Assembly (NCBI GenBank): GCA_017380575.1
Contig: JAFODS010000001.1
Span: 96,713-131,359, forward strand
Origin: Clostridia bacterium
GTDB taxonomy: Bacteria > Bacillota > Clostridia > Oscillospirales > Acutalibacteraceae
Reading direction: 5' to 3'
DNA length: 34,647 nucleotides
Shown: piece after piece, positions 1 through 34,647 of the stretch
Position numbering within the stretch: position 1 is the stretch's first letter
Layout: every line of letters starts with the position of its first letter
The notes under the pieces: generated by a model
Seen by the model: the letters and a program-made list of their open reading frames with translations, nothing else
Database searches by the model: none
Told to the model about the DNA's origin: nothing
Made by a program: the position numbers and the translations under genes

Positions 1-495
1 CTTGCCTTCGGGCACTGTTACGGGGAAGCTCACGTCAGAGGATTCTCTTGTAATTTCAAGAATATACTTTTCATCAAGTGTTTCACCGTTTACCATAACC
101 TGACCTGAAACAAAGTTGATGTCAACTGTCTGGCCTGCGGTTGCGATAACTCTCTTGATGTAAGGTTCGCCGTTCTGCGGTTCGCCCTCGTGGTTTACCA
201 TATTTTCGTCAGGAGTGAAAACAACGATGTCGCCGTATTCGTATTCACTCTGCGGCATTGTGATAAGCCAGTCGCCGTTCTGAAGTGTGGGAAGCATTGA
301 TTCGCCGACAACGCTTGCAGGACGGAAAACGAACGTGAAGAGAATGAATATTATAACAATAGCTGTTACGATTGAACCGCCAAGGTCAAAAATCCTGAGC
401 CATTTTTTTCTGTGTTTCTTTGCCTGTTCAGGTGTCATTCCGTCTGTAAGATACTCGGTGCGTTCAACCTGAACCTTACGCTTGCTTAAAAACAT
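1..495 (-). CDS. lepB: Signal peptidase I (C-terminus cut by window edge)
   Basis: Membrane serine protease (family S26A) that removes signal peptides from exported proteins. The first 165 residues are visible. A charged cytoplasmic N-terminus is followed by one membrane segment at about residues 38-58 and then the catalytic region. The nucleophile is Ser66 in GESMLPTL and the general base is Lys114 in YIKRVIA; both match the family. The start follows a clear GGAGG eight bases upstream. The frame is still open at base 1, so the C-terminal boxes lie outside. It is downstream of rplS on the same strand, the usual Firmicute order rplS-lepB. The single N-terminal membrane segment is typical of Gram-positive SipS-type enzymes. 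Confidence 0.95.
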   Translation of the reverse strand, partial: MFLSKRKVQVERTEYLTDGMTPEQAKKHRKKWLRIFDLGGSIVTAIVIIFILFTFVFRPASVVGESMLPTLQNGDWLITMPQSEYEYGDIVVFTPDENMVNHEGEPQNGEPYIKRVIATAGQTVDINFVSGQVMVNGETLDEKYILEITRESSDVSFPVTVPEGK

Positions 496-548
496 AGCGT
501 TACCTCCGATACGTGAGAGCATATATTGTAAAGTATAATTATAAATTG

Positions 549-585
549 AAAAAAGGGCATGGCGAAGCGTAAGCCTCCCATACCC
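549..585 (-). terminator. Rho-independent terminator after rplS
   Basis: On the minus strand GGGTATGG pairs with CCATGCCC (one G-U pair) and is followed by six T. It lies 40 bases past the rplS stop and would separate rplS from lepB, at least partly. Confidence 0.7.
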
Positions 586-624
586 TCAACGGTACGGCAC
601 TGCGTACCTTCAGCTCTTGGTTGA

Positions 625-972
625 TTAGCCGATCTGCTGCTTAACTTTAGCTGCCTTACCGACTCTGTCACGCAGATAGTAGAGCTTGCTTCTGCGTACT
701 TTACCTGTTCTGATAAGCTCGATCTTATCAACGTTGGGGGAGTGAATCGGGAAGACTCTCTCAACACCAACACCGTATGATACACGGCGAACAGTAAATG
801 TTTCGGAAACACCGCTGCCCTTACGAGCGATTACTGTACCCTCGAAAGCCTGGAGTCTTTCTCTTTCGCCTTCACGGATCTTAACCCAGATCTTGATTGT
901 GTTACCGACTTTGATTGCTTCGGAAACCTCAGCCTTGAGGCTGTCCTGTGCGATTAACTTAAGTGCGTCCAT
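625..972 (-). CDS. rplS: 50S ribosomal protein L19
   Basis: Component of the large ribosomal subunit, located at the 30S-50S interface. The protein is 115 residues from MDALKLIAQ, the usual family length, with the basic [19 protein letters not shown] region near the C-terminus. The start at 972 is chosen because GGGAGG lies just upstream. The open frame continues 26 codons further up, but that extension is leader sequence with no ribosome site and no L19 homology. It is followed by a terminator and lepB. Confidence 0.97.
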
Positions 973-1097
973 TACAGACACCTCCCATAGAATTTCAGGC
1001 GTTCGTACGAGATTACTCTCCAGAGGACCGTCCGCTTTAATGTTGGGCATTAAACCCCGCTACAAGGCATACTTATCCCTGCAGTGGTCAGAAATGC
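973..1097 (-). promoter_or_regulatory. 5' untranslated leader of rplS (possible L19 leader)
   Basis: About 125 bases lie between the predicted transcription start and the rplS ATG. They contain several short palindromes, such as GGACGGTCC. Firmicute rplS often carries an autoregulatory L19 leader RNA. I did not confirm the consensus, so the call rests on position and length only. Confidence 0.25.
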
Positions 1098-1103
1098 TTA
1101 GAT

Positions 1104-1132
1104 ATGTTATCACAAACTGTACATAAATGCAA
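1104..1132 (-). promoter_or_regulatory. Candidate rplS promoter
   Basis: Minus-strand TTGCAT and TAACAT are separated by 17 bases, just downstream of the 1149-1823 gene. If used, it makes rplS a unit separate from the radical-SAM pair. Confidence 0.4.
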
Positions 1133-1148
1133 GTGTTTTTTTAAAATT

Positions 1149-1823
1149 TCAGCGGAAATTTTCATTATTTTTTGTGATAAGTTTTTTGCGTACTATATGT
1201 AGTTGAGCATGTTTGAGGGAAACACAATTTTCAATTGTTTCAACAAGTAAAGAGGGGTTAAGGTTGTGTGTATTTCCTGCCGCAAGGACACACTGAAGGT
1301 TAACTATGTTATCGGATGAAGTGATTTTTGCATCAAAAATCATATCGATAAGGTTAACCTGCTTCATAATCTTGCGGTGACCCTTTTTGCCCGGCTTTTC
1401 AGCCATAAGCTCGTCACCCTTCATAAGCTCGTCGGCCTTACTGCAGAAAGCGGAAGCTTCTTCGCTTGTTGCAAAAACGATTTTTACGAAATACTGAGCC
1501 TTTTCAATAAGCTTTGCATCGTGTACAGGAGCACCGACAGAAAGAATTTTCAACCCCTCGGGCAGAGTTTCGTTGAGCCTTGTTTTGATTTCTTCATCTG
1601 TCATATCGCCTTCAATGCGGATGTCCATATATTCGCAGTCGCTTGACTGACCGAGTGAAAGAGGAAGCGCAAAAGCGATATACGGATGAGGGTTGAAACC
1701 CTCTGTGTACCACATCGGAAGCTGTGCACGTCTTACGGCACGTGTCATCATTCTGTTAACGTCGAGGTGAGAGATGTAAATCGCTCTGCCTGTTTTTGAA
1801 AAATTAAGCCTTACTGAGCGCAT
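1149..1823 (-). CDS. TIGR03936/DUF2344 radical-SAM-linked protein
   Basis: A 224-residue protein of the DUF2344 family, whose members sit beside or are fused to TIGR03960 radical-SAM proteins. The N-terminus carries the family hallmarks: a basic opening strand, YISHLD at residues 17-22, and the stretch EGFNPHPYIAFALPL. The start at 1823 has GGAGG eight bases upstream. The first 20 bases overlap the end of the upstream radical-SAM gene, implying translational coupling. The biochemical role is not established; the partnership suggests the two proteins act together, possibly in RNA or protein modification. In many Clostridia an RNase G gene and rplU follow, but here rplS follows. Confidence 0.9.
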   Translation of the reverse strand: MRSVRLNFSKTGRAIYISHLDVNRMMTRAVRRAQLPMWYTEGFNPHPYIAFALPLSLGQSSDCEYMDIRIEGDMTDEEIKTRLNETLPEGLKILSVGAPVHDAKLIEKAQYFVKIVFATSEEASAFCSKADELMKGDELMAEKPGKKGHRKIMKQVNLIDMIFDAKITSSDNIVNLQCVLAAGNTHNLNPSLLVETIENCVSLKHAQLHIVRKKLITKNNENFR

Positions 1824-3654
1824 CGCATTTACCTCCGTTAAGTTTATTTGAGCCGCAGCCTGCACACTGAATTCTGCAGTGCGGAGTAGTTATGCTTTCA
1901 TGAGCCTTTTTGTTTTCGTTGATAAGGAACTTCTTGCTTATGCCGTAGTCAAGGTGATCCCACGGAAGAATTTCTTCAAAATCACGGCGGCGGTTAGCGT
2001 AGAATTTCGGGTCAAGCTCTGCTTCTTCGAAAGCTTCCATCCACATATCGTATTTAAACTGGTCATCCCAGCTGTCAAATTTGCAACCTTTTTTCCAAGC
2101 GAGCTCAATAACCTTTGAAAGACGTCTGTCACCGCGGGCAAGAACGCCTTCCATAAAGCTCGTCTGGGTTGTATGGGTTGAAATCTTTATTTTCTTTGTT
2201 GTAACGCTTTGCATAAGGTGCTCCTGCTTTTCAGCAAGCATTTCCTGTGTATCCTGAGGCTCCCACTGGAAAGGTGTGAACGGCTTCGGAACGAATGAAG
2301 AAGCACTTATGCTGACCTGAACGCCTTTTCCCTTCGGTCTGTCGGGATTGCGGTAATATTCGTCAACAACTCTCTGTCCGAGCTGTGCAATTCCTGCAAC
2401 GTCGTCGAGAGTTTCTGTCGGAAGACCGATCATAAAGTAAAGCTTAACGGCTGTCCATCCGCCTGCGAATGCCTTGTCAACGGTAGACATAACGTCCTCT
2501 TCGGTAACGTTTTTGTTGATTGCATCGCGAAGACGCTGTGTACCTGCCTCGGGTGCGAATGTGAGTGAGCTTCTGCGGACAACGGCAAGCTTTTCCATAA
2601 GCTCGTCAGAGAAGTTATCAACACGAAGAGAGGGAAGGGCTACATTGATTTTCTCTTTGATTGTCCAGTCAAGCATTGAATTAAGAAGCGGCTGAAGTCC
2701 CGTATAATCGCTTGTGCTGAGTGAACAGAGTGAGATTTCGTCATAGCCCGATGTTTCGCAAAGCTTTTTGCACTGTGCTTCAACAACCTCGGGTGATTTT
2801 TCACGGATAGGTCTGTAAAGGAAGCCTGCCTGACAGAATCGGCAGCCACGGATACATCCGCGGAAGATTTCTGCTGTAACTCTGTCGTGAACAACCTCGA
2901 TTGACGGCACGATGAACTTTTCAGGGTAAACTGCCTTGTTCATATCGGAAACAATCGCTTTTTCAGCCTTTTCGGGTGCTGTTTCCTTTGCTGTTACGCT
3001 TGCGATTGTGCCGTCAGCATTGTATTCAACGTCGTAGAAAGCCGGAACGTAAAATCCTTTATGAGTTGCAACATCACGAAGGAAATCAAGCTTAGAAGAG
3101 CCGAGCTCCTTGTGCTTTTTAACAAGAGAGATAAGAAGGTCTGTTGTTTCCTCACCGTCACCGAGCATAAACACGTCGATAAAATCTGCCATCGGCTCCG
3201 CGTTACAAGCACACGGACCGCCCGCAACAACAATCGGTGTGAGGTCAGGTCTGTCCTTCGAATAAATCGGCACACCTGCAAGGTCAAGCATATTAAGAAC
3301 ATTTGAAAAGCTCAGCTCGTACTGAAGAGTGAAACCGATGAGATCAAAATCCTTAACACTGTCACCGCTTTCGAGTGCCCAGAGAGGGATGTGGTTCTCT
3401 CTCATCTTTTCTTCCATATCGTTATCGGGTGCAAAAACACGCTCGCACCAGGCATCGTCACGGTTGTTGACAACGGAATAAAGAATTTTCATTCCGAGGT
3501 GCGACATTCCGATTTCGTAAGTATCGGGGAAGCAGAAAGCGTAGCGGACTGCAACGTCAACCTTGTTTTTGATAACGCTGTTAAGCTCGCCACCGACGTA
3601 ACGTCCCGGCTTCTGCACTTCAAGTAAAATTTTCTGTATTTTTTCAGAAAGCAT
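1804..3654 (-). CDS. TIGR03960-family B12-binding-like radical SAM protein
   Basis: A 616-residue protein. The N-terminal ~240 residues resemble the cobalamin-binding Rossmann region of B12-dependent radical-SAM proteins. The radical-SAM core follows, with the iron-sulfur cysteines Cys267, Cys271 and Cys274 in GCIRGCRFC. The C-terminus ends in a small Cys-rich tail with HCRIQCAGCG. The start at 3654 has GAGG upstream; ten more in-frame codons precede it without support. The substrate is unknown for this family. It overlaps the DUF2344 gene by 20 bases and a good promoter lies 33 bases upstream. Confidence 0.93.
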   Translation of the reverse strand: MLSEKIQKILLEVQKPGRYVGGELNSVIKNKVDVAVRYAFCFPDTYEIGMSHLGMKILYSVVNNRDDAWCERVFAPDNDMEEKMRENHIPLWALESGDSVKDFDLIGFTLQYELSFSNVLNMLDLAGVPIYSKDRPDLTPIVVAGGPCACNAEPMADFIDVFMLGDGEETTDLLISLVKKHKELGSSKLDFLRDVATHKGFYVPAFYDVEYNADGTIASVTAKETAPEKAEKAIVSDMNKAVYPEKFIVPSIEVVHDRVTAEIFRGCIRGCRFCQAGFLYRPIREKSPEVVEAQCKKLCETSGYDEISLCSLSTSDYTGLQPLLNSMLDWTIKEKINVALPSLRVDNFSDELMEKLAVVRRSSLTFAPEAGTQRLRDAINKNVTEEDVMSTVDKAFAGGWTAVKLYFMIGLPTETLDDVAGIAQLGQRVVDEYYRNPDRPKGKGVQVSISASSFVPKPFTPFQWEPQDTQEMLAEKQEHLMQSVTTKKIKISTHTTQTSFMEGVLARGDRRLSKVIELAWKKGCKFDSWDDQFKYDMWMEAFEEAELDPKFYANRRRDFEEILPWDHLDYGISKKFLINENKKAHESITTPHCRIQCAGCGSNKLNGGKCDALSKA

Positions 3655-3686
3655 AATAAATCCTCGCCAAATCAAAATATACAATT

Positions 3687-3715
3687 ATTTTACTATGTTT
3701 TGTCCAATTTTTCAA
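3687..3715 (-). promoter_or_regulatory. Promoter of the radical-SAM pair
   Basis: Minus-strand TTGAAA and TAAAAT with a 17-base spacer lie immediately upstream of the 3654 start. Confidence 0.55.
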
Positions 3716-3791
3716 GTGCAGAGGTGCATATTAAAAGTTACTTAATGAAGAGGAAACAATTGTATACTATTATAAGTGTCAAGGAAGTGAT

Positions 3792-3826
3792 TTAAAACCG
3801 GACTGCTTCAACGAGGCAGTCCGGTT
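3792..3826 (-). terminator. Terminator after the FAD oxidoreductase gene
   Basis: A perfect 11-bp stem (AACCGGACTGC with its complement) with a 9-base loop is followed on the minus strand by TTTTAAA. It lies just past the 3852 stop. Confidence 0.75.
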
Positions 3827-3851
3827 CGCTATACATTATATAATATAAATA

Positions 3852-5453
3852 TTAAAACTCATCACTCAATACCGCATGTGCACAGCGGATGCCGTCAACT
3901 GCTGCGGAAACGATTCCGCCTGCATATCCTGCACCTTCACCGCAGGGGTAAAGACCTCTTACTTTAAGTGCCTGATAAAATTCATCGCGGACGATTCTTA
4001 CGGGTGAGGATGAACGTGTTTCGGGTGCTGTAAGCACAGCGTCGGGAAGGTCAAACCCCTTGAGCTGTTGTCCCATCTTAACAATTGCATCAGCCATTGT
4101 GTCTGCAACCTTCTTGGGAAGCACCTCACGGATATCACCCATCTTAACTCCCGTCGGGCAGGATGGATTAACGCTTCCGAGCTGAGTGGATTTGACATTC
4201 TGCAGGAAGTCTCCGACAAGTTGTGCAGGTGCAGTGAAATCACCGCCGCCGCAACGGAAGGCTTTTTCTTCGATTTCACGCTGAAGCTTAAAGCCTGCGA
4301 GCGGATGGTCGCTTCCGAAATCCTCAGGTTCGATTCCGACAAGAAGTGCGGAGTTCGAATTTTCCTCGTCACGGGCAAAGTTACTCATACCGTTTACAAC
4401 AACACCGCCGTTTTCACTTGCTGCGGCAACAACCGTACCGCCCGGACACATACAGAATGTATATGCACCTCTGCCGTGGGGCGGGTGGCAGGCGAGCTTG
4501 TAGTCTGCCGCACCGAGTGCAGGATGTCCTGCGAACTTGCCGTACTGTGAACGGTTGATCATCTCTCTGGGATGCTCGATTCTTGCACCGACAGAGAATG
4601 GCTTCTGCATAATATCTATACCTTTATTATATAACATTTCAACGGTATCCTTTGCAGAGTGTCCGATTGCAAGAATAAGACTGTCTGTTTCAAGATCAAC
4701 GGTTTCGCCATTTTCATTTATAAATGTCACACCGTGAATAACTCCGTTTGCGATAATCACATTCGTAAGCTGACACGAGAAAAACACGTCACCACCGAGA
4801 GCTTTGATTTCTTCTCGCATATTCTTTACAACCTGAACGAGCTTGTCTGTGCCGATGTGCGGACGCCATGAGTAAAGAATTTCTTCGGGTGCACCGAACT
4901 CAACGAAGTCAAGGAAAACCTTTCTGCAAAGCTTGTCCTTGATTCCTGTTGTCAGCTTGCCGTCAGAGAATGTGCCTGCACCGCCTTCACCGAACTGTAC
5001 ATTTGAGGTTTCGTCGATAACCTTTGTTGTCCAGAATTTGTTAACGTCGGCTGTACGTCTGTCAATGTCGCGGCCTCTTTCAAGAACAATCGGACGCAGT
5101 CCCGCACGGGCGAGTGTCAATGCTGCCCACATTCCTCCGGGACCGAAGCCTGCAATAACAGGGCGGAGATTGCTCTTTCTTTTGCTTTCGGGCAAGGTGT
5201 ATGAAAACGGCTCGGTTATCATCGCTTTCTTGCAACCGCTTCTTTCAAGAAGCTCGGTTTCGTCACCGTCAACGGTAACGTCGACGCTGTAAACGAAGAA
5301 AAGATTATCCTTCTTTCTTGAGTCAAGCGATTTCCTTGCGATTTCAAGTGTTCTGATTTTTCTCTTCGGGCAACGCAATGCCTTTGCAGCAGCAGCAAGG
5401 ACATCTTCCTGAGTTGCTTCGAGAGGGAGTTTTATTTCGTTGATTCTTATCAT
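3852..5453 (-). CDS. NAD(P)/FAD-dependent oxidoreductase, COG2509 type
   Basis: A 533-residue flavoprotein of the uncharacterised FAD-dependent dehydrogenase group (COG2509). Residues 1-90 form a small N-terminal domain typical of the group. The FAD-binding dinucleotide motif GxGxxG is at Gly102, Gly104 and Gly107. A second FAD-contacting block, GEGGAGTFSDGKL, follows, and the C-terminal GLYPCGEGAGYAGGI is the expected FAD-closing motif. The substrate is not known. It is monocistronic: a promoter 41 bases upstream and a strong terminator downstream. The ribosome site is weak. Confidence 0.9.
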   Translation of the reverse strand: MIRINEIKLPLEATQEDVLAAAAKALRCPKRKIRTLEIARKSLDSRKKDNLFFVYSVDVTVDGDETELLERSGCKKAMITEPFSYTLPESKRKSNLRPVIAGFGPGGMWAALTLARAGLRPIVLERGRDIDRRTADVNKFWTTKVIDETSNVQFGEGGAGTFSDGKLTTGIKDKLCRKVFLDFVEFGAPEEILYSWRPHIGTDKLVQVVKNMREEIKALGGDVFFSCQLTNVIIANGVIHGVTFINENGETVDLETDSLILAIGHSAKDTVEMLYNKGIDIMQKPFSVGARIEHPREMINRSQYGKFAGHPALGAADYKLACHPPHGRGAYTFCMCPGGTVVAAASENGGVVVNGMSNFARDEENSNSALLVGIEPEDFGSDHPLAGFKLQREIEEKAFRCGGGDFTAPAQLVGDFLQNVKSTQLGSVNPSCPTGVKMGDIREVLPKKVADTMADAIVKMGQQLKGFDLPDAVLTAPETRSSSPVRIVRDEFYQALKVRGLYPCGEGAGYAGGIVSAAVDGIRCAHAVLSDEF

Positions 5454-5493
5454 AATTTTATCGCCACTTATAAAAAATTTAATATTACATCAT

Positions 5494-5522
5494 ATTTTAA
5501 CAAAACAGACAGCTAAAGTCAA
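5494..5522 (-). promoter_or_regulatory. Promoter of the FAD oxidoreductase gene
   Basis: Minus-strand TTGACT and TAAAAT are spaced by 17 bases. Between here and the plus-strand promoter at 5627 I see only AT-rich sequence and a single DnaA-box-like TTATCCACT. Confidence 0.6.
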
Positions 5523-5626
5523 TTCGCACATTTAGTGTTATTGTGAGGGCTTATCCACTATCGCTTGGGAAAAACCGCAAAGCCTTTGATATCAAGCGTT
5601 TTGTGTGAAAAAATGCACAAAAACTA

Positions 5627-5655
5627 TTGACAAACATTGATACATCTGCTAAAAT
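5627..5655 (+). promoter_or_regulatory. Promoter of the rpmG-secE-nusG operon
   Basis: TTGACA, a 17-base spacer and TAAAAT: a near-consensus sigma-A promoter that starts a leader of about 120 bases before rpmG. Confidence 0.8.
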
Positions 5656-5660
5656 ATCTG

Positions 5661-5775
5661 TACCTCTTGTAGAGGGTTCTTTTTTTGTGCCCTCTTTTAG
5701 GAACTTACAGGGTGTAAGGTCCGTTACGAGGGAGGCTTTAAAGGTCCGGATTAACCGGTAAAATGGAGGTGCCGA
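5661..5775 (+). promoter_or_regulatory. Structured leader of rpmG with competing hairpins
   Basis: Near the presumed +1, CCTCT-TGT-AGAGG (5663-5675) forms a tight hairpin followed by a run of T at 5680-5686. Its right arm, AGAGGG (5671-5676), can instead pair with CCCTCT (5690-5695). A further hairpin, CTTACA-GGG-TGTAAG, starts at 5704. The ribosome site GGAGG is at 5765. The mutually exclusive pairings suggest attenuation or autoregulation; I do not recognise a named family. Confidence 0.45.
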
Positions 5776-5779
5776 AGAA

Positions 5780-5929
5780 ATGAGAGTCAAAGTTACACTT
5801 GCATGCACAGAATGCAAACAGCGCAATTATGACACAATGAAGAACAAGAAGAACACACCCGACAGGTTGGAGATGAACAAGTATTGCAGATTCTGCAAAA
5901 AGCATACTCTCCACAAAGAAACGAAGTAA
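5780..5929 (+). CDS. rpmG: 50S ribosomal protein L33 (zinc-binding form)
   Basis: A 49-residue ribosomal protein beginning [12 protein letters not shown]. It keeps both Cys pairs (Cys9/Cys12 and Cys36/Cys39), so it is the C+ zinc-binding paralogue. In several Firmicutes, zinc-independent C- copies replace this form under zinc limitation. A GGAGG lies 11 bases before the ATG. It is the first gene of rpmG-secE-nusG-rplK-rplA, with secE 18 bases downstream. Confidence 0.96.
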
Positions 5930-5947
5930 GCTGGGAGGATAACTGCT

Positions 5948-6334
5948 ATGGCTAACAAAGAAAGCTCAGAAGCAGCAAAGAAGATTGCTAACGCTGAAAA
6001 GGAAAAGACTTCCAAGAAGCCCAAGAAGAATAAGAAGAATATCTTCAAGGCAATCGCTCGCTTCTTCAAAGACCTTAAGGGCGAAGTTAAGAAGATCACT
6101 TGGCCCGCAGGCAAAGAAGTTGTTAAGGGAACATTGATCACACTTGCTTGTATCGCAGTAATCGGTGTTGCAGTTTTCCTTGTAGACCTTGGTCTTACAA
6201 GCGGTATCGATGCTCTTCGTGAAGCAGCAGAGAACAGAACAACTGCTTCTACAACAGCTCAGACAACAGTTGCAACAACAGCGCCGACAACAGCGCCTGC
6301 AACAAGCACAGCAGCACCTACAGCTGCTGAATAA
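5948..6334 (+). CDS. secE: Preprotein translocase subunit SecE with a Thr/Ala-rich tail
   Basis: Essential SecYEG subunit that clamps SecY in the cytoplasmic membrane. It is 128 residues long; typical single-span SecE proteins are about 60-75. A Lys-rich N-terminal stretch (16-31) precedes the amphipathic helix with the family motif GEVKKITWP (45-53), and the membrane span is at about 61-84. After the span comes an unusual low-complexity tail, residues 97-128, made almost only of Thr, Ala and Pro. Given SecE topology the tail should be extracytoplasmic. The ribosome site GGGAGG and tight spacing to rpmG and nusG support the reading frame. Confidence 0.95.
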   Translation: MANKESSEAAKKIANAEKEKTSKKPKKNKKNIFKAIARFFKDLKGEVKKITWPAGKEVVKGTLITLACIAVIGVAVFLVDLGLTSGIDALREAAENRTTASTTAQTTVATTAPTTAPATSTAAPTAAE

Positions 6335-6358
6335 TTAAGAGTATACGGAGGAAAGGCA

Positions 6359-6919
6359 ATGTCTAATGACTCCAGATGGTATGTTGTGCATACCTACTCA
6401 GGCTACGAGAATAAAGTAGCAACAAACATCTTGAAGGCTGCGGAAAACCGTAAGATGCAGGATGAGATTTTCGAAGTCAAAATCCCGACCGAAACAGTTG
6501 TTGAGGTTCGTGAGGACGGCAAGACCCGTGAGGTTGAGCGTAAAATCTTCCCCGGCTATGTTATGGTTAAAATCGCAACATTCCTTGACGAAAACGATAT
6601 GCCGAAAATCAGCGATGAAGCTTGGCTTGTAATCCGCGGAACACGCGGTGCAACAGGTTTTGTCGGTCCCGAGGGTAAGCCCGTTCCCCTTACAGAAGAG
6701 GAAGTTTACAGACTCGGTGTTGAAAAGAAGGTTGTCGAAGTCAAGTACGAAGTTGGCGACACAGTCAACATCATTGACGAAATCTTTGAAGGTTTCTCAG
6801 GAACTGTTGAAGAAATCGACCTTGATAACAATAAGGTTAAGGTTACAGTTTCTGCTTTGTTCGGTAAGGAAACATTGGTTGAGCTTGAGCTTGATCAGGT
6901 TGAAGTTGTTACCGATTAA
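6359..6919 (+). CDS. nusG: Transcription termination/antitermination factor NusG
   Basis: Transcription elongation factor that binds RNA polymerase and modulates pausing and termination. It has 186 residues. The NGN domain opens with RWYVVHTYSGYENKVA, and KIFPGYVMVK and RGTRGATGFVG follow. The C-terminal KOW domain begins near residue 130 (VGDTVNIIDEIFEGFSGTVEEID); the usual DGPF of that loop is replaced by DEIF. The start has GGAGG upstream and lies 24 bases after secE. A structured gap precedes rplK. Confidence 0.97.
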   Translation: MSNDSRWYVVHTYSGYENKVATNILKAAENRKMQDEIFEVKIPTETVVEVREDGKTREVERKIFPGYVMVKIATFLDENDMPKISDEAWLVIRGTRGATGFVGPEGKPVPLTEEEVYRLGVEKKVVEVKYEVGDTVNIIDEIFEGFSGTVEEIDLDNNKVKVTVSALFGKETLVELELDQVEVVTD

Positions 6920-6939
6920 TCGAAAATCAGTTTTACGTG

Positions 6940-7056
6940 ATAATTAAGCGTTTTCGCTTTAATTATATACCCCTTTGGGTATGGAGCTCCGGCTCCCCGT
7001 GGGAGGAGCAAAAAACTTTTCAATTGCTCCGCCGAACCACATATTTTGGAGGTGCA
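6940..7056 (+). promoter_or_regulatory. Structured leader before rplK (candidate L1/L11 control region)
   Basis: Three hairpins in series: ATAATTAAGCG-TTTT-CGCTTTAATTAT (6940-6966), ATACCC-CTTT-GGGTAT (6967-6982), and a GC-rich set using GGAGC/GCTCC (6983-7009) that ends in an A run. ATGGAGC (6981-6987) and GTGGGAGG (6999-7006) recall the L1-binding arm of 23S rRNA. The first hairpin could also act as a weak terminator after nusG. Regulatory use is inferred. Confidence 0.4.
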
Positions 7057-7060
7057 AAAA

Positions 7061-7486
7061 ATGGCTCAGAAGGTAGTAGGCTTTATTAAGCTTCAGATCC
7101 CTGCAGGTAAGGCAACACCGGCTCCCCCGGTTGGTCCTGCTTTAGGTCAGCATGGTGTTAACATCATGGCATTCACTAAGGAATTCAACGAGCGTACAAA
7201 GAACGACGTAGGTCTTATCATCCCCGTTGTAATCACAGTTTATGCAGACCGTTCATTCACATTCGTTACAAAGACACCGCCCGCAGCTGTTCTTATCAAG
7301 AAGGCTTGTGGCATCGAAAGCGGTTCAGGTGTACCGAACAAGACAAAGGTAGCAACAATCACAAGCGAGCAGGTTAGGAAAATCGCTGAACAGAAAATGC
7401 CCGACTTGAATGCAGCAAACATCGAGACAGCTATGTCTATGATCGCTGGTACTGCACGCAGCATGGGTGTTACTGTAGTAGACTAA
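7061..7486 (+). CDS. rplK: 50S ribosomal protein L11
   Basis: Base of the GTPase-associated stalk of the large subunit, binding 23S rRNA. It has 141 residues, the standard length. The N-terminal domain holds the proline-rich [23 protein letters not shown], and the RNA-binding C-terminal domain ends with [12 protein letters not shown]. The start at 7061 has GGAGG upstream; an in-frame start 5 codons earlier has no ribosome site. A hairpin and rplA follow. Confidence 0.98.
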
Positions 7487-7502
7487 TCTCCCGCGTGGGA
7501 GG
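7487..7502 (+). promoter_or_regulatory. Hairpin between rplK and rplA with GTGGGAGG
   Basis: CTCCC-GCGT-GGGAG immediately after the rplK stop. Its right side, GTGGGAGG (7495-7502), repeats the octamer seen in the rplK leader at 6999-7006. There is no T run, so it is not a terminator. Possible L1 site (inference). Confidence 0.35.
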
Positions 7503-7541
7503 AAACATCCGATTAACCACTTTGTAGGGAGGAATTAACTA

Positions 7542-8243
7542 ATGAAACACGGTAAGAAATATTTAGAGAGTGCAAAACTCGTTGACAGAGCAGCACTCTA
7601 TGAGCCGATGGAAGCTCTTGATCTTGCAGTCAAGACTTCATCAGCTAAATTTGATGAAACAGTAGAAGTACATGTTCGTCTTGGTGTTGACTCACGTCAC
7701 GCTGACCAGCAGGTTAGAGGCGCTGTTGTACTTCCCAACGGTACAGGTAAGAAAGTACGTGTTGCAGTTTTTGCTAAGGGCGAAGCTGCAGACGCAGCTG
7801 CAGCAGCAGGTGCTGAAATCGTAGGTGCAGAAGACCTCGTTGCTAAGATTCAGGGCGAAGGCTTCCTTGATTTCGACGTTGCAATCGCAGCTCCGAACAT
7901 GATGGGTCTTGTTGGTCGTCTCGGTAAGGTTCTTGGTCCCCGTGGTCTTATGCCGTCACCGAAGGCTGGTACAGTTACTCCTGACGTAGCTAAGGCTGTT
8001 GAAGAAGCTAAGGCTGGTAAGATTGAGTACCGTCTTGACAAGACAAACATCATCCACTGCCCGATCGGTAAGGTTTCTTTCGGTGCTGAAAAGCTCGGCG
8101 AGAACTATAAGGTTCTTCTTGGCGCAATCGAAAAGGCTAAGCCGGCAGCAGCAAAGGGTCAGTACATCAAGTCTTGCGTTGTTGCTTCAACAATGGGCCC
8201 CGGCGTACGTATCAACCCCGCTAAGGCTGTTATCACAGACTAA
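7542..8243 (+). CDS. rplA: 50S ribosomal protein L1
   Basis: Forms the mobile L1 stalk and in many bacteria represses its own operon by binding an mRNA mimic of its 23S site. It has 233 residues, the full family length. It contains [24 protein letters not shown] and the signature [24 protein letters not shown] lies upstream of the ATG. It is the last gene before the rplJ promoter; I see no terminator between them, so some read-through into the L10 leader is likely. Confidence 0.98.
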
Positions 8244-8261
8244 TTTATTTTTCGTTAATAC

Positions 8262-8290
8262 TTGACACGGTGCAAATCGTGTGGTATTAT
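8262..8290 (+). promoter_or_regulatory. Promoter of rplJ-rplL
   Basis: TTGACA, a 17-base spacer and TATTAT directly precede the L10 leader. Confidence 0.8.
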
Positions 8291-8295
8291 ATCTA

Positions 8296-8440
8296 AGCTG
8301 TTCTTTATTCAAAGACAGCAGGTGCTTTATGCGTAACGGTTTTTAACCACCTGCCGAGGATAGGAACATACAGGATTCAGACGAAAGTCTGCCAATCTAT
8401 ATTTGTATGTTTGTTCCCTGTCCACGGTTTGTGGGCAGGG
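8296..8440 (+). promoter_or_regulatory. Ribosomal protein L10 leader RNA
   Basis: Matches the layout of the Firmicute L10 leader (Rfam L10_leader). A stem GCAGGTG/CACCTGC is followed by a long stem GGAACATACA...TGTATGTTTGTTCC that encloses a small CAGAC-GAAA-GTCTG hairpin, then a terminator hairpin. The L10(L12)4 complex is known to bind such leaders and promote termination, balancing stalk protein synthesis. Confidence 0.85.
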
Positions 8441-8448
8441 ATTATTTT
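8416..8448 (+). terminator. Attenuator terminator in the L10 leader
   Basis: CCCTGTCCAC pairs with GTGGGCAGGG (one T-G pair) and is followed by ATTATTTT. It is placed 40 bases before the rplJ start, so it acts as a conditional terminator. Its 5' arm overlaps the end of the upstream long stem (TTCC/CCC), which gives the switch. Confidence 0.8.
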
Positions 8449-8487
8449 CGTTATAGCACCATATCCCATTTTTGAGAGGTGAAAAAA

Positions 8488-8997
8488 ATGCCAAGTGCAA
8501 GCGTATTGGAACAGAAGAAGCAGATAGTTGCAGAGGTTGCTGACAGAATCAGCAATTCATGCGCAGGTGTAATCGTAGATTACAAGGGTATCTCTGTTGC
8601 TGATGATACAGCTCTTCGTAGAGAGCTTCGTGAAGCAGGCGTTGAGTACACTGTTGTTAAGAACACACTTATCAAGCTCGCAATCAAGGGCACAGCTCTT
8701 GAATCAATGAGCGATGTTCTCGACGGTACTTCAGCTATCGCAACATGTAAGGATGACTACGTAGCAGCAGCTCGTATCCTCAACAAGTATGCAGAGGATC
8801 ACGAAAACTTCAACCTCAAGACAGGTTACATTGACGGTGAAGTTATCAGCATGGAAAAGCTCATGGAACTCGCAACACTTCCGTCAAGAGAGACATTGCT
8901 CTCTATGGTTGCAAATGTATTCAGCGCACCTATCGCTGGATTTGCAAGAGCTGTACAGGCTATTGCCGATAAGGCAGAGGCTCCCGCTGAGGCTTAA
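8488..8997 (+). CDS. rplJ: 50S ribosomal protein L10
   Basis: Stalk scaffold protein that anchors L7/L12 dimers. It has 169 residues. The RNA-binding N-terminal domain includes AGVIVDYKGISV and YTVVKNTLIKLAI; the C-terminal helix that carries L12 ends in Ala-rich ADKAEAPAEA. The ATG at 8488 is preferred over the GTG at 8479, which overlaps the GAGAGGTG ribosome site. It is controlled by the L10 leader and followed by rplL 54 bases downstream. Confidence 0.97.
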   Translation: MPSASVLEQKKQIVAEVADRISNSCAGVIVDYKGISVADDTALRRELREAGVEYTVVKNTLIKLAIKGTALESMSDVLDGTSAIATCKDDYVAAARILNKYAEDHENFNLKTGYIDGEVISMEKLMELATLPSRETLLSMVANVFSAPIAGFARAVQAIADKAEAPAEA

Positions 8998-9051
8998 TTC
9001 AGCAAACTTAATTTAAAAATTATTTACAAAATTTTATGGAGGTAAATCACC

Positions 9052-9423
9052 ATGGCATCAGAGAAAATTATGGCAATTGTTGAAGAGTTGAAGACTCTTT
9101 CAGTTCTTGAGCTTTCAGAGCTCGTACACGCAGTAGAGGATGAATTCGGCGTATCAGCTGCAGCAGCAGTTGTAGCAGGTCCGGCAGCAGCAGGCCCGGC
9201 AGCAGAAGAGAAGACAGAGTTCGACGTAATTCTTGCAGGCGCTGGCGACCAGAAGATTAAGGTTGTTAAGGCTGTTAAGGATATCACAGGTCTTGGTCTT
9301 GCAGAAGCTAAGGCTCTTGTTGATGGCGCTCCGAAGGCTGTTAAGGAAGGCGTTTCTAAGGACGAGGCTGAGGAAATCAAGGCTAAGCTCGAAGAAGTTG
9401 GCGCACAGATCGAGATTAAGTAA
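9052..9423 (+). CDS. rplL: 50S ribosomal protein L7/L12
   Basis: Multicopy stalk protein that recruits translational GTPases. It has 123 residues. The N-terminal dimerisation domain (about 1-35) leads into an Ala/Gly/Pro hinge (about 40-52). The C-terminal factor-binding domain is recognisable from [29 protein letters not shown] precedes the ATG and a strong terminator closes the operon. Confidence 0.98.
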
Positions 9424-9444
9424 TCTCTCTCAAATGGAATTTTT

Positions 9445-9478
9445 AAAGACCGTTGGTTTTCCAACGGTCTTTTCTTTT
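9445..9478 (+). terminator. Terminator after rplL
   Basis: AAAGACCGTTGG-TTTT-CCAACGGTCTTT, a perfect 12-bp stem, followed by TCTTTT. It lies between convergent rplL and trmO; the minus-strand side has only a weak T tract. Confidence 0.85.
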
Positions 9479-9480
9479 GC

Positions 9481-10146
9481 TTATTCAATTTTACAGACGT
9501 GCAAAAAGCTTCCGCTGACGGTGAATTTAACTTCAATTCCCGCAAAGCCGAAGCCGTAAACCCGGTTTTCGTCGTTGTGGTATGCAGGGCGAGGGTCAAG
9601 TGCAAGCACTTTCTTAAGAGCTGTAAGCTTGTCTGCAGGAATTAAAGATAATAATTCTTCAGGGATATGAACATTCAGCTGAGGACTGCTTGAATCTTTG
9701 GAAAAACCGCCTGTTGCATCCGGGTGACAATCCGCATACGGAATATACGGCTTGATATCAACGATTTCGGTTTTGTCCATAAGGTCTGCACCTGAAACGT
9801 GAAGTACAGCACCCGTTGCTTCGTTAAACTCGATTTTTTTAAGTCTGACACAGGAAAGACCGATTGAATTCGGACGGAAGGGCGAACGTGTTGCGAAAAC
9901 TCCCATTCTTGTGTTTCCGCCAAGCTTCGGCGGACGCACTGTGGGCGACCAGGATTCTCCTTCACCTGTTGAAAACTTCCATAACAGCCATATGTGCGAA
10001 AAATCCTCAAGTCCGCGGATTGCATCAGCGTTTCTGTATTCAGGTTCAAATACGACAGTTCCCTTCAGTTCGTCAACGAGTCCGCTCTGACGCGGTATTC
10101 CGAATTTCGTAGGGAAGTCAGTTCTTATTTTTGCAATAGTTTTCAT
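9481..10146 (-). CDS. trmO: tRNA (N6-threonylcarbamoyladenosine37-N6)-methyltransferase TrmO/TsaA family
   Basis: Member of the TsaA/UPF0066 SAM-dependent methyltransferases that methylate t6A37 in certain threonine tRNAs. It has 221 residues. The N-terminal beta-barrel domain carries DFSHIWLLWKF and the hallmark ATRSPFRPNSIGLS, then DLMDKTEIVDIKPYIPYAD. The C-terminal ~65 residues form the small extension seen in the longer TrmO proteins. The ribosome site is modest (GGGTGA). It is downstream of the lipoprotein gene, from which it is separated by a hairpin. Confidence 0.88.
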   Translation of the reverse strand: MKTIAKIRTDFPTKFGIPRQSGLVDELKGTVVFEPEYRNADAIRGLEDFSHIWLLWKFSTGEGESWSPTVRPPKLGGNTRMGVFATRSPFRPNSIGLSCVRLKKIEFNEATGAVLHVSGADLMDKTEIVDIKPYIPYADCHPDATGGFSKDSSSPQLNVHIPEELLSLIPADKLTALKKVLALDPRPAYHNDENRVYGFGFAGIEVKFTVSGSFLHVCKIE

Positions 10147-10163
10147 ATTGTCACCCTAAATCA

Positions 10164-10188
10164 AATCGCCCGATAAAATCGAGCGATT
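10164..10188 (-). terminator. Hairpin after the lipoprotein gene (weak terminator)
   Basis: AATCGC/GCGATT stem with inner CGAT/ATCG pairing, followed on the minus strand by TGATTT. The T tract is poor, so read-through into trmO is plausible. Confidence 0.4.
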
Positions 10189-10195
10189 CTTTCAT

Positions 10196-10654
10196 TTATT
10201 CAGTATAAGCGAAAAGTGTGTATCCTTCTTCATCAATGTAAACGGACTCTTTTGTTACGCTTTCGCGTGAAATGCTTCCGTCTTCAGCGGTTGTTTCTGT
10301 AACGTCGGAGAAAACAACCTTCCAGATACCTCTTGTTCTGTCGAAGTATGCTGTTACGGTGTTGAATTCAACAGTAACCTCCTGAAGAGCGATGTCAAAT
10401 GCACCTGTCTTGGACATAATCTGACCTTTTGCACTTTCGGCAGGAACCTTGAAGCCGTCCTTACGGAGAGTTTCTTTTTTTTCAAGCTCATCTTCTTCAA
10501 ACTTGAATTGAAAATTCTTGACTTCGTTAGTGATTGTGTATCCGTTCTGCTCGTCAACTGTTGTCTGTTTGCCGAGGTCGCCGTCCTTATGACCGCAAGC
10601 GAAGAAAGTGAAGCAAACCGCAACAAGAATCAGAATTGAAATTATTTTTTTCAT
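10196..10654 (-). CDS. Small predicted lipoprotein of unknown function
   Basis: A 152-residue protein. Residues 1-20 form a lipoprotein signal: basic MKK, a hydrophobic core, and Cys20 after Phe-Phe-Ala. The mature part is charged, mostly beta-like, without a motif I recognise. The start at 10654 has AGAGG upstream and lies 4 bases after the rfbB stop, so it is almost certainly co-transcribed with rfbB. The frame stays open for 104 further codons upstream inside rfbB, which is a shadow. Confidence 0.75.
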   Translation of the reverse strand: MKKIISILILVAVCFTFFACGHKDGDLGKQTTVDEQNGYTITNEVKNFQFKFEEDELEKKETLRKDGFKVPAESAKGQIMSKTGAFDIALQEVTVEFNTVTAYFDRTRGIWKVVFSDVTETTAEDGSISRESVTKESVYIDEEGYTLFAYTE

Positions 10655-10658
10655 AAAA

Positions 10659-11663
10659 TCAACCTCTGTAGTTAATGTATTCACCGCTGAGGATTTTCTC
10701 CCACCATTCGCGGTTGTTGAGATACCATTCGATAGTTTTCTGAATACCCTCGTTGAAGAGTGTTTCAGGCTCCCAACCGAGCTCAGCGTGGATTTTTGCA
10801 GGGTCAATAGCATAACGCATATCGTGACCCGGACGGTCCTTAACAAATGTGATAAGGCTTTCGTCCTTGCCGACTGCCTTGAGAATTGTCTTAACAACGT
10901 CGATGTTAGCCTTTTCGTTGTGTCCGCCGATGTTATAAACCTCACCGATTTTACCGTTTTCAACAATCATGTCGATTGCCTTACAGTGGTCGTCAACATA
11001 AAGCCAGTCACGGACGTTAAGACCTTCACCGTAAACGGGAAGCTTCTCGTCTGCGAGTGCCTTTGCAATCATAACGGGGATAAGCTTTTCAGGGAACTGA
11101 TACGGACCGTAGTTGTTTGAACAACGTGAAATTGTTACGGGTGTGCCGAATGTACGGTGATATGCCATAACAAGAAGGTCTGCAGAAGCCTTACTTGCAG
11201 AGTAAGGTGACGATGTATGAATCGGTGTATCCTCGGTAAAGAAGAGGTCGGGACGGTCAAGGGGAAGGTCGCCGTAAACCTCGTCTGTTGAAACCTGATG
11301 ATAGCGGGGGATACCGAACTTGTTACAAGCGTCAAGAAGCACCTGGGTGCCGAGAATGTTTGTTTTAAGGAAAACCTCGGGGTTTTCAATTGAACGGTCA
11401 ACGTGGCTTTCTGCCGCAAAGTTGATAATTACATCAAAATTTTCTTCCTCGCAGAGGGCGAAAACAAGCTTACGGTCGCAGATATCGCCAAGCACAAAGC
11501 GGAAATTGTCACCTCTTGCATCGTCAAGAGTGTAGAGATTTCCAGCATAAGTAAGAGCATCAAGGCACACAAGACGGTAGTCAGGATGCTTGCGCTGCAT
11601 ATAATAAATGAAATTACTTCCGATAAAACCGGCACCACCGGTCACGAGAATATTTTTAGCCAT
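10659..11663 (-). CDS. rfbB: dTDP-glucose 4,6-dehydratase
   Basis: NAD-dependent short-chain dehydratase that converts dTDP-glucose to dTDP-4-keto-6-deoxyglucose, the second step to dTDP-rhamnose. It has 334 residues. The NAD motif is TGGAGFIGS (8-16). The catalytic triad region shows Thr126-Asp127-Glu128 and the YxxxK pair Tyr154/Lys158. The C-terminus ends in the usual WYLNNREWWEKILSGEY. The start at 11663 has GGAG upstream. The other dTDP-rhamnose genes (rfbA, rfbC, rfbD) are not in this window. Confidence 0.96.
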   Translation of the reverse strand: MAKNILVTGGAGFIGSNFIYYMQRKHPDYRLVCLDALTYAGNLYTLDDARGDNFRFVLGDICDRKLVFALCEEENFDVIINFAAESHVDRSIENPEVFLKTNILGTQVLLDACNKFGIPRYHQVSTDEVYGDLPLDRPDLFFTEDTPIHTSSPYSASKASADLLVMAYHRTFGTPVTISRCSNNYGPYQFPEKLIPVMIAKALADEKLPVYGEGLNVRDWLYVDDHCKAIDMIVENGKIGEVYNIGGHNEKANIDVVKTILKAVGKDESLITFVKDRPGHDMRYAIDPAKIHAELGWEPETLFNEGIQKTIEWYLNNREWWEKILSGEYINYRG

Positions 11664-11693
11664 ACACAAATCTCCTTAAAAGATTATATCTGC

Positions 11694-11722
11694 ATTATAC
11701 ACCATATTTATGAAAAATAAAA
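11694..11722 (-). promoter_or_regulatory. Candidate rfbB promoter
   Basis: A good minus-strand -10, TATAAT, with a poor -35 (TTTTAT) 17 bases away, about 30 bases upstream of rfbB. Confidence 0.35.
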
Positions 11723-11741
11723 GAGTTATTTGTGAATAAAT

Positions 11742-11767
11742 GAAAGCAGAGATTTCTCCCTGCTTTC
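11742..11767 (-). terminator. Terminator after the 11770 gene
   Basis: GAAAGCAG pairs with CTGCTTTC around a 10-base loop, followed on the minus strand by ATTTATTC. It starts 3 bases past the stop. Confidence 0.6.
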
Positions 11768-11769
11768 GT

Positions 11770-12498
11770 TTAGCTGTATTCATTGAAGATTTGTTTGAGA
11801 AGACGTTGTTGTTCTTCGCTCGTCGTTAAAATTTCTTCCATATCTGTGTTGTCGGCTGTGATTATTTCCCTATCGAAGTTTTCCAAAAACTCCAGAATTC
11901 TTTTGTGATCCCGACCAAAACCCTCAGAAAGGAAGGTGTGAGTTTCGCCACCGTCAGAGACGTCAACGTAAACGTGGTGCAGACCTCCATAGCGAAGGGA
12001 TTCTTCAACAACATAAACCCTGACGCGGTCAGCAGAATCATAAGTAAAAAGCGTCACATCTTTTTTGATCAAAAAGCTTTCTGTAATGCTCGTGTCATCT
12101 GCGACAACTCTGCAATGTAAAATGCAGATAAAACTTACAAGTATGCAAAAAGAAGTTACAAAAATACAGATAATTCGAATCAGATTTTTGTGATTTTTCT
12201 GAGAAATAAAATCAATAAAGGATGAAGCGCTTTTACCTGCACTTTCGAACAGCTGAACCGAGAAAAGAAAGTTAAGTAGAAAAAAGATACAAAACAGAAC
12301 GAACGGTGCAGAAAGGTCGAAATAGATGTACAAGTATTCTGTTTTATAAAAAGAAGTAACAAGAAGGGCTGCTAAACTGTCATAAAATATGAAAAAAGTT
12401 AAATTCAGAGCAATGAAAAAGCCTAATAAGAAACGATATTTCCTTGAACGCCGCTTTTCTTCAGAAGTTAAAACTTTTGTTGTTTTTTTCTTACTCAT
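11770..12498 (-). CDS. Predicted membrane protein of unknown function
   Basis: 242 residues, not recognised. A basic N-terminus (about 1-22) is followed by three hydrophobic segments at about 23-46, 64-87 and 105-128. The C-terminal ~110 residues are a soluble, mixed charged domain that probably faces outside, given the single odd number of spans. The start at 12498 follows AGGG; its ribosome site lies inside the end of the upstream symporter gene region, 18 bases after that stop. It is co-directional with the AGCS symporter and likely co-transcribed. Confidence 0.7.
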   Translation of the reverse strand: MSKKKTTKVLTSEEKRRSRKYRFLLGFFIALNLTFFIFYDSLAALLVTSFYKTEYLYIYFDLSAPFVLFCIFFLLNFLFSVQLFESAGKSASSFIDFISQKNHKNLIRIICIFVTSFCILVSFICILHCRVVADDTSITESFLIKKDVTLFTYDSADRVRVYVVEESLRYGGLHHVYVDVSDGGETHTFLSEGFGRDHKRILEFLENFDREIITADNTDMEEILTTSEEQQRLLKQIFNEYS

Positions 12499-12515
12499 AG
12501 TAATCCCTTCGAATT

Positions 12516-13958
12516 TTATTTCCAATAATCAACCTCGTGTGGGAGATCGATATTTTTTGCTTTAAATACAGGGTCTTTTCCTGCTTTTTTCTGCAACTCG
12601 TAATCCTTAAGTGTGCGGATTGCATATTTGCCGAGGATTATGATAACAGGAATGTTGATGATTGTCATTGCACCCATAAGCACGTCCGAAACGTTCCAGA
12701 GAAGACCTGCGTTAAGTCCTGCACCGATAAAGATGAGGAGCGAAGCGACGATTCTGTAAAATGTTGTGAATTTCTTGCCGGGAATTTTGCCGTTGATGAA
12801 GGCAATGCCCTGGTCAACATAGTAAAGGTTGCCGAGAAGGGTAGTGAACGCGAAAAGAATCATTGCAACCGTTATAAAAATCGGACCTGCTTTGCCGAGT
12901 GTTGTGCTGAGTGCCGCTTGCACAAACGGTGCACCCGAAATTTCTGCTGTAGGCTCAACGCCTGAACACATACAAAGGAAAGCTGTTGCGGAACAAACAA
13001 GAATTGTGTCAATGAAAACGGAAAGCACCTGAACAAGACCCTGTTTTGCAGGATGGCTTACGTCTGCAGATGCCGAAGCATTGGGGGCGGAGCCTACACC
13101 TGCTTCGTTACTGAAAAGACCGCGCTTGATGCCGAACATTACACATGAACCCGTGAAGCCTCCGAAGATTGAATTGAAATCAAAAGCTTCTGTGAATATA
13201 CGCGAGAAAACTGACGGAAGCATCTTGAAATTAATTGCTGTAACAGCCAGAGCTACAAGAATGTATGCAACACCCATAATCGGCACAAGGAAGCTTGTGA
13301 TTTTAACAATTCGCTTACCGCCGCCGAAAAGGCAGACCGCAACAAGCCCTGCAACAACAGCACCGATAATCCAAGGAGTTGTCGATGCATCATAGAAGCT
13401 GTATGCAGAGAAAGTTGATTGCAGATTGTACGACGCGAGCATATTGAAGCCGACACCGTAAGTGGCAATGAGTAGAACGGAAAAGATTATTGCAAGCGGA
13501 CGGTTTTTAAGTGCACTCTGAATGTAATATGCAGGGCCGCCGTAACAGCCGTCGGGTCCTTTCTTTTTGTAAATCTGTGCGAGTGTGCTTTCAACAAAAG
13601 CGGAAGCACTTCCGATGATTGCGATAACCCACATCCAGAAAACCGAACCGAAACCGCCAAGGCAGATTGCGGTTGAAACACCGATAATGTTGCCCGTGCC
13701 GACACGCGAAGCGGTTGAAACCATCAACGCCTGGAAAGAAGAAACATTCTTTCCGTCAGATGGCTTTTCCATAACGGAACGGATCTGTTCGCCGAAAAGA
13801 CGGAACGGAGCAAAACGCGTTCTTACCGTGAAGTAAAGTCCTGCAAGAACGAGAAGGATGATAAGTATGTAAGTGTAAAGTGCGTCGTTGGTAAAGTCAA
13901 CAGCAGCTGAAAAACCTTCCAACACCGCAGATAAACTTGCTTTGATATTTTCTGTCAT
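12516..13958 (-). CDS. Sodium/alanine-type AGCS symporter
   Basis: 480-residue multi-spanning transporter of the alanine/glycine:cation symporter family, which imports small neutral amino acids with Na+ or H+. Family hallmarks include SSFQALMVSTASRVGTGNI near residues 73-91 and the central GIKRGLFSNEAGVGSAPNA. About eleven hydrophobic spans are visible along the chain. The start has AGGAGAGG upstream. Substrate specificity (alanine, glycine or glutamine) cannot be told from the sequence. Confidence 0.93.
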   Translation of the reverse strand: MTENIKASLSAVLEGFSAAVDFTNDALYTYILIILLVLAGLYFTVRTRFAPFRLFGEQIRSVMEKPSDGKNVSSFQALMVSTASRVGTGNIIGVSTAICLGGFGSVFWMWVIAIIGSASAFVESTLAQIYKKKGPDGCYGGPAYYIQSALKNRPLAIIFSVLLIATYGVGFNMLASYNLQSTFSAYSFYDASTTPWIIGAVVAGLVAVCLFGGGKRIVKITSFLVPIMGVAYILVALAVTAINFKMLPSVFSRIFTEAFDFNSIFGGFTGSCVMFGIKRGLFSNEAGVGSAPNASASADVSHPAKQGLVQVLSVFIDTILVCSATAFLCMCSGVEPTAEISGAPFVQAALSTTLGKAGPIFITVAMILFAFTTLLGNLYYVDQGIAFINGKIPGKKFTTFYRIVASLLIFIGAGLNAGLLWNVSDVLMGAMTIINIPVIIILGKYAIRTLKDYELQKKAGKDPVFKAKNIDLPHEVDYWK

Positions 13959-13988
13959 ATAATACCTCTCCTGATTTAGATTTTTGTA

Positions 13989-14032
13989 ACCCCTTTGTCA
14001 CTTTGCGAAGCCCCTTTTAGGGGAAAGTTGCC
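13989..14032 (+). repeat. Palindromic repeat, copy 1 (orientation A)
   Basis: Reads ACCCCTTTGTCA, an imperfect small hairpin, then CCCCTTTTAGGGG. It is related to the copy at 14567-14608 and is inverted relative to 14726-14767. It lies between the AGCS gene and the DUF559 gene. Confidence 0.75.
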
Positions 14033-14082
14033 AAGAGTAAGGGTTGGTTTCTTTTTTGTTGAACGTTTTTGTTTTATGCAAT

Positions 14083-14130
14083 CTTCTCTGAAAGGGAAGG
14101 TGACCGACGGGGTGGGTGTCGGGTAGCGAC
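14083..14130 (+). repeat. Palindromic repeat, copy 2 (orientation B, degenerate)
   Basis: TTCTCTGAAAGGGAAGGTGACC onward parallels the start of the 14726 copy with several substitutions, so it is the reverse orientation of copy 1. It ends next to the DUF559 stop codon. Confidence 0.5.
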
Positions 14131-14131
14131 T

Positions 14132-14530
14132 TTAATCACTGAAAGCCTGACTTTCCAAGCCTAACTTATCACATATGAATTTATCAATTTGCAGACAAAC
14201 TCCTTCGAAATTTGTTTTTATGTCGTGGTTTGAAAAACGGATAACATCAATTCCAAGGCTATTGATAAATCTTGTTCGCTCTGTATCTGCAATAAGGTTA
14301 GTTTCTTCGTAATGCTGACAGCCATCGATTTCGACAGCGATTTTTGCTTTTGATGAATAAAAATCAACAATGTAATTGCCTATAGGACGCTGTCGGTTGA
14401 ATCTTATCGGATAGTTTTTCAAGAAATGAAACCATAGTTGCTTTTCTTCCGGTGTCATTTCTTTTCTTAATGTCCGCGATTTTGCTCTTAGATTTTTATT
14501 GTACCCGGTGTACCTGAAATCTTTAGCCAC
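14132..14530 (-). CDS. DUF559 (Vsr-like PD-(D/E)XK) endonuclease-domain protein
   Basis: 132 residues from a GTG start at 14530 with GGGAG eight bases upstream. The frame stays open 37 codons further up, but that stretch is palindromic repeat and not protein. The core is the DUF559 fold: basic N-terminus (KNLRAKSRTLRKEMTPEEK), Asp56 in YIVDFY, then Glu67 and Asp69 in AVEIDGCQHYE, the expected metal-binding acidic residues of a Vsr-like nuclease. Family members are widespread and mostly of unknown role; some have been linked to repair or mobile DNA. Here the gene is enclosed by four copies of a palindromic repeat, which is the striking point. Confidence 0.85.
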   Translation of the reverse strand: MAKDFRYTGYNKNLRAKSRTLRKEMTPEEKQLWFHFLKNYPIRFNRQRPIGNYIVDFYSSKAKIAVEIDGCQHYEETNLIADTERTRFINSLGIDVIRFSNHDIKTNFEGVCLQIDKFICDKLGLESQAFSD

Positions 14531-14566
14531 TAAGAAAACTCCCTTGTTTTTAATCTTGCCTTCGGC

Positions 14567-14608
14567 ACCCCTTTGTCGCCATGCGACATTTCCCCTTTCA
14601 GGGGAAAT
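14567..14608 (+). repeat. Palindromic repeat, copy 3 (orientation A)
   Basis: ACCCCTTTGTCGCC then TTTCCCCTTTCAGGGGAAA. It is nearly an exact reverse complement of copy 4, differing only in the small inner hairpin. It lies just upstream of the DUF559 GTG start. Confidence 0.85.
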
Positions 14609-14725
14609 ACAGAAGGTCAGATTCTGCGGAACAGAAGGCAACCAATAAGTTCATTTTAGCGGAACAACAAGTTAACGGATTGTTTCTTGCAGAAGACTAA
14701 AACTTTGATGGTTCTTCTCTTTTTT

Positions 14726-14767
14726 ATTTCCCCTGAAAGGGGAAATGTCACGGAGTGACAAAGGGGT
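14726..14767 (+). repeat. Palindromic repeat, copy 4 (orientation B)
   Basis: TTTCCCCTGAAAGGGGAAA, then the hairpin TGTCAC-GGA-GTGACA, then AAGGGGT. It pairs with copy 3 over most of 42 bases across a 117-base gap. The rest of the gene-free stretch 14531-14840 shows no other structure or ORF. Confidence 0.85.
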
Positions 14768-14840
14768 TTATAAACAAAACAAATACGAGTAAATTATACA
14801 AAAAACGAGCATAAAAGTCAACGTGAAAGGGGAGGGAGAA

Positions 14841-14879
14841 AAAATAAAAACACCGCAGAATCCGAAGAAACTGCGGTGT
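14841..14879 (-). terminator. Terminator of the rpsF-ssb-rpsR operon
   Basis: ACACCGCAG/CTGCGGTGT, a perfect 9-bp stem with a 12-base loop, followed on the minus strand by TTTTATTTTTT. Confidence 0.85.
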
Positions 14880-14896
14880 GATGATTGTTAATTCAA

Positions 14897-15142
14897 TCAG
14901 TCTGCTGTGTAAGGCATAAGAGCTACGTGACGTGCACGCTTGATAGCTGTTGTAAGCTCTCTCTGATGCTTAGCGCAAGTACCTGTAACACGACGGGGAA
15001 GGATCTTGCCTCTGTCTGAAGTGTACTTGTTGAGCTTGTTGATATCCTTGTAGTCGATAGCTTCTACCTTATCAACGCAGAATGAACAAACCTTTTTACG
15101 GCCCTTTCTGTTCGGACGGCCGTTGTTCTTATCATAAGCCAT
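14897..15142 (-). CDS. rpsR: 30S ribosomal protein S18 (zinc-binding form)
   Basis: 81 residues; S18 pairs with S6 on the small-subunit platform. The zinc ligands Cys19, Cys22, Cys56 and His59 are all present (the C+ form). The core [27 protein letters not shown] matches the family. AGGAGG lies upstream. It is the last gene of the classic rpsF-ssb-rpsR operon. Confidence 0.97.
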
Positions 15143-15181
15143 TTCGAAATACCTCCTAAATTATTTAGAAAGATGATTTAC

Positions 15182-15619
15182 TCAGAACGGTAAATCATCG
15201 TCACCTGCGATCTCCTCGAAATCACTCTCGGTTGCTGTAGCAAATGACGGAGCTGCAGGCATAGCAGACGGTGCTGAATAACCTGATGTGCCTGTTTCTG
15301 CTTTTGAGCCGCAGAAGCTTGCCTGGTCAACAACAATTTCCGTTGCCTTTCTCTTGTTACCGTTTTTGTCGTCATAAGTACGGGTCTGAATTGAACCTGT
15401 AATTGCAATCATAGAACCCTTCTGGAAATATCTTGAGATAAATTCAGCGGAATTTCTCCATGCAACACAGTCGATGAAGTCAGCCTGTCTCTGCTCACCT
15501 GCACGAGCGAATGAACGCTCAACTGCGATTGTGAAAGACGTTACGGCAACACCTGTTTGGGTATTTCGCAACTCAGGAGTTGCGACAAGTCTACCCATTA
15601 AAACTACATTGTTAATCAT
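15182..15619 (-). CDS. ssb: Single-stranded DNA-binding protein
   Basis: 145 residues. The OB-fold (about 1-105) starts MINNVVLMGRL and includes FIDCVAWRNSAEFISRYFQKGS and VVDQASF. A flexible Ala/Ser/Pro linker follows. The C-terminal tip, DDDLPF, is the conserved acidic tail that recruits replication and repair partners. It lies between rpsF and rpsR as in most Firmicutes. Confidence 0.97.
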   Translation of the reverse strand: MINNVVLMGRLVATPELRNTQTGVAVTSFTIAVERSFARAGEQRQADFIDCVAWRNSAEFISRYFQKGSMIAITGSIQTRTYDDKNGNKRKATEIVVDQASFCGSKAETGTSGYSAPSAMPAAPSFATATESDFEEIAGDDDLPF

Positions 15620-15632
15620 GTCGCTTCCTCCC

Positions 15633-15917
15633 TTATTTCTTGATTATAAGTGAACGAAGCACGCCGTCTGTAATGTTGAGAACACGGCCGAGCTCTGCGG
15701 GGAATTCCGGCTCAGAGCTGAAGTTGTAAAGAGCATAGTAGCCTTCTGTCTCATAGTTGATTGCGTAAGCAAGCTTTCTCTTGCCCCACTCGTCAACGCT
15801 TTCAACAGCACCGTTCTTCTCCATAAGAGCCTTGAACTTTTCTACCAAAGCCTTTGCAGCGTCCTCACTCTCTTTTACAGAGAAAACGAGCATTGCCTCA
15901 TAGTTACCTACTGCCAT
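15633..15917 (-). CDS. rpsF: 30S ribosomal protein S6
   Basis: 94 residues beginning MAVGNYEAMLVFSV, the standard S6 length, with the DEWGKRKLAYAI and GYYALYNF blocks. AAGGAGG lies 11 bases before the ATG. Eleven more in-frame codons upstream belong to the leader. S6 forms a heterodimer with S18, which is encoded two genes downstream. Confidence 0.97.
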   Translation of the reverse strand: MAVGNYEAMLVFSVKESEDAAKALVEKFKALMEKNGAVESVDEWGKRKLAYAINYETEGYYALYNFSSEPEFPAELGRVLNITDGVLRSLIIKK

Positions 15918-15985
15918 TCTAAAAGCACCTCCTTCTGGTCTTTTGGCCACCGAAGTGGCAAGGATGCTGTGTTCAAAATTTCACA
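15918..15985 (-). promoter_or_regulatory. rpsF leader, candidate S6:S18-binding structure
   Basis: Reading the minus strand: a hairpin GCTGTG/CACAGC, then GCCAC-TTCG-GTGGC with a UUCG-type loop, flanked by CCTT/AAGG, which would reach the ribosome site. A conserved S6:S18-binding leader is known in many bacteria. I did not check its consensus base by base. Confidence 0.45.
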
Positions 15986-15993
15986 GCCTTGAT

Positions 15994-16022
15994 ATTATAC
16001 ATATAAAAGTGAATAAAGTCAA
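15994..16022 (-). promoter_or_regulatory. Promoter of rpsF-ssb-rpsR
   Basis: Minus-strand TTGACT, 17 bases, TATAAT: near-consensus sigma-A promoter, divergent from fucO. Confidence 0.8.
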
Positions 16023-16150
16023 GCGTTTTCGGCATCTTTTTAATTAAAATAAATTCAATTTAGTTGCTGAAATTTTGCGGAAATACAAGATGTGGTGGCA
16101 CAAAAAACACCTTGTGAAAAATCGGCAAAATAACCATAAAATTTATACGG

Positions 16151-16162
16151 ATTGTTAACAAT
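16151..16162. promoter_or_regulatory. Palindrome ATTGTTAACAAT upstream of the Fe-alcohol dehydrogenase
   Basis: A perfect 12-bp palindrome 81 bases before the ATG, next to TTTGTCAAT. It resembles clostridial Rex half-sites (TTGTTAA). Rex is a redox-sensing repressor that often controls alcohol dehydrogenases. The match is partial, so this is a suggestion. Confidence 0.3.
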
Positions 16163-16242
16163 TTGTCAATGGAATTTTCGCTCGGGAAGTATTATAATAT
16201 ACTTGCAAATTAGCCGAATGGCATTAAGGAGAATGATAACCA

Positions 16243-17388
16243 ATGAACAGATTTGTACTTAACGAAACATCATACCACGGCAAGGGTGCTATCAACGCTA
16301 TCCCCGACGAAATCAAGGCTCGTGGTTTTAAAAAGGCTTTTGTTGCTTCTGACCCCGACCTTATCAAGTTCGGCGTTTCAAAGAAGGTAACTGACGTTCT
16401 TGAAGCAGCAGGCATCGATTATGTAATGTTCAGCGAAATCAAGCCGAACCCGACAATCGAAAACGTTCAGGCAGGCGTTGAAGCTTACAAGGCAGCGGAC
16501 GCAGACTGCATCATAGCAATCGGCGGCGGTTCTTCAATGGACACAGCTAAGGCTATCGGTATCATCATCGCAAACCCCGAGTTTGCAGATGTTCGTTCAC
16601 TTGAAGGCGTTGCTCCCACAAAGAATAAGTGCGTTCCCATCATCGCAGTTCCCACAACAGCAGGTACAGCAGCTGAGGTTACAATCAACTACGTTATCAC
16701 AGACGCTGAAAAGAACCGCAAGATGGTTTGCGTAGACGTTCACGATATCCCCGTTGTAGCAGTTGTTGACCCCGATATGATGGCTTCAATGCCCAAGGGT
16801 CTTACAGCAGCAACAGGTATGGACGCTCTTACACACGCAATCGAAGGCTACATCACAAAGGGTGCTTGGGAGCTTTCAGATATGTTCCACATCAAGGCTA
16901 TCGAAATCATCGCAAAGAGCCTCCGCGGTGCAGTTGAAAACACAGACGAAGGCAGAGAGGGTATGGCTCTCGGTCAGTACGTTGCAGGTATGGGCTTCTC
17001 AAACGTAGGTCTTGGTATCGTTCACTCAATGGCTCATCCTCTCGGTGCACTTTACGATACACCTCACGGTGTTGCTAACGCTATCCTTCTTCCGACAATT
17101 ATGGAGTATAACGCTCCCGAAACAGGCGAGAAGTACAGAGATATCGCAAAGGCAATGGGTGTTGAAGGCACAGAAAATATGAGTGTTGAAGAGTACCGCA
17201 AGGCAGCTGTTGACGCTGTTAAGAAGCTTTCAGCAGACGTTGGTATTCCTGCAGACCTTAAGGAAATCGTTAAGGCAGAGGATATCCCGTTCCTTGCACA
17301 GTCAGCATTTGACGATGCTTGCCGTCCGGGTAACCCGCGTGACACAAGCGTTGAAGAAATCACAGCTCTTTACAACAGCCTTATGTAA
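16243..17388 (+). CDS. fucO: Iron-containing alcohol dehydrogenase, lactaldehyde reductase (FucO) type
   Basis: Group III Fe-dependent dehydrogenase that reduces lactaldehyde to 1,2-propanediol with NADH. It has 381 residues and aligns along its length with what I recall of E. coli FucO. Nucleotide motif: IAIGGGSSMD (91-100). The metal ligands Asp194, His198, His261 and His275 fit the FucO pattern with a constant shift of two. The characteristic PTTAGTAAEVTINYVITD is present. AAGGAG lies upstream. It is monocistronic, with a terminator behind it. No fucose-catabolism genes are adjacent, so the physiological substrate is uncertain. Confidence 0.9.
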   Translation: MNRFVLNETSYHGKGAINAIPDEIKARGFKKAFVASDPDLIKFGVSKKVTDVLEAAGIDYVMFSEIKPNPTIENVQAGVEAYKAADADCIIAIGGGSSMDTAKAIGIIIANPEFADVRSLEGVAPTKNKCVPIIAVPTTAGTAAEVTINYVITDAEKNRKMVCVDVHDIPVVAVVDPDMMASMPKGLTAATGMDALTHAIEGYITKGAWELSDMFHIKAIEIIAKSLRGAVENTDEGREGMALGQYVAGMGFSNVGLGIVHSMAHPLGALYDTPHGVANAILLPTIMEYNAPETGEKYRDIAKAMGVEGTENMSVEEYRKAAVDAVKKLSADVGIPADLKEIVKAEDIPFLAQSAFDDACRPGNPRDTSVEEITALYNSLM

Positions 17389-17407
17389 TTATTTTTCAAT
17401 AAAGCTA

Positions 17408-17440
17408 AACGGCAGGGGAGAAATCCTCTGCCGTTGTGTT
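17408..17440 (+). terminator. Terminator after fucO
   Basis: AACGGCAG pairs with CTGCCGTT, extended by GGGA/TCCT-type pairs, followed by GTGTTTGT. Confidence 0.7.
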
Positions 17441-17455
17441 TGTCTGTGTGACTAC

Positions 17456-17484
17456 TTTACAAAGCAAGCTAAAAAATGTATAAT
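17456..17484 (+). promoter_or_regulatory. Promoter of the glycosyltransferase pair
   Basis: TTTACA, 17 bases, TATAAT, 31 bases before the GT4 start. Confidence 0.75.
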
Positions 17485-17514
17485 AAAACAAATATAGCCG
17501 AGAGGAGGGTGTTT

Positions 17515-18645
17515 ATGAGCGAGCCTGTAAGAATACTTAATCTTTTTACGATTATGAACCGCGGCGGTGCGGAAACAATGGTAATGAATTATTACCGTAA
17601 CGTCGACCGCACAAAGGTACAGTTCGATTTTATGGTGCACCGCGAAGAAAAGGGTGCTTACGACGATGAAATTGAAGGTCTCGGCGGAAGAATTTACCGT
17701 ATGCCTCCCGTACAACCGGGTCATTTCAAAGAGTATAAGGCGAAGGTTGCCGAGTTTTTTGACGAGCATAAGGAATATTCCGTGATTCATTCCCATATGT
17801 CCGAGCTTGGTTACTTTGTTTTTAAAGAAGCGAAGTCAAGAGGAATAAAATGTACTGTCTGCCATGCTCATAATGCACCTCATTTCAGCGACGAAACCCT
17901 TATTGAAAAGATAAAAGACTTTGTGCGCAACTATTTCAAACACAGAATAAGAAAATATACCGACCATATGTTTATCTGCGGAATTGAAGCAGGCAACTGG
18001 CTTTTCGGTGAGAAAAACAGCGATAAGTTCGTTATGATGAACAATGCCGTTGATGCCGATAGATTTTCGTGGAACAAGCAAAGGTCGGAAGAAATGCGAA
18101 CAAAACTTAACCTTGAAGGCAAATTTGTTGTCTGCCACGTCGGCAGATTCAATTCGCAGAAAAACCATACATTCTTAATCGACATTTTCAAGGAAATAAA
18201 AGAAAAAAACAGCAACTCTGTCCTGCTACTTGTCGGTGCAGGCGAGCTTGAAGAAAAAATCAGGCAGAAGGTTGCTTCACTCAATCTCGACGAAAACGTA
18301 AGATTTATGGGATTGCGCGATGATGTTAACGACATCCTTCTTGCTTCCGATGTTTTTCTTTTCCCGTCGCTTTATGAAGGTTTGCCTGTTACTCTCGTTG
18401 AGGCACAGTCCTCGGGAATCAAGTGCATAATTTCCGAATCAATTCCCGATGACTGTAAAATTACCGAAAATGTTGAAACGGTTTCTCTTGAAAAACCTGC
18501 AGGATTCTGGGCAGAGCAGGTGCTGAAATATGCGAACGGCTACGAGAGAAAAAATACACTCAAAGAAATTTCTGCGGCAAAGTTTGACATTAAAGAAAAT
18601 GCCGAATGGCTTGAGGAGTTTTACTTAAATGAACACAAAAAATAA
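17515..18645 (+). CDS. GT4-family (GT-B) glycosyltransferase
   Basis: 376 residues with the two-domain GT-B layout: an N-terminal acceptor domain starting PVRILNLFTIMNRGGAETMV, and a C-terminal nucleotide-sugar domain with VCHVGRFNSQKNH and FPSLYEGLPVTLVEAQ (the EX7E signature). GAGGAGGG lies upstream of the ATG at 17515. Related proteins build exopolysaccharide or capsule. It overlaps the next glycosyltransferase by 17 bases. Sugar donor and acceptor cannot be inferred. Confidence 0.9.
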   Translation: MSEPVRILNLFTIMNRGGAETMVMNYYRNVDRTKVQFDFMVHREEKGAYDDEIEGLGGRIYRMPPVQPGHFKEYKAKVAEFFDEHKEYSVIHSHMSELGYFVFKEAKSRGIKCTVCHAHNAPHFSDETLIEKIKDFVRNYFKHRIRKYTDHMFICGIEAGNWLFGEKNSDKFVMMNNAVDADRFSWNKQRSEEMRTKLNLEGKFVVCHVGRFNSQKNHTFLIDIFKEIKEKNSNSVLLLVGAGELEEKIRQKVASLNLDENVRFMGLRDDVNDILLASDVFLFPSLYEGLPVTLVEAQSSGIKCIISESIPDDCKITENVETVSLEKPAGFWAEQVLKYANGYERKNTLKEISAAKFDIKENAEWLEEFYLNEHKK

Positions 18646-19552
18646 AACCCTGACGGTGTTTACCCCTGCATATAACAGAGATTATTCAATTCATCTTTGT
18701 TATGAAAGTCTTGTTCGTCAGACAAGCAAGGATTTTGTCTGGCTTGTTGTTGACGACGGCTCAACGGACAATACCGCACAGCTTATCAAAGAATGGCAGA
18801 AAAAAGACAACGGCTTTGAAATAAAATATGTTTACAAAGAAAACGGCGGTATGCATACGGCACACAACTGTGCATATGAAAATATGGACACGGAGCTTTC
18901 AGTCTGCATTGATTCTGACGATTATATGACGGACGATGCCGTTGAAAAAATCGTTGCATGCTGGGAAAAGCACCGCGACGAAAAGTATGCAGGAATAATC
19001 GCCCTCGACATTCTTGAGAATGGAAAAGTAATCGGTACGGAGCTTGAAACAGACCGTATCGACACAACTCTCGGCGGTTTTTATCAGAGGGGTGGCAAAG
19101 GCGACAAGAAGCTTATTTACCGCAACGATGTTATGAATAAATACCCTCCCTATCCGACTTTTGAGGGAGAAAAATATGTTTCCCTTGCATACAAATATGA
19201 AAAAGCGGATAAGGAATACACCCTCGTTATTCTTAACGAGCCTGTTTGTGTTGTTGAATATCAGCAGGACGGCTCAAGCACAAATATGTTCAGGCAGTAT
19301 CTCAGAAATCCGAAGGGTTTTGCTTTTGTCCGCAAGGAGAGTATGAAAGAAAGCAACGACGTAAAGGATGTTTTCCGAAACTGCATTCACTACGTTTCAA
19401 GCTCAATCATAAGCCGAAACAGCAGGTTTATTCAGGAGTCGCCGAAAAAGCTTATGACCGTTCTTGCAATTCCGTTCGGTGTTGCTCTTACGGTTTATAT
19501 CAAGTCAAAATCAAAGGATTATATGAAAGTTGAAGGATTTTCAGAAAAATAG
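18629..19552 (+). CDS. GT2-family (GT-A) glycosyltransferase
   Basis: 307 residues. The catalytic GT-A domain opens LTVFTPAYNRDYS, continues with VVDDGSTDNT, and shows the metal-binding DxD-type motif in CIDSDDYM. The C-terminal ~90 residues are the variable acceptor region; a hydrophobic stretch near 275-290 may give membrane contact. It is translationally coupled to the GT4 gene. Probable role: adding sugars to a surface glycan. Confidence 0.88.
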   Translation: MNTKNKTLTVFTPAYNRDYSIHLCYESLVRQTSKDFVWLVVDDGSTDNTAQLIKEWQKKDNGFEIKYVYKENGGMHTAHNCAYENMDTELSVCIDSDDYMTDDAVEKIVACWEKHRDEKYAGIIALDILENGKVIGTELETDRIDTTLGGFYQRGGKGDKKLIYRNDVMNKYPPYPTFEGEKYVSLAYKYEKADKEYTLVILNEPVCVVEYQQDGSSTNMFRQYLRNPKGFAFVRKESMKESNDVKDVFRNCIHYVSSSIISRNSRFIQESPKKLMTVLAIPFGVALTVYIKSKSKDYMKVEGFSEK

Positions 19553-19554
19553 TC

Positions 19555-19582
19555 TTTACTTTTTGAAAATTTGATATATAAT
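19555..19582 (+). promoter_or_regulatory. Candidate promoter of folT
   Basis: TTTACT and TATAAT, 16 bases apart, immediately upstream of the riboswitch. Confidence 0.45.
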
Positions 19583-19599
19583 AATTTCACAAAATAATT

Positions 19600-19683
19600 T
19601 CAGAGTAGACGGTTGTGCGTTTGATGCCGACGGGACGGGGAGTTGTCCGTCGGAAGGAAGTGCAACAGTTGCATCCCGCTGAA
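19600..19683 (+). promoter_or_regulatory. Tetrahydrofolate (THF) riboswitch
   Basis: Folate-sensing RNA element. The conserved pieces appear in order: AGAGTAGA at the 5' side, a GCGTT after it, a long stem GCCGACGG/CCGTCGG carrying GGGAG, GAAGGAAGTGC, and the closing TTGCATCCCGCT. This matches the THF-I riboswitch (Rfam THF), which binds reduced folates and shuts off folate transport or synthesis genes. The gene downstream is a folate transporter component, as expected. Confidence 0.88.
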
Positions 19684-19698
19684 TAGTACCGAGTATAA

Positions 19699-19736
19699 AT
19701 ACCTCTCTATTATTCATTACGGATGATGGGAGGTAT
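19699..19736 (+). promoter_or_regulatory. Riboswitch expression platform: ribosome-site sequestering hairpin
   Basis: ATACCTC (19699-19705) is a perfect complement of GAGGTAT (19730-19736), which contains the folT ribosome site. There is no T run, so control is at translation initiation. Confidence 0.7.
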
Positions 19737-19741
19737 ATTTT

Positions 19742-20284
19742 TTGAACAGAAACGAAAAAACAAAAAGATTTAAAAATAACACCGTAAAGCTTGCGACGCT
19801 GGCATTGCTGATTGCCCTGCAGGTTGTGCTTTCAAGATTTCTTTCGATTAATCTGCAATTCCTGAAAATCGGATTTTCTTTCGTTCCGCTGATGTTTGCA
19901 GGTTACCTCTACGGGGCCTCGGGCGGTGTTATCGTTGCGGTGGTGAGCGACCTGATTGGTGCAACACTTTTCCCTTCGGGTGCGTTTTTCCCCGGATTCA
20001 CCGTAACGGCTGCTCTTTCAGGCTTTATTTACGGTATAGCCTTGGGAGAGAAATGCACAACAGCAAAGATTGCTGTAAGCGTTATTATAGAGCAGATTGT
20101 GTGCGGTTTGCTTCTTAATACATTATGGCTTTCGATATTGTATCATTCTTCGTTTGCGGCTCTTCTCGCGACGAGAGTGTGGCAGGTTCTTGTAATGATT
20201 TTTGTTGAACTCGTTTTTGCAGAAGTCTTTTTCAGAAGATTGAATTTTGTCGAAAAGCTTAAAAAGCAACTTCTGAGAATATAA
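19742..20284 (+). CDS. folT: Folate-specific ECF transporter S component
   Basis: 180-residue membrane protein that captures folate for the energy-coupling-factor transporter; the shared EcfA/A'/T module is not in this window. The S-component fold is visible: an Ala-rich first helix (KLATLALLIALQVVLSRFLSI), then FSFVPLMFAGYLYGASGGVIVAVVSDLIGA, a typical FolT segment. Six hydrophobic spans are expected. The start is TTG at 19742 with GGGAGG eight bases upstream, itself within the sequestering hairpin. A THF riboswitch supports the substrate call. Confidence 0.93.
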   Translation: MNRNEKTKRFKNNTVKLATLALLIALQVVLSRFLSINLQFLKIGFSFVPLMFAGYLYGASGGVIVAVVSDLIGATLFPSGAFFPGFTVTAALSGFIYGIALGEKCTTAKIAVSVIIEQIVCGLLLNTLWLSILYHSSFAALLATRVWQVLVMIFVELVFAEVFFRRLNFVEKLKKQLLRI

Positions 20285-20314
20285 AAAAAGGACGGGTTAT
20301 CCCGTCCTTTTTTT
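20283..20314. terminator. Bidirectional terminator between folT and galU
   Basis: AAAAAAAGGACGGG-TTAT-CCCGTCCTTTTTTT, a perfect palindrome with T runs on both strands, between convergent genes. Confidence 0.9.
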
Positions 20315-20325
20315 ATGTTTAAATA

Positions 20326-21213
20326 TTAAAGCTTTGCTGCAAGGTCCTTGATATAAGCCTTGAAGTCTTCACCGATTTCATCGTGGTCAAGAGCAACTTC
20401 GCAGTTAGCCTTCATGATGCCGAGCTTGTTACCCATATCGTAACGGATACCGTCGAAATCAAGAGCAAGAAGGTTGCCTTCCTTACCAAGACGTGTGAGT
20501 GTATCTGTGAAGTAAAGCTCTTCGCCTTCGGGTGTGTTTGCAAGGTCTTCTGCAAGGTAATCAAATACCTGCGGAGGAGCAACAACACGGCCGAGGATTG
20601 AGTAGCAAGACATAATCTGATCGTCTGTCGGCTTCTCGATGATGTTGTGAACATCCATAACCTTTTCGTTATCTTCGTGGTGTGTGATGTCAAGTGAACA
20701 GTACTTTGAAACGTCCTTTCTCGGCACTTCCTTAACGCCTACAACACCCTTGCCTGTCTGCTCGTAAATGTCAACAAGCTGCTTTGTTACAGGATATTCG
20801 TTGTTGATGATAACATCGTCACCGTAAAGGATAGCGAACGGCTCGTTGCCTACAAAGCTCTTTGCACACATGATAGCGTGGCCGAGACCCTTTGTTTCCT
20901 TCTGACGGATGAAATAAACGTTTGCAATATTTGAACAAGCAAGAACATCTTCGTAAAGATCCTTCTTTGAAGGATTCTTTGAAAGCTTGTCCTCAAGCTC
21001 ATAGCTGTGGTCAAAATGATCCTCGATAACGCCCTTGCCGCGGTTTGTGATGATAAGGATGTCTTCGATGCCTGCTGCTGCAGCCTCTTCTACGATGTAC
21101 TGGATAGCCGGCTTGTCAACGATGTTGAGCATTTCCTTCGGAACTGCCTTTGATGCGGGCAAAACTCTTGTACCGAGACCAGCTGCAGGAATAATGGCTT
21201 TTTTAATTTTCAT
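20326..21213 (-). CDS. galU: UTP-glucose-1-phosphate uridylyltransferase
   Basis: Makes UDP-glucose for surface glycans and glycolipids. It has 295 residues. The nucleotide-binding signature AAGLGTRVLPASKAVPKEMLNI starts at residue 10. FAILYGDDVI and NIIEKP are the expected substrate-site blocks. AGGAGGAG lies upstream. It follows the RING/DUF2628 gene by 21 bases, so both are probably in one transcript. Confidence 0.96.
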   Translation of the reverse strand: MKIKKAIIPAAGLGTRVLPASKAVPKEMLNIVDKPAIQYIVEEAAAAGIEDILIITNRGKGVIEDHFDHSYELEDKLSKNPSKKDLYEDVLACSNIANVYFIRQKETKGLGHAIMCAKSFVGNEPFAILYGDDVIINNEYPVTKQLVDIYEQTGKGVVGVKEVPRKDVSKYCSLDITHHEDNEKVMDVHNIIEKPTDDQIMSCYSILGRVVAPPQVFDYLAEDLANTPEGEELYFTDTLTRLGKEGNLLALDFDGIRYDMGNKLGIMKANCEVALDHDEIGEDFKAYIKDLAAKL

Positions 21214-21234
21214 TGTTAACTCCTCCTATATTGG

Positions 21235-22221
21235 TTAAAAATAACTAACAAAAGACATAATAATGTTTGGCAGGTAGCTTGCTGCAAGTGTTGCAAAAAG
21301 TCCTGCAACGAATGATACGCCGCCACGGCGGATCAGGGAAAATTTCAGCACCTTCGGGTCAGAAGTTGCTTTTTTTGCAAACTTTATATCATCCAACATC
21401 TTTTTGCGGTAAAAGCTGTTGGCGATAAGTGCCGGAATAATCTGCGAAACAACATACGTTGCTCCAAGAACCGTGAGTGAATACGGCAGAGCATTTTTTA
21501 AGGTTACCGTAATCTCTTCGGAAAGCTTTTTAAGTTCCGCCTGTGCAGCCTCGTCGGTTTCGTCAACTCCTGCCTCAAGCTTTTCAACAAACTGATTGTA
21601 AAGAGGTTCAAGCTTTGCTGCCGCAGTGTCAATTTCAGGCATAAGCGGCATAACCGCGATTGTTGCAGAAATTGCAAGAGCAAGAAGGACAGCACCCGCC
21701 TTGTAAAGCTTACGGTAAAAGAACCATGCAGGACCGAAGAAGAATGCACCCCAGTTCCACGAAATGAAACTCTTTCTGTTTTTGTTCTTGATAAATTTTT
21801 TAAGGTAGTGCCTTGAATTGACCTGGGTGTAGGTTATGACTTCCCTTACCGTTGCACCTCCGATATCCTCGTCAGCACCGAAGGTCTGTCCGTTTACGTA
21901 AACGCCTTCAATATTGAATTCAGGCAACGGAATTTCGGGTATTTCTCCGTCAGCGGTAAAGTCAGGCATTATTCTTTGCGGAGCCTGTTCATCCTCCTGT
22001 GTGGTTGAGTTTTCAACCGTCGGCTCGGGTTCTTTTTCGGGCTCGGCATTTGCCTTCTGCCAGTCAAAGCCTTCGGCGTGGAGATGTGCATTTACACACT
22101 GATTATTCTTTTTGTAACATTCTCTGTGCTGTGGGGTTCCGCATTCGGGACAGACAACGATGTCGTCTCCCTCAAGCATAACCTCGGAACAACCGTCGCA
22201 CACTTTGTTGTCATAAAACAT
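21235..22221 (-). CDS. Prokaryotic RING-finger plus DUF2628 membrane protein
   Basis: 328 residues. Residues 8-48 form a cross-brace zinc module: Cys8, Cys11, Cys24, Cys27, His32, Cys35, Cys42 and His46 or His48, as in Prok-RING_1. A Pro/Glu-rich acidic linker (about 57-95) follows. From about residue 145 the DUF2628 block begins (KSFISWNWGAFFFGPAWFFYRKLYKAG), then hydrophobic spans at about 172-192, 245-270 and 300-325. A coiled, charged stretch (200-240) separates them. Function is unknown; a RING fold in bacteria does not by itself imply ubiquitin ligase activity. It lies directly upstream of galU. Confidence 0.82.
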   Translation of the reverse strand: MFYDNKVCDGCSEVMLEGDDIVVCPECGTPQHRECYKKNNQCVNAHLHAEGFDWQKANAEPEKEPEPTVENSTTQEDEQAPQRIMPDFTADGEIPEIPLPEFNIEGVYVNGQTFGADEDIGGATVREVITYTQVNSRHYLKKFIKNKNRKSFISWNWGAFFFGPAWFFYRKLYKAGAVLLALAISATIAVMPLMPEIDTAAAKLEPLYNQFVEKLEAGVDETDEAAQAELKKLSEEITVTLKNALPYSLTVLGATYVVSQIIPALIANSFYRKKMLDDIKFAKKATSDPKVLKFSLIRRGGVSFVAGLFATLAASYLPNIIMSFVSYF

Positions 22222-22255
22222 TCTTTCTCACCGGATTGTAAATTTTTACATTTAT

Positions 22256-22284
22256 ATTATATCACAATGTTTTACAATAGTGTA
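22256..22284 (-). promoter_or_regulatory. Candidate promoter of the RING/DUF2628-galU unit
   Basis: A minus-strand TATAAT with a weak TACACT 17 bases upstream. A palindrome TGTAAA-TT-TTTACA (22237-22250) lies between it and the start codon. Confidence 0.3.
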
Positions 22285-22327
22285 GACTAAATTTGAATAT
22301 TTTTAAAATAATATTAAAATCTTTTGC

Positions 22328-22356
22328 TTTACATAGAGGGATTTTTACTGTATAAT
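22328..22356 (+). promoter_or_regulatory. Promoter of prfB
   Basis: TTTACA, 17 bases, TATAAT, 43 bases before the prfB ATG. Confidence 0.75.
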
Positions 22357-22399
22357 TATTTAGTAAAAATATGCACTACGGCATGAGAGGTATAAACTA

Positions 22400-23521
22400 A
22401 TGGTACAATTTGAAGAATTGAGACTTTATCTGCTCAGCTTTGAGGAAAAACTCAACGAGTTGGGTGAAGCTCTCGGATTAAATGCTATGAAAGAAGAAGT
22501 TGTTTCTCTTGAAGAGAAAACAGCTCAGGACGGATTCTGGGACGACATTGCAAACACTCAGGTTGTTCTTCAGAAAATCGCAGGTCTGAAAAATAAAATT
22601 TCAAAATACGAAAACCTCAAGGCTTCTTTTGAAGATACACTCACAATGATTGAGCTTTCTGACGAAGAGGAAGACCTTGATATGTTTGACGAATGCAAGT
22701 CAAGCGTTGACGAGTTTGAAAAAGAGCTTGACAAGCAGACACTCAGCACTCTTCTTTCGGGCGAATACGATATGAAGAATGCTATTCTCACATTCCACGC
22801 AGGTGCAGGCGGTACTGAGGCTCAGGACTGGAACCAGATGCTTGTAAGAATGTATACACGTTGGGGCGAACAGCACGGCTTCAAGGTAAGTATGATCGAC
22901 TTCCTTGACGGTGACGAAGCAGGTCTTAAATCTGCAGTTCTCCGCATCGAGGGTGAAAACGCTTACGGTTATATGAAGAGTGAAGCAGGCGTTCACCGTC
23001 TTGTCCGTGTTTCTCCGTTCGACTCTTCAGGAAGAAGACACACTTCTTTCGCTTCTTTGGAAGTTATGCCCGAAATCGACGATACAATCGAAGTAAACAT
23101 CAGCCCCGATGATATCAAAATGGAAGTTTACCGAGCATCAGGTGCAGGCGGACAGAAGGTTAACAAAACTTCATCTGCAGTCCGTCTTATCCACATCCCG
23201 ACAAACATCGTTGTTTCCTGCCAGGTTGAGCGAAGCCAGCATCAGAACCGCGAAGTTGCGATGAGAATGCTTAAGTCAAAGCTTATCGAAATCAAGGAAA
23301 GAGAACACCTTGACAAGATTGAAGATATCAAGGGTGAGCAGAAGGAAATCGGCTGGGGCAGCCAGATCCGTTCTTACGTCTTTATGCCGTACACACTTGC
23401 TAAGGACCACAGAACAGGCTACGAAATCGGTAACATCAACGCTGTTATGGACGGCGAGATTGACGGTTTCATCAATGCTTTCCTCAAGCAGGCTTCACTT
23501 TCTGAGCTTAATAAAGATTAA
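22400..23521 (+). CDS. prfB: Peptide chain release factor 2, no programmed frameshift
   Basis: Class I release factor that recognises UAA and UGA and triggers peptide release. It has 373 residues. The stop-codon anticodon motif SPF is at 205-207 and the catalytic GGQ at 250-252 (ASGAGGQKVNKTSSAV). The frame runs unbroken from the ATG through the N-terminal coiled region, so the +1 autoregulatory frameshift found in many prfB genes is absent. GAGAGG lies 10 bases upstream. A cyclase gene follows after 12 bases. Confidence 0.97.
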   Translation: MVQFEELRLYLLSFEEKLNELGEALGLNAMKEEVVSLEEKTAQDGFWDDIANTQVVLQKIAGLKNKISKYENLKASFEDTLTMIELSDEEEDLDMFDECKSSVDEFEKELDKQTLSTLLSGEYDMKNAILTFHAGAGGTEAQDWNQMLVRMYTRWGEQHGFKVSMIDFLDGDEAGLKSAVLRIEGENAYGYMKSEAGVHRLVRVSPFDSSGRRHTSFASLEVMPEIDDTIEVNISPDDIKMEVYRASGAGGQKVNKTSSAVRLIHIPTNIVVSCQVERSQHQNREVAMRMLKSKLIEIKEREHLDKIEDIKGEQKEIGWGSQIRSYVFMPYTLAKDHRTGYEIGNINAVMDGEIDGFINAFLKQASLSELNKD

Positions 23522-23533
23522 GGATTTACAAAA

Positions 23534-24139
23534 ATGAATATTGTTGATATTTCAAGACCGTTACTTACAACAATTGAATATCCGGGCGACCCCGAAACAA
23601 GGCTTGATGCCGTTCAGCGAATCGAAAACGGCGACATCTGCAACCTTTCGGCTGTTTACGCCTGCGTGCATACGGCAACTCACGTTGACGCTCCGTACCA
23701 CTTCCTTGAAGGCGGAGAAACAATTGAAGAAGCTGACCTTGGCAAATTCATCGGTCAGTGCACGGTTATTGAAGTTCCTCCCGGAATTATAACGGGCGAA
23801 TACGTCAACAGATATTTTCCGAAAAAATGCACAAGGCTTCTTATCAAGGGCGACGCACAGTCCTTCTTTATGGAAAGTGCCGCATACGAAGCTGTTGATA
23901 CAGGTATCTGCCTTATCGGAACAGATGCAAACTCAATCGGCAAGGGTAACGACCAGCTTAAACCGCACAAGGCTTTTCTGCAGAACGGTGTAGCTATCCT
24001 TGAAAACCTTGATCTTTCTGAGGTTGAGCCGGGCGATTATTACCTTATCGCTCTGCCCGTTAAAATGGGTGCAATCGATGGTGCTCCCGTAAGAGCCGTG
24101 CTGATTGATGACTATATTCTCTGGAATAAACTGAACTGA
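23534..24139 (+). CDS. Cyclase-family (kynurenine formamidase-like) metal hydrolase
   Basis: 201 residues of the cyclase/KynB-like superfamily. The metal-binding motif HxxxHxDxPxH is intact: His46, His50, Asp52 and His56 in HTATHVDAPYH. Family members hydrolyse N-formylkynurenine, isatin or related amides; without tryptophan-catabolism neighbours the substrate is open. It starts 12 bases after prfB and is probably co-transcribed. The ribosome site (AAGGA) is acceptable. Confidence 0.85.
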   Translation: MNIVDISRPLLTTIEYPGDPETRLDAVQRIENGDICNLSAVYACVHTATHVDAPYHFLEGGETIEEADLGKFIGQCTVIEVPPGIITGEYVNRYFPKKCTRLLIKGDAQSFFMESAAYEAVDTGICLIGTDANSIGKGNDQLKPHKAFLQNGVAILENLDLSEVEPGDYYLIALPVKMGAIDGAPVRAVLIDDYILWNKLN

Positions 24140-24165
24140 TTCATACGGAATCGGAGGTGCGTTTT

Positions 24166-24729
24166 TTGAAACGTGTTTTTGATCTGACAGTAAGCATATT
24201 TGCGTTGATATTTCTTTCTCCGCTTTTCCTTGTTGTTGCGGTTATGATACTCCTGACAGACGGGAGTCCCGTGCTTTTCAGGCAGGAAAGAGTCGGCAAG
24301 GATAACAAGCTTTTTACGGTATATAAATTCCGCACAATGCGAAACGGAGTCGGTGATATAGCGACCGCAGAGCTTAACAATGCTGATGACAAAATTACAA
24401 AAACAGGAAAGTTCCTCAGGCTTACAAGCATCGACGAGCTTCCTCAGCTTTTTAATATTCTTAACGGCACGATGAGCCTTGTCGGTCCGCGTCCTCTTAT
24501 TCCTGCTGAAAAGGAAATCCGCGAGCTTCGCGAAAAGTACGGAGTTTACAGCGTGCGTCCCGGTATTACGGGTTATGCACAGATTAACGGCAGGGACAAC
24601 ATCGACGACGAAACAAAAGCATTGCTCGACAAAGAATATGTTGAAAGACAGAGTCTGCTTTTTGACATCGAGATTATTTTTAAAACATTTACCAAGGTGC
24701 TTAAACGTGCTGATATAAAAGATAAATAA
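24166..24729 (+). CDS. Polyprenyl-phosphate sugar-1-phosphate transferase
   Basis: 187-residue monotopic phosphoglycosyl transferase (bacterial sugar transferase family, PglC/WbaP core) that starts surface glycan assembly on undecaprenyl phosphate. The TTG at 24166 is the start, since GGAGG ends eight bases before it; the GTG at 24157 overlaps the ribosome site. One re-entrant hydrophobic helix is at about 11-31. Conserved blocks are VLFRQERVGKDNKLFTVYKFRTM, SIDELPQLFNILNGTMSLVGPRP and PGITGYAQINGRD. It is small, with no WbaP-type N-terminal spans. Confidence 0.93.
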   Translation: MKRVFDLTVSIFALIFLSPLFLVVAVMILLTDGSPVLFRQERVGKDNKLFTVYKFRTMRNGVGDIATAELNNADDKITKTGKFLRLTSIDELPQLFNILNGTMSLVGPRPLIPAEKEIRELREKYGVYSVRPGITGYAQINGRDNIDDETKALLDKEYVERQSLLFDIEIIFKTFTKVLKRADIKDK

Positions 24730-24730
24730 A

Positions 24731-24760
24731 AAAGAGTGGATTTCTCCACTCTTTGATATT
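24731..24760. terminator. Bidirectional terminator
   Basis: AAAGAGTGG/CCACTCTTT with a 6-base loop between convergent genes. The T run is better on the minus strand, just after the carboxypeptidase stop. Confidence 0.75.
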
Positions 24761-25634
24761 ATGCAACACCAACGTATTCTTCTAAGGTTATACCTTTTGA
24801 TTTGATTTCCTTGGCGGTATCAACACCGACGTATCTGTAATGCCACGGCTCATAAACAACGCCTGTTATTTCCCTTGAGCGTTCGTCCTTGGGATAACGG
24901 AGAATGAAGCCGTATTCGTGAGCGTGTTCGTCGAGCCACTGAAACTCCTTGTAGTTTTCAAAGCTTTCTGCGAGCGAGCAGATATCCATTGCAAGGCCCG
25001 CGTTGTGTTCGCTTGAACCCGGAACCATAATAACTGTTGCGGCTTTTTTTGTAGCCTCAACCTTATCCATACCGCTGTTCATATGCTCTTTGATTCGGTT
25101 TTCAAAATTGTTTTTCTGACGGTCATATGAACGGTAACCCGAAATCGGTGTAAGTGTTATACCGTCCTTGAGTGCAGCATCGTACATCTGCTGATAGTAC
25201 GGGGCAACACGGTAATCAAGGTAAACGCCCGAGCCTTTAACAGCTTCTGCAAGCTGTGGCTTATAGTTAGCAGGCAAAGAATATTTACCGTTGACAATAA
25301 TTTTTGAAACATCAACATTTACATCTGTAACTTTCGGAAGAAATCCTGCATAAGCGTAAGGATACTGATTCGGGTCGGGAGCCGATGTGCCCTGAGTCGG
25401 AGCTTCGGTGCCTGATGTTGAAGACGATGTTGTTTCGTCAGGAGTTTTTTCGTCCGAAACGGGAAGTGTAGTACCGTCCTGAGTGCTGACGGATTCCGAA
25501 CCGGGATTTTCAAGCATACCCTTGTATTTCTGATGTGTTATAACAGCACCTCCGAGTGCGGTTACGGCAAGAATTACCATAACGGATTGAAGCGCTATTA
25601 TGCGTATAACGCGCGGAGTAATTTTTTTATTCAT
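24759..25634 (-). CDS. VanY-type D-alanyl-D-alanine carboxypeptidase (M15B)
   Basis: 291 residues. An N-terminal membrane anchor (about 11-33) is followed by a Ser/Thr/Pro-rich linker (about 43-92) and the peptidase domain. Zinc ligands are His210 and Asp217 in SSEHNAGLAMDI and His265 in EPWHYRYVG; catalytic Glu262 is present, as is SGYRS at 165-169. It trims terminal D-Ala from peptidoglycan stem peptides outside the membrane. There is no vanRS or vanHAX nearby, so this is a housekeeping relative and not evidence of vancomycin resistance. Confidence 0.9.
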   Translation of the reverse strand: MNKKITPRVIRIIALQSVMVILAVTALGGAVITHQKYKGMLENPGSESVSTQDGTTLPVSDEKTPDETTSSSTSGTEAPTQGTSAPDPNQYPYAYAGFLPKVTDVNVDVSKIIVNGKYSLPANYKPQLAEAVKGSGVYLDYRVAPYYQQMYDAALKDGITLTPISGYRSYDRQKNNFENRIKEHMNSGMDKVEATKKAATVIMVPGSSEHNAGLAMDICSLAESFENYKEFQWLDEHAHEYGFILRYPKDERSREITGVVYEPWHYRYVGVDTAKEIKSKGITLEEYVGVA

Positions 25635-25674
25635 AAAATCATCCTTTGATTTAAGTGTCTTTTAACTATACTAT

Positions 25675-25703
25675 ATTCTATTCATATTTTGAGCCATTGT
25701 CAA
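25675..25703 (-). promoter_or_regulatory. Promoter of the carboxypeptidase gene
   Basis: Minus-strand TTGACA, 17 bases, TAGAAT, 41 bases from the start codon. Confidence 0.7.
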
Positions 25704-25767
25704 GGAAAACGGATTATTTTCTCAGCCTTTGGCTTAGCAATAAAACCCATTGAAAGGAATGTTGAAA

Positions 25768-27021
25768 ATGAAATCAACAGAGAGCGTCGGAAACTATAAA
25801 TCCGAAGTAAGACTTTACACAAACTATGCTATCAAGCATATTAAAACAATGTGTAAAAATTTTGGTCCGCGTCCCGTGGGAAGCGAGGCAGAATTGAAAA
25901 CTCAGGAGTATCTTGCAAAAGAGCTTGAAACAACCTGCGATACAGTTCTGAAAGAAGAATACAAGTGTTCAGACAAGGCTTTTATGTCCTGGGTGCCCAT
26001 CGGTGCGGTGCTTCTTATTCTCTCTGCTGCACTTTATACTTTCGGCATTTCAATTGCATCTCTTGTAATCGGTTGCCTTACACTTTTCCTTGTCCTTGCA
26101 GAGTTCATTTTCTATAAGCCTGTGCTTGATATCTTCTTCCCGAAGAAAACTTCAATGAACGTAACAGGTATCCGCAAGGCTTCGGGCGAAACAAAAAGAA
26201 GAATTATCTTCTCAGGTCACGTTGACTCAGCATTTGAGTGGACTTACACATACCATGGCGGCAGACCTGCCGTTGCAGGAATTATTGTAACTGCTGTAAT
26301 CGCTATCCTTCTTAATATCGGTGGCGGTATTTACGGCATTATCGCAGGCGAAGGCTTCGGAATTGTCTGGATGGGTGACGACCTTACAATGAAGATTATT
26401 TCAGTTGTGATGTATGTAACAGTTCCCGTTCTCGGTGCGGCAATTTTCTTCTGCAATTATAAGCGCCCCGTAACAGGTGCAAACGACGACCTTTCAGGTT
26501 GTATGGTTTCAGCGGCAGTTATCAAGTTTATGGATGCAAACAACATCCGTTTCGAAAACACAGAAGTTGTTGCTCTTATGGCAGGCGGTGAAGAAGCAGG
26601 TCTCCGCGGTTCAAAGGCTTGGGCAAAGGCTCACGCTGACGAAATGAAAAACGACGGTGTTGAAACAATCTTCATCTCTCTTGACACAATCCGCGAAATC
26701 GACTTTATGGCGATTTACGACAAGGATATGACAGGTATGGTCAAGAACGACAAGCGTGTTGCGGCACTTCTTCAAAAGGCTGCAAAGGAAGTCGGTCACG
26801 ATGTTCCCGTTAAGGCAATTGAGCTCGGTTCAACCGATGCTGCAGCAATGTCTCAGGCAGGTATTCCCGCTTCTGCATTCACAGCAATGGATCCCTCTCC
26901 CGCAAGATATTACCATACACGTCTTGATACAGAAGAGAATCTTGATCCGAAAATGCTTGAAACAGGACTTAAAATTGCTCTTGAAACAGCATTTATGTTC
27001 GATGAGCAGGGAATTTCATAA
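25768..27021 (+). CDS. M28-family metallopeptidase interrupted by membrane spans
   Basis: 417 residues. M28 zinc aminopeptidase motifs are complete: His151/Asp153 in SGHVDS, Asp240-Asp241 in GANDDLSG, Glu275-Glu276 in GGEEAGLRGS, a later Asp in STDAAAMS, and His in YYHTRLDTEENLD. Hydrophobic pairs are inserted before the first ligand (about 76-93 and 97-115) and between ligands (about 168-195 and 208-229), so the catalytic domain is assembled around four membrane spans. The ATG at 25768 is best spaced from AAAGGA; two earlier in-frame ATGs are too close. The substrate is unknown; no promoter is obvious. Confidence 0.87.
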   Translation: MKSTESVGNYKSEVRLYTNYAIKHIKTMCKNFGPRPVGSEAELKTQEYLAKELETTCDTVLKEEYKCSDKAFMSWVPIGAVLLILSAALYTFGISIASLVIGCLTLFLVLAEFIFYKPVLDIFFPKKTSMNVTGIRKASGETKRRIIFSGHVDSAFEWTYTYHGGRPAVAGIIVTAVIAILLNIGGGIYGIIAGEGFGIVWMGDDLTMKIISVVMYVTVPVLGAAIFFCNYKRPVTGANDDLSGCMVSAAVIKFMDANNIRFENTEVVALMAGGEEAGLRGSKAWAKAHADEMKNDGVETIFISLDTIREIDFMAIYDKDMTGMVKNDKRVAALLQKAAKEVGHDVPVKAIELGSTDAAAMSQAGIPASAFTAMDPSPARYYHTRLDTEENLDPKMLETGLKIALETAFMFDEQGIS

Positions 27022-27036
27022 ATTTTCTAAAAACTA

Positions 27037-27065
27037 TTGGATTTATCCGATATATGTGTTATAAT
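27037..27065 (+). promoter_or_regulatory. Promoter of the 27102 lipoprotein gene
   Basis: TTGGAT, 17 bases, TATAAT. Confidence 0.65.
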
Positions 27066-27101
27066 CGTACCATACAGAAACTAACAAGGAGTGGATTGTT
27101 C

Positions 27102-27911
27102 GTGAACAAAAAACTTATCAGATTGATTTCTCTTGCATTGGCGGCACTTATGGTGTTCTCTCTTTGCTCTTGTTCAACAAGTCCTGTAGAGGAAGAAACA
27201 ACAACTGAAATTCCTTACGCTTCAGAATCTCCTGAAGGCAAGGCAGAAATTGTTGAAAGATTCAACAAGCTTATGGCTGACACAAAGAATGCAACAGATT
27301 ATGAAGAAATGAAATACTGGCTTGATCAGAGTGCACGTGGCTGCGAATGTGAAAACGCATATGTTAAGGCTGCATTCAAGACAGTTGCAGACAAAATGAC
27401 AAACGAAAGCTTCGGCCTTTCAACAGCAGATGAAGAGAATCCGTCAACACCGAAGGATTGCTTCCCTGTAATGGGTTCGGACGATGCAGGTGCACTCAGC
27501 CTTGCTGATGTCCGTTCAGCTCTTATTTCTGACAACAAGGGCGATTCACACTACACAATCATCCTTAAGATCAACCCCGAAACAAACCCTGAGCAGGAAG
27601 ACAGCGTTTACGGTAAGCTTTACAAGATTTCTAAGGACGAAGATATCCTTGCTAACTTTGACAGCGTTAAGGATTTTGTTACCGCTGAAGAGTACAGTGC
27701 AACTTACGGTATCGGCACAATCAAGATGGTAGTTGATAAGAAGACAGACCACGTTACAAAGCTTGAGCTCAGCCGTTCAGTAGCTATCGAAACAGAGATC
27801 ACAGGTCAGGGCACACTCGCAAGCGTTGGCACAGTTCCGATGTCTTTCGAATACAATTCAACAGCAAACTATGAAATCATCTGGCCCGTTGAGGAAGCTC
27901 CCGCTGCATAA
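27102..27911 (+). CDS. Predicted lipoprotein of unknown function
   Basis: 269 residues from a GTG start with AAGGAG ten bases upstream. A lipoprotein signal runs to Cys24 (Leu21-Cys22-Ser23-Cys24). An acidic Thr/Glu stretch follows, then a mixed alpha/beta mature domain of about 230 residues without a motif I know. It has its own promoter and strong terminator, so it is a single-gene unit. A secreted, membrane-anchored role is inferred from the signal only. Confidence 0.8.
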   Translation: MNKKLIRLISLALAALMVFSLCSCSTSPVEEETTTEIPYASESPEGKAEIVERFNKLMADTKNATDYEEMKYWLDQSARGCECENAYVKAAFKTVADKMTNESFGLSTADEENPSTPKDCFPVMGSDDAGALSLADVRSALISDNKGDSHYTIILKINPETNPEQEDSVYGKLYKISKDEDILANFDSVKDFVTAEEYSATYGIGTIKMVVDKKTDHVTKLELSRSVAIETEITGQGTLASVGTVPMSFEYNSTANYEIIWPVEEAPAA

Positions 27912-27923
27912 TTTAAAAATTTC

Positions 27924-27960
27924 AACAAACCGTCGGTAATTACTGACGGTTTGTTTTTTT
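27924..27960 (+). terminator. Terminator after the lipoprotein gene
   Basis: AACAAACCGTC pairs with GACGGTTTGTT, and the stem extends inward; a run of seven T follows. Confidence 0.9.
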
Positions 27961-27962
27961 GC

Positions 27963-27991
27963 TTGATTTTATTACAGATATCAGTTAAACT
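27963..27991 (+). promoter_or_regulatory. Candidate promoter of the GPH symporter gene
   Basis: TTGATT, 17 bases, TAAACT, about 55 bases before the start. Confidence 0.4.
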
Positions 27992-28046
27992 ATTAACAAG
28001 AACAATCCTTGACGGATTCACAATTATTTTTTAGGAGATGAAAAAA

Positions 28047-29456
28047 ATGAGCAAAGCACCGCAGAACGCAGTCCGCCCCTTCGGCTGGCAGGATAAGCTC
28101 GGTTATTCAATGGGCGATATGGGCTGCAACTTCTCTTTCCAGCTTGTTTCAACCTTTATGCAGCTTTTCTATCTGCAGTATATCGGTATTGAATCAGGCC
28201 ACTATGCAACAATCATCCTTATTTCAAAGGCATTCGACGCCGTTAACGATATTGTTATCGGTAACCTTGTTGACACGAAGAAAATCGGCAAGAAGAGCAA
28301 GTATATGCCGTGGATTATCCTCGGTGCGGTAACACTTGTTATCTTTAACGTTATGCTCTTTGCACCCGTCAAAAACTTCCCTTATGCAGGTAAGTATGCC
28401 TGGTGTCTTGTTTCCTACTGCCTGTGGTCAATCGCTTACACAATGGTAAACGTGCCCTACGGCTCACTCCATTCTGTAATTACAGATGATCCTCAGCAGA
28501 GAGTTACACTTTCAACTTTCCGCAGCATAGGTGCTGCTCTTCCTGCAATCATTGTTATGGTTGCTCTTCCGGGTATCGTTTATTCAAAGCAGACTAATGC
28601 GGCAGGCGAAGAGATTGACGTCCTCAAGGGCGAAACACTCCTTCCTGTTGCGTTGGTAATGTCCGTATTTGCCTTCTTTGTTCTCTGGGGAACAACAAAG
28701 CTCGTCAAGGAGCGTGTTCACCGCGAAGGTACAGAGAATGTGACCGGATTTAAGGCGATTATTTCATCCGCAAAATCATATTTCACAAACCGTGCAATGG
28801 TTGGTGCAACAATCGCGACGGTTGCATCTGTTGGTCTTATCAACTCAACAATGTCGCTCAACAATATGGTTTTCCAGTATTTCTTTAACGATGCAAGCAA
28901 GACAGGTATCGCAATGATCGGCAGCTACGCTCCGATGATTATCGTTATGGTGCTTATCGGCAAGCTTACCAAAAAGTTCGGTAAAAAGAACGTGCTTGTT
29001 ACTGCTATGCTCATCGGTGCGATTTCGGGTGTCGTTTCACTCTTCGCTCCGATCACTCCCGACAGCAAGGGTATGATTGTTTATATCATCTGCCTTATGG
29101 GTCTTAACGTCGGTAATGCTGTTTTCCAGATTTCCGTTTGGGCAATCGTTGCTGACTGTATCGAGGTCAGTGCAAGAAAGACAGGCAAGAGCGAGGAAGG
29201 CTCACTTTACGCTCTTTATTCATTCTTCCGCAAGCTTGCTCAGGGTATCGGTCAGGCTGTTGTTTCCTGGGGTCTTGTTGCTATCAACTTTAAGGAAGGC
29301 GACAACGCTATTCAGGAAGCAGGCTTCGGCGATAAGGTAAAGATGCTTTACATTATCCTTCTTATGGTCGCTTCAGTTATTTCCTTCCTTGCGATGAAGT
29401 TTATATACAACATCGGCAAAAAGGAAGAAGAGGAATTCGCGAAAAAGGCGGCATAA
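28047..29456 (+). CDS. GPH-type (MelB-like) sugar:cation symporter, MFS
   Basis: 469-residue, about twelve-span transporter. The N-terminus LGYSMGDMGCNFSFQL and the loop AFDAVNDIVIGNLVDTKKIGKKSKYMPWI are hallmarks of the glycoside-pentoside-hexuronide:cation family. The central cytoplasmic loop (about 215-235) is charged, and the C-terminal KKEEEEFAKKAA is cytoplasmic. The ATG at 28047 is chosen because AGGAG lies 11 bases upstream; the ATG at 28038 is too close. There is no glycoside hydrolase neighbour, so the substrate is unknown. Confidence 0.9.
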   Translation: MSKAPQNAVRPFGWQDKLGYSMGDMGCNFSFQLVSTFMQLFYLQYIGIESGHYATIILISKAFDAVNDIVIGNLVDTKKIGKKSKYMPWIILGAVTLVIFNVMLFAPVKNFPYAGKYAWCLVSYCLWSIAYTMVNVPYGSLHSVITDDPQQRVTLSTFRSIGAALPAIIVMVALPGIVYSKQTNAAGEEIDVLKGETLLPVALVMSVFAFFVLWGTTKLVKERVHREGTENVTGFKAIISSAKSYFTNRAMVGATIATVASVGLINSTMSLNNMVFQYFFNDASKTGIAMIGSYAPMIIVMVLIGKLTKKFGKKNVLVTAMLIGAISGVVSLFAPITPDSKGMIVYIICLMGLNVGNAVFQISVWAIVADCIEVSARKTGKSEEGSLYALYSFFRKLAQGIGQAVVSWGLVAINFKEGDNAIQEAGFGDKVKMLYIILLMVASVISFLAMKFIYNIGKKEEEEFAKKAA

Positions 29457-29508
29457 AACACTATTTCCTACATTATTTCATAAAACTTTTTATGTATGTG
29501 CATTTTAA

Positions 29509-29540
29509 AAGGGGCTGTAAAAAAACAGCTCCTTCTTTAT
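29509..29540 (+). terminator. Terminator after the GPH symporter gene
   Basis: AAGGGGCTGT pairs with ACAGCTCCTT (one G-U) around A6, followed by CTTTAT. The stretch 29541-29640 shows nothing else I can identify. Confidence 0.75.
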
Positions 29541-29641
29541 TTATGACTTCGTTTTACTATAAAGCAATTTTTTTGAATCGTCTCACTCTAACGAAGAAAC
29601 TTGTGTTGTTGCGAATATTTTTTGACATCCAATCATACCGG

Positions 29642-29880
29642 CAAATTCGGGTTTGTCGGGATGTTTTAGCACAATTATGAAATCAAGTAAAGCCTCCCTT
29701 GCCTAAAGGGAGGTGGATTTTGCGAAGCAAAAGACGGAGGGATACTTTGCAGAAAAATATTGAAATTTCATAATTTTCTCTGAAAATATCCCCCAGTCAC
29801 GACTTCGTCGTGCCAGCCCCCCTTTAGGGCAAGGGGGCCTGAAAACTGCACCACTGAAGAACCCGACAAACCCGAATTTG
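29642..29880 (+). repeat. 239-bp MITE-like inverted-repeat element
   Basis: Its ends are a perfect 19-bp inverted repeat (CAAATTCGGGTTTGTCGGG at 29642-29660 and its complement at 29862-29880). Inside, two palindromic modules face each other: 29691-29742, with the hairpin CCTCCCTT/AAAGGGAGG, and 29788-29840, with GTCACGACTTCGTCGTG and GCCCCCCTTTAGGG. AATTATGAAAT (29673-29683) is also inverted at 29765-29775. No ORF is convincing. Layout resembles the 13989-14767 repeats. The right end coincides with the change in base composition. Confidence 0.75.
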
Positions 29881-30846
29881 GCAGGTGCCCGGGCGAAGGC
29901 TTCCTTCCATGACGCCGCAGGCGGACAGGGGAGGATCGGTCTGGCCGGCGAAGTGATCATTGAAGCCCTGCACGCATCGGATCTGCCGGGAAAGCCGCTG
30001 GTGATCACGCGGCATACGCTGCCGGTCAGCCAGTCGGTGGAGGTTGCCGGAGAGCAAGGCGAAAGGCTGGACGGTCGGATTATCATCAAGGATGTGGCTG
30101 TAGCCAGTCAGGACATGGGGGACGGCGAAAGGATGATGCGCGCCGAGGTGCTGCTGGGATTATCTGCATGGATGGACAAAGAGGAGGAGATCACTGTCCT
30201 CACCGATGCCTATACTACCTCCGGTGACGATGTGCATCTGACCGGAAAGCCTGTGTCCTTCCGTACCGGCGTCCGCCGGATGCAGGCGGCAGAATCCGGC
30301 AAGGCGTCCCTGCTGCTGCCGGAAGGCGCCGGCCCTATCCGAACGATGCTGGCAGCCTTTGCAACGCCGGTGATGTCCGGATTTACCCAGCAGGGAAACA
30401 GGATGATCGCAGAAGGCGTGCTGGAAACCACGCTGGTCTACATGACCGGTGAAGGCGCGCTGCCTGCCTCGGTGCGGGTGGATACTCCCTTCAAGGCAGC
30501 CTTTGCGGCGTCTGCTGACCCGGAGGATATTGTGCTGCTCACGGTGGATCACGTGGAAGCCGTTCCGCTGACGTCCGACCGGGCGGAGCTGCGGTACGTC
30601 CTTCACGCAGAGATCGATGGAGTGCAGACGACCCAGGCAACAATGGTGACAGAGGCGGTGCCGGCTGCTGCTGCGGAGACGACGAAGGATATTGTCCTCT
30701 ATTTCCCCCAGCCGGGAGAAGGGGCATGGGAGATTGCGCGTCGGTACCGGATTCCGCTGGAGGAGCTGCGGGCGCTGAATCCGGAACTGACAGGAGAACC
30801 GAAGCCCGGTCAGGGGCTTGTCGTATGGCGCAGAGTGGTAAAATAA
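29878..30846 (+). CDS. SPOCS/DUF3794-LysM protein, N-terminus missing
   Basis: About 322 residues remain. The first ~95 carry the end of one DUF3794 (SPOCS) unit (RIGLAGEVIIEALHASD, PVSQSVEV). Residues about 120-215 form another (MSGFTQQGNRMIAEGVLETTLVYM). The C-terminal LysM is at about 272-318 (GAWEIARRYRIPLEELRALNPEL). Such proteins belong to the spore coat/SpoVID-like group of endospore formers. The only start, a TTG at 29878, lies in the repeat and has no ribosome site, so the gene is cut at the junction. Codons favour G/C in third position, unlike genes to the left. Confidence 0.78.
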   Translation: MAGARAKASFHDAAGGQGRIGLAGEVIIEALHASDLPGKPLVITRHTLPVSQSVEVAGEQGERLDGRIIIKDVAVASQDMGDGERMMRAEVLLGLSAWMDKEEEITVLTDAYTTSGDDVHLTGKPVSFRTGVRRMQAAESGKASLLLPEGAGPIRTMLAAFATPVMSGFTQQGNRMIAEGVLETTLVYMTGEGALPASVRVDTPFKAAFAASADPEDIVLLTVDHVEAVPLTSDRAELRYVLHAEIDGVQTTQATMVTEAVPAAAAETTKDIVLYFPQPGEGAWEIARRYRIPLEELRALNPELTGEPKPGQGLVVWRRVVK

Positions 30847-30903
30847 CGGACGTTTGGAAAGAAACCGGAAGAAAAATTCGCAAAATATGAAAAAACAGGT
30901 CAA

Positions 30904-30932
30904 TACCCCTTGACGAAACAATGACAAGGGTA
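30904..30932. promoter_or_regulatory. Operator-like inverted repeat over the -35 box
   Basis: TACCCCTTG and CAAGGGTA face each other around the -35 to -10 spacer. Its position suits a repressor or a MerR-type activator; no regulator gene is visible. Confidence 0.4.
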
Positions 30933-30938
30933 TATACT
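30910..30938 (+). promoter_or_regulatory. Promoter of the leader peptide/ABC exporter unit
   Basis: TTGACG, 17 bases, TATACT. The predicted start is near 30945. Confidence 0.7.
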
Positions 30939-30946
30939 TGACAGCG

Positions 30947-30961
30947 TTGTGACCATCACAA
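30947..30961. promoter_or_regulatory. Perfect palindrome TTGTGA-CCA-TCACAA at the transcription start
   Basis: Six-base arms with a 3-base centre, placed at about +1 to +16, where a repressor would block transcription. Confidence 0.45.
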
Positions 30962-30991
30962 ACAAAATTTTGCAGAAAGGAGGCCAAATCG

Positions 30992-31060
30992 ATGTTCATG
31001 ATCAATCGTGTTCACATGACCCTGATGACGGCTCCTTCTGCCTTTGTGCGCCTGCGGTAA
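30992..31060 (+). CDS. Leader peptide, 22 codons
   Basis: A short ORF, MFMINRVHMTLMTAPSAF followed by Val-Arg-Leu-Arg and TAA. It has a near-perfect ribosome site (AAAGGAGG, eight bases upstream) and follows a good promoter. A hairpin using its last codons (TGCGGT, 31053-31058, with ACCGCA, 31078-31083) and a Rho-independent hairpin lie between it and the ABC genes. The arrangement matches ribosome-mediated attenuation leaders such as bmrB before B. subtilis bmrCD, though I see no claim of sequence homology. Confidence 0.65.
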   Translation: MFMINRVHMTLMTAPSAFVRLR

Positions 31061-31099
31061 AGGGATTAACCTGACCAACCGCATCATGACGCAATATGT

Positions 31100-31137
31100 G
31101 CACCGGCCGTCTGCGAAGATGGCGCGGTGCTATTTTG
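31100..31137 (+). terminator. Attenuator hairpin before the ABC exporter genes
   Basis: GCACCG-GCCGTC pairs with GATGGC-g-CGGTGC (one bulged G, one G-U), followed by TATTTTGTT. GCCGTC (31106-31111) can instead pair with GACGGC inside the leader ORF (31027-31032), a possible antiterminator. CGTCTGC and TGTGCA here also match GCAGACG (31150-31156) and TGCACA (31161-31166) downstream. Confidence 0.65.
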
Positions 31138-31235
31138 TTATCATCCGCAGCAGACGTTCATGCACAGAAGGCAGAAGAGAGCAAAACCGACCGACCCTCT
31201 GTTTATCCCCGTGAGAAGGGGAAAAGGAGATTCCC

Positions 31236-33074
31236 ATGCAGCAGAAGAAAACCAAGCAGAAACCTTTCTCCGCCATGCTGGCGCTGATCGGCGAGAACTG
31301 GCCCAGCTATGTGGGCGCCATGATCGCCACGGTGCTGATCGTCATCATCGGCTTTATCACGCCCCTGGTGCTGGCGGAAACCATCGACTTCGTGCTGGAC
31401 ACGAAGCCCTCGACCCTCCCGGATTTTGTCCTTGCGCCCATTGAAAAGCTGGGCGGACGTGACTTCCTGCGCGCCAATCTGTGGGTGATGGGCCTTGCGC
31501 TGATCATCCTCAACGTGGTCAACGGCGTATTCACCTACGTGAAGGGCCGGCTGTCCGCGGTGGCGAGCGAAAACATTTCCCAAAGCCTGCGCGAGCGCCT
31601 CTACGCGCATCTGCAGCGGCTGCCCTTCGCCTACCACGTCAAGGCGGAGACCGGCGACCTCATCCAGCGCTGCACCTCCGACGTGGATACCATCCGCCGC
31701 TTCCTCTCTGTCCAGGTGATGGAGGTGGTCAATTCGGTGCTGATGATCGTGATCGCGCTGGTCATCCTGCTCCAGAAAAATGCGCAGATCACGCTGATTT
31801 CCATGGTCCTCGTGCCGCCGCTGTTCATCTTCGCCACCTGGTTCTTCAAGATGGTGCACAAGTCCTTCAAGGAAGCGGACGAGTGCGAGGGCAAGATGTC
31901 CGCCGCGCTGCAGGAGAACCTCTCCGGCGTGCGCGTGGTGCGGGCCTTCGGTCAGCAGCAACGAGAGGTGGAGAAGTTCGACGAGAAGAACGCCACCCTC
32001 CGCAAGCGCTGGCTGAAGCTGAATGTGCTCAGCGCCATTTACTGGTCCGGCGGCGACGCCATGTCCATGCTTCAAAGTCTGATCACACTGCTGGTGTGCA
32101 TCGTCTTTGCGGTGCGCGGCGACATCACCGCGGGTGAGCTGATCATCTTCACCAGCTACATTGGCATGCTGCTGTGGCCGGTGCGCTCTCTGGGCCGCAC
32201 GCTGAGCGATGCGGGCAAGTCGATGGTCTCCATGGGCCGCATCCAGGAGATCCTCCATGCCGAGCCCGAACCCGACGAGCCCGACGCCGTCAAGCCCGAC
32301 CTGCACGGCGATATCGTCTTTGACCACGTGTCCTTCGCCTACCCGGACGACGGCGTGCCCGTCCTCAAGGACGTGAGCTTCACCATCCCGGCAGGCTCCA
32401 CAGCGGCCGTCCTGGGCGGCACGGGCAGCGGCAAGTCCACCATGATGTACCTGCTCCAGCGGCTGTACGAACCGACTGCCGGTCGGATCACCATCGGCGG
32501 CGTGGACATCAAGACCATCGACCGCAGCCATCTGCGCAGCCATGTGGGCCTGATCCTGCAGGAGCCCTTCCTGTATTCCAAGACCATTTATGAGAACGTG
32601 GGCATTATCGGCAGCCGCGACGACAAGGACATCCATCATGCCGCGGACGTGGCTCGCGCCTCGGGCTTTATCGCCAAGGCGGACAAGGGCTGGGAGACCC
32701 TTGTCGGCGAGCGCGGCGTGACCCTCTCCGGCGGTCAGAAGCAGCGCATTGCCATCGCCCGCACGCTGCTCAAGGACAACCACGTCCTGATCTTCGACGA
32801 CTCCCTCTCCGCTGTGGACACCGAGACCGACGCGCAGATCCGCGCCGCCCTCAAGGGGGAGAAGTCCGGCGTGACTACGCTGATCATCTCCCACCGCGTG
32901 ACGACTCTTCCCCAGGCGGACATGATCCTCGTGCTGGAGGACGGCCGCATCAGCCAGCAGGGCACTCATGAGGAACTCTGCCGGCAGGAAGGCCTGTACG
33001 CCCGCATCAACGCCATTCAGAATACCCTTGAAGAAGAGCTGAACCACGCCATTGCGGCGGAAAATGCTCAGTAA
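31236..33074 (+). CDS. ABC exporter half, degenerate-site subunit (BmrC/TM287-like)
   Basis: 612 residues: a six-span membrane domain (about 1-330) fused to an ATPase domain. Walker A GGTGSGKST has Lys400, the signature LSGGQ is canonical at 497-501, and H-loop His553 is present. In the Walker B region LIFDDS the catalytic Glu is replaced by Asp522, as in the non-catalytic half of heterodimeric exporters. AAGGAG lies upstream. The partner gene starts 29 bases downstream. Probable role: multidrug or peptide export; the substrate is unknown. A 614-codon antisense frame is only a codon-bias mirror. Confidence 0.92.
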   Translation: MQQKKTKQKPFSAMLALIGENWPSYVGAMIATVLIVIIGFITPLVLAETIDFVLDTKPSTLPDFVLAPIEKLGGRDFLRANLWVMGLALIILNVVNGVFTYVKGRLSAVASENISQSLRERLYAHLQRLPFAYHVKAETGDLIQRCTSDVDTIRRFLSVQVMEVVNSVLMIVIALVILLQKNAQITLISMVLVPPLFIFATWFFKMVHKSFKEADECEGKMSAALQENLSGVRVVRAFGQQQREVEKFDEKNATLRKRWLKLNVLSAIYWSGGDAMSMLQSLITLLVCIVFAVRGDITAGELIIFTSYIGMLLWPVRSLGRTLSDAGKSMVSMGRIQEILHAEPEPDEPDAVKPDLHGDIVFDHVSFAYPDDGVPVLKDVSFTIPAGSTAAVLGGTGSGKSTMMYLLQRLYEPTAGRITIGGVDIKTIDRSHLRSHVGLILQEPFLYSKTIYENVGIIGSRDDKDIHHAADVARASGFIAKADKGWETLVGERGVTLSGGQKQRIAIARTLLKDNHVLIFDDSLSAVDTETDAQIRAALKGEKSGVTTLIISHRVTTLPQADMILVLEDGRISQQGTHEELCRQEGLYARINAIQNTLEEELNHAIAAENAQ

Positions 33075-33103
33075 TTCCCGACCTGCAAAGAAGGTGAAAA
33101 TAT

Positions 33104-34647
33104 ATGCAGTCCTTTCAGGAAGAAGATTATACCAAACGGTTTGACCTGTCCCTGTGGAAGAAGATTATCCGTCTGGCCAAGCCCTACCACAAGAACCTGC
33201 TGCTGACGATGATGTACATGGCCATCTGCGCCGTGATGGACGTGGTCTGGCCCCGGATGACCGGCATCGCCATGGATACCTTTATCAAGGACGGCAACAC
33301 GCAGGGCCTTGTGTGGTTCGCTGTGGCCTGCCTTGGCATCGCGGTGGTGCAGGTGTTTGCGATCTACAAATTCCAGATTCACAGCGGCAAGGTGGAGACC
33401 GGCACCTGCTACACCATCCGCAAGATGGGCTTCCAGAAGCTCCAGGAGCTGCCCTTTTCCTACTATGACCGCATGCCCGTGGGTTACCTGATGTCCCGAC
33501 TCACCAACGACACCCAGCGCCTGGGCGATACCATCGGCTGGTCCATCCTGGATCTGTGCTGGGGCGCGGTGTTCCTGGTTTCCTGCACGGTGCAGATGCT
33601 GCTGCTCAACTGGCAGCTGACGCTGATCCTCCTTCTGGTGCTGCCGCCGCTGGCTGTGATCTCGTGGAAGTTCCAGAAGGGCATCCTTGAATCCTACCGC
33701 CAGGTGCGCAAGCGCAATTCTCAGATCACCGCCGGCTTCAACGAGGGCATCAACGGCGCCAAAACCACCAAGACCCTTGTGCGCGAGGAGCTGAACATTG
33801 AGGAATTCAACGCCGTTTCCGCCGACATGAAGAAGGCTTCTGTCCGCGCGGCGACACTGAGCGCGCTGTTCCTGCCCATCGTGGTGTCCATCGGCTCCAT
33901 CGGTACCGCCTGGGCGCTGTGGCAGGGCGGTTCCTCCATCATCAACGGCGTGGAGATCATGGGCACGGTGATGACCATCGGCACCCTGCAGGTGTTCGTG
34001 AACTACACCGTTTCCTTCTTCCAGCCCGTGCGTGACATTGCCCGCATTTTTGCTGAAATGCAGTCTGCCCAGGCGGCGGCGGAACGCGTCGTGTCCCTGC
34101 TGGAGACCGAGCCGGATATCGTTGACAGCCCTGAGGTGGAGGCCGTCTTTGGCGACAACTTCCATCCCAAGCGCGAGAACTGGCCCGCCCTCATCGGCGA
34201 CATCGACTTTGAGGACGTGACTTTCCGCTACAAGGATGGCGAGCAGGTGCTGGAGAACTTCAACCTCCACGTTGACCACGGCCAGACCATCGCCCTGGTG
34301 GGTGAGACCGGCTCCGGCAAGTCCACCATCGTCAACCTGATCTGCCGATTCTACGAACCGACATCCGGTCGGATTTTGATCGACGGCGCGGATTATCGCA
34401 CCCGCAGCCAGCTGTGGCTCCAGTCCAACCTGGGCTATGTGCTGCAGTCGCCCCACCTGTTCTCCGGCACGGTGGCGGACAACATCCGCTACGGTCGTCC
34501 GGATGCCACTGACGAGGAAGTGCAGACGGCTGCCCGCATGGTCGGCGCGGAGGACTTCATCCTCGCCATGAAGGACGGCTTTGACGCCAATGTCGGCGAG
34601 GGCGGCAACCGCCTCTCCACCGGCCAGAAGCAGCTGGTCTCCTTCGC
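33104..34647 (+). CDS. ABC exporter half, probable catalytic-site subunit (cut by window end)
   Basis: The first 514 codons are visible from ATG 33104 (MQSFQEEDYTKRFDLSLWK). Six membrane spans lie within about 20-330, followed by the ATPase domain with Walker A GETGSGKST (Lys406) and signature LSTGQ at 504-508 in place of LSGGQ. A non-canonical signature in one half, complementing the Asp-for-Glu change in the other, is the rule for BmrCD or TM287/288 heterodimers. The Walker B residues lie beyond the edge and cannot be tested. The acidic N-terminal extension before the first span is common in BmrD-type halves. Confidence 0.9.
   Translation, partial: MQSFQEEDYTKRFDLSLWKKIIRLAKPYHKNLLLTMMYMAICAVMDVVWPRMTGIAMDTFIKDGNTQGLVWFAVACLGIAVVQVFAIYKFQIHSGKVETGTCYTIRKMGFQKLQELPFSYYDRMPVGYLMSRLTNDTQRLGDTIGWSILDLCWGAVFLVSCTVQMLLLNWQLTLILLLVLPPLAVISWKFQKGILESYRQVRKRNSQITAGFNEGINGAKTTKTLVREELNIEEFNAVSADMKKASVRAATLSALFLPIVVSIGSIGTAWALWQGGSSIINGVEIMGTVMTIGTLQVFVNYTVSFFQPVRDIARIFAEMQSAQAAAERVVSLLETEPDIVDSPEVEAVFGDNFHPKRENWPALIGDIDFEDVTFRYKDGEQVLENFNLHVDHGQTIALVGETGSGKSTIVNLICRFYEPTSGRILIDGADYRTRSQLWLQSNLGYVLQSPHLFSGTVADNIRYGRPDATDEEVQTAARMVGAEDFILAMKDGFDANVGEGGNRLSTGQKQLVSF

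Follow-up and report, generated by a model that had tools for sequence, protein, structure and literature searches.

A DUF559 nuclease gene and a family of structured palindromic repeats belong together: they form a unit whose left and right ends recur at sites with unrelated surroundings. Gene-less repeats exist as well, with a higher frequency in genomes that have a DUF559 gene. Such a unit is found as an insert in the window, the whole stretch of 34,647 nucleotides of Clostridia bacterium DNA analyzed here. Probably, this insert is a compact selfish unit, in which a small single-domain nuclease gene lies between structured palindromes as in REP/RAYT systems, and which is driven by its nuclease. 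The unit, its ends, and its mobility over evolutionary time rest on data, and the enzymatic step is the part that we infer. No transposition event was observed. The features concerned are as follows.

12516..13958, minus strand: sodium:alanine symporter gene, whose 5′ leader contains the insert (family match and empty-site alignment)
13988..14768, no strand: whole insert, 781 bp, ending in a perfect 15-nt inverted repeat, AACCCCTTTGTCACT / AGTGACAAAGGGGTT (13988-14002 / 14754-14768)
13989..14028, minus strand: outer left repeat copy, an imperfect triplex motif with its tail out of the insert (direction by eye)
14081..14130, plus strand: inner left repeat copy, degenerate, tail toward the DUF559 gene
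14132..14530, minus strand: DUF559 (YcjD-like PD-(D/E)XK) gene, about 132 aa if it begins at the likely GTG; mechanical ORF to 14641
14567..14608, minus strand: inner right triplex motif with an exact mirror tail, toward the DUF559 gene
14726..14767, plus strand: outer right triplex motif with an exact mirror tail, out of the insert
14897..15142, minus strand: rpsR, the neighbor on the other side of the insertion site
29693..29743, plus strand: triplex motif of another subtype (loop GCCTA), half of a gene-less inverted pair
29788..29837, minus strand: second half of the gene-less inverted pair (strict triplex-motif scan)

The first-pass annotation had described four related palindromes around a DUF559 gene, the third and fourth being near reverse complements, and this description holds. 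Three copies are detected mechanically (13989-14028, 14567-14608, and 14726-14767), the degenerate fourth lies at about 14081-14130, and 14567-14615 matches the reverse complement of 14719-14767 at 86% over 49 nt. By eye, the order of directions is tail-out, tail-in, gene, tail-in, tail-out. The single gene of the insert is indeed DUF559 (PF04480, E 9.5e-30, 103.1 bits against a cut-off of 20.6). The mechanical ORF (14132-14641) begins within a repeat, and the gene likely starts at the GTG at 14528-14530, as judged from the AAGGGAG upstream of it and from a relative (L043). The insert has a promoter-like TTGACT..TATAAT (by eye) on one side and the symporter gene’s ribosome site on the other. 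Its repeat recurs elsewhere in the window’s genome, so that the arrangement characteristic of REP/RAYT, a gene between inverted palindromes recurring in the genome, is present at the insert. Three DUF559 genes were detected in this genome, each between palindromes, one for each of three protein clades. Rfam families match neither the insert nor any of seven loci bearing the repeats; elsewhere in the window they match a ribosomal protein L10 leader and a THF riboswitch (8291-8455 and 19599-19683). PADLOC gave two weak partial matches. Separately, the region 31236-34647 contains two similar stretches with direct repeats of 101 and 71 nt (70-72%); the plus strand of these stretches resembles the LSGGQ region of ABC transporter ATPases, and long ORFs are open on both strands.

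A typical repeat copy consists of a pyrimidine arm, a loop, a complementary purine arm, a second hairpin, and a tail mirroring the purine arm, for example, TTTCCCC TGAAA GGGGAAA [TGTCACGGAGTGAC] AAAGGGG. Judged by sequence, the insert repeats share the layout of the BoxC/PIT/intrastrand triplex motif (TM) class, whose intergenic members are described as a pyrimidine arm, a purine arm, and a mirrored purine third block (Holder et al., 2015; PMC4666352). The G/C-rich BoxC-type motif is reported from >260 bacterial genomes, where it has been linked with genome instability; by CD and NMR, the isolated E. coli motif was shown to form a triplex (PMC4666352). A strict TM scan of the whole 34.6-kb window yields four motifs (14567-14607, minus; 14727-14767, plus; 29693-29743, plus; 29788-29837, minus), the last two bearing out the earlier remark that the modules at 29691-29840 follow a like plan. 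The outer left copy (13989-14028) and the degenerate copy (14081-14130) are imperfect and fail the strict rule, and the strict mirror rule is failed by the beta subtype. The labels alpha to epsilon are our own; inspection of proteins and repeats by eye had fixed them before a tree was made, so the tree agrees with them without being an independent test; the epsilon clade is weakly supported in it (59/77). Among relatives, the second hairpin has a stem of at least 5 bp in 76 of 95 distinct spacers, with 45 different arms, and the mean best stem is 5.4 versus 2.8 in shuffles. Its sequence varies between relatives, and its pairing is kept. The TM layout, as well as the spread of the pattern over phyla described below, goes beyond the first-pass annotation.

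Some copies lie in other settings. A 24-nt inverted repeat, CAAATTCGGGTTTGTCGGGATGTT, at 29642-29665 / 29857-29880 frames the gene-less TM pair of the window (29693-29837) and gives it a MITE-like appearance; a similar frame sequence is seen beside other repeat loci of the same genome. By eye, lone TMs are nested in the second hairpin of an alpha right end (L281), in the hairpin of an alpha relative (L037), and in beta-type hairpins (L003 and L008), and such nesting reveals the natural boundaries of the lone mobile repeat.

The repeats beside DUF559 genes were compared with those beside other genes at 80 named loci. A proteobacterial-Deinococcus query gave 579 confirmed relatives, of which these loci are the best 80 and therefore a non-random sample; their hosts are mainly Pseudomonadota, with Chloroflexi, Spirochaetes, Nitrospiria, Gastranaerophilales, and others. 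Among these best 80 of 579, the left and right flanks match each other (flank score at least 32) for 67 of 78 testable DUF559 genes, L125 and L157 being excluded for a short flank, versus 3 of 424 other ORFs taken from these loci and 2 of 149 control ORFs with intergenic DNA on both sides; 11 of the 78 lack matched flanks. The count remains 67 after masking of N in this set of the best 80 of 579, and L140, where an N run had raised the score, reaches 35 without it. TMs amount to 3.22/kb within 300 bp of the DUF559 gene (153 in 47,451 bases) and to 0.041/kb at more than 1 kb from it (27 in 661,933 bases), and strict TMs are found on both sides in 47, on one side in 21, and on neither side in 12 of the best 80 of 579. 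The tail of the nearest TM is directed toward the gene on the left in 51 of 58 cases (51 vs 7) and on the right in 52 of 57 (52 vs 5), again for the best 80 of 579. Neither of the two outcomes that the first-pass annotation named as refuting occurred: the repeats are concentrated at DUF559 genes and rare beside other genes, and most of the DUF559 homologues compared carry them.

Closer to the window the picture is similar. In its genus, 30 DUF559 loci have TMs on both sides in 16 cases, on one side in 10, and on neither in four. When the order and genus are taken together, a TM stands beside the gene at 48 of 58 DUF559 loci, versus 0 of 29 Vsr loci of the order (measured out of 34 matches; L237 and L216 were dropped as short). 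Seven divergent DUF559 loci from a phylum search have flank scores of at most 24; L077 and L088 are YcjD-like by protein, yet score only 21 and 19. Of 12 plasmid and phage DUF559 loci, nine score at least 32, L111 through a non-palindromic match. Where these loci are annotated, the gene interrupts clusters, namely pntAA-pntAB in Sphingomonas, and paaD-paaZ and two hpa-cluster positions in Deinococcus. In a separate flank comparison, the direct-repeat scores of L030 and L045 are contig-end artefacts.

Copy number also follows the gene. Among 297 genomes of the order, at least five copies of one palindrome pattern are present in 29 of 77 with a strong DUF559 match versus 9 of 220 without (odds ratio 14.2, p 2.7e-12), G401 and G340 with their weak matches being classed as negative; the other 48 of the 77 hold fewer than five copies of this single pattern. 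A reversed-pattern control gives 13 and 40 copies in all in the genomes with and without a strong match, respectively. Contrasts within genera, compiled by hand and including genus g216, where G340 is the sole negative, are up in 20, down in seven, and tied in five (Wilcoxon p 4.6e-4). Vsr presence is no predictor of copies (6/32 vs 32/265, p 0.21). TM-like palindromes persist in genomes without DUF559. In the window’s genus, whose genomes are 61 to 97% complete so that absences are soft, all 6 of 6 genomes having a DUF559 gene of the alpha clade contain loop GCCTA at least three times, as against 0 of 12 others, and, with copies beside the gene excluded, at least two copies are present in 5/6 versus 0/12. 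The co-occurrence is less clean for the epsilon loop, of which at least three copies are found in 3/3 genomes with an epsilon gene and in 3/15 without; G015, one of the latter three, has 25 epsilon-loop copies, but the sole DUF559 found there belongs to another clade.

Similar proteins carry similar ends in dissimilar places. In a comparison of 77 DUF559 proteins of the order (L034 and L038, broken or short, were left out), all 47 of 47 inter-family pairs with at least 70% identity (19 loci) have their flanking repeats in common, as against 0 of 74 pairs below 40% identity (Mantel p 0.002 for DUF559 pairs and flanking repeats). Farther out, at 180-1000 bp, none of the 47 pairs has DNA in common, and the median score is 24 as in 200 background pairs. 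Descent of the 47 pairs from one old insertion was considered; against it, the outer DNA is no more alike than in background pairs. Thirteen epsilon loci from eight host families, chosen by loop from the 77 order loci, allow the ends to be defined: the left hairpin CTCCCTTGTGTAAAGGGAG with at most two changes is present in 11 of 13, the left tail GGAGGGATT in 13 of 13, and on the right the hairpin is present in all 13 and followed by CTGTC[hairpin]GAC(T/G)GAGGGA in 13. The DNA directly outside differs among the 13, apart from about 20 nt common to five right ends (L202, L216, L223, L294, and L300). The epsilon units L028, L202, L203, L216, L219, and L223 come from different host families and have up to 89% protein identity in unlike surroundings, hinting that these units may have moved horizontally within the order. 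The genes are under strong purifying selection (median dN/dS 0.08 in 12 close pairs), and among the closest pairs listed, dS is >1 or undefined in 36 of 40. Conservation of the non-coding ends despite drift at silent sites is therefore as expected if the protein recognizes the ends.

Empty sites exist in relatives. The junction between rpsR and the symporter (AGCS) gene, where the first-pass annotation had suggested looking for one, lacks gene and repeats in four related genomes (G013, G010, G009, and G003), and at paaD-paaZ of Deinococcus one species has the DUF559 insert and another does not. Defined ends and an empty site in relatives, as expected of an autonomous transposon, are thus both found. 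Target duplications were not seen by eye at the window’s empty-site alignment, the Deinococcus hpa junction, which has no exact boundary, or the 13 epsilon loci. Matched flanks, control genes, co-occurrence, and shared ends in unshared surroundings together point to one REP/RAYT-like unit with an unrelated enzyme. With the empty sites added, the initial idea that the nuclease moves with the palindromes is well supported, and its analogy to REP/RAYT with a different enzyme stands.

The enzyme itself is a likely nuclease by its relatives. A PDB search with a 17-sequence profile gives the endonuclease-like 3hrl (4.8e-38), presumably from Neisseria gonorrhoeae, as the best match and the mobile intron protein 3r3p (9.3e-6), which we take to be I-Bth0305I, as the second. 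Invariant residues include D, E-x-D-G, and H, which presumably form the active site. At E <= 1e-8, a limit that may miss more distant DUF559 types, the window protein has relatives in 29 of 72,556 plasmid records and 2 of 50,697 phage records, a rarity that fits a chromosomal, RAYT-like life. VsrA of Caulobacter, a DUF559 protein, is reported to cause a DNA damage response when its methylase partner is absent (PMC12907096).

E. coli YcjD is also a DUF559 protein, and BoxC-like repeats lie on the 3′ side of ycjD (by eye). Directly before ycjD, a near-perfect inverted repeat with about 18-20 nt per arm overlaps the annotated start (L193, 850-892) and is a possible self-control hairpin. The sapF-ycjD-fabI query is mostly present in 3363 of 5426 E. 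coli genomes; in two ycjD-less strains examined, an efflux operon occupies the place, as is reported more widely (PMC12817139), so there is no clean empty site there. Neither is one found at ypfG-tktB (L256-L260), where one strain has a BoxC and four others compared have REP-like DNA; an insertion of BoxC at this place was considered and set aside in favor of a swap with REP-like DNA.

TMs are also carried by other elements. In G003, eight inverted TM pairs with a fixed spacing of 124 were considered as proof of DUF559-driven copying and rejected: since the conserved DNA extends beyond each pair, the pairs are parts of a longer dispersed repeat, and another element probably copied them. This dispersed repeat with its TM pair at fixed spacing is seen at L261-L268 and L271-L279, and several contigs end inside it. 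The G003 pairs and the window’s framed pair together indicate that such carriage is not confined to DUF559 units.

How could the selfish unit move? The nuclease would recognize the folded ends of its own subtype, perhaps single-stranded during replication, and would cut there, after which host repair or replication may complete the copying. Action of the nuclease on the palindromes would fit both the subtype matching and the conservation of the ends. The small protein has no room for a known strand-transfer domain in addition to its nuclease, so that joining would be left to the host; we know of no strand joining by PD-(D/E)XK nucleases. Lone repeats and gene-less pairs would be passengers, like the REPs of RAYT transposases.

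The main rival is homing into existing TMs, which we regard as unlikely but worth weighing. Homing endonucleases spread introns by cutting and recombinational repair; similarly, the DUF559 nuclease would cut at existing TMs or TM-like sites, and the gene-bearing unit would be copied in when homologous recombination repairs the break. A mobile intron protein as second-best PDB relative and the nested TMs would suit this, as would a Thermosynechococcus DUF559 gene that one paper places in the EDxHD homing family. However, no TM is seen by eye at the four empty sites of the window locus or at the empty paaD-paaZ site of Deinococcus, i.e., at two loci. It is rather improbable that the DUF559 gene is itself the passenger, the TMs being spread by another enzyme or by a host process. 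The copies riding in the longer repeat of G003, the palindromes persisting without DUF559, and the replacement of REP by BoxC at one E. coli site are what such an account would predict, but the repeats are specific to one family among those tested, as the counts for other ORFs and Vsr show, and their co-occurrence is subtype-specific. A Y1 transposase is not needed as mobilizer by its presence pattern either: a PF01797 (Y1 HUH) match is absent in 9 of 18 genus genomes, incomplete as these are, and seven of the nine (G002, G006-G010, and G015) hold DUF559 genes.

Alternatively, the repeats may be cis-regulators of a host repair or defense nuclease whose gene spreads by ordinary horizontal transfer. 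In the epsilon subtype, the start codon directly follows the left tail GGAGGGA, a possible ribosome site, and regulation of this kind would accord with the purifying selection and with the harm done by Caulobacter VsrA without its partner. Nevertheless, this has little probability, as the repeat is found also at the 3′ end and elsewhere in the genome, copy number follows the gene, and few plasmid or phage records carry a relative. Chance or a compositional artefact, for which the N-inflated score of L140 could have spoken had it not stayed at 35, is practically negligible in view of the control ORFs, the TM density, the copy-number contrast, and the Vsr controls.

For the selfish unit, a wider reading has, in our judgment, an even chance of being right: YcjD-type DUF559 proteins may be the missing enzymes of the bacterial BoxC/PIT/triplex repeats, including those of E. 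coli, and define a transposase-less class of mobile elements, in which one PD-(D/E)XK nuclease and two folded, partly triplex-forming ends would make up the whole unit and the scattered repeats would be its non-autonomous offspring. If true, a large family whose name still says “unknown” would gain a function. With a small conserved nuclease between TMs in many phyla, the spread of the repeats becomes testable with one protein and one oligonucleotide. Such hairpin repeats have been known for decades, and in the literature searched they are not tied to a mobility gene. A mobility gene was sought near the E. coli motif copies and none found, according to the BoxC study (PMC4666352), whose main text has no mention of “DUF559” or “ycjD.” In the portions of the literature at hand, mostly open papers, so that prior notice elsewhere is possible, we found no link between DUF559 and these repeats and no description that places E. 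coli YcjD or Caulobacter VsrA in a repeat unit; no paper was found for Vsr together with “repetitive extragenic palindromic.” In a Legionella paper, recombination hotspots include segments that contain a transposase along with a DUF559 gene.

Among known systems, several share a part of this organization. IS200/IS605 elements have unlike left and right hairpin ends, no target duplication, and a single small gene, which encodes a HUH transposase. The DUF559 unit resembles them in its unlike hairpin ends, its one small gene, and the absence of target duplication by eye, but has no HUH transposase. Rpn recombination-promoting nucleases, once named putative transposases, are PD-(D/E)XK enzymes too, of a different family, and we know of no palindromic unit in them. 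Vsr and the EDxHD homing endonucleases are nucleases related by sequence profile, but Vsr genes are without such repeats, and no intron or intein is seen at the DUF559 insert. The BoxC/PIT/TM repeats share the three-block layout, and their inverted pairs combine two types, like the left and right ends of the insert (PMC4666352); in contrast, a DUF559 gene lies between the motifs here, and the window copies add a second hairpin before the tail. The GTAG or CGTC tag that stands beside the palindrome in REP/RAYT (PMC2817692) was not seen by eye beside the repeat copies inspected in the window, the epsilon loci, and other repeat loci. Yet REP/RAYT comes close in plan: a small gene between two inverted palindromes, palindromes scattered elsewhere, and repeat and gene evolving together (PMC2817692). 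The difference is in the enzyme, a PF04480 PD-(D/E)XK nuclease here and a Y1 HUH (PF01797) transposase there, and, if our reading is true, the REP/RAYT plan would have arisen again with an unrelated enzyme.
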